DNA from: Actinosynnema sp. ALI-1.44
GTDB taxonomy: Bacteria > Actinomycetota > Actinomycetes > Mycobacteriales > Pseudonocardiaceae
Direction: 5' to 3'
DNA: 64,000 nucleotides
Assembly: GCF_001984155.1 (NCBI RefSeq)
Contig: NZ_MTQO01000052.1
Span: forward strand, 558,001 to 622,000
Shown: piece after piece, positions 1-64,000 of the stretch
How positions within the stretch are numbered: the stretch's first letter is position 1
How the letters are laid out: every line of letters starts with the position of its first letter
Position numbers and translations under genes: made by a program
The notes under the pieces: model-generated
What the model saw: the letters and a program-made list of their open reading frames with translations, nothing else
Told to the model about the DNA's origin: nothing
The model's database searches: none

Positions 1-2039
1 CTGTCGAGCAACGTCGTCAACGCCAACGCGTTGCGCCACGCGTACCCGTCCCAACCGTTGGCGCCCGCCCACATCACGATGGACCGCAACGTGTCGTACT
101 CGTCGTCGAACCAGGCCGCTGCCTCCTGCGCGTCGGCGAAGGCCGGGGGCGGGACACGGGCCTTGTACGGCACGAGGAAATCCCGGTTGCGGTGCGGGTT
201 GAGCAGCATGTCCGCAGCGACCGTGGCGTGCAGGTACCAGCCGAGCACGCGCTCGACGGCCTCGTCCCGTTCGGCCTGTGGCTCGTGGCTCATCGCCATG
301 TCGGTGGCGTACAGCCGGACCAGGTCGTGCAGCTGGTAGCGGCCTGGCCGTGGTTGTTCGAGCAGGTTCGTCGCGATCAACTGGTCGAGCGCGTCCTTGG
401 CCTGGCCACGGGGCAGGCCGCTCAACGCCGCCGCCGCGTCGAGGCCGATGTCGTTGGCGGGCACCAGCCCGAGCTTGCGGAACACCAACGCGGCCGACTT
501 GCGCAGCGCGCGGTAGGACCAGGACAACGCGGCGCCCAGGTCGGTGTGCGGGTCGTCCTCGCCGCTGCCGAGGTTGTCCAGCCTGGCTTTCTCGTCCTCC
601 AGGGCCAGGACGACGTCGGCCAGTGATTCGCTGCGGTGCGCCCGCTCGGCCACGATCGCCAGCGCCAGCGGCAGGTAGTCGCACAACCTGACCAGCCGGG
701 CCGCCGCGGCCGGTTCCTCGGCCACCCGGTGTGCTCCGATCGCCGCCGCCAGCAGGTCGACCGCCTGGGCGTGCGGCATGGGGCTGAGCGTCACGCGGTG
801 GGCGCCGTCACGGACCGACAGCCCGCGCAGCTGGTTGCGGCTGGTCACGATCACCAAGGCCGACGTACCAGGCAGCAGGGGGCGCACCTGCCCCGCGTCC
901 AGCGCGTTGTCCAGCAGGATCAGCGGACGGCGATCTGCCAGTTTGCTGCGCAGCAGCGCCGACCGCTCGTCGACGTCTGAGGGGATGGTGTCACCGGCGA
1001 CACCGAGCTCACGCAGCAACGCCTCGGCCGCCGCGTCCGGCGTCACCGGCTCACCGGGACCGTAGCCGCGCAGGTTCAGGTATAGCTGGACGTCGGAACA
1101 CCGGTCGGCGACGCGGTGCGCCCAGTGCAGCGCGAGCACGGTCTTGCCGATGCCGGGCGCGCCGTCGATCGACACGATGACCGGCGCACTGCCCCGCTTG
1201 TGCAGCAGCGAGTCAAGCCTGGTGAGCTCGTCCTGCCTGCCGATGAACTTGGCGCTGTCGTGCGGCAGCTGGCGTGGCGTCGGCGCGCGGGTGGCCGGTT
1301 CGGCCCTGCCGTGCAGCACCTCGTGGCGCAGCCGTTGCAGCTCAGCGCCCGGGTCGATGCCGAACTCCTCGTTGAGCACGCGGAAGACCTGCGTGTACGC
1401 CGCGAGCGCGTCGTCGTGCCTGCCCGCCTTGTGCAACGCCAGGATCAGCCGAACCCAGAGCGACTCCCTGGCCGGGTACTGGCTGGTCAGCTCGTGCAGG
1501 TCGGCGATGACCGACGCGGACGGACGGGCGCCGAGCTCGATGTCGATCCGGCGTTCGGTGGCGGCGAACCACTCCTCGGTCAGCCGCGGCACCACGTCCC
1601 GCTCCAGCCACAGGGACGCCACATCGGCGAACGGCCTGCCACGCCAGAGCCCCAGCGCCTCGCCGAGCAGCTCCACCTCGCCTGGCGCGCCCTCGTCGGC
1701 GCGCGCGAGCCGCAGCAGCTCACGGAACCGGCACAGGTCGACGCGGTCGGGGTCGACGCTGAGCTGGTAGCGGCCCGCCGAGACGCGCTGGATGACGCCG
1801 TGGCCGAGCAGCTGCCGCAACCGGCCGATGTAGGTGTGCAGCGAGCCGCGGGCGTTGCCGGGCTGATCACCGGGCCAGAGGCGTTCGGCGAGGGTGTCGG
1901 TGGTGACCGGTTGGTTGGCCGAGACGACCAACGCGGCCAGCAGGACGCGCAATTGCCCCGGCGGGACCGGCACGATCTCGCTGTCGACGCGGATCTCCCA
2001 AGGGCCGAGTACGCGGATGTCGATTGTCTGCCGCGTCAC
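1..2039 (-). CDS. AfsR/SARP-type transcriptional regulator (3' part cut by window edge)
   Basis: Regulator of the AfsR/SARP class, usually a DNA-binding activator of secondary metabolism or development. Reading from a GTG at 2039, the protein opens with an OmpR-like winged helix (about residues 1-95), then a bacterial transcriptional activation domain (about 100-245, with LWRGRPFADV and EEFGIDPGAELQRL signatures), then an NB-ARC ATPase with P-loop GAPGIGKT near residue 295 and the sensor stretch LILLDNALDAGQVRPLL. The frame is open to base 1, so at least 679 residues are present and any TPR tail lies outside. A GGGG run about 15 bases upstream of the GTG is the only ribosome-binding candidate. 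The domain call is firm; the target pathway cannot be told from this window. Confidence 0.88.
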   Translation of the reverse strand, partial: MTRQTIDIRVLGPWEIRVDSEIVPVPPGQLRVLLAALVVSANQPVTTDTLAERLWPGDQPGNARGSLHTYIGRLRQLLGHGVIQRVSAGRYQLSVDPDRVDLCRFRELLRLARADEGAPGEVELLGEALGLWRGRPFADVASLWLERDVVPRLTEEWFAATERRIDIELGARPSASVIADLHELTSQYPARESLWVRLILALHKAGRHDDALAAYTQVFRVLNEEFGIDPGAELQRLRHEVLHGRAEPATRAPTPRQLPHDSAKFIGRQDELTRLDSLLHKRGSAPVIVSIDGAPGIGKTVLALHWAHRVADRCSDVQLYLNLRGYGPGEPVTPDAAAEALLRELGVAGDTIPSDVDERSALLRSKLADRRPLILLDNALDAGQVRPLLPGTSALVIVTSRNQLRGLSVRDGAHRVTLSPMPHAQAVDLLAAAIGAHRVAEEPAAAARLVRLCDYLPLALAIVAERAHRSESLADVVLALEDEKARLDNLGSGEDDPHTDLGAALSWSYRALRKSAALVFRKLGLVPANDIGLDAAAALSGLPRGQAKDALDQLIATNLLEQPRPGRYQLHDLVRLYATDMAMSHEPQAERDEAVERVLGWYLHATVAADMLLNPHRNRDFLVPYKARVPPPAFADAQEAAAWFDDEYDTLRSIVMWAGANGWDGYAWRNALALTTLLD

Positions 2040-2367
2040 GCACTGATCACCGATCCCCCTTTTGTCCACTGGATGGCCAGCAACGGATCAGCATATGTTG
2101 CCTGGCAGGAAACCGGCGGTCGACAGTTTTCAGGCCCCGGCGGGGGAGATATCGCGCCGATTCCGGACCTCACCCACAAGCGGCCATGATCTCGAACCAC
2201 CTCGCGCCCCCGGATCGGCTCGAGTCATGGCCGCTGTCCCCTCCCCCCGGGTCGTTCCTATCGCGGCGACATCGGGTTACCGCAAGGTGAGCGCCCGTGA
2301 CACCTCGAGGTAACTCGGTACTCTTCACTCGTTCGGAGGTACGCTGGCATCAGAAGGGGTGGAGGCG
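2040..2367. promoter_or_regulatory. intergenic region between divergent SARP and HxlR genes
   Basis: No gene is supported in this 328-base stretch. It must hold divergent promoters. Three GGTA-type half-sites (GGTAAC at 2309, GGTACT at 2317, GGTACG at 2338) sit in front of the HxlR gene and could be its autoregulatory operator. TACGCT at 2340-2345 is a possible -10 element. All of this is inference from spacing and repetition. Confidence 0.35.
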
Positions 2368-2760
2368 ATGGCCGGCAACAACGTCCCTTACCGACAAAGC
2401 CTGCTGGACGCCATGGCGGTGCTCAACGGGCAATGGGTCCCCGCGGTGCTGGCCTCATTGGCGCCCGGCCCGCTGAACTTCACCGAATTGCTGAATGCCA
2501 TCAACTCCGCGGAAGAACGGTCCGGTTGGACCAACCACGTTCGGCCGCTGACGCGAAAAGTGCTGACCGAGACGTTGTCGCGACTGCAGCGTTACGGCAT
2601 TGTGCGGCGGCAGAACACCACGGACGAGCTGTTCCAGCCGGTGTTCTACGAACTGACCCCGATGGGCAGTTCGCTGCTGCGCTCGGTGCGGCCGCTGATC
2701 AAGTGGGCTCAGGACCACCAGGCCGAGTTGACGTCCGTGCGCCCGCGGCGTGACGACTAG
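2368..2760 (+). CDS. HxlR-family winged-helix transcriptional regulator
   Basis: Small (130 residue) MarR-like winged-helix DNA-binding protein of the HxlR family. The family core is visible: NGQWVPAVLASLAPGPLNFTELLNAI, then LTRKVLTETLSRLQRYGIVRR and the wing ending VFYELTPMGSSLL. The protein has no cysteine, so it cannot use the conserved N-terminal cysteine by which some HxlR/QorR regulators sense electrophiles; its signal is unknown. ATG at 2368 was preferred over in-frame GTG at 2359 because AGAAGGGG lies eight bases before the ATG. Its 3' end overlaps the convergent GGDEF-like gene by 62 bases, which could give antisense interference between the two messages. Confidence 0.85.
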   Translation: MAGNNVPYRQSLLDAMAVLNGQWVPAVLASLAPGPLNFTELLNAINSAEERSGWTNHVRPLTRKVLTETLSRLQRYGIVRRQNTTDELFQPVFYELTPMGSSLLRSVRPLIKWAQDHQAELTSVRPRRDD

Positions 2761-4039
2761 CGGCCTGCCTCGCGACCACGACCTGGTCGCGGCCGCTGTC
2801 CTTGGCGGCGAACACCGCCAGGTCCGCGGCGAGCAGCAGTTGGTCGAGCCCGCCGTCGGTGGCCGGGTAGCGCGCCGCGCCGATGGACACGCTCAGGCCG
2901 TCGACCACCTCGTTGTCGTTGATCGGCACACGCAACGCGCGGACCCGTTCGCAGACGCGTTCGCTGAACTCGGCGATCCCCTCGTCATGGACATCCGGCA
3001 AGGCGACCGCGTACTGCCCGCCGTTGAACCGGCCCACCACGTCGTAGCGGCCGACCTCCGTACGCAGCACCTCGGCGACGGCCGCCAGCACAAGATCACC
3101 CGCGCGTCGCCCGTGGGCGTCGTTGACCTGCGTGAAGTGGTCGATGTCGACCACGAGGACACCGAGACCGGCGTTCTCCCGACGAGCGCGGTCGAACTCC
3201 TTGGCGGTCACCGCACGCCACGCGTTGGCGTTGAGCAGCCTCGTCGCCGGGTCGGTCGCGGCGGTCTGCTCGAACTGGCGTGCCACCAGACCGCGGTGCA
3301 GCACGTGCAGTGCGAAGAGGAAGAACACGACCAGCAGCGGTTTCCAGTCCAACAGGATCGCGGCGAGAGCACCGAGGCAGATCGTCGCGAATTCGAGCAT
3401 GTTCGCCGACCAGGTGCCGAATATCCGGACCGGTTCGAGCGTCCGCTTGGACAAACCGATGGCACCGGCGACCAATCCCGAGTTGACCGCGGAGAACACC
3501 ACGACAACGAGCGGAATGCCCCAAACCGACTCGGGGAACGCGACCGTGACAAGACTGCGCGGACCCAGCAGGTACTGCACAGCACTCGCGGCGTGACAGG
3601 CGAGAACGATTGTCGCGGCGCTGAACGTGAGCCGATACGGACGCACCCCGCGGACCTGGTACCAACTGCGAATCCACAAGTGCGCGTAGAGCACGACGAC
3701 AACGGCCGCCGCCAGGCCAGGTGACAGCAGCAAAGCGGCGGCGACCGTCCAGATCGACGTGAGATTGACGTGCGGCGTGTCGGAGAAACTCCGCCGCACC
3801 CGTTCGACATGCCGCGAAATTTCCCCATTGATCAGCCCGAGCCCGATGATGACGAGGACCATGCGAAGATCGGCCGAAGCAGGCGGGGCCTCGATGAGCA
3901 AAAACGCCGTCACGACCACGGCGAGAACATCGATGACGAGCACATAGCAGACGAGATAGCCCGGTAACGCCCACAACGACCCGTTCGCGGACCGATGTCG
4001 GCGAAGTCTGTAGCGGGGCAAGGTCATCACTTCTGTCAT
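2699..4039 (-). CDS. polytopic membrane protein with degenerate GGDEF domain
   Basis: A 446-residue protein with about seven hydrophobic helices (roughly residues 25-250) followed by a GGDEF-fold domain (about 262-425). GGDEF domains normally make cyclic di-GMP. Here the metal-binding stretch VVDIDHFTQVNDAHG is intact, but the signature pentapeptide reads NGGQY (residues 339-343), replacing the catalytic acidic residues. By family knowledge this should abolish cyclase activity; the domain may instead bind GTP or act as a membrane-linked receptor. No EAL domain follows. The C-terminal tail overlaps the HxlR gene end-to-end. The gene is divergent from the DevS-like kinase gene across a 297-base spacer. 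Confidence 0.85.
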   Translation of the reverse strand: MTEVMTLPRYRLRRHRSANGSLWALPGYLVCYVLVIDVLAVVVTAFLLIEAPPASADLRMVLVIIGLGLINGEISRHVERVRRSFSDTPHVNLTSIWTVAAALLLSPGLAAAVVVVLYAHLWIRSWYQVRGVRPYRLTFSAATIVLACHAASAVQYLLGPRSLVTVAFPESVWGIPLVVVVFSAVNSGLVAGAIGLSKRTLEPVRIFGTWSANMLEFATICLGALAAILLDWKPLLVVFFLFALHVLHRGLVARQFEQTAATDPATRLLNANAWRAVTAKEFDRARRENAGLGVLVVDIDHFTQVNDAHGRRAGDLVLAAVAEVLRTEVGRYDVVGRFNGGQYAVALPDVHDEGIAEFSERVCERVRALRVPINDNEVVDGLSVSIGAARYPATDGGLDQLLLAADLAVFAAKDSGRDQVVVARQAASRHAAGARTSTRPGGPEPT

Positions 4040-4336
4040 CTCCCCAGTTCGGACAAATGCAACCGCCCGATCCCCAACGTACCTGCCGGAGAACTACGAG
4101 GACACAGAGTTACGCAACAGACCGCGAACAGTTACGTCGATCACTCCGCTACCGCGACGGCGCAAGAGCGGAGAAACAAGATCACCCGACAGTTCGTTCC
4201 GCGCGCATTTCAACCACTATGAGAAGAACGTTCACCTCGCCGTAACCCCGGAATACCCCGTGCAGCGCTCATCTATAAGGGGACACTCTCGTCCGTTCGA
4301 ACCGCGGGCGGCCAGAGTCCACTTACTCTGTGTCGC

Positions 4337-5497
4337 GTGGGCCAGAAGACACCACGGGACTACGACCGGCTGCTGCGGGAATCGCGGCGCCGGGAGTCCT
4401 GGCTGCGCGCGTCCAATGAGATCACCGCGGCTTTGTTGACAGGCAACGGATCCGACCTGCACCTGGTGACTTCCCACGCTCGTGACGTCGCGGGCGCGCC
4501 GTTCGCGGCGATCGCGCTGCCGGACGACGAACGACCGGGAACCCTGGTCTTCCACGTGGTCCTCGGCGCGGAGCACCTCACCGGGGCGTCCATCGCCATG
4601 GAGGGCACCGCGTCCGGCATGGTCTTCAGCTCCGGCAACCCGCTGCTGATCGACAACTACGGCGACGCCGCCGCGTCGTGGCAGGGCGACGGCGGCTCGG
4701 TGGCGCCGTCGGACCTCAAGCCACTCGGGTCCGCCGCGATCGTCCCGCTGACGGCGGGTGACGCGATCCTCGGCGTGCTGCTGCTGTGCCGGCTGCGGGA
4801 CGAGCCGCTGTTCGAACAGTCCGACCTGGACCTGTTGCGCAACTTCGCCGCACACGCCGCGTTGGCGTTGCAGTACGCCGCCGCGCGCGCCGACCAGCAG
4901 CGCCTGGTGGTGTTCGAGGACCGCGACCGGATCGCCAGGGACCTGCACGACCTGGTCATCCAACGGATCTTCGCGACCGGGATGGCGCTGGAGGCCGCGG
5001 CCGCGCTGGTCGCGGCGGACCCCGACGACGCCGCCGCCCGCATCCGGCTGGCCGTCGACGACCTCGACCAGACCATCCAGGAGATCAGGACCACGGTCTT
5101 CGCGCTGCGACACCCGCCTGCCGAGAGCCTGCGGTCCCTGGTCGCCGCCGAGGTCACGGCGGCCGAGCCGACACTGGGGTTCAAGCCGTCCGTCCGGTTC
5201 GCCGGCCCCGTCGACACCTCGGTGCACGCCGAAGCGGGCAAGCAACTGGTGTCCGTGCTGCGGGAAGCGTTGTCCAATGTGGCCAGGCACGCGCACGCGA
5301 CCAGCACGGCGATCGAGATCGTCTCCGGTGACGACCTCGTCCTGCGGGTGACCGACAACGGCATCGGGATACCGGACAGCGGGCGCCGCAGCGGGCTGAG
5401 CAACATGTCCGTCCGCGCGGGCCGCCTCGGCGGCTCGTTCCACATCACACCGGCCGAGCCCGGGACGGAGTTGTACTGGTCGGTGCCCTTGCGTTAG
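4337..5497 (+). CDS. DevS/DosS-like sensor histidine kinase (single GAF + HisKA_3)
   Basis: Cytoplasmic sensor kinase of 386 residues. A GAF sensor domain spans about residues 28-182, followed by the HisKA_3 dimerisation helix with phospho-accepting His204 in [13 protein letters not shown], a motif close to DevS/DosT of mycobacteria, then an HATPase_c domain with N-box [13 protein letters not shown] and G-box [10 protein letters not shown]. DevS has two GAF domains; this protein keeps only one, and whether it binds haem cannot be judged. GTG at 4337 is the chosen start. The likely partner is the convergent regulator gene, whose stop overlaps this one by four bases. A dyad GGAC-N6-GTCC at 4281-4294 lies just upstream and may be a regulator half-site pair. 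Confidence 0.87.
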
Positions 5498-6135
5498 GGC
5501 CTGCGGCGGTTCTGCTTCAGTTCGGTGGCCAGCACGGCCGCCTGGGTCCTGCGCCGCATGCCGAGCTTGGCGAGCAGGTTGGACACGTAGTTCTTCACGG
5601 TCTTCTCCGCGAGGAACAGCCGCTCGGCGATCTGCCGGTTCGTCATGCCCTCCCCGATCAGCTCGAGCACCTTGCGTTCCTGCTCGGTGAGTTCGGCCAG
5701 CTTGTCGGTCGGTCCCTTGCGCAGGCGGGTCAGCACCTGGGTGGTGGCGGCGGAGTCGAGCAACGACCCGCCCTGCGCCACTGTCCGGATGGCACGCACC
5801 AGGTCGCCGCCGCGGACCTCCTTGAGGACGTATCCCGCCGCGCCGGCCATCACCGACTCGAACAGGGCTTCGTCGTCGGAGTACGACGTGAGCATCAGGC
5901 ATTTCAGGTCCGGCATGTCGGCACGCAGGTCACGGCACACCTGGACACCGTCACCGTCGGGCAGGCGCACGTCCAGCACGGCGACGTCCGGTTTCAACGC
6001 GGGCACCTTCGCCAGCGCCTCGGCCGCCGTGGACGCCTCACCGACCACGGTGATATCCGGGTTCGTGCCGAGCAGGGCCGCCACACCCTTGCGGACGACT
6101 TCATGGTCGTCGAGCAGAAAGACCTGGATTGTCAC
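5494..6135 (-). CDS. NarL/DevR-like response regulator
   Basis: Response regulator of 213 residues. The receiver domain (residues 1-120) has the acidic pair D9/D10, phospho-acceptor Asp55 in [12 protein letters not shown], and Lys105. The LuxR-type HTH (about 148-205, [33 protein letters not shown]) resembles DevR/DosR and lacks obvious defects. Convergence with the adjacent DevS-like kinase, with a four-base stop overlap, suggests a cognate pair even though such pairs are normally co-directional. A DevR-box-like sequence at 6258-6277 lies between this gene's start and the downstream PNPOx gene, supporting a DevR-type regulon. Start is GTG at 6135; its ribosome-binding site is weak. Confidence 0.9.
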
Positions 6136-6257
6136 CCGGCCACGTTAGTGGCCCCGGCTGGGCCCGCGGAACGGCATTTGTCACACAAGCGGGCGAACCG
6201 CGCCGTTCGTCGGCGCCGAGGAGGGCGTCCGCGCCCGAGGCGATCGCCTCTGGTGGA

Positions 6258-6277
6258 TTAGGGACTTTCGACTCGGT
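6258..6277 (+). promoter_or_regulatory. DevR/DosR-box-like operator
   Basis: The sequence TTAGGGACTTTCGACTCGGT matches 14 of 20 positions of the mycobacterial DosR consensus (TTSGGGACTWWAGTCCCSAA as I recall it), with one almost complete half-site. It lies 123 bases from the DevR-like gene start and 127 bases before the PNPOx-fold gene. The match is by eye; binding is inferred. Confidence 0.5.
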
Positions 6278-6403
6278 TGCGGGAGGCACCGACGAGGCAG
6301 GATCTGGCCAAGCCGGCTTGACCGACACCACGCCGGGCGTCCGCGACGACCCGCGTGGACGCCCGGCCGGTCGGCCGTGGGAAGGGATGGGGGGTGGGGC
6401 GTT

Positions 6404-6808
6404 GTGGACTCGGCAGGACTGGAATCGCTCTCGGCGCAGGAGTGCTTCCGCTTGCTGGCGAAGATCCCGGTGGGCCGGGTGGTGTACACCGACCGGGCGC
6501 TGCCCGCTGTGCTTCCCGTGATGTTCGCGCTGCACGAGAAGGCTGTGATCATCCGGACGTCGGCGCACAGCAGGCTGGCGGTCGCCGCGACGGGGAAGGT
6601 GGTGGCCTTCGAGGCTGACGAGTACGCGGATTCGTGTGTCCGAAGTGGATGGAGCGTCGTCGCCGTCGGGCACGCCGTGAAGATCACCGATCCGGTCGAA
6701 CTGGAGGTCGTGCGGCAGTTGGGGCTACGGGCGTGGGCCCCGGATGCCGAGGACTGGTACATCAGGATCGCTCCTGAGATCGTCTCCGGTCGCAGGCTGC
6801 CGTCGTGA
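6404..6808 (+). CDS. PNPOx-fold (pyridoxamine 5'-phosphate oxidase-like) protein
   Basis: A 134-residue single-domain protein of the split-barrel flavin/F420-binding superfamily. The typical opening LLAKIPVGRVVYTDRALPAVLPVMFAL and the later strand GWSVVAVGHAVKITDP are visible. Such proteins reduce or bind flavins, F420 or haem; the substrate is unknown. GTG at 6404 was chosen because the family domain begins about ten residues later and a G-rich stretch (GGGGGTGGGG) precedes it; an in-frame GTG at 6377 would add nine unlikely residues. The gene stands next to a DevR-like regulator and downstream of a DevR-box-like site. Mycobacterial DosR regulons also contain small flavin-fold proteins, so regulation by the neighbouring system is plausible. 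Confidence 0.75.
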   Translation: MDSAGLESLSAQECFRLLAKIPVGRVVYTDRALPAVLPVMFALHEKAVIIRTSAHSRLAVAATGKVVAFEADEYADSCVRSGWSVVAVGHAVKITDPVELEVVRQLGLRAWAPDAEDWYIRIAPEIVSGRRLPS

Positions 6809-6811
6809 GGC

Positions 6812-8326
6812 TCACGACTGGGCGCACACGTGCGTCCCCTTCGACCACACCAGGCCGACGGGATTCATGGTGCCCTCGGCCGTGATCCCCACGATCGGGA
6901 TCGCCTTGTTCACCTGGTTTCCCGTGTCCTGGTCGAACGCGATGAAGCCGCTGGCGCCCGGCACCGCCGAGTTGCAGTCGAGGTTGGCGATGAAGTTGGC
7001 CACCGCGCTGGGATCCTTGGCCGGGATGTCCTTCGCCGCCTGCGTCGCCGAGACGACCGCGTCGTGCAGCACCATCGCCGTGCCGTCCCAGAGGTCGTCG
7101 GCGGCGAACTTGTGGGTGCCGAGGAACTTCGCAGAGAAGTTCTCGTAGTTGGTCTGGTACGCCGTGGAGGAGGTCGCCTGGGGGAAGTTCTTCCACTGGT
7201 CGGGGTGGGCCAGCGCCGTGTACAGCACACGTGCCTTGATGTCGCCCTGCAAGGGCATCGGTGTGCCGACGAGGGTCGCCGCGTCGTCACCCGTCATCAC
7301 CGTGACCTCGCCGACCTCCTCGCACGCGCCGTCTCCCGACAACGCCGTGACGAAGGAGCGGACGTCGACACCGCGACCGGCGAAGTAGATCAGGTCCGGT
7401 CTGCCGGTGCACACGTCGGAGTGCATCCCGGAGAAGAGTCTGCGCAGCAGTTCGTCGCGGGTCGCGCCGGTCGGCTCGGTGTCGGGCGACTCGTACTTCT
7501 TGGTGAACGCGATCCTGATGTCGGTGCGGCGCGCGAACGCGCTCGCCAGCGTCGCGGCGTAGATGTTGCCGGGGTTGGTGTCCTGGATCATCATGATCCG
7601 CCGGTAGCCCTGGGCGACCACGTAGTTCGCCGCCGCGTTGGCCTCGTCGGTGTTCGTCGGGCCCACCCGGAAGAAGTTCTTGATCCGCTTGCCCGCCAGG
7701 TCGGTGTTCATGCTGTCCGCGGTGATCGTCGCGCCGATGGAGGCGATTCCGTGCAGGGACAGCTCGGCGACGGCCGCGCGGCTGTTCGCCACGCTCGTGC
7801 CGATCCCCACCACGGCCACGATCCGCTGGCTCGGGGCGGCGGCGACGATCTCGTCGACCGCGATCCGCCAGTGCTCGGCGTTGCCGCCGAAGTTGGCCAG
7901 CAACAACTTCGTTCCCGCGGCCTTGCCCTCCTCCGGCCACGCGGCGGCGATCGCCCCCTGGATCTCGTGCCGCAGGAAGCTCAACGGCGTGCTGTCGATC
8001 GCGGGGTTCACGGTCATGTTCTCGAGCAGGACGACGGTCCTGAAGTCCCCGGTGACCTTGCTGTTGTAGGCGGCGATGATGGCGTGCAGGTCGCTGAGCG
8101 GGTCGTTGGCCCGCATCGGCGTGGAATCGAGGTTGAGCCCCATGCAGAGGTACGGGGACCCGACGGCCTTCGTCCCCGCACCGCAGGGACCCGGCTTGGG
8201 CTGGTCCCAAGGACGGACCATGCCCAGCCACGCCCCCAGCGCGACGAGGACCACGACCACGGCAGGCCAACGGTATCGCGCCAGCCAGTGCCGGGGCTGG
8301 ATCGGCGGTTGGTGGGTTCTCGGCAT
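6812..8326 (-). CDS. membrane-anchored type-1 periplasmic-binding-protein-like sensor
   Basis: A 504-residue protein with a cytoplasmic N-terminus, one transmembrane helix (about residues 18-36) and a large extracellular domain that resembles type-1 ligand-binding proteins of the branched-chain amino-acid family: IVAVVGIGTSVANSRAAVAELSLHGIASIGATITADSM, then FFRVGPTNTDEANAAANYV and MMIQDTNPGNIYAATL. There is no lipobox and no signal-peptidase site, and no ABC permease lies nearby, so import is unlikely. It starts two bases after the stop of the P-loop ATPase gene (8329-10290), so the two are translationally coupled. I infer a ligand sensor or docking partner for that ATPase. The exact function is unknown. 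Confidence 0.75.
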   Translation of the reverse strand: MPRTHQPPIQPRHWLARYRWPAVVVVLVALGAWLGMVRPWDQPKPGPCGAGTKAVGSPYLCMGLNLDSTPMRANDPLSDLHAIIAAYNSKVTGDFRTVVLLENMTVNPAIDSTPLSFLRHEIQGAIAAAWPEEGKAAGTKLLLANFGGNAEHWRIAVDEIVAAAPSQRIVAVVGIGTSVANSRAAVAELSLHGIASIGATITADSMNTDLAGKRIKNFFRVGPTNTDEANAAANYVVAQGYRRIMMIQDTNPGNIYAATLASAFARRTDIRIAFTKKYESPDTEPTGATRDELLRRLFSGMHSDVCTGRPDLIYFAGRGVDVRSFVTALSGDGACEEVGEVTVMTGDDAATLVGTPMPLQGDIKARVLYTALAHPDQWKNFPQATSSTAYQTNYENFSAKFLGTHKFAADDLWDGTAMVLHDAVVSATQAAKDIPAKDPSAVANFIANLDCNSAVPGASGFIAFDQDTGNQVNKAIPIVGITAEGTMNPVGLVWSKGTHVCAQS

Positions 8327-8328
8327 TG

Positions 8329-10290
8329 TCAGTCTCCGATCAGCCGGCCGCGCTTGGCCAGGTCGATGGCCTTCTGCAACGGTTGGATGTCCCCTAACCG
8401 GGACTTGTTGGCCAGGTGGGTGAGCGCGGTGACGATGACACCGTCCAATGCGGGCTCACGGGCCGACGACCTGTCCTGCAGCAACCAGCCCGCGGCGACG
8501 AGGCGCGCGATGCTGTTGCGGACCTCCGTTCCGGCGGGTTTCCCCGCGGTGGCGGCCTTGACCACCTCGTCGTGCAGCGCGAGACACCCCACATCCGACG
8601 GCAGGTGGTTCGGGGCGCGGATGACCAGCAGGAGCCGCTCGAGCCAAGTGCGGTGGGGAATCCTGTCGAACTGCTCGTCGAAGAAGGACACCACCTCGGC
8701 GCTCTGACCGAGCGCACACATGCCGTAGGCGCGGCGGACGGGGTCGTTGCGGGTGTCCGGGTCGTCGCGCAGCAGGGTGAACTGGTCGACGTACGTGGGT
8801 TGCCCGCCATCACGCCGTGACAGGGCAGCCACCAGGTTCAGCTCGACCCACGGGTGCAGGACACCCTGGTTCGGTGTGATCGCCTGCGCGTCGGACAGGG
8901 CCGCGACCCACAACGAGGTCCGCAACTCGGTCAGGATGACGCCGACCAACGGTTGGTTGGCGCGGCCCTCGGTGGATACCGGGATGAGCCATGGCGCGGT
9001 CGCGAACGGGGCGGCGGTGACGAAGTCCTCGATGTCGACGCCGTCCACGTGTTCGGTCAGCCGCAGCGCGGCCAGCCGCGGATACGGTGGCTGGTCCACG
9101 CCCAGCACGTCACGAGCGCCGCGCTCGACGGTCCGGTCGCGCAGGTGCCGGGCCAGGTACGTCACGGCCAACGGCAGACCGTTGGTGGCGCGCAGGACGA
9201 ACTTCACCTCGGTCGACTCCCGGTCCGCCCGCAGGATTTCCGCGATGTGGTCCGATTTCAGCGGGTCGAGCAGCAACGGGTAGTACTTCGACGACGCCTC
9301 TTCCCAGTCTGCGTAGTCGGCCTTGCGCAAAGTCGTCAACGGTCGCAGGCTGTCGTCGGTTCCGGGGTGCCACCACGGCGGCAACCATTCCGTGAATTCG
9401 TCACTCCACCGGCCGCTCGTCGCTATGACGAGCAACGGATCATGCGTGCCGTGCGGGAGCTGATCTCTGGCGTTGTCCAGATCGGCGAGGAACTGCCTGC
9501 CACCGGGCAGGTGGACGTCGTCGAGCAGGATGGCCCAGTTGTGCACGTGCTTGCCCTGGTCGCCTTCGGCGCACTTGCACTGACCGCCGCGCTCGGGGCG
9601 TGACATACGTTTGTGGTTTTCCCGGACGTCGCCGAGAAATGCCAGCAGCAGCCGCTCGGTCTGCTGGACGGCCGACAGCCCGTTCAACGCCACGAGTGCG
9701 TCCAGCAGGTCCCCGCCCTGGGTCTGCGGGAAGTCGGCGAGGTCCTTCATGGCTCGGCGCAGTTTCCTCCGCACCGGCTTGACCACTACCGGGAACAGCC
9801 GTCTGATCAGCTCGATCAGCGACGGGTCGAGCAGTTCGGCCGCGTCGGCCGCGTCGGCGACCTGGTTGACGACCGCCTGGACCGCGGTGTGGCCCAGTGC
9901 CGCGTGGAACTCGTCGATGAACGACGACAGCCGCGCCCGGTCGGCCTGCCGGTCCTTGTGGTCCAACTTGGCCGAGATCGCGATCAGGGCGATGGAAAAC
10001 CGGAGGAATCCCGGTTTCCGCCGATTGCGCCACCGCTGCGACAAGCCGTAGACGAGCTGGATCAGGACCTCATTGGTGGTCGGCACACCGGCACCGGACG
10101 TTCGCTTGTCACCGAAATTGTATCGGGCGTGGACCACGGCCCAGCTCATGTCATGGTTAATGGCGTCCAGCGCATATGTCTTGCCCGCTCCCACCGACCC
10201 GAGCAGAACGATCATCGGCGGGCTGCGGCGATCCCGGTACCGCAGCATTCGATGGTAAAAACGAACCGGTTCGATCTCCGGCAGAGGCAA
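8329..10290 (-). CDS. P-loop (AAA/STAND-like) ATPase coupled to binding-protein-like sensor
   Basis: A 653-residue soluble protein. Walker A is GSVGAGKT (residues 31-38), and a Walker B-like stretch AILLDDVHLPGG starts near residue 253, unusually far downstream because a helical insert of about 150 residues intervenes. Just before Walker B are C238-x-C240 and H248/H250, a possible metal knuckle. After the ATPase core, the sequence LPLAVTYLARHLRDRT resembles STAND/NACHT proteins, and the C-terminus is helical without recognisable repeats. The start is TTG at 10290 with GGGGGGAG five bases upstream. It is coupled to the membrane-anchored binding-protein-like gene at its 3' end. I do not recognise a named family; the pair looks like a ligand-sensing NTPase module. 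Confidence 0.75.
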   Translation of the reverse strand: MPLPEIEPVRFYHRMLRYRDRRSPPMIVLLGSVGAGKTYALDAINHDMSWAVVHARYNFGDKRTSGAGVPTTNEVLIQLVYGLSQRWRNRRKPGFLRFSIALIAISAKLDHKDRQADRARLSSFIDEFHAALGHTAVQAVVNQVADAADAAELLDPSLIELIRRLFPVVVKPVRRKLRRAMKDLADFPQTQGGDLLDALVALNGLSAVQQTERLLLAFLGDVRENHKRMSRPERGGQCKCAEGDQGKHVHNWAILLDDVHLPGGRQFLADLDNARDQLPHGTHDPLLVIATSGRWSDEFTEWLPPWWHPGTDDSLRPLTTLRKADYADWEEASSKYYPLLLDPLKSDHIAEILRADRESTEVKFVLRATNGLPLAVTYLARHLRDRTVERGARDVLGVDQPPYPRLAALRLTEHVDGVDIEDFVTAAPFATAPWLIPVSTEGRANQPLVGVILTELRTSLWVAALSDAQAITPNQGVLHPWVELNLVAALSRRDGGQPTYVDQFTLLRDDPDTRNDPVRRAYGMCALGQSAEVVSFFDEQFDRIPHRTWLERLLLVIRAPNHLPSDVGCLALHDEVVKAATAGKPAGTEVRNSIARLVAAGWLLQDRSSAREPALDGVIVTALTHLANKSRLGDIQPLQKAIDLAKRGRLIGD

Positions 10291-10350
10291 TGGGCTCCCC
10301 CCTTGTTCGCACCTGACTCAGCCTGGATCAGAGAATCCTAAAAGCTGTAC

Positions 10351-10362
10351 CGACAATTGTCG
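10351..10362. promoter_or_regulatory. palindrome in the ATPase/phoD divergent region
   Basis: CGACAATTGTCG is a perfect 12-base palindrome, flanked by TGTA and TACA arms offset by one base. It lies 61 bases from the ATPase start and 82 bases from phoD. It is a candidate operator for either gene; the binding protein is unknown. Confidence 0.4.
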
Positions 10363-10410
10363 TACACCCGATCAGCTAGTCATGCACTTGAGTACGGGCT
10401 GACCCGCTCA

Positions 10411-10433
10411 GTTCACCTGGATGCCAGGTGAAC
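10411..10433. promoter_or_regulatory. perfect inverted repeat before phoD, possible PHO-box element
   Basis: GTTCACCTGG and its exact complement CCAGGTGAAC are separated by three bases, ending ten bases before the phoD start. GTTCACC is also the core of the PhoP direct-repeat unit of actinomycetes, and phoD is a classical phosphate-regulon gene. A second unit at the expected 11-base register is not clear, so PhoP control is only suggested; the hairpin could also affect translation. Confidence 0.4.
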
Positions 10434-10443
10434 CGGCTAGACA

Positions 10444-11985
10444 GTGCCGGTGACCACCTCCTTCTCACTCGGCAGACGACGGTTCCTCGCGCTCGCGGGG
10501 GCCGCCGCACTGGCCCAGGTACCAGCGCACACCGCCGCCGCGGCGCCGAACCCCGGCGGCTACCCCTTCATTCTGGGCGTGGCGAGCGGGGACCCCACCC
10601 GATCGGGTGTGGTGTTGTGGACGCGGCTCGTCCCCGAGCCGTTCGCCGTGGGTGGCGGCATGCCGAACACGAAGGTGCCGGTCGAGTGGCAGGTCGCGGC
10701 GGACGAGCGGTTCCGGCGAGTCGTCGCGCGGGGTACGGCGTGGGCAGTGCCCGAGCTCGCGCACTCCGTGCACGTCGAGGTCGACGGCCTCACCCCGGAC
10801 CGGGAGTGGTTCTACCGCTTCCGCTACCGCCAGGAGACCTCCCCGGTCGGCCGGACCCGCACCACGCCGTCCCCGGGCGCGCACGGTGGTTCGCTGGCTT
10901 TCGCGTTCGCGTCCTGCCAGGACTGGGCCAGCGGCTACTACCCGTCGTACCGGCACATGGCGAGTGATGACCTCGATCTCGTCGTGCACCTCGGCGACTA
11001 CGTCTACGAGGGCGGCATTCCCGCCGATGGCGGATACCGCAGGACAAGCACTCCCGACATCCTGCGGCAGGCCCCACAGGACCTTGAGCGCTGGCGGATG
11101 CAGTACGCGCTGTACAAGAGCGATCCGGATCTCCAGGCCGCGCATGCCCGGTTCCCCTGGGCGGTCACGTGGGACGATCATGAGGTAAAAAACGACTACG
11201 CGGGCACGCGCCAGGAACACGCGGGCGACATCAGCGCGTTGCGTGCCGCCGCTTACCAGGCGTGGTATGAGCATCAGCCGGTGCGGTTCCGGTCGCACAT
11301 CTACCGGCGGCTGCACTGGGGCAGGCTCGCCCAGCTCGATCTACTCGACGGTCGGCAGTACCGCAGCGTGCCGCCGTGCGGCTGGGGCGAGGCGGACGCC
11401 TGCACCGGTGGTTACGCGCCGGACGTGACCATGCTCGGTTTTCCGCAGGAGAAGTGGCTGTACAGCGGGCTTGCCACGTCGTTGGCGCGGTGGAACATCA
11501 TCGGCAGCAACGTGATGGTGGGGCGGTTGGACCACGACGGCGCCAGCGGCAACAAGCTGTGGCACGACGCGTGGGACGGCTATCCCGCCGCGCGCAACCG
11601 GCTCACTGACGCGTGGACGCGCCACCGCGTGAGCAATCCGGTTGTGGTGACTGGGGACTGGCATTCGACATTCGTCAACGACATCCACGAGGACTTCGAC
11701 CGGCCGTCGTCCCGAGTTGTCGCGACGGAGTTCGTCGGTACGTCCATCTCGTCCAACGGGGACGGTGAGGTGTACGGGCCGTACTACGGTCCGATGATCA
11801 AGTACAACCCGCACATCAAGTTCTTCGACGGCGACCGGCGCGGGTACTTCCGCTGCCACGTGCGATCCACGCAAATGACCGCGGACCTGTGGATCGTCAG
11901 CACGGTCAGCCGCCGGGACGCGCCGGAGTCGACCTACGCCTCCTTCGAGGTGGAATCCGGACGACCCGGGGCCATCAAGCGGTAA
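10444..11985 (+). CDS. phoD: secreted alkaline phosphatase D (PhoD family)
   Basis: Exported metal-dependent phosphatase/phosphodiesterase of 513 residues that releases phosphate from organic phosphomonoesters or diesters. The N-terminus carries a Tat-type signal (SLGRRRFLALAG followed by a hydrophobic stretch and an AAAA-type cleavage region near residue 36). The PhoD N-terminal beta domain is followed by the calcineurin-like phosphatase core with AFASCQDW, LVVHLGDYVYEG, WDDHEVKNDYAG and VVTGDWHSTFVND, which contain the expected Fe/Ca ligands. Start GTG at 10444 is used; GTG at 10450 is an alternative. It is divergent from the P-loop ATPase gene. Phosphate-starvation control is typical for the family and is weakly supported by the GTTCACC repeat upstream. 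Confidence 0.93.
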   Translation: MPVTTSFSLGRRRFLALAGAAALAQVPAHTAAAAPNPGGYPFILGVASGDPTRSGVVLWTRLVPEPFAVGGGMPNTKVPVEWQVAADERFRRVVARGTAWAVPELAHSVHVEVDGLTPDREWFYRFRYRQETSPVGRTRTTPSPGAHGGSLAFAFASCQDWASGYYPSYRHMASDDLDLVVHLGDYVYEGGIPADGGYRRTSTPDILRQAPQDLERWRMQYALYKSDPDLQAAHARFPWAVTWDDHEVKNDYAGTRQEHAGDISALRAAAYQAWYEHQPVRFRSHIYRRLHWGRLAQLDLLDGRQYRSVPPCGWGEADACTGGYAPDVTMLGFPQEKWLYSGLATSLARWNIIGSNVMVGRLDHDGASGNKLWHDAWDGYPAARNRLTDAWTRHRVSNPVVVTGDWHSTFVNDIHEDFDRPSSRVVATEFVGTSISSNGDGEVYGPYYGPMIKYNPHIKFFDGDRRGYFRCHVRSTQMTADLWIVSTVSRRDAPESTYASFEVESGRPGAIKR

Positions 11986-12067
11986 ATCTTTCACCTGTTC
12001 GGTCCATTGAGGAAACGGATCATCCCGGCGCACGCTGGGGATCCCTGCATCGACGCTGGAGGACACC

Positions 12068-12847
12068 ATGCGCCGGTTATCCGTGCTGTTCCTGTTGGTC
12101 GCGTTACCGAGTGTGCTCGGTATCCAAAGCGCACAAGCCGCTGCGGGCGCGTACACCGCGCTGGGCGACTCGTACTCGTCGGGAACGGGCTCGCGGACCT
12201 ACTACCCCGACAGCGGCGACTGCCTACGCTCGCAGTACGCCTACCCCGTCCTCGTCGCGCAGCGCAACGGTTCCGCGCTCACTTTCGCGGCGTGCTCGGG
12301 TGCCCGGATCGCCGACGTGCAGAACAACCAGCTCGGCAGCCTCAACTCCGGCACCGCCTACGTGACCGTGTCCGCCGGGGGCAACGACGCCGGGTTCAGC
12401 TCGGTGATCACGCAGTGCGCCAAGCCATGGCCGTACACCTGCACGAACGAGATCAACGCCGCCAACACGACCATCCGGGACGCCATCCCGGGCCGGCTGG
12501 ACGGTTTGTACAACGCCATCAAGGGACGCGCGCCGAACGCGAAGGTGGTCGTGGTCGGCTACCCGCGCCTGTTCAACGGCGAGGAGTGCAACGCGCTGGC
12601 CAGGATCAGCCCCGGCGAGCAGGCCGAGTTGAACAAGAGCGCGGACCTGCTCGCCGGGGTGATCTCGGCACGGGCCGCCGCACACGGATTCGCTTTCGTC
12701 GACCCGCGTCCAGCGTTCACGGGTCACGCCGTGTGCGACGACACCGAATGGCTCAACGGCCTGTCCAACCCGATCTCGGAGTCCTACCACCCCAACCGGA
12801 CCGGCCAGTCATCCGGCTACACGCCGTTGGTCGCCGCCAAGCTGTAA
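12068..12847 (+). CDS. secreted SGNH/GDSL-type esterase or lipase
   Basis: A 259-residue secreted hydrolase. A signal peptide ends around residue 24 (SAQA-AAG). The SGNH blocks are visible: block I GDSYSSGTG with the nucleophilic serine, the glycine block near AACSGARI, block III GGNDAGF with the oxyanion asparagine, and block V SYHPNRTGQ with the catalytic histidine. Six cysteines suggest disulfides, as in the Streptomyces extracellular lipase and esterase of this family. Ribosome-binding site GGAGG precedes the ATG by five bases. It probably acts on lipids, cutin- or suberin-like esters or acetylated polymers; the substrate cannot be fixed from sequence. Confidence 0.9.
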   Translation: MRRLSVLFLLVALPSVLGIQSAQAAAGAYTALGDSYSSGTGSRTYYPDSGDCLRSQYAYPVLVAQRNGSALTFAACSGARIADVQNNQLGSLNSGTAYVTVSAGGNDAGFSSVITQCAKPWPYTCTNEINAANTTIRDAIPGRLDGLYNAIKGRAPNAKVVVVGYPRLFNGEECNALARISPGEQAELNKSADLLAGVISARAAAHGFAFVDPRPAFTGHAVCDDTEWLNGLSNPISESYHPNRTGQSSGYTPLVAAKL

Positions 12848-12852
12848 CTCTG

Positions 12853-13833
12853 TCACGACGCGGCGTTGAGCGGCAGGTGAGCCGCCAGCGCCGTGCCGCG
12901 GCGGATCTGGAACTCGTCCAGCGCCCCCGTGAGGCGGTTGGTGCCGTCCGGCTTGGCGCCGAGCCTGAAGCCCTGCACGACGAACGTGTCACCGTAGGTC
13001 GCCGATCCGCTCGCAGCCGTGCCGCCCACCGGGTTGCCGTCCACACTCAGGGTCAGTGCCCCGGCTTTGCGCGAGGCCACGTCGTGCGCCTGCGTGTACT
13101 GACCTTCGAAACCCCACCACAGGGCAGGCAGGTCGCCGGGGAACCTGCCGGTCGCCGCCTGGTCGAGTTCGACCGCCGTCAGCGCCCTGCGGTACAGCCG
13201 GAAGTCGTCCAACGCGCCCTGCATCACGTCCGTCCCGTCCATCTTGGACCCGAGACGCAGTCCCTTGGTGGCGTCGGCCTGGTCGGCGCTCACCGATCCG
13301 GTCAGCCCGGTGGCTGTCGCGGGTGTGCCGCCGTCGACGCTGAGCTGGACCTGGTCACCGGTGCGCGTCAACGCCAGCAGATGCCAGTGGTTGTCGCCGA
13401 AAGCGACACGGCTTGTGTTGTCCACCAACGGGATCGCGACTTGGGCCGTGTCCGTCCGCACCCACGCGTAGAGCCGGTCCTGACCCGTCGGCGGAGAACG
13501 ACACGCCGCCCTCGTAGAGCGCGCCGATCTCGCCGCCGGTCAGCTCGGCGGCCGTCGTTGGCCGACCGGCGCACCACCAGGTCGATGTCACCCCGGTCGG
13601 CACGACGGGGACTTTCGGGCCTCGGCGAAGGCCAGCAGCGTCCCAGCGGTGGTCCTTGCCAGGACTGGGATCCGGAAGCAGCCGTATCCGGCTGTGCCGC
13701 CCCGGTAGAGCACCTGCTGGACGCCGACCAGCGCCGACGACTGCGAGACGCCGCTTGCCACCGCAGTCGACACCGCAGTCGCAGGTAAGGCCACGAGAAG
13801 AGCGCAGACGAGTGCCAGAAGTCTTCGAGACAC
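12853..13833 (-). pseudogene. sialidase/LamG gene, internally deleted and frameshifted
   Basis: A GTG start at 13833 with AAGGG upstream opens a signal peptide and the N-terminal strand of an exo-sialidase (YRGGTAGYGCFRIPVLARTTAGTLLAFAEARKSP). The frame then breaks; the expected continuation GDIDLVVRRSANDG appears in another frame near 13575. It is followed at once by LTGGEIGALYEGGVSFSADG in a third frame, and then by LYAWVRTDTAQVAIP and two LamG-like segments (ending at 12853) in yet another register. The whole six-bladed catalytic propeller and its Asp boxes are missing. I conclude a dead gene: an intact ancestor would have been a secreted sialidase with C-terminal carbohydrate-binding LamG repeats. 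Confidence 0.8.
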
Positions 13834-13958
13834 GATGATTCCCTTGCTCCCCCAAGCCTGGGGATACCGTATCGCGGAACGGAACCGTTGCCGGTACGTT
13901 TCGCTGATCACCGAAAACCCGTGGCCGCGGTGAGCACCTACCTGGCATCGTCCGCGCC

Positions 13959-14486
13959 GTGCGCCTTGCGACTGTCGGGGATGTCCCGGGGATCGGGGCG
14001 CTGATGCGTGCCTCGGCGACGGAACTGTTCCCCTTGTTCTACTCCGAACAGCAGGCGGCCAGTGCCGCGATCCACCTGACCGAGCCGGACCTGGCGTTGA
14101 TCGAGGACGGTACGTACTTCGTGCACGAAGCGGGCGGCGAGATCGTCGCGTGCGGCGGCTGGAGCAGGCGCAACAAGCTCCACGCGGGATCAGGCGCGCG
14201 GTCCGACGACGACCGCGTGCTCGATCCCGCCACCGAGCCCGCGCGGGTGCGCGCGATGTTCGTGCGCCACGACTGGACTCGGCGAGGTCTCGCCAAGGCG
14301 ATCCTCGACGCCTGCGTCCAGGCAGCGCGTGACGAGGGATTTCGCTCACTCGCGCTGATGGCCACGCTGCCCGGCGTGCCGCTCTATCGCGCGTTCGGCT
14401 TCTCCGAAACAGGCAAGGTCATGCTTCCACTACCCGACGGAGTGCGCCTCGAAGGCGTGGCGATGACGTTGGACCTCGTCTCCTAA
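13959..14486 (+). CDS. GNAT-family N-acetyltransferase
   Basis: A 175-residue acyl-CoA-dependent acetyltransferase. The acetyl-CoA-binding motif A is recognisable as VRAMFVRHDWTRRGLAKAILDACVQAARDEGF, a variant of the usual R/Q-x-x-G-x-G/A loop, followed by motif B LMATLPGVPLYRAFGFSETGK. The acceptor substrate is unknown; the family acts on small molecules or proteins. Start is GTG at 13959 with little ribosome-binding signal, so the transcript may be leaderless or the start further downstream. No obvious operon partner. Confidence 0.85.
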   Translation: MRLATVGDVPGIGALMRASATELFPLFYSEQQAASAAIHLTEPDLALIEDGTYFVHEAGGEIVACGGWSRRNKLHAGSGARSDDDRVLDPATEPARVRAMFVRHDWTRRGLAKAILDACVQAARDEGFRSLALMATLPGVPLYRAFGFSETGKVMLPLPDGVRLEGVAMTLDLVS

Positions 14487-14875
14487 TCACTTCTCCCGCG
14501 TTTTCGCAGATAAAGTGGCGCGATCGGCACAATGCGAGATCCGATGATCCCCACGGCCTGTCAAGAGAATGTGACCAACATTTCCCCTGTGGTCACGTTC
14601 ACCCGACCGGAGCACCGGGGCCCATACCTGCGATGATCACGCAGCGTCTCCATTTCCCACGTCCCACCTGCACACGGCGCGCCCGAGCTGTGATAGAACT
14701 CCCCGGCTCGGTTAGTCCAGGAAGACCAGACGAAAGGGAAGCCGGACGTGCGGACAGACCCTGCGCCAGCCGGATTCTCCCGGTCCGGAAATGATTGTGT
14801 TCGCCATCATTCGAAAGAAGCCAGCCCGCCGATGTCGAATTCCAGGTGAACACGAAACAGCGGGGAACCCATTTC
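14487..14875. other. gene-free spacer before the roadblock gene
   Basis: No coding region is supported in these 389 bases. It contains a near-perfect hairpin, GTGACC at 14571 pairing with GGTCAC at 14591, which could end the GNAT message or be an operator. The downstream part should carry the promoter of the roadblock/GTPase pair, but I see no convincing -35/-10 pair. Confidence 0.5.
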
Positions 14876-15286
14876 ATGAAACAGAAACCCGATCTGAACT
14901 GGCTGCTCGACGACATCGTCGGCCGGGTGATCGGCATCCAGCACGCCGTCGTGTTGTCCGCGGACGGCCTGGTGCTCGGCCGCTCGGCGGGGATGGGCGA
15001 GGACGACTCCGACCGGCTGTCGGCCGTCGCGTCCAGCCTGCAGAGCCTCGCCAAGGGGGTGAGCAGGCACTTCGACCGGGGCCAGGTGCTGCAGAACGTC
15101 ATCGAGATGGAACAGGGCTACCTGTTCGTGTCCGCAGCGGGCCACGGCGCCTGTCTCGCGGTGCTCGCCGAGCAGAGCGCGGACGTCGAGATGATCGCCT
15201 ATGAGATGAACCGCCTGGTCAAGCGGGTCGGCGGCTACCTCGTCCCCGCGCCGCGGGTCGCCGCGAAGACGGCGGAGAGGGCGTAG
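14876..15286 (+). CDS. roadblock/LC7-domain protein (CvnB-like)
   Basis: A 136-residue single-domain roadblock/LC7 protein, the B component of actinomycete conservons, which bind and modulate Ras-like GTPases at the membrane. Diagnostic stretches are LNWLLDDIVGRVIGIQHAVVLSADGLVLG, LSAVASSLQSLAKGVSRHF and VEMIAYEMNRLVKRVGGYL. ATG at 14876 was chosen because GGGGA lies about nine bases upstream and the domain starts immediately; an upstream in-frame start adds 27 residues without similarity. It is followed two bases later by the GTPase gene, its expected partner. The usual A (sensor kinase) and C (DUF742) genes are absent. Confidence 0.9.
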   Translation: MKQKPDLNWLLDDIVGRVIGIQHAVVLSADGLVLGRSAGMGEDDSDRLSAVASSLQSLAKGVSRHFDRGQVLQNVIEMEQGYLFVSAAGHGACLAVLAEQSADVEMIAYEMNRLVKRVGGYLVPAPRVAAKTAERA

Positions 15287-15288
15287 CC

Positions 15289-15870
15289 GTGAGCGAGGCG
15301 ACCGCGACCGGCACCGGCCCGATCCCGACCCCGGTCAAGATCATCGTCGCGGGCGGCTTCGGCGTCGGGAAGACCACACTGGTCGCCTCGGTCAGCGAGA
15401 TACCGCCGTTGACGACCGAGGAACTGCTGACCGAGGCGAGTGCCGGGATCGACGACCTCGCCGGGATCGAAAGCAAAACCGCGACGACGGTGGCGCTGGA
15501 CTTCGGCCGGATCACCGTCTCGCCGGAGTACGTGCTCTACCTGTTCGGCGCGCCGGGCCAGGAGCGCTTCTGGTTCATGTGGGACGAACTGGCCCGCGGC
15601 GCGATCGGTTGCGTCGTGCTCGTCGACACGCGGCGGCTGGACAGCAGCTTCGCGGCCATCGACTTCTTCGAACGGCGCCGCATCCCCTTCATCGTCGCGG
15701 TGAACCGCTTCGACGACGCCGAACGGTACGCGGTGAACGAGATCCGCGCGGCACTGGCCGTTCCCGCGCGCGTCCCGATCATCCTGTGCGACGCGCGCGA
15801 CCGGGCCTCGGCCAAGCTGGCGCTGATCCGCCTGCTCGAGCACGCGATGAGCGAGTTGCCCATCGGCTGA
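15289..15870 (+). CDS. conservon-type Ras-like GTPase (CvnD-like)
   Basis: A 193-residue small GTPase. The P-loop GGFGVGKTT, switch-II-like LFGAPGQERFWFMW and guanine-specificity motif NRFD are all present, placing it with CvnD proteins. In complete conservons, CvnA is a membrane kinase-like receptor, CvnB the roadblock protein and CvnC a DUF742 protein; here only B and D remain, in a two-gene operon with a two-base spacer. The pair may depend on a distant A/C set or act without a receptor. Start is GTG at 15289. Confidence 0.9.
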   Translation: MSEATATGTGPIPTPVKIIVAGGFGVGKTTLVASVSEIPPLTTEELLTEASAGIDDLAGIESKTATTVALDFGRITVSPEYVLYLFGAPGQERFWFMWDELARGAIGCVVLVDTRRLDSSFAAIDFFERRRIPFIVAVNRFDDAERYAVNEIRAALAVPARVPIILCDARDRASAKLALIRLLEHAMSELPIG

Positions 15871-15882
15871 GCCGCGCAAGGC

Positions 15883-16788
15883 TCACCACGCCACCCATTC
15901 GGGGAGCTGTTCACACGCTTGGAGCCACGTGCCCGGCACAGTCGCGAAACCGGGACCCGCGGCGATGATCCCGCCTGTGATGGCGCACACGGTGTCCAGA
16001 TCCGACGCGACCCGCGCGGCCGTCCACAGTGCCTCCTCGTAGGCGCCGAGGTTGCGCGCTGCCAGCCACATCGCCAGCGGCACGGTGTCCTGCGCACTGG
16101 TGCTGTGCCCGGTGCCCAGCCGCGCCCCCGCGTCCGCCGGATCGTCGGCGCCGAGTACGTCCAACGCCGCGTGGATTCCGCGCCGCACCTCGCTTCCGGG
16201 CACGCGGGACGCGACCGCCCGCAGGAATTCGCCAGGCGCGATTCCCGGTGTGGTCGCGGCGATCGCCGCGGCCACCGCGACGGCGATCGCGCCCGCGACG
16301 CCCTCGGCGTGGGTGTGGGTCACGACCGCGGACTTCGCGGCCTCGTTCACCACAACGTCCAGGTCCGGCCCGTACCACGCGCCCAGCGGCGCCACCCGCA
16401 TCGCGGCACCGTTGCCCCACGACCCCGTGCCGCCGAACATGGCGGGAGCGACCTCCCGCCACGACTCGCCTTTGCGGTAACGCAACAGCATCCGCTCGGC
16501 ACCGCTGCCGTAGCCGCGATCCGGATCGAGGTGCGTGGCGAACGACATGGCCAGCGCGTCCTGTTCGATGTGGCCGTACCGCGCCAGTGTCGAGTAGATC
16601 GAGCACGCCATCTCGGTGTCGTCGGTCCAGTTCCACGGGGTGGGCGGCAACCGCCGTTCGAGCACCGCCGGGTGGTCGCCCGGCATCAGGATCCCGCTTC
16701 CGAACGCGTCGCCGACCGCGAGCCCGAACAGGCTTCGCACGGCTGGGTGGCTGGTGTCCACGGCCAACACCGTAGCGAGCTCACTCAC
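15883..16788 (-). CDS. ADP-ribosylglycohydrolase family protein
   Basis: A 301-residue DraG/ARH-type hydrolase, predicted to remove ADP-ribose from proteins or small molecules using two Mg ions. The N-terminal metal motif is NWTDDTEMA (T55, D56, D57). The C-terminal metal motif is SDLDTVCAITGGIIA; most relatives have GDTDT here, so the first aspartate position is kept but the Gly and Thr are changed. Its GTG start overlaps the stop of the upstream four-helix membrane protein (GTGAGTGA), so the two are translationally coupled. No ADP-ribosyltransferase is visible nearby. Confidence 0.85.
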   Translation of the reverse strand: MSELATVLAVDTSHPAVRSLFGLAVGDAFGSGILMPGDHPAVLERRLPPTPWNWTDDTEMACSIYSTLARYGHIEQDALAMSFATHLDPDRGYGSGAERMLLRYRKGESWREVAPAMFGGTGSWGNGAAMRVAPLGAWYGPDLDVVVNEAAKSAVVTHTHAEGVAGAIAVAVAAAIAATTPGIAPGEFLRAVASRVPGSEVRRGIHAALDVLGADDPADAGARLGTGHSTSAQDTVPLAMWLAARNLGAYEEALWTAARVASDLDTVCAITGGIIAAGPGFATVPGTWLQACEQLPEWVAW

Positions 16789-17209
16789 TGAACCATTCGC
16801 GGACGTCGTCGCGGCTGAACATCGACAGCACCCCGATCGCGATCGCGATCCCGGCGATCGCGGTGAGCTGTCCGCTGAACAGGTTGATCACCCCGCTGAT
16901 CAGCCCGATGACCTCGATCCCGATCACGGTCGGCCGGATCCACCGCTGCCGCGTCGCGGCCATCAGCACGCACCCGAGCAGGACGAGCGCGATCCCGACG
17001 GACAGGAAGCCGACGAAGTACAGCAGGCCGGAGTTCGGCGTGCGCGCGCCGTGGCTGCCGCGCCCGGTGACCGTGTCGATGATCAGGTATCCGATGAAGC
17101 CGTTCGACAGCGCCTGGAACACCAGGATGCCCATCGCCAGCTTCAGCTTTCCCGGCATACGCTGCCGGTCGGTGCCGTTCGCCATTTCGTGCTTTGTTTC
17201 GTTCGCCAT
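16781..17209 (-). CDS. small four-helix membrane protein
   Basis: A 142-residue protein with four hydrophobic segments after a short polar N-terminus (GILVFQALSNGFIGYLIID, YFVGFLSVGIALVLLGCVL, TVIGIEVIGLISGVI, LTAIAGIAIAIGVLSM). ATG at 17209 is used; a reading frame extending to 17407 has no family support. No function is recognised. It overlaps the start of the ADP-ribosylglycohydrolase gene by eight bases and is probably co-expressed with it. Confidence 0.75.
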   Translation of the reverse strand: MANETKHEMANGTDRQRMPGKLKLAMGILVFQALSNGFIGYLIIDTVTGRGSHGARTPNSGLLYFVGFLSVGIALVLLGCVLMAATRQRWIRPTVIGIEVIGLISGVINLFSGQLTAIAGIAIAIGVLSMFSRDDVREWFSE

Positions 17210-17416
17210 GGCCAGAACACTGACGAGTCGCCCCCGACGCCGACAACCGGAACATTCCGCTTGTGCCCGCAGTCGCCGACGTCCGCCGTGTGGCGGATTC
17301 GGGCGCCCGGTCAGTGCCGGGATCCAGCCGTCGGTTGCCGACGCGGCCGCGAAGCTCTGCGGGACATCCACACCCGGCTGGTTTGAACACCCGGCCGGCC
17401 TGGGCACCTGCGTGCC

Positions 17417-17749
17417 ATGAAGCGACTGCTCAGTGTCCTGGTCGGCGCACTGGCCGCCGGTGTCGCCGGGTACATCAAGAGTGGTGACGAGGCCACGGCG
17501 AGCGGCGTCGCCGTGGCGTTCGCGATCCCGGTGGCCATCAACACGATCGGGCTGCCCGGTCTGCGCGCACTGGTGCCCGCCGCGGTGTACGTGGCGTTGA
17601 TGCTGGTCTTCGGGCCGACCTCCCGGCCGGAAGGCGCGAACATCCTCAGCGGCTGGGCGTTCCTGTGGATGTGCTGCACGATCGCGGCCCTCGTGGTGAC
17701 GGTGTGGTTGCTGGTCAGTCGCCGCCGGAAAACGTCACGGCCGCAGTAG
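17417..17749 (+). CDS. small three-helix membrane protein
   Basis: A 110-residue hypothetical membrane protein. Hydrophobic segments lie at about residues 3-20, 29-65 (probably two helices) and 77-101, followed by a basic tail RRRKTSRPQ, which by the positive-inside rule is cytoplasmic. No family recognised. It is divergent from the previous membrane gene with about 200 bases between starts. Confidence 0.65.
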   Translation: MKRLLSVLVGALAAGVAGYIKSGDEATASGVAVAFAIPVAINTIGLPGLRALVPAAVYVALMLVFGPTSRPEGANILSGWAFLWMCCTIAALVVTVWLLVSRRRKTSRPQ

Positions 17750-17827
17750 CAATCCTCGCCTGACGAGACAAACGCCATCCGCCACAGCACCCACGCAGGG
17801 CCTCCGGGACGGGTGGCGCTCTGCCAT

Positions 17828-17859
17828 ATAGTCCGCTTAGACTATTCCGGTCAGACTAT
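17828..17859. promoter_or_regulatory. candidate PadR operator
   Basis: ATAGTC (17828) is inverted six bases later as GACTAT (17840), and GACTAT recurs at 17854. The array lies 17 bases before the PadR start and overlaps a possible -10 region, so it is well placed for autorepression. PadR proteins typically recognise short inverted repeats spaced by about six to eight bases. Confidence 0.55.
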
Positions 17860-17875
17860 CGATGCAGGGGGACGG

Positions 17876-18433
17876 ATGCGGACACTCACCTCGCTGGGGC
17901 TGACGGTGTTGCGGTTGCTCGACACGCAGCCACAGCACCCGTATGAACTGCGGCAACAGATGCGGGAGCAAGGGCTCGACCGCATCGTCAAGGTGACGCA
18001 CGGCGCGCTCTACCACACGGTCGAGACGCTGGCGAAGGCCGAACTGATCATGCCGACGGAAACCACGAGAGAGGGGAAGCGGCCGGAACGGACGGTCTAC
18101 GCGATCACCGGCGCCGGGCGGGAGGCTGCGCGCGACCGGCTGCGTGAACTGCTGATCACGGTCACGCCTGAGTATCCGGCGTATCGGGCCGCACTGGCGT
18201 TCATGGGGATGCTGCCGGAAAAGGATGCCGCTGACCTCCTCGAACGCCGGGCCATCACGCTGGACGGCGAACTCGCGGCACTCCAGGCCGGCTACGACGC
18301 CGCCATCAAGCAAGGCCTGCCCGCGATCGCCCTCGTCGAACTCCAGCACATGCAGGCCCACGTCCGCGCGGACGTGGAGCTGACCAAGGCGCTGGCCGAC
18401 GACATCAGGGAAGGCAGGCTCACATGGCGGTGA
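17876..18433 (+). CDS. PadR-family transcriptional regulator
   Basis: A 185-residue winged-helix repressor. The PadR core is clear: LGLTVLRLLDTQPQHPYELRQQM, then KVTHGALYHTVETLAKAELI and a wing RPERTVYAITGAGREA, followed by the helical Vir_act_alpha_C-type dimerisation region (about 95-180). ATG at 17876 has GGGGGAC just upstream; an earlier in-frame start would begin inside the operator-like repeats. The gene overlaps the DHA2 exporter gene by ten bases, the classic layout of a drug-responsive PadR repressor controlling its own efflux pump. Confidence 0.92.
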   Translation: MRTLTSLGLTVLRLLDTQPQHPYELRQQMREQGLDRIVKVTHGALYHTVETLAKAELIMPTETTREGKRPERTVYAITGAGREAARDRLRELLITVTPEYPAYRAALAFMGMLPEKDAADLLERRAITLDGELAALQAGYDAAIKQGLPAIALVELQHMQAHVRADVELTKALADDIREGRLTWR

Positions 18434-20007
18434 AGGGCAACCCCTGGGCGGTCCTCGTCGCGTTGTGCCTCGGCTTCTTCATGACACTGCTGGACACGAC
18501 GGTCATCGGCGTCGCGGTCCCGGACATCCTCAGCCAACTGGGCATCACCTACAACGAAGTGCTCTGGGTCAGCAACGCGTATGTGCTGGTCCTCGCCGTC
18601 CTGCTGATCGTCGGCGGCAGACTCGGCGACCTGTTCGGCAAACGGCGGATGTACCTCGTCGGCGTCGCCGTGTTCACCGTGGCGTCCTTGATGTGCGCGC
18701 TCGCGCAGGACGCGCCCCAGCTGATCGCGGCACGGTCCCTGCAAGGGCTCGGTGCGGCTTTGCTGATCCCGCAGACGATGTCGATCATCTTCATGGTCTT
18801 TCCCGCCGAACGGCGTGGCTCGGCACTCGGTGTGTGGGGCGCGATCGCCGGGCTGGCCACGATCGCCGGGCCACCGCTCGGCGGGTTCCTGGTCAGCGCG
18901 TTCGGCTGGCGGTGGATCTTCACCATCAACGTCCCGATCGGACTCGTCGTGCTCGCGACGGCACCGCTGATCATCCCGTTGTTCGACAAGGCACCGCGGG
19001 CGGGCAGGTTCGACCTGCGCGGCACGGCCTTGCTCGTCGCGGGACTGACCTGCGTGACACTCGGGCTGCAGGAAGGGCAGCGGCTCGAGTGGAACCTGAC
19101 CGTGCAACTGCTGCTGGTTGCCGGAGTGGCGCTGGTGGTGGGGTTCGTCCTGGTCGAGCGCAGACCGGGTGGACGGCAGCCGCTCGTTCCGTTGACGCTG
19201 TTCGGCAACAGGAACTTCTCGCTGATGAACACCGCCGCGGTGACGTTGTCGGTGGGGATCATGAGCATGGCCATCGGCTTCCAGTTGTACGCGCAGACCG
19301 TGCTGGGGATGTCCGCGCTGGAAGCGGGCGCGGTCAACGCCCCGCTGTCGTTGATGACCGTCGTCCTCGGGCCGTATGCCGGGCGGCTCACGGACTCCTA
19401 CGGCGGGAAGTTCATCGTCCTGAGTGGGCTTTCACTCTTCACGGCCGGGGTGGTGCTCTGCGGCCTGACGACCGGCGTGGACAGTGCGGTGTGGGATTTT
19501 CTGCCGAGCCTGGTGGTGATGGGCGCCGGTCTCGGCCTGACGTTCGCGCCGCTCAGCGCGGTGGCGATGCACGGTGTCGAGCCGATGTCGGCGGGCGCCG
19601 CGTCCGGGATGATCAACGCGACCCGCCAGTTCGGCTCGGTGCTGGGCACGGCGGGGTTCGGTGTGCTGCTGCAGAACCAGCTCGTCGGGTCGCTTTCGGC
19701 GCACGCGCGGGCCGTCGCAGGGGATTTGCCCGCCGAGGTGCGCCAGGGGTTCGTCACGGGTGTCGAGCAGGCCGCCGGGCGTGGCGTCGACTTCGACCGG
19801 TTGCGGGACGGGACCGCTGTCGCCGTGCCGGACGGGGCGTCCGACGAGACCGTCCGGGTGATCGGGGACACCGCCAAACGGGTGTTCTCCGGCGGGTTCG
19901 TCGACGCTTTCCACACCGCACTGGCGTTTCCGGTGATCGCGCTGGTCATCGGCGTCGGCTGCTGCCTTTTCGTCCGGGTCAGTCGCAGGTCCTTTGTGGA
20001 CGTGTAA
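18424..20007 (+). CDS. DHA2-family (EmrB/QacA) MFS drug exporter
   Basis: A 527-residue proton-drug antiporter with fourteen predicted helices. Family signatures are LDTTVIGVAVPDI in helix 1 (motif D1), GGRLGDLFGKRRMYLVG (motif A) after helix 2, and GPPLGGFLVSAFGWRWIFTINVPIG (motif C and the following loop). It probably exports a lipophilic toxin or an endogenous antibiotic. ATG at 18424 overlaps the PadR stop by ten bases, so expression is coupled to the repressor. No biosynthetic genes lie next to it, which favours a resistance or detoxification role. Confidence 0.92.
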   Translation: MAVKGNPWAVLVALCLGFFMTLLDTTVIGVAVPDILSQLGITYNEVLWVSNAYVLVLAVLLIVGGRLGDLFGKRRMYLVGVAVFTVASLMCALAQDAPQLIAARSLQGLGAALLIPQTMSIIFMVFPAERRGSALGVWGAIAGLATIAGPPLGGFLVSAFGWRWIFTINVPIGLVVLATAPLIIPLFDKAPRAGRFDLRGTALLVAGLTCVTLGLQEGQRLEWNLTVQLLLVAGVALVVGFVLVERRPGGRQPLVPLTLFGNRNFSLMNTAAVTLSVGIMSMAIGFQLYAQTVLGMSALEAGAVNAPLSLMTVVLGPYAGRLTDSYGGKFIVLSGLSLFTAGVVLCGLTTGVDSAVWDFLPSLVVMGAGLGLTFAPLSAVAMHGVEPMSAGAASGMINATRQFGSVLGTAGFGVLLQNQLVGSLSAHARAVAGDLPAEVRQGFVTGVEQAAGRGVDFDRLRDGTAVAVPDGASDETVRVIGDTAKRVFSGGFVDAFHTALAFPVIALVIGVGCCLFVRVSRRSFVDV

Positions 20008-20064
20008 CGAAGCCCGCCGCGACGTGGATGGGATGGTGTGTCAGTCGGCAGCCCAGGAGGTTCG

Positions 20065-20904
20065 ATGAGTGGCCTGTTCATGCTTCCGACCGAGGTGGCG
20101 GTCACTGTCACCCGCGAGGAAGACCACCAGCAGCACCTCACGCGATATCCCGTCGAGGGTGGCCAACTCGTCGCCGAACTGGCGTGGTGCACCGTCCCAT
20201 CCGGCAGACACCAAGGGCAGCGCAGGATCGAGGTCCGGCTCGACGGGGTGCGGGTCGGCGAGCTGACCGCCGCGATGTCGGACCGCTACGCCGCGCTGGT
20301 GACCGAAGTGACCGACCGCGGCCACCGGCCGGGTTGTGTGGCCGTGCTGCACGAGGGAAAACGTGGCACCGAGGTCACGTTACGCATGCCGCGAGCGGAC
20401 ACCGTCGTCGTTGTCCCGCTCGCACAACCCGCGGACTCGCCCCAACCGTCGCGGCCACGCCGCCGCAAGCCGGTGGTGATCGCGGCGGGCGTGGTCGGCG
20501 CGTTGCTGATCATCGGCGCGATCGCCTCGAACGAGGACGAACCCGCTCCCACGGCCAACGGGGTGACCTCCACCTCGACGCCCGCCACGACAACGACAAC
20601 CTCCGTGGTGGCGTCCCCTCCACCGCCGTCCCCGGTTGTCACCACAACGGTTCCCACGACGCAGAAACCAACCACTACCAGGCAGACACCGACGACGACC
20701 CGTGCACCGGAACCTCCGGCCGAGCCGCAGAACGCGCTCGGTTGCGACCCGAACTACGACCCGTGCGTCCCGATCGCCTCGGACGTCGACTGCGCAGGCG
20801 GAAGCGGCAACGGCCCCGCGTACGTCAAGGGCCCGGTTCGCGTGATCGGCAGGGACATCTACAAACTCGACAACAACGGCGACGGCGTCGGCTGCGAGAA
20901 GTAG
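20065..20904 (+). CDS. membrane protein with excalibur calcium-binding domain
   Basis: A 279-residue protein. An N-terminal cytoplasmic domain of about 125 residues (unknown; TREEDHQQHLTRYP, ELAWCTVPSGRHQGQRRIEVRL) is followed by a transmembrane helix (PVVIAAGVVGALLIIGAIA), a Thr/Pro-rich wall-spanning linker, and a C-terminal excalibur domain with four cysteines, whose Ca-loop reads DNNGDGVGCE. Excalibur domains bind calcium outside the cell and often accompany nucleases or lytic enzymes. ATG at 20065 has an excellent AGGAGG site. Linker repeats are rich in TTT and PTT codes typical of secreted actinobacterial stalks. Confidence 0.82.
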   Translation: MSGLFMLPTEVAVTVTREEDHQQHLTRYPVEGGQLVAELAWCTVPSGRHQGQRRIEVRLDGVRVGELTAAMSDRYAALVTEVTDRGHRPGCVAVLHEGKRGTEVTLRMPRADTVVVVPLAQPADSPQPSRPRRRKPVVIAAGVVGALLIIGAIASNEDEPAPTANGVTSTSTPATTTTTSVVASPPPPSPVVTTTVPTTQKPTTTRQTPTTTRAPEPPAEPQNALGCDPNYDPCVPIASDVDCAGGSGNGPAYVKGPVRVIGRDIYKLDNNGDGVGCEK

Positions 20905-20986
20905 CCGCCGCGGCGGTGGGAACCCCGCACCGCGAGGGCATGATGACTTCCGTCATGGATTTCACTCCGCCGGAAAAGGGGCAGAC

Positions 20987-21844
20987 ATGATCGGGGTACT
21001 GGGGCCGGGCGGGATCGGTGGCATGGTGGCCGGGCGGTTGGCGGCGGCCGGGCAAGACGTGACCATCGTGGCCAGTGAGACCACCGCCGCGCAGATCACC
21101 GCCCGCGGCTTGAGCTTCACCGCGCCCGGGGCGCCCGAGGCCGTTTCCCACCCGGACGCGCGGACGTACCTCACCGAGCCGGTGGAGGTCTTGTTCGTCG
21201 CGGTCAAGGCCACTGACCTGCTGCCCGCGTTGCAACGGGTTCCGGCCGCGGTGCTGGGCAACGCGACGGTTGTCCCGTTTCTCAACGGGGTGGACCACTT
21301 GCCTTTGTTGCGGGCGACGTACCCGGCGGCGAACGTCGTGGCCGCCACGATCTCGGTCGAGGCCACGCGGCACCGGCCTGGCGTCGTCGAGCAGGTCAGC
21401 GAGATGAACGCCGTGGTCACCACGGACGAAGCCGTCGCCGAGTTGCTCGGCAAGGCCGGGATCGACGCGTCCACTCACTCCGACGAGGACACGGTGATGT
21501 GGCGCAAACTGGCTTTCCTCGCACCGTTCGCCTTGCTGACGACGAGCGCCAACGCCGCGCTGGGCGAAGCGAGGGACAAGCGCGGCGAGCAGCTGAGGCC
21601 CTTGGTGCGTGAAGCGGCCGCGGCCGCCGGGACGCGGAAGGCCGACGTGGACGCCGACGCGATCGAGGCTCGCCTGCGAGGCATGCCCGCCTCGTTCCGG
21701 TCGTCGATGCTCAAGGACTTCGCCGCCGGGCGGCAGCTGGAGCTGGACGCGATCGCCGGGCCCGTCATCCGCGCACTCGGTGCGGACAACGCCCCGGCCA
21801 CCGTGGACACCGTGCGGACGATCCTGGACGCCCGCAGGCCCTGA
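20987..21844 (+). CDS. 2-dehydropantoate 2-reductase family protein (ketopantoate reductase)
   Basis: A 285-residue NADPH-dependent reductase of the ApbA/PanE family, which in the standard pathway converts ketopantoate to pantoate for coenzyme A synthesis. The Rossmann fingerprint is GPGGIGGMVAGRLAAAG at the N-terminus; the catalytic-lysine region appears as VAVKATD and MWRKLAFLAPFALLTT, and FLNGVDH matches the family's NG motif. ATG at 20987 has AAAAGGGG upstream. Actinomycetes often carry several paralogues, so the physiological substrate is not certain. A strong hairpin terminator follows. Confidence 0.87.
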   Translation: MIGVLGPGGIGGMVAGRLAAAGQDVTIVASETTAAQITARGLSFTAPGAPEAVSHPDARTYLTEPVEVLFVAVKATDLLPALQRVPAAVLGNATVVPFLNGVDHLPLLRATYPAANVVAATISVEATRHRPGVVEQVSEMNAVVTTDEAVAELLGKAGIDASTHSDEDTVMWRKLAFLAPFALLTTSANAALGEARDKRGEQLRPLVREAAAAAGTRKADVDADAIEARLRGMPASFRSSMLKDFAAGRQLELDAIAGPVIRALGADNAPATVDTVRTILDARRP

Positions 21845-21959
21845 GTCTCTGGACTCCGGCGCCCCTGACGAGCATCTCCACCGCGAGGTCCGCCGCCTGG
21901 GGCGCCGGGATCCGCGGGGAGCCTGACCGATGCGTGGTGCCGGTGTCCGGGAGATCGCG

Positions 21960-21992
21960 AAGGGGCGTGCCCCGCCGGGACACGCCCCTTTT
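21960..21992. terminator. bidirectional hairpin terminator
   Basis: AAGGGGCGTG (21960) pairs perfectly with CACGCCCCTT (21981) across an eleven-base loop and runs into TTTT on the plus strand. It separates the converging ketopantoate reductase and S1 protease genes and can serve both. Confidence 0.85.
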
Positions 21993-22002
21993 CACGATCG
22001 CG

Positions 22003-23139
22003 TCACGAGGTCAGCAGCGTGACCCCGTAGTAGTTCGCCGCGTCCACGACTGGCTGGTAGAACGAGTAGAAGCCGGTCGCGTTGGCACCCTGGTTGTAGC
22101 CGCACTCCGAGTTGCTCGGGCCGCCGGAGGTCATGCCCTGTGCGGTGTTGCCGGAGATGTACGCGCCGCCGCTGTCGCCGCCTTCGGTGCAGACCGTCGA
22201 ACGGGCCAGCCCGGTGGTGGTCACGGACTCACCGGAGTACTGCACGGACTGGTTGTAGTGCGTGATCTTGCCGCAGGTCCAGCCGGTGGTGTTGCCCGCC
22301 TTGCAGATCGTGGTGCCGACCGGGGCCTTCGACGAACCCGTGATCCGGACCGTCGTGCCGTTCCGGGTGTCCACATAGGCCCGTTGGGTGTCCTCGGCGT
22401 CGATCTTCACGATGCCCATGTCCACCGACGGGAAGCGGGTGCCCGCGCCCTTGCCGATGTGGGTGCCGTTGGCGTCCAGGATGTCCGGGTTGCCCTCGAC
22501 GCAGTGGCCCGCGGTCAGCAGGACCTTGGCGCCGTTGCGCGTGCCGTTGAAGCCGAGCGAGCAGTTGGTTCCCGGGACGAGGTCCATGATCCGGCCGGGC
22601 ACGACGTCGGCGTTGCGGACCAGCTTGGCCGAGCCGGTCTCGACGACCACGCCGTCCATCTGCGACAGCCGCAGCACCAGCGCGTCACTGGCGGTCGGTT
22701 CGACGGTCACCACGACGCGGTCGATGGCGACGTCCGGGCCCCAAGTCTGCACCTGCGCCTTGTCCGCGCCGATCGCCTGCTGCACGCGACCTGACAGGTC
22801 GTTGAGCGCGCGCTCGCCCTTCACCCCGGCACGCGGGGTCAGCCCTGCGTCCTTGGCGCGCTTGGCGTCCGAAGTGGTCACGACCAGCGCGCCGGTCGAG
22901 TCGAAGAACGCGCCGTCGGTCGGCATTCCGGACGCCTGCAGGTCGGCGAGCGTGCGGGACAGCCGCTGCTCCTGGTCGAGGCGCTGCGCGGCCCGCGCGG
23001 GAGACAGTCCCAGCTGGACCGCCGCGGCGTTGACCATGGCCTGGTCGAACTGCGGCGCGGCGACCGCCGAAGGCGCCATGAACACAGCACTCACCGCGGC
23101 ACCTGCCGCGAGACAGGCGCCGAGAATACGAGTTTTCAT
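22003..23139 (-). CDS. secreted S1-family (streptogrisin-like) serine protease with propeptide
   Basis: A 378-residue preproprotease. Signal peptide 1-28 (ending SAVAA-PQ), an alpha-lytic-type propeptide (about 29-180, AMVNAAAVQLGLSPARAAQRL onwards) that acts as folding chaperone, then the chymotrypsin-fold domain from about 182. The triad is H212 (LLTAGHC), D240 (SVDMGIV) and S323 (GGDSGGAY), with the expected disulfide cysteines. ATG at 23139 was preferred; the longer reading frame to 23418 has no family match and runs through the promoter region. It is divergent from the NLP gene with a 252-base shared spacer, and both are secreted. Confidence 0.93.
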   Translation of the reverse strand: MKTRILGACLAAGAAVSAVFMAPSAVAAPQFDQAMVNAAAVQLGLSPARAAQRLDQEQRLSRTLADLQASGMPTDGAFFDSTGALVVTTSDAKRAKDAGLTPRAGVKGERALNDLSGRVQQAIGADKAQVQTWGPDVAIDRVVVTVEPTASDALVLRLSQMDGVVVETGSAKLVRNADVVPGRIMDLVPGTNCSLGFNGTRNGAKVLLTAGHCVEGNPDILDANGTHIGKGAGTRFPSVDMGIVKIDAEDTQRAYVDTRNGTTVRITGSSKAPVGTTICKAGNTTGWTCGKITHYNQSVQYSGESVTTTGLARSTVCTEGGDSGGAYISGNTAQGMTSGGPSNSECGYNQGANATGFYSFYQPVVDAANYYGVTLLTS

Positions 23140-23391
23140 TTGTTGTCCATCTTCTTCGCAGGGGAAAGAATGCGGGAATCGCCCTCGGTGAATCATTCCC
23201 GTGGCGTTCACGGTAGCGTCGCGATCTGGCCACCAATACCTTCGAAAGTAGGCCGTTCGGCCGGGCGTCGTACGGCTGAACGCGCACGCCACTGGCGCCG
23301 GGCACCGCGGTGTGTTCTCATTCGCCCGCGCCGCCTGTTCGCTTGCCGCACAACCGCGGTGAGCCCCTGCCGCAGAAGACAGGAGGTCGGA

Positions 23392-24177
23392 GTGCGACCA
23401 CAGCACGTCCGAAAACATATTCGCCGATGGCCATCAGTGATGCTGGCCACGATCCTCGGAATGCTTTTCGTTTTCGCCGGAACAGCGCTCGCGGAACCGC
23501 CGAAGGCAGTGGACTGGAACGCGCCGACGCCTGACCGGACCTACGAACCCGCCTTCGACTACGACGGCGACGGCTGCTACCCGACACCGGCGATCGGCCG
23601 TGACGGCACCATCGCGCCGGGCCTCGACCCGGGCGGTGCGGTGAACGGCCAGTGCCACGACCAGTCCGATTTGGACAACACCAACGCCTACTCGCGCGTG
23701 AAGTGCGACAACGGCTGGTGCGCTTACCTCTACGCGCTGTACTTCGAGAAGGACCAGGCACTGCCGGGGTCCGGACTCGGCGGGCACAAGCACGACTGGG
23801 AGCACGTGGTCGTGTGGGTACCGGACGGCGGCTTGCCGCAGTACGTCTCGGCGTCCGCGCACGGCAAGTACAACACCAAGTCCCGCAACGACATCCCGTG
23901 GGACGACAGCGGGACCCACCCGAGAATCATCTACCACAAGGACGGCATCGGCACGCACTGCTTCCGGTTCGCCGCGTTCGGCGAGCAGCCGGAGAACCAC
24001 GAGAAGGCGTGGCAGTACCCACCGCTGGTCGGCTGGGACAACTACCCGACTGGCCTGCGCGACAAGCTCACCGGCGCCGATTTCGGTGCCGCGCGACTGG
24101 GCATCCGGGAGGGTTCGTTCAGCAACGAGCTCTCGAAGGCCAAACCGGCCGGGATTCCGTTCAACCCCAACGCTTGA
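23392..24177 (+). CDS. secreted NPP1-type necrosis-inducing-like protein (NLP)
   Basis: A 261-residue protein with a signal peptide (residues 14-34, cleavage near ALA-EP) and a NPP1 domain. The family heptapeptide is GHKHDWE at 131-137, one conservative change from GHRHDWE, and supplies the metal and membrane-binding site. NLPs of plant pathogens disrupt plasma membranes by binding sphingolipids; in soil actinomycetes the role is unclear and may be saprophytic or interactive. Cysteine pairs CHDQSDLDNTNAYSRVKC and GWC are typical. GTG at 23392 has AGGAGG six bases ahead. Divergent from a secreted serine protease. Confidence 0.88.
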   Translation: MRPQHVRKHIRRWPSVMLATILGMLFVFAGTALAEPPKAVDWNAPTPDRTYEPAFDYDGDGCYPTPAIGRDGTIAPGLDPGGAVNGQCHDQSDLDNTNAYSRVKCDNGWCAYLYALYFEKDQALPGSGLGGHKHDWEHVVVWVPDGGLPQYVSASAHGKYNTKSRNDIPWDDSGTHPRIIYHKDGIGTHCFRFAAFGEQPENHEKAWQYPPLVGWDNYPTGLRDKLTGADFGAARLGIREGSFSNELSKAKPAGIPFNPNA

Positions 24178-24183
24178 GTGCCA

Positions 24184-24219
24184 CGGGGATGACTCAGGCA
24201 ACAGCCTGGGTCATCCCCG
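24184..24219. terminator. bidirectional hairpin terminator
   Basis: CGGGGATGACTCAGGC and GCCTGGGTCATCCCCG pair with a single G-T wobble around an AACA loop. It sits between the converging NLP and lipoprotein genes and includes the last codons of the latter. Confidence 0.8.
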
Positions 24220-25269
24220 CCACAGTTTGTCGTCGGCGATGACGAAGACGCGGTCGCCTGCCTTCACCGCGGACGTGACCGTCCCGCCCGGACCGGCGAT
24301 GGGCTCGGCCGTCCACTTGTCGCCGTCCGCGCGGACGATCTTCACCTGGCCGTTGTCCGAGACGACCTGGGTCAGCTGTTCGTCCAGCGGCGGCGCCAGT
24401 TTGTCGCTGTCCTTGACCGGGATCGGCGGCGTCCCGGGGAGCCGTTTCCAGACGCCGTCGGCCAGCCGCCACAACGCCAGCGTGCCGTCGACGGACCCGG
24501 CGGCGCCGCACACCGCGCCCCAGCACCGGATCGCCGACACGACCCCGAGCTTTCCCCCGTCCGGCAACGATGTGGCCGTCCAGCCCGTGCCCGACGCGGC
24601 AGGCTGCCACACCATCGGGATCTCGCGGCCGTCGGTCAGCCTCATCCCGGCGAGCAGCGCGCCTTTCCCGTAGGGCGCGACGCCGTTCGCGAAGTTGAGG
24701 GTGTGCCGGTCGCTCTGCAGCTCCGTCCCGGCCGAGTCCCGGCGTGTCCAGGTGTCGCCGTCGGGTGTCCACACCGCGACGTCCAAACCGGCCTTGGCGC
24801 TCTGCCACGACCCGACCAGCATCGGCGTGGACGGCGTCAGCACGGCACCGGTCAGCTCGCCCGCTCCCCAGCCGCCGAACGTGCTGAACCCCTGCACCTT
24901 CTCGGTGATCCCGGCGGCCGTTCCCGTCCACACCGACCACCGGACGTTCGCGTGCGCGCCGCCGCGTTCGCCGCCGACGGCCAGTATCCGCTCACCGTCG
25001 GAGTCGATGGCGTACCACTTCGCCAGCAACGCGTACGGACTCTCACCGCGCACCGGGATCTCGCTGATCGCGCCGTCCTTGGTGGCCCGCAACAAGCCGG
25101 GCACGACCGGTTGCCCGTCACGACGGACACCGATCAGCACGTCACCGCCGAAGGCCGCCAGGAGCACCGGGCGCGCGCCCGGGGGCAGGTCCACCGCGCT
25201 GTACGCGGCCGGTTGCGCACCGCAGCCACCCACCAGGACAAGCAGGACGCACACCACCAGCAGACGCAT
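24211..25269 (-). CDS. lipoprotein with beta-propeller-like repeats
   Basis: A 352-residue lipoprotein: signal peptide and lipobox LVGGC (Cys about residue 16), then repeated stretches of the form x-W-T-x(n)-G such as WSVWTGTAAGITEK, VAVWTPDGDTWTRRD, ALWRLADGVWKRL and KWTAEPIAGPGGTV, which look like blades of a beta-propeller. No enzyme motif recognised. ATG at 25269 was preferred over an upstream frame extension to 25413 because it begins the signal peptide. Possibly a binding or sensing protein on the outer face of the membrane. Confidence 0.75.
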   Translation of the reverse strand: MRLLVVCVLLVLVGGCGAQPAAYSAVDLPPGARPVLLAAFGGDVLIGVRRDGQPVVPGLLRATKDGAISEIPVRGESPYALLAKWYAIDSDGERILAVGGERGGAHANVRWSVWTGTAAGITEKVQGFSTFGGWGAGELTGAVLTPSTPMLVGSWQSAKAGLDVAVWTPDGDTWTRRDSAGTELQSDRHTLNFANGVAPYGKGALLAGMRLTDGREIPMVWQPAASGTGWTATSLPDGGKLGVVSAIRCWGAVCGAAGSVDGTLALWRLADGVWKRLPGTPPIPVKDSDKLAPPLDEQLTQVVSDNGQVKIVRADGDKWTAEPIAGPGGTVTSAVKAGDRVFVIADDKLWRG

Positions 25270-25358
25270 CCGTCCATAGTCCAGGATCAACGCCGCTCGT
25301 CCACCGCCAATCGCTAATGCAGTGGCATGATCGGACAAACACTCCATAGTGTGTCGGG

Positions 25359-26720
25359 GTGAGTGACTCGAAGTCGAGCGGCAAACGCCTGGACACGCGT
25401 GCGCCCGGCACACGCACCTTCCTGCGGCTGCTGGTCAACACCGTGCTCGTGTCGGTCACCAACTACACCGTGTGGTTCGCGATCACGTTCTACGTGTACC
25501 TGGAGACCAAGTCGGTCTTCGCCACTGGGGTGCTCGCCGGGCTGTTCCTGCTGATGACCTCGGCGACCGGCATCTGGTTCGGCAGCCTGGTCGACCACCA
25601 CGACAAGAAGACGATGATGCTGCTGTCGGGCATCGGGTCGCTGGGGTTCTACGCCCTGTCGTTCATCGTGTACCTCAGCGCCCCGGACGGCACGTTCAAG
25701 AACCCGGCCAGCGTCTGGCTGTGGGGGCTGGTCCTGCTGCTGATGCTCGGGGTGATCACCGGCAACATCCGCACCATCGCGCTGCCGACCATGGTCACCG
25801 CCCTGATCGACGAGGGCAGCAGGGACCGGGCCAACGGACTGGTCGGCACGACGACGGGCATATCGTTCCTGGTCACGTCGGTGATCAGCGGTGTGCTCGT
25901 GGCACAGGGCGGCATGACGTACGTGCTCATCGTCGCCCTCGCCGTGCTGACGCTGGCCAGCCTGGACATCTCCGCGACCAAGGTGCCGCGGATCGTCGCG
26001 TCGGAGGGGACCGACGGGCCCAAACGCGCGGACGTGCGCGGCACAGTGCGGATCATCCGCGGCATTCCCGGCCTGATGGCGATGGTGCTGTTCGCGACGC
26101 TGAACAACTTCCTCGGCGGCGCGTTCATGGCGCTGATGGACCCGTACGGCCTGTCGCTGGTGTCCGTCGAGGTCTGGGGCTTCCTGTGGGGCGCGCTGAG
26201 CGGTGCCATGATCATCGGCGGGCTCGTGGTGGCCAGGACGGGTCTCGGGCGCAACCCGGTACGCACGCTGCTGCTGGTCAACATGGTGCTGTGGACGGTC
26301 TTGATCGTGTTCCCGATCCAGGCGTCGTTGGGACTGCTGATCGGCGGTCTGCTGGTCTACCTGCTCCTGATGCCCGCCGCGGAGGCCGCCGAGCAGACGA
26401 TCCTGCAGAAGGTCGTGCCCTACGAGCGCCAAGGCCGGGTCTTCGGCTTCGCGCAGAGCGTCGAGCAGGCCGCGTCGCCGCTGACGGCGTTCCTGATCAG
26501 CCCGATCGCCCAGTTCGTGTTCATCCCGTTCATGACGACCGGCTCGGGCGTCGACCTGATCGGCGACTGGTTCGGCACCGGCCCCGACCGTGGCATGGCC
26601 CTCGTCTTCATCATCACCGGGTTCCTCGGCGTGCTCGTCACCGTCTTCGCGTTGCGGTCCAAGTACTACCGGGGCCTGGCACGCCAGTACCTGGAGACGG
26701 ACGAGGTCGTCACGCACTGA
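25359..26720 (+). CDS. MFS transporter
   Basis: A 453-residue permease with about twelve helices. The loop after helix 2 has the motif A variant GSLVDHHDKKTMM, and the second half repeats hydrophobic segments with GLLIGGLLVYLLLMPAAEAAEQTI. The segment VPYERQGRVFGFAQSVEQAASPLTAFLISPIAQF is characteristic of a macrolide-efflux-like subgroup. The substrate is unknown. Start GTG at 25359 follows GGGG. Its 3' end overlaps the convergent unknown gene by eleven bases. Confidence 0.85.
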   Translation: MSDSKSSGKRLDTRAPGTRTFLRLLVNTVLVSVTNYTVWFAITFYVYLETKSVFATGVLAGLFLLMTSATGIWFGSLVDHHDKKTMMLLSGIGSLGFYALSFIVYLSAPDGTFKNPASVWLWGLVLLLMLGVITGNIRTIALPTMVTALIDEGSRDRANGLVGTTTGISFLVTSVISGVLVAQGGMTYVLIVALAVLTLASLDISATKVPRIVASEGTDGPKRADVRGTVRIIRGIPGLMAMVLFATLNNFLGGAFMALMDPYGLSLVSVEVWGFLWGALSGAMIIGGLVVARTGLGRNPVRTLLLVNMVLWTVLIVFPIQASLGLLIGGLLVYLLLMPAAEAAEQTILQKVVPYERQGRVFGFAQSVEQAASPLTAFLISPIAQFVFIPFMTTGSGVDLIGDWFGTGPDRGMALVFIITGFLGVLVTVFALRSKYYRGLARQYLETDEVVTH

Positions 26721-27339
26721 GCGGGTGCGGTCCCAGGTCGATGCCCCACTGCAGGCGCAGGTAGGTCTCCACCAGTTCGATCAGCGACTGCTCACGGACC
26801 AGCCGCGCGAAGTGCCAGGACATCCGGGAGTCGTAGGCGTCGGTCAGGTGCACGACCCGCCTGCGCAGCACCGGCCGTAGCTCACTGTCGGTGACCACGT
26901 ACTCCAGGTGGTACAGGGGTTGCTCGGTGCCTGCCCACTCGTGCGTGCCATCCGGCGTGGTCATGTGCGCGGTTCCCAGGTGGAACACCGCGTGCCTGTC
27001 CCTGTCGACGTACACGCGCTGGATCACCTGGGTGTAGCGGGATTCGTCGGTCCACAGACGCTGGTCGGACACACGGACGAAGTCGGGTTCCTCGGTGGAG
27101 TACATACGCGCGCTGCCCGGCCGGACGCGGCCGGGTATGTAGGTCTCCGGTGCGTACGCCTGACGCACAAGCATGTCCCACACCATGCTTTGCGTGACCA
27201 CGACGGTGCCACCAGCTCGGCGGTGCCGTCTGACCAGCGCGTTGACGTCCAATGGCGGGAACTCGACCGGGGTGTTCTCCGCCGCGGTCCACTCCCGGTG
27301 GAATTCCGCCGCGTAGTCCTGTGCCAGTTCCGTCGCCAT
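26710..27339 (-). CDS. conserved hypothetical protein
   Basis: A soluble 209-residue protein without signal peptide or membrane helices. It is rich in aromatic and charged residues (EYVVTDSELRPVLRRRVVHLTDAYDSRMSWHFARLVREQ) and has no catalytic motif I recognise. ATG at 27339. It is convergent with the MFS gene. Two GTGATCAC palindromes lie 27-51 bases upstream of the start and may be its operator. Confidence 0.6.
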   Translation of the reverse strand: MATELAQDYAAEFHREWTAAENTPVEFPPLDVNALVRRHRRAGGTVVVTQSMVWDMLVRQAYAPETYIPGRVRPGSARMYSTEEPDFVRVSDQRLWTDESRYTQVIQRVYVDRDRHAVFHLGTAHMTTPDGTHEWAGTEQPLYHLEYVVTDSELRPVLRRRVVHLTDAYDSRMSWHFARLVREQSLIELVETYLRLQWGIDLGPHPLSA

Positions 27340-27360
27340 ACCGGGCTCCTGTCCCCGACG

Positions 27361-27390
27361 GGCCGGTGATCACCGGCCCTCAGTGATCAC
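27361..27390. promoter_or_regulatory. tandem GTGATCAC palindromes
   Basis: GGCCGGTGATCACCGGCC at 27361-27378 is a perfect 18-base palindrome, and its core GTGATCAC recurs at 27383-27390, 17 bases centre to centre. The pair sits just upstream of the unknown gene that starts at 27339 and reads leftward. The spacing suggests two operator sites on nearly the same DNA face. Confidence 0.45.
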
Positions 27391-27620
27391 GAGACTATCC
27401 CCGCGACCTGTTGACCTACAATGACTCGTGCCTCACACGACGCGCTGACCAGCACGTTCCCACGGCACGAAGACGCCACTTGCGTCAACTGCACGCAATC
27501 CGCCCGTGCCCGGGGAAAAGGGACGCCGGGGCACAGCGTCCCTTTTCGACAGTGTCAGTCAGCCGCCGGTGTCACAGCACCCCGGGCGGGATTGGTCACC
27601 GAGTCGTATAGTCACCAAGA

Positions 27621-27728
27621 ATGACTAATCGCGGAGCCAAGGGCGCGAATCTGCCCGGTATCAAGGCGTCCTTCGACAGCATCGAGTCGCTCGTGTCGGC
27701 GGAGGAAGGCACCCTCGCCGACGGCTGA
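27621..27728 (+). CDS. possible 35-residue peptide gene
   Basis: A short reading frame beginning MTNRGAKGANLPGIKASF and ending in the acidic stretch SAEEGTLADG, then TGA. A -10-like TATAGT (27607-27612) lies eight bases before the ATG, compatible with leaderless or near-leaderless expression; no Shine-Dalgarno is visible. The basic half followed by an acidic half is unlike random out-of-frame actinobacterial translation. It lies in a 428-base gap (27340-27767) that otherwise holds only the GTGATCAC palindromes and no supported gene. Precursor peptide, small regulator or chance frame cannot be separated. Confidence 0.3.
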   Translation: MTNRGAKGANLPGIKASFDSIESLVSAEEGTLADG

Positions 27729-27767
27729 TCACTGTGTGAATGACCAGCCGCCGCGATCAGAGGGTGT

Positions 27768-28754
27768 TCACACCTGGTCGGGCACCCGCTCCGCCTCCGG
27801 TGGCGGTCCCGGCGGGGTGCCGTCGCCGAACGGCCTGCCGCCCAGGTCCTCCCGGCCGTGCGGTGTCAGCCAGCCGGAGTTGTCCGGGCCGACCGGCACG
27901 ATCCCGGTCGGGTTGATCGTCGTGTGCACCACGTAGTAGTGCTCCTTGATCTGCGGGAAGTGCGTGGTGTCGCCGAATCCGGGCGTCTGGAACAGGTCCC
28001 GCGTGTACGCCCAGAGCGCGGGCATCTCGGTCAGCTTCTGCCGGTTGGTCTTGAAGTGCCCGTGGTAGACCGCGTCGAACCGGACCAGCGTGGTGAACAG
28101 CCGCACGTCCGCCTCGGTGATCGTGTCGCCGACCAGGTAGCGGCGGGTGGTCAGCCGCTCCTCCAGCCAGTCCAGGCGATCCCACAGCCGCTCGTAGGCC
28201 CGCTCGTACGCCTCCTGCGACGAGGCGAACCCGCACCGGTACACGCCGTTGTTGACGTCCTGGAACACCTTCTCGGCCACGTCGTCGATCTCGTCACGCA
28301 GGTTGTCCGGGTAGAGCTCCGGCGCGCCCTGCCGGTGGTACGCCGTCCACTCCGTCGACAGGTCCAGCGTCATCTGGGCGAAGTCGTTCGTCACCACCGC
28401 GCCGGTCGGGATGTCCACGATCGCCGGGACCGTGATGCCACGCGGGTACTCGGGGTCGCGCTTGAAGAACGCCTCCTGCAGCCGTTCGATCCCCAGCACC
28501 GGGTCCTTGCCGCCCGGGTCGAGGTCGAACGTCCAACTGCGCTCGTCGTGCGTCGGCCCGGCGATCCCCATGGACAGCACGTCCTCGAGGCCCAACAGCC
28601 TGCGCACGATCGCCGCCCGGTTCGCCCACGGGCACGCCCTGGCCACCACCAGGCGGTACCGGCCGGGTTCGACGGGGTAGCCATCTCGTCCGTCCGCTGT
28701 GATCCGTGTGGTGATGTAGTTCTGGTCGCGCTTGTACTCGCCGTCGCCTGCCAT
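27768..28754 (-). CDS. xi-class glutathionyl/mycothiolyl-hydroquinone reductase
   Basis: A 328-residue GST-like enzyme of the ECM4/YqjG (xi) class. It reduces S-thiolated hydroquinones; the catalytic Cys41 sits in ACPWANR, the xi-class CPWA motif. The N-terminal thioredoxin-like half is followed by the helical GST C-terminal domain (RYLVGDTITEADVRLFTTLVRFDAVY), and the family-specific GHFKTNRQKL and the loop INPTGIVPVGP are present. Actinomycetes use mycothiol rather than glutathione, so the conjugated thiol is probably mycothiol. ATG at 28754. It lies four bases after the broken DinB gene and may have been its operon partner. Confidence 0.92.
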   Translation of the reverse strand: MAGDGEYKRDQNYITTRITADGRDGYPVEPGRYRLVVARACPWANRAAIVRRLLGLEDVLSMGIAGPTHDERSWTFDLDPGGKDPVLGIERLQEAFFKRDPEYPRGITVPAIVDIPTGAVVTNDFAQMTLDLSTEWTAYHRQGAPELYPDNLRDEIDDVAEKVFQDVNNGVYRCGFASSQEAYERAYERLWDRLDWLEERLTTRRYLVGDTITEADVRLFTTLVRFDAVYHGHFKTNRQKLTEMPALWAYTRDLFQTPGFGDTTHFPQIKEHYYVVHTTINPTGIVPVGPDNSGWLTPHGREDLGGRPFGDGTPPGPPPEAERVPDQV

Positions 28755-28758
28755 GGGC

Positions 28759-29359
28759 TCAAGTTTCCCAGCGCTGGGCCGCGGCGCGAGCCGAACAATC
28801 GAGCCGCTCGCGATATTCCGCCCACCACGCCTCGTCGCCGGGAACCATAGTGGACATGCCGGGCAGCCGACCGGCGGCGCCGTCGATCGTCTCGCGCAGG
28901 ATGTCGGCGTGCCCGGCGTGCCGGTGGGTCTCGGCGATCATGTGGATCATCGCCCGGTGCAGGGTGATCTCGGCGCGGTCGGCGGGCCAGTGCGGCACGC
29001 GGGCGGTCGCGTCGAGGTCGAATGCCTCGATGGTGGCGTCGGAGTGCGCCCAGACGTCGCGGTACAACGTGACGATCTGTTCGCGCGACTCGTCCTCGGT
29101 CGCCCACATGTCGGCGTTGGCGTCGGCGTCGTCCGCGAACCACGACGGCTCGGGGGTCGAACGGCCGCCCCCAGGTCAGGCCGAAGTACCCGATCTCGCA
29201 CGAGGCCACGTGCTTGACCAGGCCGAGCAGGTTCGTGCCCGTCGACGTCATCGGGCGCCGGATGTCGTACTCGCCGAGCCCGTCCATCTTCCACAGCAGT
29301 GCGTCACGGGCGTCCTGCAGGTACAGCCGCAGCTGCGCTTTCGGATCCGTGCTGTTCAT
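28759..29359 (-). pseudogene. DinB/DUF664-type protein gene with single-base frameshift
   Basis: The N-terminal half (ATG at 29359, STDPKAQLRLYLQDARDALL and then LLGLVKHVASCEIGYFGLTWGRPFD) and the C-terminal half (EPSWFADDADAN, MWATEDESREQ, MIHMIAETHRHAGHADILRE, ending at 28759) belong to one DinB-fold protein but lie in different frames. They join perfectly if one base is removed from the five-G run at 29152-29156 (five C on the coding strand). The three metal-binding histidines (VKHVAS and HRHAGHAD regions) are otherwise preserved. Related proteins are putative mycothiol-dependent transferases. The intact remainder suggests either a very recent mutation or a homopolymer sequencing error. 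Confidence 0.8.
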
Positions 29360-29405
29360 CCTCAAAGCATCTCAAGCCGGGCGCACCCGTGTCAGACTTC
29401 CGGGT

Positions 29406-29978
29406 GTGACCGAACCGGCGTTTTCCGAACCGCCCAGCCCGCCCCCGCCGCCTGCCCCGAAACGCCAGCCGTGGTTGCTGTACGTCATCGTGCTCGTGGC
29501 GGTCGCGGGCGCGGGAGTCGCGGTCGGCGCGCTGATCTGGGGCGGCGACTCGAGGAACCAGGCCACCGAGCCGACTCCCGAGGAGGTCCGCGTGCAGGCC
29601 GCCCGCGACCTGTGCGTCCGGTCCGTGAACATGTACTTCAACGACAGGTCGGGCGCGGACGAGAAGATGCGGCAGGCCGCGGACCACCTGCGCGGCGACC
29701 CGCGGTTCGAGAAGGTGGAGGCGCTGACGAAGCGCGAGAACTACGAGAAGTTCAAGCGGATCTACGCCAACCAGCCCGAACTGCTCGACCTGACCAGGCC
29801 GGAATCGCTCCCCGCGACGGTCAACCTCGTCGTGCGCGACGGCTCGACCGGCGAGGAGGTCGCGGGCGCCCTGCGGCGGAAGTTCGCCCAAGCCGAAGTG
29901 CAGACCCTCCAGCCCTACTGTGACAACCCTCCAGGCGACAACCCTCCCGGTTCGCTCCGCCCGATTCCCACATCGTGA
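29406..29978 (+). CDS. single-pass membrane protein with extracellular domain
   Basis: A 190-residue protein: proline-rich cytoplasmic start (SEPPSPPPPPAPKRQP), one helix (WLLYVIVLVAVAGAGVAVGALIW), and an extracellular domain of about 140 residues with two cysteines (DLCVRSVN and QPYCDN). No family recognised. GTG at 29406 is the first start in frame that keeps the usual short Pro-rich leader of such proteins. Its 5' end is divergent from the DinB pseudogene. Confidence 0.68.
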   Translation: MTEPAFSEPPSPPPPPAPKRQPWLLYVIVLVAVAGAGVAVGALIWGGDSRNQATEPTPEEVRVQAARDLCVRSVNMYFNDRSGADEKMRQAADHLRGDPRFEKVEALTKRENYEKFKRIYANQPELLDLTRPESLPATVNLVVRDGSTGEEVAGALRRKFAQAEVQTLQPYCDNPPGDNPPGSLRPIPTS

Positions 29979-30054
29979 ACCTTCTCGATTCGGATGGTCA
30001 TCAGGACGGACAATCGGGCCGCGGCCGACCGTCGGCCGGGGAGGAGCCACGACC

Positions 30055-31068
30055 GTGCCGTCGCCCGGAAACGCACTGCGCAAACTGGGATTCCTGACCA
30101 TCGGGCTGTTCGACGAGCACAACCCGCGCCAAGGCCACGAGTCGACACTGGACATCATCGTGCTCGGCGAACAGCTCGGCTTCGACAGCGCGTGGGTGCG
30201 CCACCGGCACCTGCAGTACGGCATCTCGTCGCCGGTCGCGATGCTCGCCGCGGCCTCGCAGCGCACCAGCCGCATCAACCTCGGCACCGCGGTCATCCCG
30301 CTCGGCTGGGAGAACCCGCTGCGGCTGGCGGAGGACCTCGCCACCGTCGACGTGCTGACCGGCGGACGGCTCAACCCCGGCGTCAGCGTCGGCCCGCCGT
30401 CGCGGTGGGACGACGTCAAACAGGGCCTCTACCCGGACACAGCCGAGGCCGAGGATTTCAGCTATACCCGCGTCCGCAGGCTGCTGGACCTGCTCAAGGG
30501 CGAGCCCGTCACCGCGGGGCCGGTCGCGGTCGGCATCGAGGAGTTCTCCGACCGGGTCCAGCCGCACTCCCCCGGGCTGGCCGACCGGGTCTGGTACGGC
30601 GGCGGCAGCGAGCGCTCGGCCCGCTGGGCGGCCGAGAACGGCGTGAACCTGCTGGTCAGCAACGTCGTGCAGGCCACGGAGATCGAGGACTTCGCCCAGC
30701 TGCAACTGGGGCTCGTGCGGGCGTTCCGAGCGGAGAGCAAAGCCCGGCTCTCCCAGGGGCTGGTCGTGATCCCGACCGACACAGCCACGCCGGACCAACG
30801 CGCGAAGTACGAGGCGTACGTGGCGAAGCGGTCGGACCGCGTCGGTGCGACGCACGGGCCGCGCCGGATGATGTTCGCCCGCGACATCATCGGCACCTCG
30901 GCGCAGATCGCCGAGCAGCTCTACGCCGATCCGGCGTTCCGCGAGGTCGACGAGGTCGCGTTCGCGTTGCCGTTCACGTTCGAGCACGACGACTACGTGC
31001 AGATCCTCACCGACGTCGCCACGCGGCTCGGCCCCGAGCTCGGCTGGAAGCCCGCCACCTCGGACTGA
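30055..31068 (+). CDS. LLM-class flavin-dependent oxidoreductase
   Basis: A 337-residue bacterial luciferase-like TIM-barrel protein. Family signatures are LGFLTIGLFDEHNP at strand 1, IIVLGEQLGFDSAWVRHRHL, TSRINLGTAVIPLGWENPLRLAEDLATVDVLTGGRL, and VGPPSRWDD. Members use FMN or F420 to oxidise small organic compounds. GTG at 30055 has GGAGGAG nine bases before it; the longer frame begins inside the previous gene. The substrate is unknown. A tiny convergent reading frame follows its stop. Confidence 0.87.
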   Translation: MPSPGNALRKLGFLTIGLFDEHNPRQGHESTLDIIVLGEQLGFDSAWVRHRHLQYGISSPVAMLAAASQRTSRINLGTAVIPLGWENPLRLAEDLATVDVLTGGRLNPGVSVGPPSRWDDVKQGLYPDTAEAEDFSYTRVRRLLDLLKGEPVTAGPVAVGIEEFSDRVQPHSPGLADRVWYGGGSERSARWAAENGVNLLVSNVVQATEIEDFAQLQLGLVRAFRAESKARLSQGLVVIPTDTATPDQRAKYEAYVAKRSDRVGATHGPRRMMFARDIIGTSAQIAEQLYADPAFREVDEVAFALPFTFEHDDYVQILTDVATRLGPELGWKPATSD

Positions 31069-31077
31069 CCAGCCCGC

Positions 31078-31164
31078 TCAGCGGAAGATCGCGATCGGGT
31101 GCAGGACCAGCCGACCGTCCTCGGTGACCTGCTCACCCCACCACCGGCCGTCGAAAATGGCCAT
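31078..31164 (-). CDS. possible 28-residue peptide gene
   Basis: An ATG preceded by GAAGGA at ideal spacing (five to six bases) opens a 28-codon frame, MAIFDGRWWGEQ followed by VTEDGRLVLHPIAIFR, then TGA. The upstream frame is closed by a stop 22 codons... before any other start, so this is a self-contained unit. Two adjacent tryptophans and alternating hydrophobic positions suggest a small beta hairpin or a degenerate end of a larger protein. No family recognised. It is convergent with the LLM gene, ten bases from its stop. Confidence 0.4.
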   Translation of the reverse strand: MAIFDGRWWGEQVTEDGRLVLHPIAIFR

Positions 31165-31474
31165 GGAATTCCTTCGCTGCCTTGGCGAACACCGTCACGA
31201 CGGACACTGGCCCACGCGGACGCCTCAGGAAACCGCGGCGCGACAACGGCGGTTGCTGTGGGCGACGAACCCGTAATCGGGGTTCGCTCGTCTCGCTCCC
31301 CGTCGAGGTGCTCACAGTCGAATCCTGCCAGGTCCAGGCCGGAAACCGACAGAAGTTCATGAAATCGTGGTGATTTCGCGCACCACCCGATCCGGTGACT
31401 GAACCGTCCAACTTGGATAGTGCGCCCGCACCATGGGTATCTGACGTGCGGACACAGCGAAGGGAGCGACGACC
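31165..31474. promoter_or_regulatory. spacer with inverted repeat before the channel-like gene
   Basis: No gene supported in this 310-base stretch. GAAATC at 31361 is inverted as GATTTC at 31372 with a five-base gap, about 100 bases before the next start, and may be an operator. GAAGGGAG at 31460-31467 is the ribosome-binding site of the following gene. Confidence 0.4.
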
Positions 31475-32248
31475 ATGGGGTCTTGGAATGTGGCGGCGGT
31501 GGACATAGGTGCGGGACTCACCGACGCGTGGCGCAGCGTGATGACGTTCGCACCGAAGCTGCTGGCCTTCCTCGTGATCATGGTGATCGGCTGGATCATC
31601 GCCAAGGTCCTGGCCAAGGCGGTGGGCAAGCTGCTCAACAAGGTCGGCTTCGACCGGATCGCGCAGCGCGGTGCGCTCAAGCAGACGATGGAGAAGTCGA
31701 AGTACACCGCGTCGGACATCGTCGCCAAGCTCGTCTACTACGCGATCCTGCTGATCACGTTGCAGATCGCGTTCGGCGCGTGGGGCCCCAACCCGGTGTC
31801 GGCGCTGCTCACCGACATCGTCAACTGGCTGCCGAGGGCTGTCGTCGCGATCATCATCGTCGTGGTCGCCGCGGCGATCGCCGGTGCGGTGAAGGACCTG
31901 ATCAGCGGCACCATGAGCGGCCTGTCCTACGGCCGGGTACTGGCCAACATCGCGTCGATCTTCATCCTGGCGCTCGGTGTGATCGCCGCGCTCAACCAGA
32001 TCGGTGTCGCCACGACCGTCACCACGCCGGTGCTGATCACCGTGCTCGCCACGATCGGCGGTATCGCGATCGTCGGCGTCGGCGGCGGCCTGATCCGGCC
32101 GATGCAGCAGCGGTGGGCCAGCTGGTTGGACAAGGCCGAGCACGAGATCCCGCGGATGCGCGAGACTGCCGACTCCGACAGCACCACCACCGGCACCGTG
32201 GAAGCCGCGACGACGGCCGACGCGGGCCGACGCCGCGGCAAAGTCTGA
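31475..32248 (+). CDS. mechanosensitive-channel-like TM-helix-repeat membrane protein
   Basis: A 257-residue membrane protein with four to five hydrophobic segments and the conserved TM-helix repeat pattern of the CmpX/MscS-related family (PF05552): FAPKLLAFLVIMVIGWIIAKVLAKAVGKLLNKVGFDRIAQR in the first half, and WLPRAVVAIIIVVVAAAIAGAVKDLI then VLITVLATIGGIAIVGVGGGLI in the second. The beta domain of true MscS is absent, so it may be a scaffold or a small-conductance channel rather than a full valve. The C-terminus is a Ser/Thr-rich tail. ATG at 31475 with GAAGGGAG seven bases before. A strong terminator follows. Confidence 0.8.
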   Translation: MGSWNVAAVDIGAGLTDAWRSVMTFAPKLLAFLVIMVIGWIIAKVLAKAVGKLLNKVGFDRIAQRGALKQTMEKSKYTASDIVAKLVYYAILLITLQIAFGAWGPNPVSALLTDIVNWLPRAVVAIIIVVVAAAIAGAVKDLISGTMSGLSYGRVLANIASIFILALGVIAALNQIGVATTVTTPVLITVLATIGGIAIVGVGGGLIRPMQQRWASWLDKAEHEIPRMRETADSDSTTTGTVEAATTADAGRRRGKV

Positions 32249-32262
32249 ATCCACCGCGACCA

Positions 32263-32305
32263 GAGCACGGTCTCCCGTCGACGCGTTCGACGGGAGACCG
32301 TGCTC
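32263..32305 (+). terminator. strong GC-rich hairpin terminator
   Basis: An 18-base arm starting GAGCACGGTCTCCC (32263-32280) pairs perfectly with its complement at 32288-32305 across a seven-base loop. There is no T-run, as is usual in actinomycetes. It ends the channel-like gene's message. Confidence 0.85.
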
Positions 32306-32394
32306 GTTGCTGAGCGCTCACCGATGAGTCGGGTCAAGGCACTGACCACTGTGGACTGACTACACGCGCCAGTGCCAGGATCGCCACGCGCGAG

Positions 32395-32577
32395 GTGACC
32401 ACGACGTTTACCTTGCTGCGTAAGGGTTTGGGGCTGTGGCGCGGCGAGCCGCTGTCCGATGCGCCCTCCTACGTACGCTGTTCGGACATCGTGCCCGCGC
32501 CGCACGAACTCAGGCTGTCGTCCGCACCGGAGAGTTCCCCCAGCCGCAAAGGATCGATCGCATACCTCATGCGGTGA
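32395..32577 (+). pseudogene. remnant of a SARP activation domain
   Basis: The frame reads LLRKGLGLWRGEPLSDAPS followed by 12 unrelated residues and then HELRLSSAPE. ALxLWRGxPLxDxPS and LxELRLSALE are consecutive landmarks of the BTAD domain of SARP regulators, here at roughly the right spacing but without the flanking winged helix or the rest of the domain. The window has two intact SARP genes, so a decayed third copy or a duplicated fragment is plausible. The whole gap 32249-32783 otherwise contains only the terminator and an operator-like repeat. Confidence 0.5.
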
Positions 32578-32732
32578 TCACGGCATTTCTCCACTTCACG
32601 GGCAGCCTCTTTACCCGGTGCTCGAGGTTGCCCAAGTCCCGTGGTCGCAGCCTGGATATTGCCGGACGCTAATACCTACGAAGGTCTATTGAACGACCCT
32701 GGGTTAAGGGTTTACCTTGCGGAAGTCCACTT

Positions 32733-32751
32733 GGTGAGGTTTGCCCTCACC
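32733..32751. promoter_or_regulatory. inverted repeat upstream of the metalloprotease gene
   Basis: GGTGAGG and CCTCACC form a perfect 7-5-7 inverted repeat 32 bases before the ATG of the secreted protease. The position fits an operator or a leader hairpin. No cognate regulator gene is adjacent. Confidence 0.4.
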
Positions 32752-32783
32752 GTCACTACCCTGCAAAGTGAAGGACACCGTTC

Positions 32784-33356
32784 ATGCTGAAAAAGCTGTG
32801 CTCCCGCTATGGGTTGGCGATTTTCGCCGGTCTCTCGTTGGCGTTCCTCGGTCCTGCCGTCCAGGTCGACCTGGACTCGCACGACCACGCCGCCAACGCT
32901 CCACACGCCACGTCCGTACTGGAGGTCGAGGCAGGCTCCCTGCCCGCGACCCCGGCCGCCCTGCCTGGTGACGTCGGAATCCAGGCCTGGCCGGTCCCGA
33001 CGAGGCGGAGCTACTACATCACCTCGTCCTGCTCGCAACACGCCGCCGCGATCCGCCGGGGCGCGGCCGCGTGGCAGGGCCTGACCGAAGGTGGTGGCAC
33101 GCCTGTCGAGTGCCGCAACTCCTACATCACCGACTGCGGTGGTGGCGGCCGGATCGTCGGCTGCAACTGGGGTCAGGGCCAACGGATCGCGCTGTACATG
33201 GGCGGCGTCGGCGACGACGCGCTGCTCGCGGCGCACGAGTTCGGTCACGACTGGTACGGCCACTCCTCGTACCGGTGCGCGGGATGGGGCAGCGCGTCCG
33301 AGGTGATGGCTCCGTCCATCTGCACGTTGAAGGGGTCACCCGAGACGCGCCAGTAA
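32784..33356 (+). CDS. secreted snapalysin-like zinc metalloprotease
   Basis: A 190-residue secreted protein with signal peptide (about residues 1-27) and a small metzincin-like domain. The active-site helix reads LLAAHEFGHDWYGHSS. HExxH is intact, but the third ligand candidate is a histidine at position 10 from the first, one residue closer than in standard metzincins and different from snapalysin's HExxHxxGxxD. Four to six cysteines (SSCSQHAAAIRRGAAAWQ, VECRNSYITDC, VGCNWG, APSIC) match the small secreted neutral proteases of Streptomyces. ATG with GAAGGA eight bases upstream. A 14-pair terminator follows. Confidence 0.78.
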   Translation: MLKKLCSRYGLAIFAGLSLAFLGPAVQVDLDSHDHAANAPHATSVLEVEAGSLPATPAALPGDVGIQAWPVPTRRSYYITSSCSQHAAAIRRGAAAWQGLTEGGGTPVECRNSYITDCGGGGRIVGCNWGQGQRIALYMGGVGDDALLAAHEFGHDWYGHSSYRCAGWGSASEVMAPSICTLKGSPETRQ

Positions 33357-33381
33357 CCTCGTTCCCACCCCTGAGAAAGGG

Positions 33382-33413
33382 CGGGCCCGTGCCGGATCCC
33401 CGGCACGGGCCCG
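33382..33413 (+). terminator. hairpin terminator
   Basis: CGGGCCCGTGCCGG pairs perfectly with CCGGCACGGGCCCG across a four-base loop, 26 bases after the protease stop. Confidence 0.85.
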
Positions 33414-33461
33414 TTCCATCTACATAGGACTTTCCGGCCGCCGCGTAGGCTTGTCGCCGTT

Positions 33462-36302
33462 ATGAGCACTGAACTGACCGACCTGACCGAAGACCTGCGC
33501 ACGTCCGTACGGGGTGGCGTCGCGGCCGACACGGGCACGCGGGCCATGTACTCGGCGGACGCGTCGAACTACCGCCGGATGCCGCGGGTCGTGGTGTTCC
33601 CGCGGGACAGGGACGACGTGATCGCCGCTGTGGCCGCGTGCCGTCGTCACGACGCGCCGATCACGTGCCGCGGCGGTGGCACGAGCACCTCCGGCCAAGC
33701 CGTCGGTGACGGCGTCGTGCTGGACTTCTCCCGGTACTACAACAAAGTGCTCGCCGTCGATCCGCACGCCATGACGGCGGTCGTCGAGCCGGGGATCGTG
33801 CTGGACGACTTGCAGTCGGCCGTCGCGGGTCACGGTCTGGTGTTCGGGCCGGACCCGTCGACGCACGGCCGGTGCACGATCGGCGGGATGATAGGCAACA
33901 ACGCGTGCGGGTCGCATTCCCTTGCGTGGGGCAAGACCAGCGACAACGTGCTGGCGCTCGAGGTGATGACCTACGACGGGACGATCATGACCGTCGGCCC
34001 CGCGACCCGCGCGGAACTCGACGAGGCGATCGCCAAGGGCGGCGAACCCGGCCGGATCCTGGCGGCTGTCCGGGACCTGGCGCTGGACGGCCTCGGCACG
34101 ATCCGCACCGAGTTCGGGCGTTTCCCCCGGCAGGTGTCCGGGTACTCGCTCGAGCACCTGTTGCCGGAGAACCGGTTCGACCTCGCTCGGGCCCTGGTCG
34201 GCACCGAGGGAACGTGTGTGGTGGTGCTGTCGGCGACCCTCCGGCTGGTCAGGCGGCCCGAGCGGCGTCAACTGCTGGTGCTGGGCTACGACGACACGTT
34301 CGCCGCCGCGGACGCGGTGCCCGCGTTGGTCGCGTGCGGCCCGATGACGTTGGAAGGCCTCGACCGCGAACTGACCAGGATGGTCACGCGGCCCGCCGCG
34401 CTCGACCGGCTGCCCGGCGGCGACGCGTGGCTGTTCGCCGAAATCGACTCCCCGGCCACGGCGGAATCGTTGGTCGCGGCGGCATCGGCGACCGCCGGGT
34501 TCCGCGGTTGGCACCTGGCCACGGATCCCGCGGACCAGCGTGTGCTGTGGAGCATCCGGGAGGACGGCGCCGGTCTGGCGACGCGCCTGCCGGACGGATC
34601 GGAGGCGTGGCCCGGCTGGGAGGACGCCGCCGTGCCGCCGGAGAACCTCGGTGCGTACCTGCGTGAATTCACTGAGTTGCTGGCGCGGTACTCGCTCAGG
34701 GGTGCCACGTACGGGCATTTCGGTGAAGGCTGCCTGCACGTCCGGTTGTCGTTCGACTTCGGCACCACGCGGGGTACGGAGGCGTTCCGGCGATTCCTCG
34801 GCGACGCTGCCCGGCTGGTCGCCGCGCACGGCGGATCGCCGTCCGGTGAACACGGTGACGGCCAGGCCCGGTCCGACCTGCTCGGCCTCGTCTACAGCGA
34901 GCGGGCGATGGCCTTGATGGCCCGGTTCAAGCGGATCTGGGATCCGGTTGGGCTGCTCAACCCCGGGATGGTCGTGGCCGCCCGTCCGTCCGATCAGGAC
35001 CTGCGGGTCGCACCGTCGCGCGTCCCGCTGAAACTGGAGACAGTGTTCGGATATCCCGAGGACGGCGACGATTTCGCCAAGGCCGCCAGGCGGTGCGTCG
35101 GCGTGGGCAAGTGCCGGAACACGGCGGGGTCGGTGATGTGCCCGAGCTACCGGGTGACCCGGGAAGAACGCGACTCGACCCGGGGCCGCGCGCGGTTGCT
35201 GTACGAGATGACGCAGGGCGAGGTGATCACGGACAGCTGGCGCTCGGCAGAGGTGCATGACGCGCTCGACCTGTGCCTGTCCTGCAAGGCGTGCGCGTCG
35301 GACTGCCCGGTCGGGGTGGACATGGCCACGTACAAGTCCGAGTTCCTGTACCACCACTACCGCCGCAGGCCACGGCCGATGTCGCACTACTCCATGGGAT
35401 GGCTTCCTTTGTGGTCGCGCTTGGCCTCAGGCGCGCCACAGCTGGTCAACGCGGTGACACAGTCCGCGTTGGCGCCCGCTGTCAAGCAGCTTGGCGGGAT
35501 CGCGCCACAACGAGCCATTCCCCGGTTCGCCACACGAACTTTCCTGGACTGGTTCCGCAAGCGTCCTGTCCGCGGCGGGCGCCCGGTGGTGCTGTGGGTC
35601 GACACGTTCAACAACCACTTCACCCCGCACGTGCTGCGTGCGGGCGTCGAAGTGCTGGAATCGGCCGGTTTCCGGGTGATCGTGCCCCCGGGCACCCGGT
35701 GCTGTGGCCTGACGTGGCTGACCACCGGCCAGCTCGGCACGGCACGGCGGGTCATGACGAGAACAGTGCGTACTCTCGACCAGGCACCCGACATCCCGAT
35801 CGTCGGCATGGAACCCAGCTGTACGGTCGCACTGCATACAGACGTGCCGCGCCTGCTCGGGACGCCTGCCGCGCGCAGGACCGCCGATCGCGTGCGCACG
35901 TTCGCACAGTTGCTGGTCGAGCACGACTACCAACCGCCGGTCCGGGTCACGAAAACGATCAGCCAGACCCATTGCCACCAGCACGCGGACACCGGGACGG
36001 CCGCGGACGCCGAGCTGCTGCGCCGGGCCGGTGCCGACAACACGTCGATTCCGGCGAGTTGTTGCGGTCTGGCGGGAAACTTCGGATTCGAACGAGAGCA
36101 CTACGCGGTCTCCGTCGCGGCCGCCGAGCAGGCCGTGCTGCCCGCTGTCCGCGCGATCGGCGACGACACGGCGGTGCTGGCGGACGGATTCAGCTGCCGT
36201 ACGCAGATCACCCAGCTGACCGGCCGGACGGCCGTGCACGTCGCGGAACTGCTGGCCCAGCGTGTCCAGAATGGAGAGACACGGCACCGTCCGCGCGGGT
36301 GA
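33462..36302 (+). CDS. FAD-binding and 4Fe-4S oxidoreductase (D-lactate dehydrogenase/GlcDEF-like fusion)
   Basis: A 946-residue multidomain oxidoreductase that fuses an FAD-linked 2-hydroxyacid dehydrogenase (D-lactate or glycolate type) with an electron-transfer module. The PCMH FAD domain (about 37-265) has RGGGTSTSGQAVGDGVVLDFSRY and GPDPSTHGRCTIGGMIGNNACG; the FAD-oxidase C domain includes YGHFGEGCLHVR and SGEHGDGQARSDLL. Ferredoxin cysteines follow (CVGVGKCRNTAGSVMCPSYR; LCLSCKACASDCPVGVD), then two CCG domains with TRCCGLTWL and ASCCGLAGNFGFE. This corresponds to GlcD, GlcE and GlcF parts in one chain. It probably passes electrons to menaquinone. Substrate not determined. Confidence 0.92.
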   Translation: MSTELTDLTEDLRTSVRGGVAADTGTRAMYSADASNYRRMPRVVVFPRDRDDVIAAVAACRRHDAPITCRGGGTSTSGQAVGDGVVLDFSRYYNKVLAVDPHAMTAVVEPGIVLDDLQSAVAGHGLVFGPDPSTHGRCTIGGMIGNNACGSHSLAWGKTSDNVLALEVMTYDGTIMTVGPATRAELDEAIAKGGEPGRILAAVRDLALDGLGTIRTEFGRFPRQVSGYSLEHLLPENRFDLARALVGTEGTCVVVLSATLRLVRRPERRQLLVLGYDDTFAAADAVPALVACGPMTLEGLDRELTRMVTRPAALDRLPGGDAWLFAEIDSPATAESLVAAASATAGFRGWHLATDPADQRVLWSIREDGAGLATRLPDGSEAWPGWEDAAVPPENLGAYLREFTELLARYSLRGATYGHFGEGCLHVRLSFDFGTTRGTEAFRRFLGDAARLVAAHGGSPSGEHGDGQARSDLLGLVYSERAMALMARFKRIWDPVGLLNPGMVVAARPSDQDLRVAPSRVPLKLETVFGYPEDGDDFAKAARRCVGVGKCRNTAGSVMCPSYRVTREERDSTRGRARLLYEMTQGEVITDSWRSAEVHDALDLCLSCKACASDCPVGVDMATYKSEFLYHHYRRRPRPMSHYSMGWLPLWSRLASGAPQLVNAVTQSALAPAVKQLGGIAPQRAIPRFATRTFLDWFRKRPVRGGRPVVLWVDTFNNHFTPHVLRAGVEVLESAGFRVIVPPGTRCCGLTWLTTGQLGTARRVMTRTVRTLDQAPDIPIVGMEPSCTVALHTDVPRLLGTPAARRTADRVRTFAQLLVEHDYQPPVRVTKTISQTHCHQHADTGTAADAELLRRAGADNTSIPASCCGLAGNFGFEREHYAVSVAAAEQAVLPAVRAIGDDTAVLADGFSCRTQITQLTGRTAVHVAELLAQRVQNGETRHRPRG

Positions 36303-36349
36303 GGCACCGGCGGCCACGGCGTTTCGCGACGCGGAGAAACACTCCGGAG

Positions 36350-36378
36350 GTGACTCCCACCATGATCTGGGTTACCGT
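36350..36378 (+). promoter_or_regulatory. leaderless promoter for the HTH gene
   Basis: GTGACT (36350-36355) and TACCGT (36373-36378) are separated by 17 bases, and six bases later comes the ATG at 36385. This is the layout of a leaderless actinobacterial promoter. GGAGGTGA within it looks like a Shine-Dalgarno site but would only serve a 13-codon frame (36362-36403) that overlaps the HTH start. Confidence 0.55.
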
Positions 36379-36384
36379 TGATCC

Positions 36385-36654
36385 ATGGTGCGGGCGCCCC
36401 TGACACCCCAAGAACGGGAACGCGGCAAGCAACTGGCCGCGGTGCTACGAGCGGCACGCGGCTCGATGAGCCTGGTGCAGTTGGCAGGCGAAACAGGCCT
36501 GTCCCACGAGACGTTGCGCAAGATCGAGGCGGGCCGGATTCCGAGCCCCTCGTTCTTCACGGTCGCCGCGATCGCGGACGCGCTGGACATCTCACTGGAC
36601 TACATCGCCTCGTTGTGCGCAGATGTCGGCGAACCGACACAGCTACCGGCATGA
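36385..36654 (+). CDS. XRE-family helix-turn-helix regulator
   Basis: An 89-residue DNA-binding protein. The HTH spans about residues 15-70: QLAAVLRAARGSMSLVQLAGETGLSHETLRKIEAGRIPSPSFFTVAAIADAL. There is no additional sensor domain. ATG at 36385 fits a leaderless promoter directly upstream and gives the common MVRxPLTPxERERG start. It stands between the FAD/Fe-S oxidoreductase and the TROVE-ARPP pair and could control either. No operator was pinned down. Confidence 0.9.
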   Translation: MVRAPLTPQERERGKQLAAVLRAARGSMSLVQLAGETGLSHETLRKIEAGRIPSPSFFTVAAIADALDISLDYIASLCADVGEPTQLPA

Positions 36655-36813
36655 GCACCGGGTAAACCGTTTCGCGTGCGGAGTCCCCGGCTGCTAGGTT
36701 CCTCGGGCCGGCCGTGGGACTCCGGTGCGACTTCCGGAACATGCCTATTCAGCTTTGCTTCGCAGTTCGTGCCTCCATTCCCCGGCCGGTTTTCCAGGCC
36801 CATGGAGGGGACG

Positions 36814-38208
36814 ATGGATCGCGTCGCAGCCGAGGACATGCTCATGTTCGTCAACGCCGCGATCACGTCGAGCGGGCAGCGCGAGTTCCACAACTCGGCG
36901 CAGGAGCAGCATCTGTCGCTCGGGTTCCTGCACGAGTACATGATCGGCAACTACCGTGACCTGTACGCGGCCACCCTGGCGCTGGACATCAACGACCACA
37001 ACGCCGTGCTCATCGCACACAGGCTGCTGGCCACGCCGGGTGAGGCGGATCTGGAGCTGCGGCGCCTCGAAGGTGAGCTGATCGGCCGCAGGTTGCGCCT
37101 TGTGGCACCGCAACGGGTGTACCGGCTGTTCCGCGGGCTGCGACAGTCGCGTGTGAACAATCGACGGACGCGTGCGATCGTGCGGGACTGGCTGGCGCAC
37201 CGGCCCGACCCGGCCTTCGACGCGGTCAAGTACCGCTCCCAGTTCAAGCACGCGCTGCGGCACGCGCACATCGAGCCCACGCACGACGAGCTGGGCGACT
37301 TCTTGTTCGGCGGTAGAACCCGTTACAACACGCCGATTCTGGAGACGTGGCGGCGGGCGCACTACGAGCAGGCCTCGGTGTACGACCTGCCGTACACGGT
37401 CGCGGAGGGTTTCGCGGCGAAGCACAAGATCGACCGGGCGACGTTCCTCGAGCGCATCGCGCCCATGATGACCCGGGTCGAACAGTTGCGGACGCAGGCA
37501 ACCGCCGAGCGCAACAACGTCGACACCGCCGTGGACCTCGCCAGGATGCCGCTGACGCGGCTGGCGTCGTACGCGCTGTCCTTGCCGTTGTCCGAGCGGA
37601 TCGACCGCCGTACCGAGCTGACAGGGGCGTTGCGGGCCGCGGCGGCACGCGTCGCCGGGCGGGACGCGGGGCGTTGGGGCCGCGTGGCCGCGGTGCTGGA
37701 CGACAGCTTCTCCACGTACGGGTCGGGTCAGAAACGCAGGCGTCCCCTTGCCGTCGCGCTCGCCTGTTCGTTCCTGTTCGAGGCGCTGGCGGACAGCTAC
37801 GTTCCACTGTGGACGTCAGGCCGGACGGACGCGCTGCTGACGTACCCCTACGACGTCACCCCGCTGGGCGAACGCGTTCTCGACGGGCTGGAGCACGGCC
37901 CGGACCGGCTGCTGATCGTGTCGGACGGGTGGGACAACGCCCCGGTCGGGATGGCGGCCGAGGTGCTGAGGGTGTGGCGGACCCGGCTGGACCCGCGGCA
38001 CAAGGTCAGCGTCGTGCACCTCAACCCGGTGTACGACGCGGACACGTTCGACGTGAAACGACTCGGCCACGTGTCGACGGTGGGCGTGCGTGACGCCGAG
38101 GACGTGCCCGCACTGGTGGAGTTCGCCCGGTTCACCGAGGGCCGCACGGGTCTGGCGGAACTGCGGGCGCACTTCGACGACCGGATCACCCGGTTCAAGG
38201 AGGGGTGA
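36814..38208 (+). CDS. TROVE/vWA-domain (Ro60-like) protein
   Basis: A 464-residue protein. The first 280 residues form a helical-repeat region reminiscent of the TROVE ring of Ro60/Rsr (LRQSRVNNRRTRAIVRDWLAHRP, KYRSQFKHALRHAH, DEL GDFLFGG), and the rest is a vWA fold with a MIDAS DDSFS at 296-300, as in Ro60. Ro60 homologues bind Y RNAs and misfolded RNA, often during stress. ATG at 36814 has GGAGG five bases upstream; ATG at 36802 is an alternative. Its stop overlaps the start of the ARPP-like gene (TGATG). No Y-RNA-like locus was identified. The TROVE assignment is from motifs only. Confidence 0.65.
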   Translation: MDRVAAEDMLMFVNAAITSSGQREFHNSAQEQHLSLGFLHEYMIGNYRDLYAATLALDINDHNAVLIAHRLLATPGEADLELRRLEGELIGRRLRLVAPQRVYRLFRGLRQSRVNNRRTRAIVRDWLAHRPDPAFDAVKYRSQFKHALRHAHIEPTHDELGDFLFGGRTRYNTPILETWRRAHYEQASVYDLPYTVAEGFAAKHKIDRATFLERIAPMMTRVEQLRTQATAERNNVDTAVDLARMPLTRLASYALSLPLSERIDRRTELTGALRAAAARVAGRDAGRWGRVAAVLDDSFSTYGSGQKRRRPLAVALACSFLFEALADSYVPLWTSGRTDALLTYPYDVTPLGERVLDGLEHGPDRLLIVSDGWDNAPVGMAAEVLRVWRTRLDPRHKVSVVHLNPVYDADTFDVKRLGHVSTVGVRDAEDVPALVEFARFTEGRTGLAELRAHFDDRITRFKEG

Positions 38209-39362
38209 TGGCCACACTCGACCTCACCGGCCTGTCCGTCCAGCCTGACCAGGTCTGGGGCGGGGTGCGGCTCGTCCCGCTGGTCCGGGACGAGCCGATC
38301 GAGACGCTGCGGCTGCACGCCAAGCTCTACGGCACCGAAGCCGCCTTCGTCGCGGTCGACAAGCGCAGCGCGTACACGGCGTCGTACGTACCGCACGGGT
38401 TCGTGGCGACATGGACGGAAGACGGCGCACCAGCCGCGGCGTACGGCACCGAGATGGTGGACGCGATCGAGCCGTGCTCACCCGTGTGCGTGCCTGTGCG
38501 GTACCACCGCAGGATGGCGCGCCGCACGGACAAGAACCGGTTGCGTTTCCTGCCGATGCACCTGGCGGTCGAGGGCTACCTGGCGCTGCACTTCGGTGGC
38601 CCGGAGATCCTGTGGGAGCAGTGGTCGCAGCGGGCGATCCGCAATGGCCTGTCCCCACGGGCCGAGGAGACGTACACGGGCGCGCAGGTCAACGGCCTGG
38701 CGGACGCGTTGCGGATCTTCGAGATCCACCCGGGTCAGTGCGGTGCGCTGGTCTACGTGGCCGACGCGCTCGCCGCCGCGTTCGTGGTACCGCACCCGGA
38801 CGACTACCGCGCGCTGCACCCCACGCTGATCACCGATCTGTACGGCGAGCTGATCTACCACTACGCCATGCTGACCGCGCCGGTCCCGCAGTTCCACGCG
38901 CGGCTCAGCGACACGCATGTGAACACGCTGGCGGATCTCAGGGCGGCCGTGGCACGGCAACGGTCGGTGTGGCCGCAGTTCCACGACACGATGGTGTCCG
39001 GGCTGCTGGACGCCCAATACAGCATGCGCCGTGTGTACCGCCTCGGTGACTACTCGCTGACCCGGTTCCTGCCCGGTTTCCTGCCCAAGCAGGACAACCA
39101 CATCGGCGAGCTGATCACCGACCAACGGGGCCGGACGGCGTACCTGAAGACGTTCCGCCTGTCGGAGAAGCAGGTCCGCCGCGGTTACCTGCTGCAGCAA
39201 CTCGCGGCGCACGACTGGCACATGCCGAGCACGGCGGAAGCCCTCGGCACGACCGAGGCGCAACTGGGCCTGCGGCTGGAGTCGGCGGGGTTCGGTCACC
39301 TGCTCAACGAGCACACGCTGGCGCACTACCGCGCTACTCAGCGAAAACCTCAGCGGCGATGA
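38208..39362 (+). CDS. ARPP-like protein with C-terminal Fis-type HTH
   Basis: A 384-residue soluble protein. I match it tentatively to the ARPP-2 group of proteins associated with ADP-ribosyl/NAD and RNA-damage systems. The last 50 residues, RRGYLLQQLAAHDWHMPSTAEALGTTEAQLGLRLESAGF, have the spacing of a Fis/HTH_8 helix-turn-helix. The N-terminal 300 residues (VRYHRRMARRTDKNRLRFLPMHLAVEGYLALHFGG) have no catalytic motif I can name. ATG overlaps the TROVE stop and has GGAGGGG before it, so the two are made together. Its 3' end overlaps the convergent STAND gene by 29 bases. Confidence 0.6.
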   Translation: MATLDLTGLSVQPDQVWGGVRLVPLVRDEPIETLRLHAKLYGTEAAFVAVDKRSAYTASYVPHGFVATWTEDGAPAAAYGTEMVDAIEPCSPVCVPVRYHRRMARRTDKNRLRFLPMHLAVEGYLALHFGGPEILWEQWSQRAIRNGLSPRAEETYTGAQVNGLADALRIFEIHPGQCGALVYVADALAAAFVVPHPDDYRALHPTLITDLYGELIYHYAMLTAPVPQFHARLSDTHVNTLADLRAAVARQRSVWPQFHDTMVSGLLDAQYSMRRVYRLGDYSLTRFLPGFLPKQDNHIGELITDQRGRTAYLKTFRLSEKQVRRGYLLQQLAAHDWHMPSTAEALGTTEAQLGLRLESAGFGHLLNEHTLAHYRATQRKPQRR

Positions 39363-42300
39363 CATCGAGGACATCGCGGTCGACCACGTCGAGCGCCTCA
39401 CGCCAGTGCCGCAGGTGCAGGACCCGTGCGGCGGCCCGGCCGGGCAGCTGACCGGCCAGCGCCAGCCAGGCCGTCGCCTGGTCGGCCGGATCCGCAATGG
39501 ACAGTGCGAACGCCTCGGCGCGGCCGGGCGCGCCGGTCAACGCGCCCAGCACGTCCCTGATCGCGCGGGTCCGCGTGTTCCGGCTCGACACCTGCGGCAG
39601 CAGCGCCCGGATCCGGTCGAGCAGGTCCGGCCGTCCGTCGTGCGCGATCAGCCACGCGAAGGCCTCGACCTGGTAGTCGCGGTTCGGGATCAGCTCGGCC
39701 AGTGCGACGGCCGCACCGGGGTCGGGATGCGACTTCACGACGCACAGCAGCGCCTCCGCCTGCCGTCCGGAGTGCTGGATCGTGACGGCAAGCGCTTGCG
39801 CGCGGTCGAACTCGCCGCTCGTGACCAGGGCCTTCACCAGCGCGGCAAGGACTTCGGCCCGGCGGCCATGGCGGTCGATCGTCATGGCCAGCGCTTCTGC
39901 CTCGTCCAGTTCACCCCGTGCGGCGAGAGTTTTTACCACCGACGCGAGCATGTCGGCGCGGCGGCCCGGATGCGGCACGAACCTGGCGGCCGTTTCGGCT
40001 CGCCGCAGGAGTCCATGCGCCAAGGTCGCGTGTCGCGGCGTATTCATCAACTCGACCAGCTTCAGCAACGCCCGCGCTCGGCCGTATGGGCTGGTTATCT
40101 CGTCGGCACACGCCCGTGCCCGGTCGAGGAAACCGCGTGCCCGTTGGTTCTCTCCGTGGTCCAGGAGTGATTTCGCGGCGGCGAGGTACACGCGGAACCG
40201 CCATTCCACCCGCGGGATCTGGTCGACCGGGTATCGGCCAACCAAGCCGGGGTGGCGGACGAGGGCCTCGGTGTACCAGTAGGCATCGGTGATGTGCCGG
40301 ATCACCGGTTCCGGGTCACTGGGGTCCAGCAGCGCGACAAGGGTTTCCATTCGACGGTTGTCGTCGCCGATCGTGGTGGCGACGGCGAGTGCGACGTCCG
40401 GATAGCCCGACAGGTGAGTCGCCAGCGATGCCGACACCTTGTCCTTGTCGCCCTTGGTCTGGCTGGCGATCTGTTCGGCGCGGGCACGCACGACGTGCGG
40501 CCTGTCGAGGCTCAGCAACGCTCCCACCTGGTCTTCCGCGTCGGGTATCGAGGCGATCAGGTTGCCTGCCATGTCCACTTCACCCAACCGGGCAAGACAT
40601 CCGGCGAGTGTCGCCGTCGGCTCGGCTGCCCACCGGTGGACCTCAGGCATCGCCCTGCCCGCGACCCGCAGCGCCAACTCGTGTGCCCTACGCAGGTGAC
40701 CGGCCCGCTCCACAGCATGCACAACGGCAAGCGCCGCCCAGGTCCACTGCTGCACGCTCACGGTGGAACGTGTGGTCATCTCCGCTCGTACGGCCAACGC
40801 TCGCGCCTGCTCGGCTTGCCCGCCTGCGAGGTGAGCCTCGGCCAGGGTTACAAGCGCCTCGGCCCGGGCACGCGACCCGGTGATCGAGGAAATCACCTTG
40901 TTCGCGTAGTCGAGTTCTCCGGACTCCGCCGCCGCCGTCACGGCCGAGACCAGCATGGTGTCCCTGTGGTGGTCGTCGGAGATCTCCGCCAGCCATTGTT
41001 TCGCCTTGTCCATGTCACGACTTGCCACCATGGCGGCGACGGTCGCGGCGGCCGAGTCGGCCGGACTGTCCGCATCGCGCAAGTGCCTGGCCGTTGTCTC
41101 GGCCTCGTCGGCCAGCTCGCGTGCGGTGTCCGGATCACCGGCTTTCGCGACGGCCTGGGCGATCGACGCGATCGCCTGTGCTCGCTCGTCCGCATTGGAG
41201 ATCTGCCGCGCCCAGCGCAGCGCGACGTCGAACTGCCCGGTTGCCACGGCCGCGTCGACCATCCGGACCCGGCCGTAGATTCCCCTGTTCAGATCGACGA
41301 TCGTCTGCAGCAGGCGCTCGGCCCGGTCGCAGTCACCCGTTGTCACGACCCCGCCAGCGACCCGGATCAGTGCCCCGGCGTACAAGTACGGCTCCGCGAT
41401 GCCCTTCGCCAGCTGCTCGGCGGCGTCGATCAGCACCTGCGCCTGCGCGGAGTCGTTGTCCACCAGGGATTCGGCGAGCTCGACCACCGCTTCCACCTGC
41501 CAGCCCGTCGTCGGCATCAGCTGGGCGATCCGGCGCGCGGCGGCGACTTCTCCCCGCCGCACCAGCGGTTTGATCATGGCGACCCGTGCTTCGGCCCGGT
41601 GTTCCACCGAGGTGATCGACGCGGCGACCGATTCCGCCGCGTCAGCGTCGCCCTGCCCGGCCAGTGCTTCGGCGAGGGACACCGCGGCCGGACCGCGATC
41701 GGCCAGCGAGATGATCATCCGCAGCAACGCCTCCGCGCGGGACCGCTGGCCGAGCATCGCCCACAGCGCGGGCAGGTGTCGGGGGATGTTGCCGTTGCGT
41801 TCGATCAGCCGGTCGCGGTGAACGGCCAGCCGTGCCATCACCGCCAGGTCCGGGTCCTCCTGTGCCAGAACGGCTTCCTGGCACGCGAGCAGCTCGGCGA
41901 TGGCGTCGAGGTCACCACCGGAAAGGTCGAGCAGGCGGTCCTGGCGCGCCGGGTCCGTCGCGCACTCCACCATCCTCGGCAGGTCGCCGCGCGCGGTGAG
42001 CATCCGGAAGTAGCCGCGTAACAGGTATTCCGGCGAATCCTCCGGCCAGCCGCGCCCACGACAGGCGTCCGCCCAGGCGTGCAGGCGCTCGCGATACGCC
42101 TCCAGACGCGCATCGCCGAACTCCTCCACCGCGGTCGCCTGCAGCTCCTCGTGCCCGAGCAGGTAGAGATCCGGCCCACGCCAGTGTCCTGGCCGGGTGT
42201 CGAAACTGCGGGCGGCGACCGTGCGCAGGTCACGGCGGACGGCCGACGGCGTCGATCCGATCAGCTCGGCCAGGTCCGCGCCGCTCAGGCCACCGGCCGC

Positions 42301-43107
42301 GGCCGTGAGCAGGCCGAGCAGGTCCTGTTCGGCCGGTGTGCCGGTCAGCAGCCGGGTCAGTTCCAGTTCCATGTCGTCACGGATGACACGGGCCGCGGGC
42401 GACGTGGCGAGCGGCCGGACGATGCCGGGGTCGCGCAAGGGGTGATCGCGGTCGACGTCCTGGGGCACAGGCGGGTTGGGCCGTCCCGCGACGATCACCT
42501 TCATCCCGTCCGGCGGTTTGACCGGCAGCAGCGCCGCGATGCTGTGCGACTGCGCCGTACCCCGGTCCTCGTCGAGGCCGTCGACCACCAGGACGAGGTG
42601 TTTCCCGTCGGCGCGGCACAACTGCGCCGCCTCGGCGAGCATCCCGACCAGGTGGTGCTCCCTGGTGACCTCCGGCAGGAACGTGGGCAGCGGTTCGCCG
42701 AGCAACTCGGCGAGCTGTTCCAGCACCACGTCCACGAACGCGCCGCGGTGGTCCTGACCGGCGAGACGGCCGGTGACGAAGAACGCGACGACACGCACGT
42801 CCGCGGGCGGGTGCAGCACGAACCACGCCATCAACGCGGACTTGCCCGCCCATTTCGTCCCACGCCACCAGGCATACGACTCGGTGCCCGCGCAGAACGC
42901 CGCCAGCTCGGCCAGTTCGCTGTCCCGGCCGATCAGTTCGGGCGGGGCGATCTGCCTGACCTGCTCGCGGTAACGCGACCGGGCACGCGGATAGGAGTAG
43001 ATCGATCCGATGTGCACGCCGCTGTTGGCGTAGCCACCGGACGCCGCTTCCGCCGAGCCTGTCCGGTTCGCGTCGACCCTGCGTGGCAGGCGCTCGTCGT
43101 CAGCCAT
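39334..43107 (-). CDS. STAND NTPase with N-terminal signalling motif and TPR-like solenoid
   Basis: A 1257-residue protein. Residues 11-31 hold a signalling motif, V-x-A-x-R-T-G-x-A-x-A-x(3)-G-x-A-N-S-G-V, followed by HIGSIYSYP. The NTPase has Walker A GTKWAGKS (83-90) and Walker B HLVLVVDGLDED (170-181), then a winged-helix region. From about residue 430 to the end lies an alpha-solenoid of more than ten degenerate repeats of the form ALAxxGDxDRAxxLAxxI, a TPR-like sensing arm. There is no built-in effector domain. The start overlaps the stop of the two-helix membrane gene (ATGGCTGA), whose tail carries two copies of the same motif. I infer a STAND sensor that recruits this membrane partner on activation. 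The C-terminus overlaps the ARPP-like gene. Confidence 0.85.
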   Translation of the reverse strand: MADDERLPRRVDANRTGSAEAASGGYANSGVHIGSIYSYPRARSRYREQVRQIAPPELIGRDSELAELAAFCAGTESYAWWRGTKWAGKSALMAWFVLHPPADVRVVAFFVTGRLAGQDHRGAFVDVVLEQLAELLGEPLPTFLPEVTREHHLVGMLAEAAQLCRADGKHLVLVVDGLDEDRGTAQSHSIAALLPVKPPDGMKVIVAGRPNPPVPQDVDRDHPLRDPGIVRPLATSPAARVIRDDMELELTRLLTGTPAEQDLLGLLTAAAGGLSGADLAELIGSTPSAVRRDLRTVAARSFDTRPGHWRGPDLYLLGHEELQATAVEEFGDARLEAYRERLHAWADACRGRGWPEDSPEYLLRGYFRMLTARGDLPRMVECATDPARQDRLLDLSGGDLDAIAELLACQEAVLAQEDPDLAVMARLAVHRDRLIERNGNIPRHLPALWAMLGQRSRAEALLRMIISLADRGPAAVSLAEALAGQGDADAAESVAASITSVEHRAEARVAMIKPLVRRGEVAAARRIAQLMPTTGWQVEAVVELAESLVDNDSAQAQVLIDAAEQLAKGIAEPYLYAGALIRVAGGVVTTGDCDRAERLLQTIVDLNRGIYGRVRMVDAAVATGQFDVALRWARQISNADERAQAIASIAQAVAKAGDPDTARELADEAETTARHLRDADSPADSAAATVAAMVASRDMDKAKQWLAEISDDHHRDTMLVSAVTAAAESGELDYANKVISSITGSRARAEALVTLAEAHLAGGQAEQARALAVRAEMTTRSTVSVQQWTWAALAVVHAVERAGHLRRAHELALRVAGRAMPEVHRWAAEPTATLAGCLARLGEVDMAGNLIASIPDAEDQVGALLSLDRPHVVRARAEQIASQTKGDKDKVSASLATHLSGYPDVALAVATTIGDDNRRMETLVALLDPSDPEPVIRHITDAYWYTEALVRHPGLVGRYPVDQIPRVEWRFRVYLAAAKSLLDHGENQRARGFLDRARACADEITSPYGRARALLKLVELMNTPRHATLAHGLLRRAETAARFVPHPGRRADMLASVVKTLAARGELDEAEALAMTIDRHGRRAEVLAALVKALVTSGEFDRAQALAVTIQHSGRQAEALLCVVKSHPDPGAAVALAELIPNRDYQVEAFAWLIAHDGRPDLLDRIRALLPQVSSRNTRTRAIRDVLGALTGAPGRAEAFALSIADPADQATAWLALAGQLPGRAAARVLHLRHWREALDVVDRDVLDVIAAEVFAE

Positions 43108-43258
43108 CTACACCGGTGTTCGCCGAACCACCGTCGGACGCGGACGCCTTCCCTGTCCGGTCCGCCCGCACTGTGCCCGTCGCCTTGCTCACGCGCACCC
43201 CGGTGTTGGCGGAGCCGTCACCGCGTGCCGTGGCATCGCCGGTGCGGGACGCCCGGAC
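43015..43258 (-). repeat. three copies of a 21-residue coded motif across two genes
   Basis: Copies lie at 43196-43258 and 43109-43171 (tail of the two-helix membrane protein) and 43015-43077 (start of the STAND NTPase). Shared pattern: V-x-A-x-R-T-G-x-A-x-A-x(3)-G-x-A-N-[ST]-G-V, the same length in each and with no gaps. A longer register (S-x-x-T-G-x-T-V-R-A) repeats before the two membrane-protein copies. Homotypic motifs of this kind are known for amyloid-type signalling between STAND proteins and effectors; assignment to a catalogued motif needs a profile search. Confidence 0.85.
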
Positions 43259-43441
43259 GGTGTTACCGGTGTTGCTTCTGAGCGCCGCCCAGATCGCCAC
43301 ACCGACCGCCGCCACGGCACCCAGCGCCGAGAACACCGTGGCGACGCGGTTGGCCACGTCCCACTGGGCCAGGGCGAACCAGGCACCGAGGCCCGCCACG
43401 ACCAGGCAGGTCAGGATCAGGATCACGCGTCCGGCCCGCAC
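43100..43441 (-). CDS. two-helix membrane protein with duplicated signalling motif
   Basis: A 113-residue protein. Two hydrophobic helices (about residues 6-26 and 34-54) form a hairpin, and the 60-residue tail contains two copies of a 21-residue motif at 62-82 and 91-111. Each copy matches residues 11-31 of the adjacent STAND NTPase without gaps. Twelve of 21 positions are invariant in all three. GTG at 43441 has AGGAGG five bases upstream; the stop overlaps the STAND ATG. The layout (membrane hairpin plus motif tail) suits a pore-forming or membrane-perturbing effector, or an anchor, engaged by the STAND protein. No known family recognised. Confidence 0.8.
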   Translation of the reverse strand: MRAGRVILILTCLVVAGLGAWFALAQWDVANRVATVFSALGAVAAVGVAIWAALRSNTGNTVRASRTGDATARGDGSANTGVRVSKATGTVRADRTGKASASDGGSANTGVDG

Positions 43442-43468
43442 ACGCCACCTCCTGTCATTGATCGGCCG

Positions 43469-46400
43469 TCATTCTCTGGCGAGCTGGGCCACTTCGGCCG
43501 CCATCGCCGAGTTTCCCACCTGGACGTAAAGATCGTGCGCGGCCCGCAAAGCGTTGCGGGCCGCCTGTGGGTCGGTGTCCGCGTAGGCCCTGCCGAGGGT
43601 GGTCAGCGCGGTCGCGTGGAACGAGTGCCAGCCCCGGTTGCGCCAGAGCGCGACGGACTCCTCGAGACAGGCGACTGCCGCGGCGTTGTCGCCGTCAGCC
43701 AGTTCGATGCCGCCGAGGATCTCCAGCGCCTCGGCGAGGTGGTGGCTCATGGTGTTGTCACGGCTGAGGGCGACCGCGGCCTCGGCGGTGGGTCGCGCGG
43801 CGGCGTCGCCGATCCGGAAGTACAGGCGCGCCAGGCCGAGCAGGGTGAGCGCCTCGGTGTAACTGTCGCGATAGGACCGTGAGATGGCCAGTGACTCGTC
43901 CAGCATCCGCCTGCTCGCCGCGAAGTCGCCGAGCATGTGGTGGCCGATCCCGGTGAACTGCAACGCGGTGGCCACGCAGCGGGCGTTGCCGAGTTCGCGT
44001 GCGCGGTCGAGCGCGTTGCCCGCGTGCTCCATCGCGGCGGTGAAGTCGCGGTTCTCGAAGTGCGCCAACGCCAGTGAGATCTCGGCTCGCGCCTGGCCGC
44101 CGACGTGACCGGACCGGGTGGCCAGGTCGAGGGCCTCGTTGGCGGCTTCGATCGCGTCGCCGTAGGAGCCGTTCGCGGTCAGCGACCACGAACACATCAG
44201 CGCCGCGTCCGCACTGCCCTGCGGCAACCCCAGTTCGGTGAACATCCGCTTCAGCCGGGTCGCCTCGGTGTACTGACGCGCCATGGCGTCCGTGCTGTCG
44301 GTGGCCCAGGTGGTGACGTCGATGAGGCCACGCAGCATGACCGCCTCGCCCAGCGCGTTGCCGGTTTCCCGGCACAACGCCAGCACCTCGGTGTTGAGCG
44401 CGATCCAGTCGGTGTACATGCCGCGCACGTCGAAGTACTTCTCCATCCGCGCGGCCAGGTCGAACGCCATGTCGGCCATGCCGAGCCGGCAGGCCTGGCG
44501 GACCGCGGCCAGCAACGCGCCGCGTTCGGCGTCGAACCAGTTCACCGCCCACTCCGGCCGCAGGTCCGGTAGGACGTGCCCGGTCGGCGGGCGCGGCGCG
44601 CGGCTGCCGATCGGCGCGAAGCACGGACCGGGCACCGACGCGGCCATCCGCTCGGCCAGGCCGAGCCAGCCGCCGAAGCCGCGGGCCAACGCGCCGGTGC
44701 GGCTTTCCGCCGTCTCCTCCGCCTCGGCCCGTTCGGCGGCGAACAGCCGGACGAGGTCGTGGCACCGGTAGCGGTACTGGCCCGCCGCGTCCGCGCCGGA
44801 TGTGGTCAGCAGGTGCGCGTCCACCAGCGCCTCGGCGTACCCGGTGGCCTCGTCGACCGCGCAGTCCAGCAGCACGGACGGCAGCCACGGCGGGAAGTCC
44901 GGCGTGCTGAACAGGCCGAGCAGCCGCAACAGCCTGCGCGGCTGTTCGGCCAGGCCGCGGTAGCTCAGAACCAGCGAGGCGCGGACAGCCAGGTCACCGA
45001 CGGACAGCTGGTCCAGCCGTCGTCGCTCGTCGCTGAGCATCGCGGCCAGGTGCGCCAGCTTCCACGCGGGCCGCGCGGCCAGTCGCGCGCCCGCGATGCG
45101 CACAGCCAACGGCAGACCGCCGCACAACTCGACGATCTCGGTGGCCACCTGGCGTTCCCGCCTGACGCGGTCCTCGCCGACTATGTGGGTGAACAGGTCG
45201 ACGGCCTCGTCCGCGGCGAACACGTCGAGGTCGATTCGGTGCGCGCCCTCCAGCCCGGCGAGGCCCGCGCGGCTGGTGATCACGACGGCGCAGGTCGGCG
45301 CGCCCGGCAGCAGCGGCCTGACCTGTTCTTCGGACGCGGCGTCGTCCAACAGGATCAGGATCCTGCGGCCGTTGACCAACGTCCGGTACGCCGCGACGCG
45401 TTCGTCTGGATCGACGGGGATGGCGCGTTCCGGAACGCCCAGTGCCCGCAGGAACCTCGCCAGCACATCGGTGGGATCGGCCGGGGTCGCGCTGGCACCG
45501 CGCAAGTTGGCCCATAACTGGCCGTCGGTGTACGAGGCAGCGGCGTTGTGCGCGGCGTACACGCTCAACGCCGTCTTCCCGACACCTCCCATCCCGACGA
45601 TCGTGGTGACGGCGGCCCCCGATCCCCATTCGTGGTTCAAATGCTTGAACAGCAGGGCGGTCTCGGCCATCCGGCCGGTGAAGTCGGGAACGCTCGGCGG
45701 AAGCAGCGCGGGCGCCGACCACGCCCGCGCCTGTTCACCCGGCGCGGCAGGTGGCCGCACGGGCTCGGCGGCCGCGAGCAGCCCGGGGTCGGCGTCCAGG
45801 ATGCGCTGGTAGAGGCCCTGTAACTGCGGGCTCGGCGGCACACCCAATTCGTCGGCCAGCCTGGTGCGCGTGCGCTCGTAGCACGTCAGCGCCTCGGCCT
45901 GGCGGCCGTGCCGGTACAGCGCCAGCATCAGTTGTCCCGCAACGCGTTCGTTCATCGGATCGGCTTCGTACGCGCCCGACACCTCGGAAAGCACCTCCGC
46001 GTGCTCGCCGCGGCGCAACCTGAGGTCGCGCAGATCGACCTCGGCGGACTCCCGTTCCCGCAGCAACACGGCACGCTGGTTGTTGAACCAGGGTTTGTCG
46101 ACACCGGCGAACGGTTCACCCCGCCACAGGTCCAACGCCTGGTTGAACAACACGATCGCCCGGTCGGGCTCGTCGGTCGCCCTGGCCTGGCCCAGCAGTT
46201 GCCGGAACCTGTGCAGGTCCACCGTCGCCGGTCTGACCGCGGCCATGTAGCCACCCGGCTGGCGCACGATCCGCATGTCCCGCTCGATCGGCGCCAACGC
46301 CTGCCGCAGCCGGGACACGTACCCGTAGAGCGGGGTCAGGCCGCTGTGCGGGATGTTGTCGCCCCAGATCCGGTCGGCGAGGTTCCCGACCGGCACCAGT

Positions 46401-46522
46401 CGGTCGGCGTCGACGAGCAACGCGGCGAGCACCAGTCGCTGCCGGGCGTGCCCCAGGTCGACCTGGTGGTTGCCGGAGCGTGCCTCGATCGTGCCGAGCA
46501 GCCCGAATTCCACCGCAGTCAC
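43469..46522 (-). CDS. AfsR-type SARP regulator (winged helix, BTAD, NB-ARC, TPR)
   Basis: A complete 1017-residue AfsR-like activator. Winged helix (residues 1-95, FGLLGTIEARSGNHQVDLG and LYGYVSRLRQAL), BTAD (about 100-245, LWRGEPFAGVDKPWF, RERESAEVDLRDLRLRRGEHAEV), NB-ARC ATPase with P-loop GMGGVGKTAL near 315 and LILLDDAASEEQVRPLLPG, then helical repeats of TPR type to the end. Such proteins switch on secondary-metabolite or developmental genes after phosphorylation by Ser/Thr kinases. Start GTG at 46522. It follows the divergent-looking signalling genes by only 27 bases but is read in the same direction; co-expression with the downstream membrane/STAND pair is possible. Confidence 0.92.
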   Translation of the reverse strand: MTAVEFGLLGTIEARSGNHQVDLGHARQRLVLAALLVDADRLVPVGNLADRIWGDNIPHSGLTPLYGYVSRLRQALAPIERDMRIVRQPGGYMAAVRPATVDLHRFRQLLGQARATDEPDRAIVLFNQALDLWRGEPFAGVDKPWFNNQRAVLLRERESAEVDLRDLRLRRGEHAEVLSEVSGAYEADPMNERVAGQLMLALYRHGRQAEALTCYERTRTRLADELGVPPSPQLQGLYQRILDADPGLLAAAEPVRPPAAPGEQARAWSAPALLPPSVPDFTGRMAETALLFKHLNHEWGSGAAVTTIVGMGGVGKTALSVYAAHNAAASYTDGQLWANLRGASATPADPTDVLARFLRALGVPERAIPVDPDERVAAYRTLVNGRRILILLDDAASEEQVRPLLPGAPTCAVVITSRAGLAGLEGAHRIDLDVFAADEAVDLFTHIVGEDRVRRERQVATEIVELCGGLPLAVRIAGARLAARPAWKLAHLAAMLSDERRRLDQLSVGDLAVRASLVLSYRGLAEQPRRLLRLLGLFSTPDFPPWLPSVLLDCAVDEATGYAEALVDAHLLTTSGADAAGQYRYRCHDLVRLFAAERAEAEETAESRTGALARGFGGWLGLAERMAASVPGPCFAPIGSRAPRPPTGHVLPDLRPEWAVNWFDAERGALLAAVRQACRLGMADMAFDLAARMEKYFDVRGMYTDWIALNTEVLALCRETGNALGEAVMLRGLIDVTTWATDSTDAMARQYTEATRLKRMFTELGLPQGSADAALMCSWSLTANGSYGDAIEAANEALDLATRSGHVGGQARAEISLALAHFENRDFTAAMEHAGNALDRARELGNARCVATALQFTGIGHHMLGDFAASRRMLDESLAISRSYRDSYTEALTLLGLARLYFRIGDAAARPTAEAAVALSRDNTMSHHLAEALEILGGIELADGDNAAAVACLEESVALWRNRGWHSFHATALTTLGRAYADTDPQAARNALRAAHDLYVQVGNSAMAAEVAQLARE

Positions 46523-46601
46523 CCTGCCCCCAGTGCGTGCTCCCGCCGTCAGTCGCCCCAGCCTAACTGTCGTGGACCAGACCGTGGCCCGCGCAGATCC
46601 T

Positions 46602-46649
46602 CCTCGTGAGTGTTTGCCGGGGTTCTAACCCCGGCAAACACTCACGAGG
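46602..46649. terminator. perfect 21-pair inverted repeat
   Basis: Arms of 21 bases (46602-46622 and 46629-46649) are exact complements around TTCTAA, of which the outer four also pair. It begins immediately after the stop of the MFS gene and lies 80 bases before the AfsR start. A very stable terminator; the arm starts CCTCGTGAGTGTTTGCC. Confidence 0.85.
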
Positions 46650-47852
46650 TCACTTGTCGACGGGTCGGGACGAGCCGATCTCGGTTTGGCGAGCGGTTCG
46701 GCTCCGGCCGAAGTCACGGGAGGTGGGCACCAGTGCGGCGATGGCCGGTGCGGCGAAGCAGATCACCGCGCAGCCAGCGAGCACCGCGGTGGTCCCGAAG
46801 GCGTCGATCGCCGGTGCGATGAGCGCGAGCCCGAGCGGCGCGAGACCGTACGACAACAGGAAATCCAATGAGGACACGCGGGCGAGCAGGCGCGGTTCGA
46901 CCTCGCGCTGGGTGGCGGTGAACCACGGCACGTTGAACAGTTCGATTCCGATGCCTGTGACCACATAGGCCGCGATGAGCGTCACCGGCCCCAGGTCCGC
47001 GAGCAGGCTCAGCGGCGCGAAGCCGTAACAGGCAAGACCGGCCAACGCCGCCCAGCCCTGCCGTCGGGGCCGCCAGCGGGCGATGATCAACGCTCCGGCC
47101 AGCGCTCCGGCCGTGTACGCGGTCAGCGCCGCCGCGAGGACCGCTTCGGATCCGCTCAGCAGCGGCAACGCCACCCCTGTCGCCGAGTAGCCGGTGAAGA
47201 TCACGGCGGACAGCGCGCCGAGACCGGCGACGAACCACGGGTGCCTGCGTGCTTCCCTGATGCCTTCGGCGAACTCGTCGATCAACCGGGGACGGGTGTC
47301 CTGTGTTACCGGCTTGCCCGCTCCATTGGGCGGCAGGAACGCGGCCACCAGCCACAGCAGACCCGTGCCGACAAGCAACCAGCCGGTGGTCACGACCGTC
47401 GCCAGCAACGCGGTCAGCCCAGGGGCCAGCAACGTTGTCACGCGGACCGAGAGCGTCATGGCCGCGTTGGCCTGCTGACGGCGTTCGACCGCGACCACTT
47501 CGGCCACCAGCGCCTGGAACGCCGGGCGGCACGCGCCCTGGCCGACGCCGACGACAGTCGCCGCCACAGCCATCAGCGGCACGGAACCCATGGCGATCAC
47601 CGGGGACGCGACGGCCGCGATCAAGCCGGACCACAGGACGACGGCACGGCGCGAGTACCGGTCGGCCAGCACTCCGCCGACCGGCACGGCCGCGAGGAAG
47701 CCGATCGTGCGTGTGGCGAGGACCACGCCGAGCGCGGCCGGGCTGAGGGACTTGTCCAGCACCGCGAGGCCGAGGATGAACGGCAACGCCCACGTGGCCA
47801 ACCCGGACGCGGTCATCCCGGTCCACAGCCGGAGAAACGCGGCGTTCGGCAC
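46650..47852 (-). CDS. MFS exporter, probable metallophore efflux
   Basis: A 400-residue permease of about twelve helices with the motif A variant GGVLADRYSRRAVVLWSG and proline/glycine-rich helix 5. It resembles MFS exporters found next to siderophore genes (EntS-like). GTG at 47852 is preferred because AAGGGG lies six bases before it, while an ATG at 47882 would fall inside the Zur-like operator. It is divergent from a metal-chelate binding protein and permease, and shares their operator, so export of the same chelator is the likeliest role. Confidence 0.8.
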   Translation of the reverse strand: MPNAAFLRLWTGMTASGLATWALPFILGLAVLDKSLSPAALGVVLATRTIGFLAAVPVGGVLADRYSRRAVVLWSGLIAAVASPVIAMGSVPLMAVAATVVGVGQGACRPAFQALVAEVVAVERRQQANAAMTLSVRVTTLLAPGLTALLATVVTTGWLLVGTGLLWLVAAFLPPNGAGKPVTQDTRPRLIDEFAEGIREARRHPWFVAGLGALSAVIFTGYSATGVALPLLSGSEAVLAAALTAYTAGALAGALIIARWRPRRQGWAALAGLACYGFAPLSLLADLGPVTLIAAYVVTGIGIELFNVPWFTATQREVEPRLLARVSSLDFLLSYGLAPLGLALIAPAIDAFGTTAVLAGCAVICFAAPAIAALVPTSRDFGRSRTARQTEIGSSRPVDK

Positions 47853-47872
47853 CTCCACCCCCTTCTCGTTAG

Positions 47873-47887
47873 TGAAAACCATTGTCA
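47873..47887. promoter_or_regulatory. Zur/Fur-type operator
   Basis: TGAAAACCATTGTCA is a 7-1-7 imperfect palindrome of the Fur superfamily. It is closer to actinobacterial Zur sites (TGAAAATGATTTTCA-like) than to IdeR/DmdR sites (TTAGGTTAGSCTAACCTAA). It lies between the divergent MFS gene (start 47852) and the binding-protein gene (start 47935), where a single repressor dimer would cover both promoters. Confidence 0.6.
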
Positions 47888-47934
47888 ATGAGATACCGTG
47901 CTTGTTGCAAGTTACATGCGACAAGGAGGCCGAC

Positions 47935-48906
47935 TTGATCCGGTTAGCCGCAGCGCTCGCCGCGACGGTGCTGGTGGGCGCGTGCGCCGCACCAGCCGAC
48001 ACGTCCGCGTCAGGCCACAGTGCGACCACGGTCACCAACTGCGGGCGGCAGCTGCGCTTCGACCGGCCGCCGAGCCGGGTCGTCACCGTGGAACAGTCGT
48101 CCACCGAGACCCTGCTGGCACTGGGGCTCGGCGAGCGCATGGTGGGCACGGCCTTCCGCTCGGGCAAGATCCTGCCGGAGTACCAGGCGGCGTACGACAA
48201 GATCCCGGTCCTCAGCGCCAAACAGCTGACCGGCGAGCAGTTGCGGGCCGCCACACCGGATCTGGTGGTCAGCTCCTTCGCGTCGAACTTCGTCAAGAAC
48301 CAACTCGGCACACGCGAGGAGCTCCAGGAACTCGGTCTGCCGTCCTACATCAGCGCGGTGGAGTGCCCGCGTGACGAGTCCGGGACGCCGTTCGAGCGGC
48401 TGTTCCGGGACTACGAGAACTACGGCAGGATCTTCGGCATCCCCGACCGCGCGAACGCCCTGATCGCCCGGCAACGGGACGCGCTCAGGCAGTCCACGCT
48501 GACGTCCGGCAAACCGACCGTGGTCTACCTGTACTCGGTCTTCAAGGACTCCCCGTATGTCGCCGGGCACAACGGGATCCCCAGTGACATGAGCCGGATC
48601 ATCGGCGCCCCCAACGCGTTCGACGACGTCGACGAGGAATGGCCGCAGGTGTCGTGGGAGGAGATCGCCAAGCGGGACCCCACCGTGATCGTCGTCGGCG
48701 ACCTCGCCGACCGGGGCATCCCGGGTGACAGCGCGGCCGAGAAGATCGCGATGATGCGCGCGCACCCGGTCATCTCGCAACTGGCGGCCGTCCGGGAGAA
48801 CAGGATCATCCAGGTTCCCGGGATCGAGCTCGACCCGACCGTGCGCAGTGCCAACTCCTTGCGGCTCGTCGCCGAGGGATTGAAGTCGCTCGGTGTCGCG
48901 CGCTAG
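47935..48906 (+). CDS. metal-chelate ABC transporter substrate-binding lipoprotein
   Basis: A 323-residue type-III (FecB/FeuA-like) binding protein. Signal peptide with lipobox VGAC (C17), then the family opening GRQLRFDRPPSRVVTVEQSSTETLLALGLGERMVGTAF and the central long helix. TTG at 47935 has AAGGAGG five bases upstream. It captures a ferric or other metal complex and delivers it to the FecCD permease encoded next, whose start overlaps by 14 bases. No ATPase gene follows; a shared ATPase elsewhere is required. The Zur-like operator suggests zinc or a zincophore rather than iron. Confidence 0.87.
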   Translation: MIRLAAALAATVLVGACAAPADTSASGHSATTVTNCGRQLRFDRPPSRVVTVEQSSTETLLALGLGERMVGTAFRSGKILPEYQAAYDKIPVLSAKQLTGEQLRAATPDLVVSSFASNFVKNQLGTREELQELGLPSYISAVECPRDESGTPFERLFRDYENYGRIFGIPDRANALIARQRDALRQSTLTSGKPTVVYLYSVFKDSPYVAGHNGIPSDMSRIIGAPNAFDDVDEEWPQVSWEEIAKRDPTVIVVGDLADRGIPGDSAAEKIAMMRAHPVISQLAAVRENRIIQVPGIELDPTVRSANSLRLVAEGLKSLGVAR

Positions 48907-49906
48907 ACGGATCGCGCTGGCGGCAGCCGCACCTCTGGCGCTGATCGTCACCCTCGTCGTCGCCGTCCGGATCGGCGCGGCCGGCATCGGCTACGCGGAC
49001 ATCGGCCGCGTGATCGGTACCCACCTCGGCCTGCCGGTGCCGCCGCTGCCCCGGCTGACCGACTCGGTGATCTGGCAGTTGCGGATTCCCCGCGTACTGC
49101 TGGCCGCCCTGGTCGGGGCCGCGCTGGCGGTCTGCGGCGCCGTGCTGCAGGCGATCACGCGCAACTCGCTGGCGGATCCGTACCTGCTCGGCGTCTCCAA
49201 CGGGGCGTCGGCGGGCGCGGTCGCGGTCGTCGTGCTCGGGGTCGGCGCGAGTTCGCTCGGCATCACGGGCGGCGCGTTCGCCGGCGCCGCGCTGGCGTTC
49301 ATCTTCATGCTGGTGTTGTTGCGCCGCAGCAAGTTGCACACGGTCAGGATCGTGCTGATCGGCGTGATCGTCGGGCAGCTGTTCGCCGCGATCACGTCGT
49401 TGATCCTGATGGCGTCGGCGGACCCGGACACCACGCGCGCGATCACCTACTGGCTGTTGGGGTCCCTGTCCTCGGCGCGGTGGGACTCGGTGCTGGTGAC
49501 CGCGATCGCGGCGGCGGTAGGCCTCGGGGGCATCTGGTTGTGCGCGCGGCCGTTGGACATCCTCGCGCTGGGCGCGGAAACCGCCGCCGGGCTGGGTGTC
49601 GACGTCCGCCGGACGCGTCTGGTCCTGCTCGTGGCGACCGCGCTGCTGACGTCCGTGGCCGTGGCGTCGGTCGGGGCGATCGGGTTCGTCGGGCTGATCG
49701 TTCCGCACGGCGTGCGGTTCCTGGTCGGCCCCAAGCACCGCGTCCTGCTGCCGTACACGGCGTTGGCCGGTGCGGTGTTCTTGGTGTGGACCGACGCGCT
49801 GGCGCGGGTCGCGTACGCGCCTCGCGAGGTGCCGGTGGGCGTGTTCACCGCTCTGGTCGGTGTTCCGTTGTTCCTGCTCGTCTCCCGCAAACGCGGGGAG
49901 TTGTGA
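48893..49906 (+). CDS. FecCD-family metal-chelate ABC permease
   Basis: A 337-residue inner-membrane permease with about nine to ten helices. Family landmarks are IWQLRIPRVLLAALVGAALAVCGAVLQAITRNSLADPYLLGVSNGASAGA in the first third and TSVAVASVGAIGFVGLIVPHGVRFLVGPKHR, the ATPase-coupling loop. It works with the preceding lipoprotein. GTG at 48893 overlaps that gene by 14 bases. One permease gene probably forms a homodimer. The next gene after it is an LLM oxidoreductase separated by a palindromic region. Confidence 0.92.
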   Translation: MSRARRIALAAAAPLALIVTLVVAVRIGAAGIGYADIGRVIGTHLGLPVPPLPRLTDSVIWQLRIPRVLLAALVGAALAVCGAVLQAITRNSLADPYLLGVSNGASAGAVAVVVLGVGASSLGITGGAFAGAALAFIFMLVLLRRSKLHTVRIVLIGVIVGQLFAAITSLILMASADPDTTRAITYWLLGSLSSARWDSVLVTAIAAAVGLGGIWLCARPLDILALGAETAAGLGVDVRRTRLVLLVATALLTSVAVASVGAIGFVGLIVPHGVRFLVGPKHRVLLPYTALAGAVFLVWTDALARVAYAPREVPVGVFTALVGVPLFLLVSRKRGEL

Positions 49907-49912
49907 CCGCGT

Positions 49913-49955
49913 TGTCAGGGATTTCATCTCGGATAAGATGATCCGACACCTGACA
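49913..49955. promoter_or_regulatory. nested inverted repeats between permease and LLM genes
   Basis: TGTCAGG (49913) is inverted as CCTGACA (49949). Inside it TCATCT (49924) is inverted as AGATGA (49936) with a six-base gap. Both centres are within two bases of each other. It can be a terminator for the uptake genes or an operator for the LLM gene that starts at 49970. Confidence 0.5.
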
Positions 49956-49969
49956 AACGGGGGTCGCTG

Positions 49970-50857
49970 ATGACCGACTACGGGCACGACCTGGTGCTGG
50001 GCACGTTCGTCACACCGTCAGCCCAAGAGCCGGACCGCGCGGTCGGGCTGGCCGAGTTGACCGAGACCGCCGGGCTCGACGCGGTGGCGTTCCAGGACCA
50101 CCCGTACAACGCGGGCCTGCTGGACGTCTGGACGCTGCTGAGCTGGGTCGCGGCGCGAACGAACCGGATCACCGTGTCCAGCAACGTGATCAACCTCCCG
50201 CTGCGGCCGCCCGCGGTGCTCGCCAAGGCGGCCGCGAGCCTGGACCTGCTCTCCGGTGGGCGGTTCGAGCTGGGAATCGGCGCGGGCGGGCTCGCCGACG
50301 CCATCCACGGCATCGGCGGCGGGCGCAGAACGGCAGGACAACGCATCGAAGCCCTCGCGGAGGCGATCGACGTCCTGCGCGGCCTGTGGGACACGAACAC
50401 GCGCGGGATGTTCCGGTTCGACGGACAGCACTACCAGGTCCCCGGCACCAAACACGGGCCCGCGCCGCACCACGACATCTCCATCTGGCTCGGCGCGTAC
50501 AAGCCGAAGATGCTGGCACTGACCGGCGCCAAGGCCGACGGCTGGCTGCCGACGCTGGACTACCTCAAGCCGGGCGACCTGGCCGAAGGCAACGCGAGGA
50601 TCGACGAGGCGGCGGCCAAGGCCGGCCGTGATCCGCGCGAGGTCCGCAGGTTGCTCAACATCATGAGCGCGAGCTACGACCGCACGGACACGCCGCTGCA
50701 CGGCACGCCCGCCGACTGGGTCGAGCAACTGCTTGAACTGGTTCTCGACCACGGCGTCAGCGCGTTCTTCATCGGCGGCGACGACCCAGCGGTCATCCAG
50801 GCCCTCGGCGCCGAGGTCGCCCCCGCGTTGCGCGCGGCCGTCGCCACGGAACGCTGA
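49970..50857 (+). CDS. LLM-class flavin-dependent oxidoreductase
   Basis: A 295-residue TIM-barrel flavoprotein (FMN or F420). Signatures: LGTFVTPSAQEPDRAVGLAELTETAGLDAVAFQDHPYN, NRITVSSNVINLPLRPPAVLAKAAASLDLLSGGRFELGIGAGG and WLGAYKPKMLALTGAKADGWLPTLDYLKPGDL. ATG at 49970 with GGGGG nine bases upstream. It could reduce or oxidise a metallophore or other small molecule in the cluster, but no specific evidence exists. Convergent with the asparaginase gene, one base apart. Confidence 0.88.
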   Translation: MTDYGHDLVLGTFVTPSAQEPDRAVGLAELTETAGLDAVAFQDHPYNAGLLDVWTLLSWVAARTNRITVSSNVINLPLRPPAVLAKAAASLDLLSGGRFELGIGAGGLADAIHGIGGGRRTAGQRIEALAEAIDVLRGLWDTNTRGMFRFDGQHYQVPGTKHGPAPHHDISIWLGAYKPKMLALTGAKADGWLPTLDYLKPGDLAEGNARIDEAAAKAGRDPREVRRLLNIMSASYDRTDTPLHGTPADWVEQLLELVLDHGVSAFFIGGDDPAVIQALGAEVAPALRAAVATER

Positions 50858-50858
50858 C

Positions 50859-51839
50859 TCAGCTGCCCGCGCGCTCGAACACCGCTTTGATGCTCGTCTG
50901 GTCGTGACCGCTGATCAGCAGGTGGCGCACCAGGATCCGGGCTTTCACCGGGTCGAGGAAACCCGCGGGGATCAGGCCACGGCCGAGCAGATCCGTCTCG
51001 GATCCGGGGAAGGCGTACGTCCGGGCCAACGTCGACCCCGCACCGCCCCGGGAGGCGAGGACGACGGGGATGCGAGCGGCCAGGCCGCCCAGGATCTCCA
51101 CGAGCGCAACGGGTACGTGCCCCGCCCCGAAAGCCGCGACGACCAGACCGTCCACATGGTTCGCGACGGCTCGCAGAGTCACTCCGGTGTCGCCGAGGAC
51201 CACGGGAACGACGGCCACTTCGGCTTCGCGGCCAGTGGCGGCGGGAAGGGTGACACGGGCAGCCGGGCGGTTGACGATCCGGGGTTCGCCTTCGACGACG
51301 TAACCGAGCGGACCGCCGTTGGCCGACTGGAACGTGTGGCCGCTGGTGGAATGCGTCTTGCGGACACGGACGGAGGAGTGGATCTCGTCGGCGAACACGA
51401 CCAGGGAACCGAGGTCGCGTGCGGTGTCCGCCGCCGCGGTCTGGATCGCTGCCAGGATGTTGGCCGGGCCGTCCGCTCCCGCCAGGGTCGGGTTGCGCAT
51501 GGCTCCCGTGACCACGATCGGTTCTGGGCGGGTGTGGGTGAGGTCCAGGAGGTAGGCGACCTCTTCGATGGTGTCGGTTCCTTGGGTCACCACGACACCG
51601 TCCGCTCCTGTGGACAGTCGCTGCTCGATGGCTGCGGTGAGTTCTCTGATGTCCTCGAAGGACAGGGAAGCTCCCGGGATGCGGCGGAAGTCCACCACGT
51701 CGACTTCGATGTTCGTCTCGGCCAGGCCTGGTACTGCCGCCACCAGTTGTTCGGCCGAAAGGGCGGGGACTACTCCTCCTGCCTTGTCCGCCGTCATCGA
51801 GATGGTTCCGCCTAGCCCGAACACCGTTACTCGCTTCAT
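50859..51839 (-). CDS. L-asparaginase
   Basis: A 326-residue amidohydrolase of the bacterial type I/II asparaginase family, producing aspartate and ammonia. Both catalytic threonine motifs are intact: FGLGGTISMTADKAGG (first) and GVVVTQGTDTIEE (second, with the nearby aspartate), plus GAMRNPTLAGADGPANIL. No signal peptide, so it is cytoplasmic. ATG at 51839. Gene symbol is withheld because paralogues are common. Confidence 0.9.
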   Translation of the reverse strand: MKRVTVFGLGGTISMTADKAGGVVPALSAEQLVAAVPGLAETNIEVDVVDFRRIPGASLSFEDIRELTAAIEQRLSTGADGVVVTQGTDTIEEVAYLLDLTHTRPEPIVVTGAMRNPTLAGADGPANILAAIQTAAADTARDLGSLVVFADEIHSSVRVRKTHSTSGHTFQSANGGPLGYVVEGEPRIVNRPAARVTLPAATGREAEVAVVPVVLGDTGVTLRAVANHVDGLVVAAFGAGHVPVALVEILGGLAARIPVVLASRGGAGSTLARTYAFPGSETDLLGRGLIPAGFLDPVKARILVRHLLISGHDQTSIKAVFERAGS

Positions 51840-52035
51840 GACTCAACCGTATTGCTCATGCTCTTGACTTGGGCTCATGGCGGGTTGGGGCGGCGCCGAT
51901 TTGACATGGGACGAGTGCCCTGCCTCTTGTCGCTGTGCTGTCCCAAGGCGCTGCGCCTGTCTTGGGGAGGGTGGCCTCTTCGAGCGTAAAGGAGGAGCCT
52001 CTCGCTGGAGGCCAAACCGCGAGTTGTCGCGCTGC

Positions 52036-52833
52036 CTATCCGCGACGAGCCTCTGCCACCCTGCTCATGATCTCGTTCTTGAGGGCTGGGGTTATCGCGA
52101 TCGTGTTGGCGGAGTCGGAAGTGTGCTGGCTGCCGTCGTGGTCCAGAACCAGACCACCGGCCTCACGGACCAGGAGCACCCCGGCCAAGGTGTCCCACGG
52201 CTTGTTGGACAAGTTGATCGTCGCGTCCAGCCTGCCTTGGGCCACCCACGCCAGGTCCGTCGCCGCTGTGCCGATCATTCGGATTCGTTGTGCGTTGGCG
52301 CCGAGTTCGGCGAGCAGGGCCAGGCGTACGCGGTTCTTCGGCGCCGCGCCGTCGCCGACCGCGAAGTCACCGATCGAGATGACGGCGTCGGACAGGTCTT
52401 TCACCGCCGAGCAGTGCATGGGCTCGCCGTTCGCGTATGCTCCGCCGCCTGCCCTTGCTGTGTACCAGGTGTTCATGAATGGCATGTCGATCGCCGCGAG
52501 CACTGCCTGTGTTCCGTCCACAAGGGCCAGGGACACCGCCGACAGCGGTATGCCACGGGCGAAGTTCGCCGTTCCGTCGATCGGGTCCAGGACCCACCAC
52601 AGGTCCGACTCACTCGTGCCGGAGTCCCCGTGTTCTTCGCCCACCAGGCGGATGTCGGGTGTTTCCTTGGCGAGGAAGGCGCGTACCGCTTCCTCGACCG
52701 CCAGGTCCACGTCGGTCACCATGTCCCTGTCGCCCTTGGTGGTCACGGCGGCGGGCGCTCGGTGGTGGATGATCGTGCGTGCCATCGACACGGCCTGGGT
52801 GGCGATGGGCATCAGTTCCGCGTGATCAGCCAT
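52036..52833 (-). CDS. inositol monophosphatase family phosphatase
   Basis: A 265-residue Mg-dependent phosphatase. The metal and catalytic motifs are present: DMVTDVDLAVE, VGEEHG (glutamate), WWVLDPIDGTANFARGIP (DPxDGTxNF) and the C-terminal NLSNKPWDTLAGVLLVREAGG (WD, G-A/V-G). The family includes inositol-1-phosphatases, histidinol phosphatase and CysQ; specificity cannot be fixed. ATG at 52833. The 196-base gap to the asparaginase start (51840-52035) holds no gene. Confidence 0.9.
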   Translation of the reverse strand: MADHAELMPIATQAVSMARTIIHHRAPAAVTTKGDRDMVTDVDLAVEEAVRAFLAKETPDIRLVGEEHGDSGTSESDLWWVLDPIDGTANFARGIPLSAVSLALVDGTQAVLAAIDMPFMNTWYTARAGGGAYANGEPMHCSAVKDLSDAVISIGDFAVGDGAAPKNRVRLALLAELGANAQRIRMIGTAATDLAWVAQGRLDATINLSNKPWDTLAGVLLVREAGGLVLDHDGSQHTSDSANTIAITPALKNEIMSRVAEARRG

Positions 52834-52891
52834 GAGGTCACCTTACGGGCCCGTGGGTGAGGTCGCGTGGTTCGAGCTTCAGTTCGTCAAC

Positions 52892-54193
52892 TCAGAGCAC
52901 CGCCGACGGTGTCAGGGGCGGCGGTTTCACCGGGCGCATCGCGACGTGGCCGACGTGGTTGCGCCAGGCGTGTCTTCCCGAGCGGCGCAGCACGTCGACC
53001 GCTTCGGCGACGAATCCCTCGTCGTCGAGGTGGGCGGCCAGGATCGAGCTGCAGCGGGCCCGGTCCTCGGCGGGCATGTCCGCTGGGGCGTGGCCGAGGT
53101 AGCCGTCGGAGTCGCGGGGGCACATGTTGAGCTGGGTCAGCAGTGCGTCCATCCGGCTGTCGAACCTGCGCAGGAACGGCGTGTCCGCGCGGACTGTGCC
53201 CACCGCGTGGGCGTTCGACAGGTTCTCGAGGTTGTCGTCATGCAACCCGTACCACGGGGCCAGGTCGATCGGGCGGACGTTGTCGATGCTGAAGGCGAAC
53301 TCCTTGGGGACCAGGCGGTCGTCTTCCTTGCGGTACACCGTGTAGCGGGCGCACGCCGAGTCGATCCAGTTGCTGCCGCAGAGCAACAGGCCGCCGGGGC
53401 GCAGCAACGTCGTCGCCCACGCCAGCGCCCTCTCGCGGAACGGGTGGTCGAAGTACATGAACACGTTCATGCACCTGATCACGTCCACGCCGACGTCCGC
53501 TGTGTACTCGCCGATGCCTCCGCCGACGAGTTCGAGGTTGTCCGTCTCGTAGTGGCGCATGGGATCGCGGACGAGCTTGCCGCCTTCGTCGGTGACTTCG
53601 TCACCGGTCAGCCTGGGTAGCAGGCGGTCGAGGATCTCCCGGAACCGCCGTTTGCTGTTGTCCCTGTCGGGGTCGTACGTGCCCGCCTGGTAGTAGCGCA
53701 AACGTAAGTCCTCGTCGTAGCAGGCGTACGCGCCCTCGGTGTTGTAGACGACGTATCGGCTGAACGCCGGGTCGACGCCGATGACGCGCCAGGTGGGCAG
53801 CCGCTGCGCGGTCTCCATCGTGGTGAACGGCGGGAACCCGCAGCCGACGTCGACGAAAACACCTCGTTCACCCGGCCGGTGCCACGGATTGCGGGCCACG
53901 TATTCGTCGAGCACGCGGTGCCTGCCTGCCATGGTGACCGGCGGAACCGTGCCCGACCAGGCACTCGGGACCGTTCTCGGCACGCTGAAACCGATCAGCC
54001 ACGCGGTGAACACCGAAAGGTCGGTCGGCCGCAACCCGGCGGCGAGCATCAGCCGGAAGGCCCGGTCGGCCAACGCCAGCGCGTCGTCCGGCGCGTCAGC
54101 CAGTTCACGCAGTTCGGCGAGTACCCCAGTGGAAAGACGGCCCTGGAAGTACGCCGTGTTCCACCGATCCACGATCTGGACCACACACCACAT
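52892..54193 (-). CDS. SAM-dependent methyltransferase-like protein
   Basis: A protein of about 433 residues with a class I Rossmann core: GVFVDVGCGFPPFTTMETAQRLPTWRVIGVDPAF (motif I and acidic strand 2 end), then CMNVFMYFDHPFRERALAWATTLLRPGGLLLCGSNW (motifs II-III). An N-terminal helical domain of about 100 residues precedes it. No ribosome-binding site distinguishes ATG at 54193 from GTG at 54220. It is downstream of MbtH and a small LuxR regulator in the same direction, which suggests natural-product tailoring. Confidence 0.75.
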   Translation of the reverse strand: MWCVVQIVDRWNTAYFQGRLSTGVLAELRELADAPDDALALADRAFRLMLAAGLRPTDLSVFTAWLIGFSVPRTVPSAWSGTVPPVTMAGRHRVLDEYVARNPWHRPGERGVFVDVGCGFPPFTTMETAQRLPTWRVIGVDPAFSRYVVYNTEGAYACYDEDLRLRYYQAGTYDPDRDNSKRRFREILDRLLPRLTGDEVTDEGGKLVRDPMRHYETDNLELVGGGIGEYTADVGVDVIRCMNVFMYFDHPFRERALAWATTLLRPGGLLLCGSNWIDSACARYTVYRKEDDRLVPKEFAFSIDNVRPIDLAPWYGLHDDNLENLSNAHAVGTVRADTPFLRRFDSRMDALLTQLNMCPRDSDGYLGHAPADMPAEDRARCSSILAAHLDDEGFVAEAVDVLRRSGRHAWRNHVGHVAMRPVKPPPLTPSAVL

Positions 54194-54287
54194 GTACCGA
54201 ATGAGCAGCCCTCGCGCCACAAAAAAGACATACCGGCGACCCCGCCCGGCTGGTGGGCCGGGCGGTCGTCCCCGGTTCGCGCCCCGG

Positions 54288-54512
54288 TCAGCCGCCTGCC
54301 GGGGTGTCCATCGCGCGGATCAGGCTCGCCGGACGCATGTCCGTCCAGTTCTGCTCGACGTAGTCGAGCGCGGACTGGCGGTCGGTCTCCCGTACCACCA
54401 CAGTCCAGCCGGACGGCACGTCGGCGAACGAAGGCCACAGCGAGTGCTGCCCCTCGTCGTTCACCAGCACGTGGAAGGTGCCGTCCGGGTCGTCGAACGG
54501 GTTGGTGCTCAC
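54288..54512 (-). CDS. MbtH-family NRPS chaperone
   Basis: A 74-residue MbtH-like protein, which binds and activates adenylation domains of nonribosomal peptide synthetases. The family signature is complete: [30 protein letters not shown] and [10 protein letters not shown], including the three invariant tryptophans. GTG at 54512. No NRPS gene lies in the window, so this is an orphan or a piece of a cluster elsewhere. Its neighbours are a LuxR-type HTH protein (upstream) and a methyltransferase (downstream). Confidence 0.95.
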
Positions 54513-54546
54513 TGCCGACCACTTCCTCCAGTCGGTGGAAACAGGG

Positions 54547-54813
54547 TCATCGAATGTATTCCGGCAGCACCGCCGGTGGCCAGGCGGTGTGGTCGAAGAT
54601 ACCCATCGAGTACACCCTGGAGACCAGTGCGGCCCGGTTGGGCACCTGGAACTTCCTGAGCATCAGGTTGACGTGGTATTCGACCCCCTGCCTGCTGAGG
54701 TACAGTTCCGACGCGAGTTGGACCGTCGAAGAGCCCACGGCGACGCCCTCGAGGACCTTCGCACTCAGCACGCTCAACGTTGTGGACGATTCCACGAATG
54801 ATTCACAGGACAT
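54547..54813 (-). CDS. stand-alone LuxR-type HTH regulator
   Basis: An 88-residue protein consisting almost entirely of a LuxR/NarL HTH domain: [66 protein letters not shown] at 54813 has GGGGGAG eight bases upstream. No receiver or other sensor domain. Small LuxR proteins of this kind accompany peptide-antibiotic clusters and share an operon with MbtH here. Probably activates this operon or a distant cluster. Confidence 0.85.
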
Positions 54814-55202
54814 CGGGTTACTCCCCCGAAAAGTCATCCCCATCAATGACAAGCACGAAATGTGCCGCACTGCCTCACCTCAGCGTTTCGCACACTCCCA
54901 TCGCTTGTTCGCCACCGGATGCGACTTCTCTCCGAGAATGCCATCACGCATGACGGCCACGCAAGAGCCGTACGTCGCGACGCGGTGTGATGTCAGCCAA
55001 GCGCAGGTCAGGGCCATAGACGCGAGATTGCCCACATCGTGGGCACGGACTTGCCGTTTATGCGGTCAATCCCCGGGAAAACTCACTGTAATGGGTTTCC
55101 CCCACTCGGATGAAAATCCATACATCTCTTTGGCCACGCCATCACTGTGCGCCATCACGGCCGAATCTCGCCGAGATTCGAACACTATTCAACAGCCGAT
55201 GA
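54814..55202. promoter_or_regulatory. promoter region of the LuxR-MbtH-methyltransferase operon
   Basis: No gene supported in 389 bases of lower GC content than its neighbours. Two dyads stand out: GCCCACATCGTGGGC (55030-55044, perfect 6-3-6) and GGGAAA at 55075 inverted as TTTCCC at 55096. Both are at a distance suitable for operators of the leftward operon. Confidence 0.45.
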
Positions 55203-55691
55203 TCAGCCGACCGGACGCCCTTGTTCACACAGCACGGTCGTCCCCGATTTCAGGGCGGACAACGCCGCCTCGACCCGACCGGCCAACCGCTCGCGCAGCA
55301 GGTGCCGCGCTTCGGCGATGTCGTGGAAACCGGCGGAGAGGATCTCGCCGTCCACGAACTCGATCTCGTCCACTTCGGACTGGGTGAGCACCCCGCCGTC
55401 GAAGACGAAGACCACCGCCTCGGTCCACGGCTCCTGCGGCAGGACGTGGTCGACGACCAGCAGACGGCCCGGTTTCCTCGTCATCCCGAGCTCTTCGGCC
55501 AGTTCACGGCTCGCCGTCGCCCACGGGGACTCGTTCTCGTCCACCGAGCCGCCGGGGATCTCCCACTCGGGCTTGTAGGACGGTTCGACCAGCAGGACCC
55601 GGTCGTGGCCGTCGGTGAAGAGGACGCCCGCCGCCATCCGTTTCCGGTTCAGGCCGGCCACGAACTTCTCCACCGACCACGTTTCCGCCAC
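55203..55691 (-). CDS. Nudix hydrolase
   Basis: A 162-residue pyrophosphohydrolase. The Nudix box GGSVDENESPWATASRELAEELGM fits Gx5Ex7REUxEExGU. The protein is preceded eleven bases upstream by the DedA gene, read in the same direction, so they form an operon. Substrate unknown; families of this size act on nucleotide or coenzyme derivatives, or on isoprenoid diphosphates. Start GTG at 55691. Confidence 0.88.
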   Translation of the reverse strand: MAETWSVEKFVAGLNRKRMAAGVLFTDGHDRVLLVEPSYKPEWEIPGGSVDENESPWATASRELAEELGMTRKPGRLLVVDHVLPQEPWTEAVVFVFDGGVLTQSEVDEIEFVDGEILSAGFHDIAEARHLLRERLAGRVEAALSALKSGTTVLCEQGRPVG

Positions 55692-55702
55692 GGGGACGGA
55701 GT

Positions 55703-56476
55703 TTATCGTCCGCGCCGGGAGCGGTCGTCATGGAGCCTCGGGATCACGCGGGTCACCTCGGCGTCGCCACCGGCACCGTGCTCGCCGCCGGGGACCGGCA
55801 GGACCTGGGTGGCCTCGGGGTCACCCGCCTTCGCCTTGCGCTTGGTGCGCAGCCGCAGCACGACGAACAGCACGACCGCCAGCGCGACGGCGACGATCAC
55901 GACCTTCTGGAAGACGCCCGCGTACTCGTCGACCAGGTACCAGTTCTCCCCCAACTGGTAGCCCGCGACGACGAAGATGGTGTTCCACAGCAGACTGCCC
56001 GCCGTGGTCAGCACCAGGAACTTGGGGAAGTTCATCTTCTCGACGCCCGCCGGCAGCGAGATGAAGCTGCGGAACAGCGGGACCATCCGGCCGAAGAACA
56101 CGGCCTTGGTGCCGTGCTTGGCGAACCACTTCTCGGTCTTGTCGAAGTCGGTCACCTTCACCAGCGGGATCTTGCCGACCAGCGCGCGTGTGCGCTCACG
56201 GCCGAGTAACGCGCCGGCCAGGTAGACGACGATCGCGCCGACGACCGACCCGAGCGTCGTCCAGAACAACGCACCCGCCAGCGTGAACACACCCTTGCTC
56301 GCCGAGAACCCGGCCAGCGGCAGGACCAGTTCGCTGGGGATCGGCGGGAAGAGGTTGTCCAGCCCGACCACCATCGCCGCGCCGAACCCGCCGAGGCTGT
56401 CCATCAGGTCGACCGCCCAGCCGGCCATGCCGCCGACCGGCTCGTTCGCGTTCCCGGCCATCAGGTATCCGAACAT
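55703..56476 (-). CDS. DedA-family membrane protein
   Basis: A 257-residue polytopic membrane protein. DedA hallmarks are NLFPPIPSELVLPLAGF (with the conserved ExxPxPGE/PSE-type motif), GALLGRERTRALVGKIPLVKVTDFDKTEKWFAKHGTKAVFFGRMVPLFRSFISLPAGVEKMNFPKF. DedA proteins are undecaprenyl-phosphate or phospholipid flippases. ATG at 56476 with GGAAGAG upstream. A charged tail of about 40 residues follows the last helix. Operon with the Nudix gene. Confidence 0.92.
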   Translation of the reverse strand: MFGYLMAGNANEPVGGMAGWAVDLMDSLGGFGAAMVVGLDNLFPPIPSELVLPLAGFSASKGVFTLAGALFWTTLGSVVGAIVVYLAGALLGRERTRALVGKIPLVKVTDFDKTEKWFAKHGTKAVFFGRMVPLFRSFISLPAGVEKMNFPKFLVLTTAGSLLWNTIFVVAGYQLGENWYLVDEYAGVFQKVVIVAVALAVVLFVVLRLRTKRKAKAGDPEATQVLPVPGGEHGAGGDAEVTRVIPRLHDDRSRRGR

Positions 56477-56763
56477 CAACGCTCTCTTCCGCGAATTTCT
56501 TTGTGACACAACAAGCCTAGGAACGCACTCCCGGCCGCGGAAGGATGCTGGCCCCCCACTTGCGCCGTGTCCGTCCGCACCACACCCACTGTGGAAAACC
56601 ACAGGGCGGCCCGTCGGCGTCGGCGAGCCCGGCAAGATCCCGACCAGGATAGCTCGATATCGGACAGCCCGGTCATTGCGGACCTTGGGGACAAATGCCC
56701 GACGTGTTCGCAGTCACATCATCGAGTCGTCCTGCGTGCCCGCCACCCGGTGGCGGTGAACGC

Positions 56764-57396
56764 TCACAAGTCGTGGTCCAGCCCGTAGCGGACGGCTTCC
56801 GCCCGGTGGCGCACCCCGATCTTGGCGAAGACGTTGTTGATGTGGGTCTTCACGGTCGCCTCGCTGATGAACAGCTCGGCGGCGATTTCCGGGTTGGTGA
56901 GGCCGCGCGTGATCAGCCCGAGCACCTCGACCTCCCGCGCGGTGAGGCCGTCGGGCGCCGCCTGCTTGTCACGCGGCCGTCCGTCGAGCGCGGCGACCAG
57001 CCGTTCGGAGACCTTGGCGTCGAACGTGGACTGCCCGGCCGCGGTCGACCGCAGTGCCATGGCGATCTGCGCCCGCCCGGCGTCCTTGGTCAGGTAGCCC
57101 CGGGCGCCTGCCCTGAGCGCGTTCGCAATGGACGAGTCATCGGCGTACGTGGTCAGCACGAGCACGGCCGTGCCCGGGTGGTCGCGCGTGATCATCCGGG
57201 TGGCGGCCACCCCGTCGAGTTCCGGCATGCGGAGGTCCATGAGGACGACGTCGGCAGGCGTCGTCCGCAGGACGTCCAGGGCCTGACGGCCGTCGGCGGC
57301 CGAGCCGACCACGCTCACGTCGTCGAGCAGATCCAGCAGCGCCACCAGTCCCTCGCGAACCACCTGCTGGTCGTCCACGACAATGACCTTGATCAC
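56764..57396 (-). CDS. NarL-family response regulator
   Basis: A 210-residue regulator. Receiver domain with phosphoacceptor D54 in DVVLMDLRMPELDG and LTKDAGR near the end of the domain; LuxR HTH LTAREVEVLGLITRGLTNPEIAAELFISEATVKTHINNVFAKIGVRHRAEAV. GTG at 57396 overlaps the kinase stop (GTGA), so the pair is translationally coupled. The regulon is unknown. Confidence 0.93.
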   Translation of the reverse strand: MIKVIVVDDQQVVREGLVALLDLLDDVSVVGSAADGRQALDVLRTTPADVVLMDLRMPELDGVAATRMITRDHPGTAVLVLTTYADDSSIANALRAGARGYLTKDAGRAQIAMALRSTAAGQSTFDAKVSERLVAALDGRPRDKQAAPDGLTAREVEVLGLITRGLTNPEIAAELFISEATVKTHINNVFAKIGVRHRAEAVRYGLDHDL

Positions 57397-58529
57397 CCGG
57401 GCACCTCCGCGACCACTTGCCACCTGCCGTCCCGCTGCCCGGAAGTCAGGCTGCCACCGGCGAGCGCGAGGCGTTCCCGCATCCCGGCGAGCCCGAACCC
57501 GCCACCCGGACAGGCCGACGAGTCCGATTCGGACGGGTTCGTCACGGTCAGCCGAACGACTCCCGTGCCATAGACCAATCTCAGGGTGAGCGGCTGCCCA
57601 GGCGCGTGTTTGCCCGCGTTGGTCAGCGCCTCCCTGGAAACACCGGCGAGCGAGACGACCACAGCCGACGGCAGCGGCCGTGGCGCACCCGAGGTGTCCA
57701 AGTCCACCGTCACCTGGTGGTCGCGCCTGTGCGTCGCCGCCAGTTCGGCGAGCGCGTCGGGCAACGGCAGCACATCACGCCGCAGCGCCGCGACAGCCTC
57801 TCTCGCCTCAACGAGCCCGGCGTTGGCCAACCGCCTCGACCGCCGCACAGCGTTGCGGATACCCTCCATATCGGACTTCTCGGCGAGCGCCTCCGCGAGT
57901 TCCAACTGGACACTAAGAGCCCCAAGGGAGTGCGCCAGCACGTCATGCAACTCCCGCGCGATCCGGGTGCGCTCGTCCAACGCGGCGGCACGAGCGTGTT
58001 CCGCCTGCGCGAGCCTGGTCTGTTCCAGCAACCGTCCGGCTTGGATCGCCTGGATCTCGTACTGGCGGCGGTTGAGCCCCAGCAAACCGAGCAGCAGCAT
58101 GAACCCCGCGTTGCCTGCCGCGTCGAGCAGGCTGCCCCCGGCGAGCGCGGTGGAGGCGACAGCCAAGGCCATGTCGACGAGCGCGACGGTGATGATCGCG
58201 GCGACACTGAGCCCGGTGAGCGTGGCGAACCGGCCGATCGCGATGAGGCTGAGCAGAACGGCCGAACTGTCCTGCGCCCAGCCGAGCGCGGCAGCAGGCA
58301 GAACACTGGAGACGGTCAACAGGACGGCCGCCGTGACCGGACGCCGGTGCGCTGTGGCGACAAAACCCGCCCAGCACACCGCGGAGAGACCGTAGACCAC
58401 CCAGATCCACGGCTGGTTCTCCCGCGCGGTGAGCAGCGTCGCGGCCACGAAAAGGGTGCCGAACAGCTGAACGACGAGCCAGCTGGGCGCGATGGTGTCC
58501 GGCAACAGCGGCCGTGTCCGACTCGGCAT
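57393..58529 (-). CDS. membrane sensor histidine kinase (HisKA_3)
   Basis: A 378-residue kinase with about six N-terminal helices (residues 15-155) and little extracellular sequence, so it probably senses within the membrane. The HisKA_3 motif is DERTRIARELHDVLAHSLGALSVQLE with H195; the HATPase domain has REALTNAGKHAPGQP and GFGLAGMRERL. It is the cognate kinase of the overlapping regulator gene. ATG at 58529. Confidence 0.92.
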   Translation of the reverse strand: MPSRTRPLLPDTIAPSWLVVQLFGTLFVAATLLTARENQPWIWVVYGLSAVCWAGFVATAHRRPVTAAVLLTVSSVLPAAALGWAQDSSAVLLSLIAIGRFATLTGLSVAAIITVALVDMALAVASTALAGGSLLDAAGNAGFMLLLGLLGLNRRQYEIQAIQAGRLLEQTRLAQAEHARAAALDERTRIARELHDVLAHSLGALSVQLELAEALAEKSDMEGIRNAVRRSRRLANAGLVEAREAVAALRRDVLPLPDALAELAATHRRDHQVTVDLDTSGAPRPLPSAVVVSLAGVSREALTNAGKHAPGQPLTLRLVYGTGVVRLTVTNPSESDSSACPGGGFGLAGMRERLALAGGSLTSGQRDGRWQVVAEVPG

Positions 58530-58597
58530 CGTCCCCTCCCCGTGCGACCACCTTCCGCGAGGATCGCCCCAGTTTTGATCGCCTCAGTTTGATCGTC

Positions 58598-58780
58598 TCA
58601 GTGATGATCGCTGATGGTGGTGACGAGCTCAACGAGGATCAACCGGTAGGCGATGAACCCTCCGAGCACGACCAGCGCCAGCACCACGAGCGCGACCAGC
58701 GCCTTCGTGTTCACCTTGCCTCCCCGTACGGCGTCCTGCGCCTTGTCCGCGGCCAGCTTGAGCAGCTTGTCCTTGTCCAT
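58598..58780 (-). CDS. small single-helix membrane protein
   Basis: A 60-residue protein: a charged amphipathic start (MDKDKLLKLAADKAQDAVRGG), then one hydrophobic helix (ALVALVVLALVVLGGFIAYRLILV) and a short polar tail. ATG at 58780. It is read toward and upstream of the kinase gene, 68 bases away, and may be an accessory of that system. No family recognised. Confidence 0.6.
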   Translation of the reverse strand: MDKDKLLKLAADKAQDAVRGGKVNTKALVALVVLALVVLGGFIAYRLILVELVTTISDHH

Positions 58781-58894
58781 GGCACAGACCGTACGAACGA
58801 GCCCGGGTGGATTCGGACCATCGCTGGGTGGAGACCTGGGTGGAGTGTGCACCCGCGCCCCTCGGCGGCTGCCCGGGGAACGCGGGTCCGGTGG

Positions 58895-59155
58895 TTACGC
58901 GTCCTTGCCGAACAAGGCCCGCAGTGCGGCGCGGTTGGGGATGCGCAGCTTGCGGTAGATGCGGGTGAGGTGTTGCTCCACCGTGCTGACGGTGATGTGG
59001 AGTTTCACGCTTATCTCGCGGTTGCGGTGGCCCGCCGCGGCCAGGTCCGCGACTCTGCGTTCCGCGACGCTCAACGCGCCGGGCCGTGGCCGATCGCCGC
59101 CCCACGGCTCGTGCTCGACCAGTTCCATGCTGACCCCCAGGTCTGCTGCTGTCAC
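58895..59155 (-). CDS. stand-alone LuxR-type HTH regulator
   Basis: An 86-residue LuxR HTH protein without sensor domain: LSVAERRVADLAAAGHRNREISVKLHITVSTVEQHLTRIYRKLRIPNRAALRALF. GTG at 59155 has AAGGA about six bases upstream; ATG at 59128 is an alternative. It resembles the HTH-only LuxR at 54.6 kb in architecture and in the conserved IPNRAAL/VPNRAAL segment. Confidence 0.82.
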   Translation of the reverse strand: MTAADLGVSMELVEHEPWGGDRPRPGALSVAERRVADLAAAGHRNREISVKLHITVSTVEQHLTRIYRKLRIPNRAALRALFGKDA

Positions 59156-59327
59156 AACGATCCTTTGGCAATAGCGAACCAGCTCGCGATCGTCAACGGC
59201 TTTAGGGCCAATCGGGTGGGTCTGAAACTGATACCGACAGCGCGGCTTTCGCCGACGAGGCCGTACCCGGTGTGCTGGGTCAGTTCATCCGGCCGGCCCC
59301 CTGACCGGCCCACGAAATCGCGCGGCA

Positions 59328-59355
59328 ACTGGACCACAGGGAACCGTGGTCCAGT
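59328..59355. promoter_or_regulatory. 28-base dyad operator before the epimerase gene
   Basis: ACTGGACCAC and GTGGTCCAGT are exact complements with an eight-base spacer, a 10-8-10 dyad typical of TetR-type sites. A -10-like TACGGT lies at 59358-59363, six bases before the ATG at 59370, suggesting leaderless transcription under direct repression. Confidence 0.6.
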
Positions 59356-59369
59356 CGTACGGTGGAGGT

Positions 59370-60215
59370 ATGCGGATCTTCCTCGCGGGCGCCTCCGGTG
59401 TGATCGGTCGGCGAGTGACCACACTGCTGGTGGCACAGGGGCATCAGGTCGTCGGCGCGACCCGGCGCACTTCGGACGTGCTGGCACGACTGGGCGCCGA
59501 GGTGAGCGTCGTGGACGTGTACGACCGTGACGCGTTGGCCGGTGCGGTCCTGGCCGCGCGGCCGGATGTCGTGATGCACCAGCTGACCGACCTCAGCGGC
59601 GGCAACAGGGCCGCGAACGCCCGCGTCCGCGAGGAAGGCACCCGCAACCTGGTCGACGCGGCGCTGGCCGCTGGCGTACGACGAGTCATCGCCCAGAGCA
59701 TCGCCTGGACCTACGAACCCGGAACGGCACCAGCGGCCGAGGACGTCCCGCTCGACCTGACGTCCGGCGCGGACCGCCTGGCGACAGTCGAAGCCGTGCA
59801 CACGCTGGAGGAAACCGTCGCACAGGCCCCGGAATGGGTGGTGTTGCGCTACGGCTTGTTCTACGGCCCGGAAACCTGGTACGCGCCCGGTGCGCTGATG
59901 GCCAACCTCGCCGCCAAGGGCGAACTGCCCGCGAGCGCGGACGTGACCAGCTTCGTCCACGTGGACGACGCGGCTGAGGCAGCGGTGTCGGCGTTGGAAT
60001 GGCCGACCGGCGCGGTGAACGTCTGCGACGACGACCCCGCGTCTGGCTATGACTGGACGCCCGCGTTCTGCCGGGCAGTCGGCGCGCCGGAACCGGCCCG
60101 ATCTGACGCCCCACGCGCGGGCTGGGCCCGTGGCGCCGACAACCGCTACGCGAGGCAGGAATTGGGCTGGACGCCCCAGCGGAAGTCCTGGCGGGACGGA
60201 TTCGCCGCTTTCTAG
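59370..60215 (+). CDS. NAD(P)-dependent epimerase/reductase (extended SDR)
   Basis: A 281-residue extended short-chain dehydrogenase. Rossmann motif FLAGASGVIGRRV, and the catalytic region VRRVIAQSIAWTYEPG, in which the usual YxxxK is not obvious (Tyr present, lysine missing), so it may be an atypical member. ATG at 59370 fits both the Rossmann start and the leaderless promoter; the earlier GTG at 59346 lies inside the operator dyad. Convergent with the TetR gene by a four-base stop overlap. Confidence 0.82.
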   Translation: MRIFLAGASGVIGRRVTTLLVAQGHQVVGATRRTSDVLARLGAEVSVVDVYDRDALAGAVLAARPDVVMHQLTDLSGGNRAANARVREEGTRNLVDAALAAGVRRVIAQSIAWTYEPGTAPAAEDVPLDLTSGADRLATVEAVHTLEETVAQAPEWVVLRYGLFYGPETWYAPGALMANLAAKGELPASADVTSFVHVDDAAEAAVSALEWPTGAVNVCDDDPASGYDWTPAFCRAVGAPEPARSDAPRAGWARGADNRYARQELGWTPQRKSWRDGFAAF

Positions 60216-60811
60216 GGCGAGACCACGGGAACGCCGATCAGGACGCGCAGGGTGTTCACCAGCGCACCGATCGGCAGTTTGGGTTCGACCGAGCGGAAGA
60301 CCCCGAGCCCGACACCGAGGCTGAGCATGGCGACACCGATCTGGTCGGCAGGCATCATCAGCTTGATGCCGTCGGTGTCCTCGAAGCTCCGCACACCCTG
60401 TGCGATCAGCTCGGTGAGCGCGACGATCCGGGTGGCGAGTTCCTCCCTGAGCTTCTCGTCGCCGCTCGACTGCACGCCGAACTCGAGCTCGAGCCGCGTC
60501 CACCCCGGATCGCCGACGACCCGCTCGGCCCATGCCTCGAACAGGTGCACGCGCTCGTCCAGCGTGTCGGCACGCAGGATGGCCAGGATGTCCTCGACGC
60601 GGGCGGCCCTGATCTCGTCGAGCACCGCCATGCAGAGCTCGTCCTTGTTGCGGAAGTTCGAGTAGACCGCGCCCCTGGTGTACCCGGCCGCGTCGGCCAC
60701 CTTCTCCAGTGACGTCGCCGCGTACCCGTCGCGCAGGAAGAGCTCGCTCGCGACCTCGAGCAGTCGTGTCCTCGTCCTGGCCTGGCTCTCGGCGCGCGTC
60801 AGTCTGGGCAC
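60212..60811 (-). CDS. TetR-family repressor
   Basis: A 199-residue regulator. HTH in residues about 12-58: ARTRTRLLEVASELFLRDGYAATSLEKVADAAGYTRGAVYSNFRNKDEL. The C-terminal helical ligand domain is of a common acyl/lipid-type size. GTG at 60811. It is divergent from the patatin-SDR-monooxygenase operon and a 19-base palindrome lies between them, so it very probably represses that operon and itself. It may also act on the dyad before the epimerase gene at its other end. Confidence 0.92.
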   Translation of the reverse strand: MPRLTRAESQARTRTRLLEVASELFLRDGYAATSLEKVADAAGYTRGAVYSNFRNKDELCMAVLDEIRAARVEDILAILRADTLDERVHLFEAWAERVVGDPGWTRLELEFGVQSSGDEKLREELATRIVALTELIAQGVRSFEDTDGIKLMMPADQIGVAMLSLGVGLGVFRSVEPKLPIGALVNTLRVLIGVPVVSP

Positions 60812-60848
60812 GTTGACACCCTACCGGACTACGCATACTCTGCGAATC

Positions 60849-60867
60849 CAGATACAGACTGTATCTG
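60849..60867. promoter_or_regulatory. TetR operator palindrome
   Basis: CAGATACAG-A-CTGTATCTG is a perfect 19-base palindrome midway between the TetR start (60811) and the patatin start (60881), 13 bases before the latter. Confidence 0.75.
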
Positions 60868-60880
60868 AACTGGAGGCGCA

Positions 60881-61813
60881 GTGACGCGACGCGGTTTGGT
60901 GCTCGGGTGCGGCGGCACGGTCGGCAGCGCGTGGCAGGTCGGCGCGCTCGCGGCAGTGCGGGAGCAGTGGGGCTGGGATCCGCGGGACGCGGCCGTGATC
61001 GTCGGGACGTCCGGCGGGGCGAGCCTGGCCGCGATGCTCGGCTCCGGCGTCGGCACGGAGGAACTCGTGGCCGGGCAGCGTGGGCAGGCCGATGCGCGGG
61101 AGTCCGTACGACGGTTCTTCACCGAGCCGCCCGCCGCGTTTCCGGCGTTCCCCGCGTTGAGCGGGTCGTGGTCGCTGGTGAAGGCCGGGCGACGACAGCG
61201 CGCCTCGCTGATGACCATGACCGGCCTGGCTCCGGCCGGACGCACGGATCCGGGCTTCCTCGACGCCCTGGTGGACGACCTAGTACCGGACGGCGGCTGG
61301 GTCGCGCACCCCGCAGTGTGGGTCGTCGCGATGGACGCCCAGACCGGCGAGCGGACCGCCTTCGGCTCCCCCGCAACGCCCCGGGTGGCCCTGCGGGACG
61401 CCGTGCGGGCGTCCTGGGCCGTCCCCGGCTGGTATCCCCCGGTGCGGATCGGGGGCCGTGCGTACCTGGACGGCGGAGTGGCGTCGACGGGGTCGGCGGA
61501 TCTGCTGGTCGGCCAGGGCTTGGACGAGGTTCTGGTGGTCACGCCGATGGCGTCGGACAAGGGCGTCCGGGTCGGTGGCGTCGGCGGGCGGTTCGAGTCC
61601 CTGATGCGCAGGCCGATGAGCCGTGGCCTTGACCGTGAACTCGCCGCGCTGGCGGCGGACGGCGTGCGTGTCGTGCGGATCTTCCCGTCCACGGCCGAAC
61701 TCGCCGCGATGGGCCCGAACTTCATGAACCCGCGGCGGCGGCTGTCCGCGATGCGGACCGCGTTGGCCAACGTGCCACAACGACTTGATGCCCAGCTTGG
61801 AGGTACGCAGTGA
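60881..61813 (+). CDS. patatin-like phospholipase
   Basis: A 310-residue lipid acyl hydrolase. The nucleophile elbow is GTSGG (S44), the catalytic Asp is in LDGG near residue 196, and the oxyanion-type glycine run is GCGGTVG near the N-terminus. GTG start with CTGGAGG six bases upstream. It overlaps the SDR gene by four bases (GTGA), the first of three coupled genes. It probably releases fatty acids or esters for the following oxidative enzymes. Confidence 0.88.
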   Translation: MTRRGLVLGCGGTVGSAWQVGALAAVREQWGWDPRDAAVIVGTSGGASLAAMLGSGVGTEELVAGQRGQADARESVRRFFTEPPAAFPAFPALSGSWSLVKAGRRQRASLMTMTGLAPAGRTDPGFLDALVDDLVPDGGWVAHPAVWVVAMDAQTGERTAFGSPATPRVALRDAVRASWAVPGWYPPVRIGGRAYLDGGVASTGSADLLVGQGLDEVLVVTPMASDKGVRVGGVGGRFESLMRRPMSRGLDRELAALAADGVRVVRIFPSTAELAAMGPNFMNPRRRLSAMRTALANVPQRLDAQLGGTQ

Positions 61814-62685
61814 GGTATCCCGCGATCCCACTCGGCGGCGCGGTCGTCCTCGTGACCGGCGGCGGACGGGGAATCGGTGCGGCGACAGCGAGACTGTTCG
61901 CCGACCGCGGTGCCACCGTGTGGCTGGGCGATCTGGACGCCGACGTCGCCGCGGAGACCGCACGCGAAATCGGCCCGACGGCCCGCTCGCGCCCGCTCGA
62001 CGTCACCGACCGCGACTCGTTCACGGCGTTCGCCGATGCCGCCGTCGCCGAGCACGGCCGGATCGACGTGCTGGTGAACAACGCCGGTGTGATGCCGCTC
62101 GGGGACTTCGTCACCGAGCCGGACGCCACCAGCGCCACCACGATGGACGTCAACGTGTGGGGCCTGATCAACGGCATGCGCACGGTGCTGCCGCACATGA
62201 TCGAACGAGCACGAGGCCACGTGGTCAACGTCGCTTCCATGGCGGGCAAGGTCCCCATACCCGGCATGGCCGTGTACAACGCGAGCAAGTTCGCCGCCCT
62301 CGGCCTGTCACTGGCCGTCCGCGAGGAGTACGCGGACAGCGGGGTGAGCGTCAGCGCGGTGCTCCCGTCGGCCGTACGAACCCGGTTGTCCTCGGGAGTC
62401 CCGCTCGGGCACGGCATGCCCACGGTCGACCCGGAGGACATCGCCCGCGCCATCGTGGGCAGCGTCTCCCGTCGACGTGCCGAGATCCCGGTACCCGGTT
62501 ACCTCGCCGGGTGGGGACTGTTGAACACGGTCATTCCCGAACCGGTGATGCGACTGGGACGCCGGGCCATCGGTGACCGCCGCGCGCTCACGTCCGTCGA
62601 CCCGATCACCAGGGGCGCGTACGAACGCGCCATCGACAGCCAGACCCAGTCCCGCAAGCCTCGCAAGCAAGGAGCGGCATCATGA
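61810..62685 (+). CDS. short-chain dehydrogenase/reductase
   Basis: A 291-residue classical SDR: TGGGRGIGAA cofactor loop, NNAGVM, and the catalytic S-Y-K set in VASMAGKVPIPGMAVYNASKFAALG. Substrate unknown. GTG overlaps the patatin stop, and its own stop overlaps the monooxygenase ATG (ATGA). By position it oxidises or reduces an alcohol/ketone in the same pathway. Confidence 0.9.
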   Translation: MRYPAIPLGGAVVLVTGGGRGIGAATARLFADRGATVWLGDLDADVAAETAREIGPTARSRPLDVTDRDSFTAFADAAVAEHGRIDVLVNNAGVMPLGDFVTEPDATSATTMDVNVWGLINGMRTVLPHMIERARGHVVNVASMAGKVPIPGMAVYNASKFAALGLSLAVREEYADSGVSVSAVLPSAVRTRLSSGVPLGHGMPTVDPEDIARAIVGSVSRRRAEIPVPGYLAGWGLLNTVIPEPVMRLGRRAIGDRRALTSVDPITRGAYERAIDSQTQSRKPRKQGAAS

Positions 62686-64000
62686 CCGCACAGCACGAAG
62701 CGGTGATCATCGGCGCGGGTTTCGGCGGGATGGGTGCCGCCATCCAGCTCGACCGGCTCGGCATCCGCGACTACGTGATCCTCGACCGCGAGACCGACCT
62801 CGGCGGCACGTGGCACGTCAACCGGTATCCCGGGCTGGCGGTGGACATCGCGTCGGTGACGTACTCGTACTCCTTCGAGCCGAACCCGAACTGGTCACGC
62901 CTGTTCGCGCCGGGCGCCGAGCTGAAGCGTTACGCCGAGCACGTCGCCGACAAGTACGACCTGCGACGCCGCATGCGGTTCGGCACGACGGTCACGAGCG
63001 CGCGGTGGGACGAGGCGGCACAGCGCTGGCAGATCACTGTGGACGGTGCGGAGCCGTTGTCGGCCCGGTATCTCTTCACCGCCACCGGTTTCCTCTCGCA
63101 GCCCAAGACCCCGGACATCCCCGGGATCGAGACGTTCGCCGGGAAGGTCATCCACAGCGCCGACTGGGACGACAGCTACTCGCTGGCGGGCAAGCGCGCG
63201 GCGATCATCGGCACGGGCGCCACCGCCGTGCAGCTCATCCCCGAGCTCGCGGCGAAGGTCAAGGAGCTCACGGTCTACCAGCGCACGCCGATCTGGGTCG
63301 TACCGAAGGTCGACACCCCGATCCCCCGGCCGGTCCGCCGCCTGTTCGCGCGGTTCCCCGGCGTGCAACGAGCGGCCCGCCTGGTCAACTCGGCCGCGTT
63401 GGAGACGCTGTCGACGGTCGGCGTCCTGCACTACCGGCAGGCCCGCCTCGCCGCCAAGGGTGCCGAACTGCTGGCCCGTGCGCACCTGCTCGCCCAGGTG
63501 CGCGACCCGGCGACCCGGCGCAAACTCACCCCGCGGTACTCCTTCGGCTGCAAGCGCCCGACGTTCTCCAACAGCTACTTCCGCACGTTCAACCAGCCGC
63601 ACGTGAAGCTGGAGACGTCGTCGATCGACCTGATCAGGCCGCACGGCATCACCACGGCCGACGGGCAGACGACCGAGATCGACCTGCTGGTGCTGGCGAC
63701 CGGGTTCGACCTGTGGGAGACCAACTTCCCGGCGATCGAGGTGATCGGCCGGGACGGACTGGACCTGGGGAAGTGGTGGCGCGACACCAGGTTCCAGGCG
63801 TACGAGGGGGTCACGGTGCCGCGGTTCCCGAACCTGATCAGCCTCAACAGCCCGTACTCGTACACCGGGCTGTCGTTCTTCTGGACGATCGAGGGGCAGA
63901 TGAAGCACATCGCCAGGCTGTTCGGCGAGATGCGACGGCGCGGGGCGACCACGTTCGAGGTGACCGAGCGGGCCAACGACGACTTCCTGGCGAGGATGAC
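62682..64000 (+). CDS. flavin-containing Baeyer-Villiger-type monooxygenase (3' end beyond window)
   Basis: At least 439 residues of an FAD/NADPH monooxygenase. FAD site IIGAGFGGMGAA (9-20), the Baeyer-Villiger fingerprint F-x-G-x3-H-x3-W as FAGKVIHSADW (152-162), the second Rossmann IIGTGATAVQL (175-185), and the ATGF motif LVLATGFD. It inserts oxygen into ketones to give esters, or oxidises sulfur/nitrogen substrates as EthA does. Together with patatin (ester hydrolysis) and SDR (alcohol/ketone conversion), this forms a plausible ketone-to-acid route under TetR control. The open frame reaches base 64000. Confidence 0.93.
   Translation, partial: MTAQHEAVIIGAGFGGMGAAIQLDRLGIRDYVILDRETDLGGTWHVNRYPGLAVDIASVTYSYSFEPNPNWSRLFAPGAELKRYAEHVADKYDLRRRMRFGTTVTSARWDEAAQRWQITVDGAEPLSARYLFTATGFLSQPKTPDIPGIETFAGKVIHSADWDDSYSLAGKRAAIIGTGATAVQLIPELAAKVKELTVYQRTPIWVVPKVDTPIPRPVRRLFARFPGVQRAARLVNSAALETLSTVGVLHYRQARLAAKGAELLARAHLLAQVRDPATRRKLTPRYSFGCKRPTFSNSYFRTFNQPHVKLETSSIDLIRPHGITTADGQTTEIDLLVLATGFDLWETNFPAIEVIGRDGLDLGKWWRDTRFQAYEGVTVPRFPNLISLNSPYSYTGLSFFWTIEGQMKHIARLFGEMRRRGATTFEVTERANDDFLARM

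Follow-up and report, generated by a model that had tools for sequence, protein, structure and literature searches.

Results

A membrane protein gene overlaps a STAND gene

The window, a stretch of 64,000 nucleotides from the genome of the soil bacterium Actinosynnema sp. ALI-1.44, carries three consecutive genes on its minus strand. The first encodes an AfsR/SARP-like NB-ARC TPR regulator (43469..46522; NCBIfam AfsR model at 1.9e-180, below the cut-off of that model) and the second a two-helix membrane protein of 113 aa (P0001, 43100..43441), the proposed output of a signalling pair, referred to here as the effector. The third encodes a 1257-aa STAND NTPase with TPR repeats (P0002, 39334..43107), the proposed sensor. 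The 113-aa gene has a GTG start with AGGAGG 6 nt upstream, and its ORF shares 8 nt, ATGGCTGA, with that of the STAND gene. A gap of 27 nt lies between the stop of the AfsR-like gene and the start of the 113-aa gene, a simple scan of positions 42900-46800 found no terminator-like site, and the AfsR-like gene is possibly co-transcribed with the pair. As a third component it was considered and rejected: the gene order is kept in a sister species (genome G217), yet no AfsR-like gene stands beside the module in the 16 loci from named genomes described below, among which the sole AfsR-like ORF (at L127) is distant from the module. The regulator is probably outside the module.

On the plus strand, at 36385-39362, lie in a row the genes for an HTH_31 regulator, for a 510-aa protein that Pfam does not recognize and for a protein with an ARPP-2 domain (431 bits). 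This row converges on the STAND gene, with the 3' ends overlapping by 29 nt, and looks like a second conflict-type cassette next to the pair.

Three copies of a 21-residue motif

The effector and the STAND protein share a motif of 21 residues, rich in Gly, Ala and Thr and poor in large hydrophobic residues. Two copies occupy the C-terminal tail of the effector, R1 at residues 62-82 (43196..43258, minus strand) and R2 at residues 91-111 (43109..43171, minus strand), while the third, R0, is found at residues 11-31 of the STAND protein (43015..43077, minus strand). R1 and R2 agree at 15 of the 21 positions, R1 and R0 at 12, R2 and R0 at 13, and all three at 12. The initial annotation had reported these ORF positions, these three copies and the 12 common identities, and recomputation returned the same values throughout.

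Aligned by the Smith-Waterman method, the effector tail and the STAND N-terminus score 63, a value equalled in none of 20,000 shuffles (mean 23.4, sd 4.4, maximum 57); their best ungapped 21-mer identity of 13 was likewise equalled in none of 5,000. A motif profile built from 27 peptides was searched against eight genomes of the genus and gave at least 12 matches at E<=1.4e-5, the next match being at E=0.0032; seven of the 12 are peptides already in the profile and five are new. All 12 fall in the two-helix protein family or in STAND_TPR proteins. The initial annotation had stated that finding the motif mainly in unrelated low-complexity tails would count against it; this distribution was looked for in the genus and was absent. 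On the shuffles and the genus-wide search, a low-complexity or chance origin of the motif was rejected.

Across the phylum, at least 46 of 396 genomes have a motif match at E<=0.05, but only G000 (the genome of the window), G484, G512, G490 and G820 have one below 1e-3, and matches above this value are taken as background. The match in G820, a distant member of the phylum, lies within a 257-aa ORF (L216, G820:C10:215494-215541, E=1.4e-4). Genome and match counts here and below are lower bounds, because only some first-look candidates were scored per genome (five in the STAND scan, 11 in the effector scans of the family and class, up to 22 in the phylum motif search and 150 in the genus motif search).

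Between this genome and the sister species, pN is 0.07, 0.09 and 0.07 in the motif copies and 0.24-0.26 in the effector linkers (two sequences, few sites); purifying selection on the motif copies is suggested.

Features of the effector

The AF2 model of P0001 has helices at residues 3-25 and 33-56, and hydropathy also gives two TM-like segments. In this model, computed with 16 sequences, the tail forms two similar strand triplets at middling confidence (pLDDT 73-83, pTM 0.37): residues 62-65, 70-73 and 77-79 in R1, and residues 91-94, 99-102 and 106-108 in R2. A HET-s-like solenoid would be expected to show such a pair of triplets, which may stack on each other. Each of 19 aligned effectors has two motif copies, 26-31 residues apart. 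Because the N-terminus is positively charged in all 19 relatives, the stretch after helix 2 is positive in 18 and the loop between the helices is neutral in 18, the tail is probably cytoplasmic, on the same side of the membrane as the STAND protein.

Neither Pfam nor NCBIfam holds a significant family for P0001, and no PDB entry matched the AF2 model of the effector. With the effector as query, no match was obtained in a phage collection or in IMG/VR viral contigs, and a phage origin, or a role as phage decoy, was rejected on that ground.

Features of the STAND protein

P0002 matches the PADLOC STAND_TPR model at 6.7e-108, with a best stretch (residues 47-568, profile positions 91-582 of 1114) that leaves the motif tail outside. 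Pfam recognizes TPR_19 (3.3e-8), together with weak NPHP3_N and AAA_22 matches below their cut-offs. The P-loop residues G88 and K89 and the sequence VDGLDED (D176-D181) are invariant across 14 sequences. P-loop, Walker B acidic cluster and C-terminal repeats are thus all present in the sequence of P0002, as expected of a STAND NTPase. The AlphaFold monomer is ordered in the NTPase region and disordered over the first 43 residues, which include the motif. A sequence search of the PDB returned no relatives of the STAND protein.

STAND matches at E<=1e-10 occur in at least 88 of 390 genomes of the family. The genome of the window itself holds, besides P0002, a truncated STAND_TPR gene that retains the motif (L011, G000:C30:83382-83669), the long counterpart of which (L045) is found in the sister species behind what appears, by eye, to be the same aldo-keto reductase-type gene.

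The pairing is conserved across genera

A sample of 111 STAND loci was assembled from the 110 best of 143 matches and the fragment in the genome of the window; the 32 lowest-scoring matches were left out, one of them being an N-terminal piece of L090, which is itself included. Because the query contained the motif, motif-bearing STANDs rank high in this sample. A homologue of the two-helix protein is present at 19 of the 111 loci, always directly upstream and on the same strand. To score the N-termini, a motif model was trained on the effector repeats alone, relatives with helices at least 80% identical being left out. At a threshold of 8 bits, this model recognized a copy in 18 of the 19 effector-neighbour STANDs, against 7 of the 92 others (Fisher 3.6e-14, a P value that ignores kinship). 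R0 of the window scores 23.4 bits, and the single effector-neighbour STAND below the threshold (L031) scores 5.5 bits. With an earlier version of this model, shuffled N-termini reached 8 bits in 3 of 5,550 cases. A tree was drawn from 109 NTPase domains, two of the 111 sequences being too short; it requires 12 changes of the effector label (bootstrap 11-13), of which supported branches force at least four. The tree offers four supported independent pairs, a number at which P<0.05 is unreachable; in these, motif and effector changed in the same direction in an average of 3.3 pairs and in opposite directions in 0.1.

The seven motif-bearing STANDs that have no effector upstream are distributed over five genomes, four of which hold an effector elsewhere. 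For one of the seven, L041, the effector lies just downstream: in G079 a STAND gene, an effector gene and a second STAND gene follow one another (L041, L090). The sister species has one effector and four motif-bearing STANDs, an arrangement that looks like several sensors with one common output. At another locus (L044, G230:C10), an orphan motif-bearing STAND is preceded by an ORF whose end resembles a fusion of the first effector helix with the last effector residues; this ORF is probably a deletion remnant.

From the effector side, an effector alignment (A1) found matches at E<=1e-3 in at least 25 of the 390 family genomes. The strong matches (E<=2.7e-37, the next being at 1.8e-12) number at least 21, in 20 of these genomes, and all 21 lie beside a receptor-type gene, which is a STAND_TPR gene in 19 cases and a membrane sensor gene in two. 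A scan of named genomes, mostly of species already in the family scan, gave 16 effector loci in ten genera (Saccharopolyspora, Amycolatopsis, Crossiella, Streptomyces, Labedaea, Lentzea, Kibdelosporangium, Paractinoplanes, Saccharothrix and Umezawaea). A STAND_TPR gene adjoins the effector in 13 of them and other partners in two, while L135 is a broken remnant. The motif copy of the partner exceeds the threshold at 11 of the 16 loci; at L124, L129, L130 and L136, four of the 15 with an intact effector, it lies below the threshold and was recognized by eye or at a lower score, and no partner copy was found at L135. In a class-wide sample, at least 22 of 394 genomes have an effector match at E<=1e-3, mostly a weak one. 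An effector copy was also found on a mobilizable Streptomyces plasmid; the neighbouring gene is STAND-like and by eye has the motif, and each of the two genes is annotated as 'hypothetical protein'.

Pair-by-pair covariation of the motif copies is weak in these sequences. Among 15 near-independent pairs, R1 is closer to its own R0 than to those of shuffled partners (P=0.033); for R2 the corresponding P is 0.57. At the N/V position of ANTG, receptor and effector were seen by eye to disagree in L051, L130, L264, L023 and L028. At L259, also by eye, both effector copies and the neighbouring 860-aa ORF have a changed motif, TGxV...G[IV]SG.

The same membrane protein adjoins other receptors

At two loci, L131 of Saccharothrix luteola and L154, the gene directly behind the effector encodes a protein of 340 or 354 aa (P0004, P0005); both proteins bear the motif at the N-terminus (8.9 and 13.2 bits), both have what by eye is a single membrane helix, and their additional domain matches no Pfam family. 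This family of membrane sensors occurs in at least 17 of the 390 genomes, and its two motif-bearing members both adjoin an effector. Of the 17 matches, 13 were typed for the class of their N-terminal motif, two more are the motif-bearing members, and L257 and L258 were not typed. A RHIM-like core is present in 11 of the 13, judged by a looser pattern than that used for the STANDs and without a shuffle control, and no two-helix protein was found beside them.

Further effector partners are a NACHT protein of divergent sequence that carries the motif (L130) and an NB-ARC protein (L157); another NB-ARC protein stands beside a weaker effector match (L173, E 9.9e-6), and a multi-helix protein with a motif of 8.6 bits (L170) is tentatively counted as a further membrane sensor partner. 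As judged from these sequences, the two-helix protein recurs while its receptor varies among STAND_TPR, NACHT, NB-ARC and membrane-spanning proteins with an outer domain. The central claim of the initial annotation, that the motif links the STAND to the membrane protein, is well supported by the pairing across genera, by the association of the same membrane protein with other motif-bearing receptors and by the absence from the genus of the distribution that would have counted against it; its interpretation as a whole is partly supported, a role of the module in defence being a possibility. In some distant loci the output head is not constant, because the doubled motif also sits on other heads: at L177:759-1448 (plus strand) an ORF whose head differs has, by eye, the motif twice, and the adjoining 438-aa ORF likewise has two copies of the motif.

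Other motif classes in the N-terminal slot

The RHIM core has been given as G-(I,V)-Q-(I,V)-G, as outlined in PMC7885112. A RHIM-like core occupies the motif slot in 55 of the 111 STANDs (shuffles, 200 rounds: mean 1.1, maximum 5). This hydrophobic-Q-hydrophobic-G core occurs in none of the 19 effector-neighbour STANDs, that of the window included, and a RHIM-type identity of the 21-residue motif was rejected. The two classes are nearly exclusive, occurring together in 2 of the 111 STANDs. In L053, L060 and L041 the N-termini have a RHIM-like core and the motif in tandem (a near form of the motif in L060), and these proteins are possible bridges between two outputs. On a quick tree, P0002 and its sister sequence group with L013, L014 and L098, the N-termini of which are RHIM-like. 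No ORF with a matching motif was found within 900 nt upstream of the RHIM-like STANDs.

Five STANDs form a third class, in which the motif ends in INIQ; upstream of two of them lies an ORF that closes with the matching motif (L047, z 8.6; L069, z 12.5). By eye, the first of these ORFs (177 aa) has a helical look and the second (343 aa) a nucleosidase-like look. On the sequence evidence, the slot is one in which a RHIM-like motif and the 21-residue motif are swapped within two receptor families, the STAND_TPR proteins and the membrane sensors. A tentative but plausible generalization, which we would place a little short of an even bet, is that interchangeable short motifs constitute a plug code in Actinobacteria: unrelated receptors, be they STAND_TPR, NACHT, NB-ARC or non-NLR membrane receptors with an outer domain, would share one N-terminal slot, and the motif chosen would decide the output that is driven.

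Discussion

Proposed mechanism and alternatives

We consider it probable that sensor and output form a module in which the signal passes through homotypic contact between short motifs, that is, a BASS/HET-s-like signalosome with a two-helix membrane output. The basis of this reading is the single copy in the STAND N-terminal tail, which is predicted to be flexible, the two copies in the C-terminal tail of the effector, the conservation of the pairing and the recurrence of the effector with different motif-bearing receptors. In the proposed scheme, ligand binding and NTP-driven oligomerisation would gather the STAND N-termini, the motifs of which would then stack into a beta-arch or solenoid nucleus. 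The double motif of the effector would add onto this nucleus as further rungs, and the hairpins clustered in this way would damage or depolarise the membrane, such that the cell is killed or arrested. Amyloid formation and damage to the membrane are the points at which this scheme is least secure.

Homotypic coupling could also proceed through a finite beta-solenoid or a beta-strand addition complex, in which the STAND would engage membrane proteins in a fixed number and no self-propagating amyloid would form. The Gly/Ala/Thr-rich motif with its few large hydrophobics, the constant two copies in the 19 aligned effectors and the ordered strands that AF2 gives in the monomer tail would all suit such a complex. 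However, one N-terminal copy in the NLR and C-terminal copies in a partner encoded by an adjacent gene is the architecture of amyloid systems, as outlined in PMC7889193, and the slot is also used by a motif of RHIM-like type; we regard the finite complex as rather unlikely, though it deserves to be kept in mind. It is less probable still that the two-helix protein is a mere membrane anchor for the STAND or for a protein with an outer domain, with the output lying elsewhere, for example in the STAND itself. The hairpin is tiny and lacks a significant family match, and its conserved loop is short and neutral, as might be expected of an anchor. Yet it is also paired with receptors (P0004, P0005) that by eye have a membrane helix of their own and need no anchor, and it stays while the receptors vary.

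The most sceptical reading takes the motif copies as a by-product of composition, namely GC-rich tails of Gly, Ala and Thr, and their adjacency as accidental. A low-complexity look and the weak, near-threshold matches of the motif model in other genes are in its favour. Against it stand the 20,000 shuffles, the confinement of all 12 strong genus matches to two families and the difference between 18 of 19 and 7 of 92 STANDs, and within these tests it is refuted.

Significance

If the homotypic reading of the pair is correct, it provides a compact and genetically tractable combination of sensor and output, with a signalling contact of 21 residues and a copy ratio of 1:2 like that of fungal HET-S. 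Natural swaps, in which the same STAND body carries a different motif or the same motif is carried by a different receptor family, represent ready-made domain-exchange experiments. That one membrane protein occurs with different sensors suggests, by analogy with the prion-style switches known from fungal immunity, that signalling relies on a plug-in code. Through the membrane-sensor partners, signalling by short motifs would reach beyond the NLRs. The plug code, if true, would also cover amyloid-type signals that come from outside the cell and involve no NLR, which is an open question in the outline given by PMC7889193.

Comparison with known systems

Among the papers screened by title and the start of the abstract, from which most subscription journals are missing, none was recognized as dealing with a two-helix STAND partner that shares a motif; this is no proof of absence. 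The two-TM effectors of CBASS (PADLOC Effector 2TM) resemble P0001 in being two-helix membrane effectors, but the match at E=0.039 is not significant and the flanking genes encode a STAND and an AfsR-like protein, not a cyclase; this identity was rejected. The RHIM, PP and BASS3 motifs occupy the same N-terminal slot in STAND relatives and membrane sensors and differ from the 21-residue motif in sequence class.

In the HET-S/NWD2 pair of Podospora, NWD2 has a single motif copy. The HET-s layout, as outlined in PMC7889193, comprises a motif of about 21 residues, present as two pseudo-repeats in the membrane-active partner, and in both respects the present pair is similar. Unlike HET-S, the head is a two-helix hairpin rather than a HeLo domain, and we claim no sequence relation between the two.

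The closest architecture is that of the BASS/Bell-NLR amyloid signalosomes of filamentous actinobacteria, in which adjacent or overlapping genes encode an NLR with the motif at its N-terminus and a partner with the motif at its C-terminus, in the outline of PMC7889193; such signalosomes occur in Actinobacteria and Cyanobacteria (outlined in PMC7889193 and PMC8086366), and BASS4 is often repeated on the Bell side, according to the outline in PMC8086366. The same features are found here: one motif, in adjacent and indeed overlapping genes, N-terminal in the STAND and C-terminal in a small membrane-directed partner. The 21-residue motif may prove to be BASS4, one of ten published BASS families; we do not assign it to a family here. 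Motif-matched signalling between an NLR and a membrane partner is, as such, already known. The present system departs from it in two ways: its partner is modelled as a bare two-helix hairpin, whereas Bell, again as outlined in PMC7889193, is a helical bundle with a TM helix, and the two-helix protein is also paired with non-STAND membrane receptors, which is the most novel part of these results.
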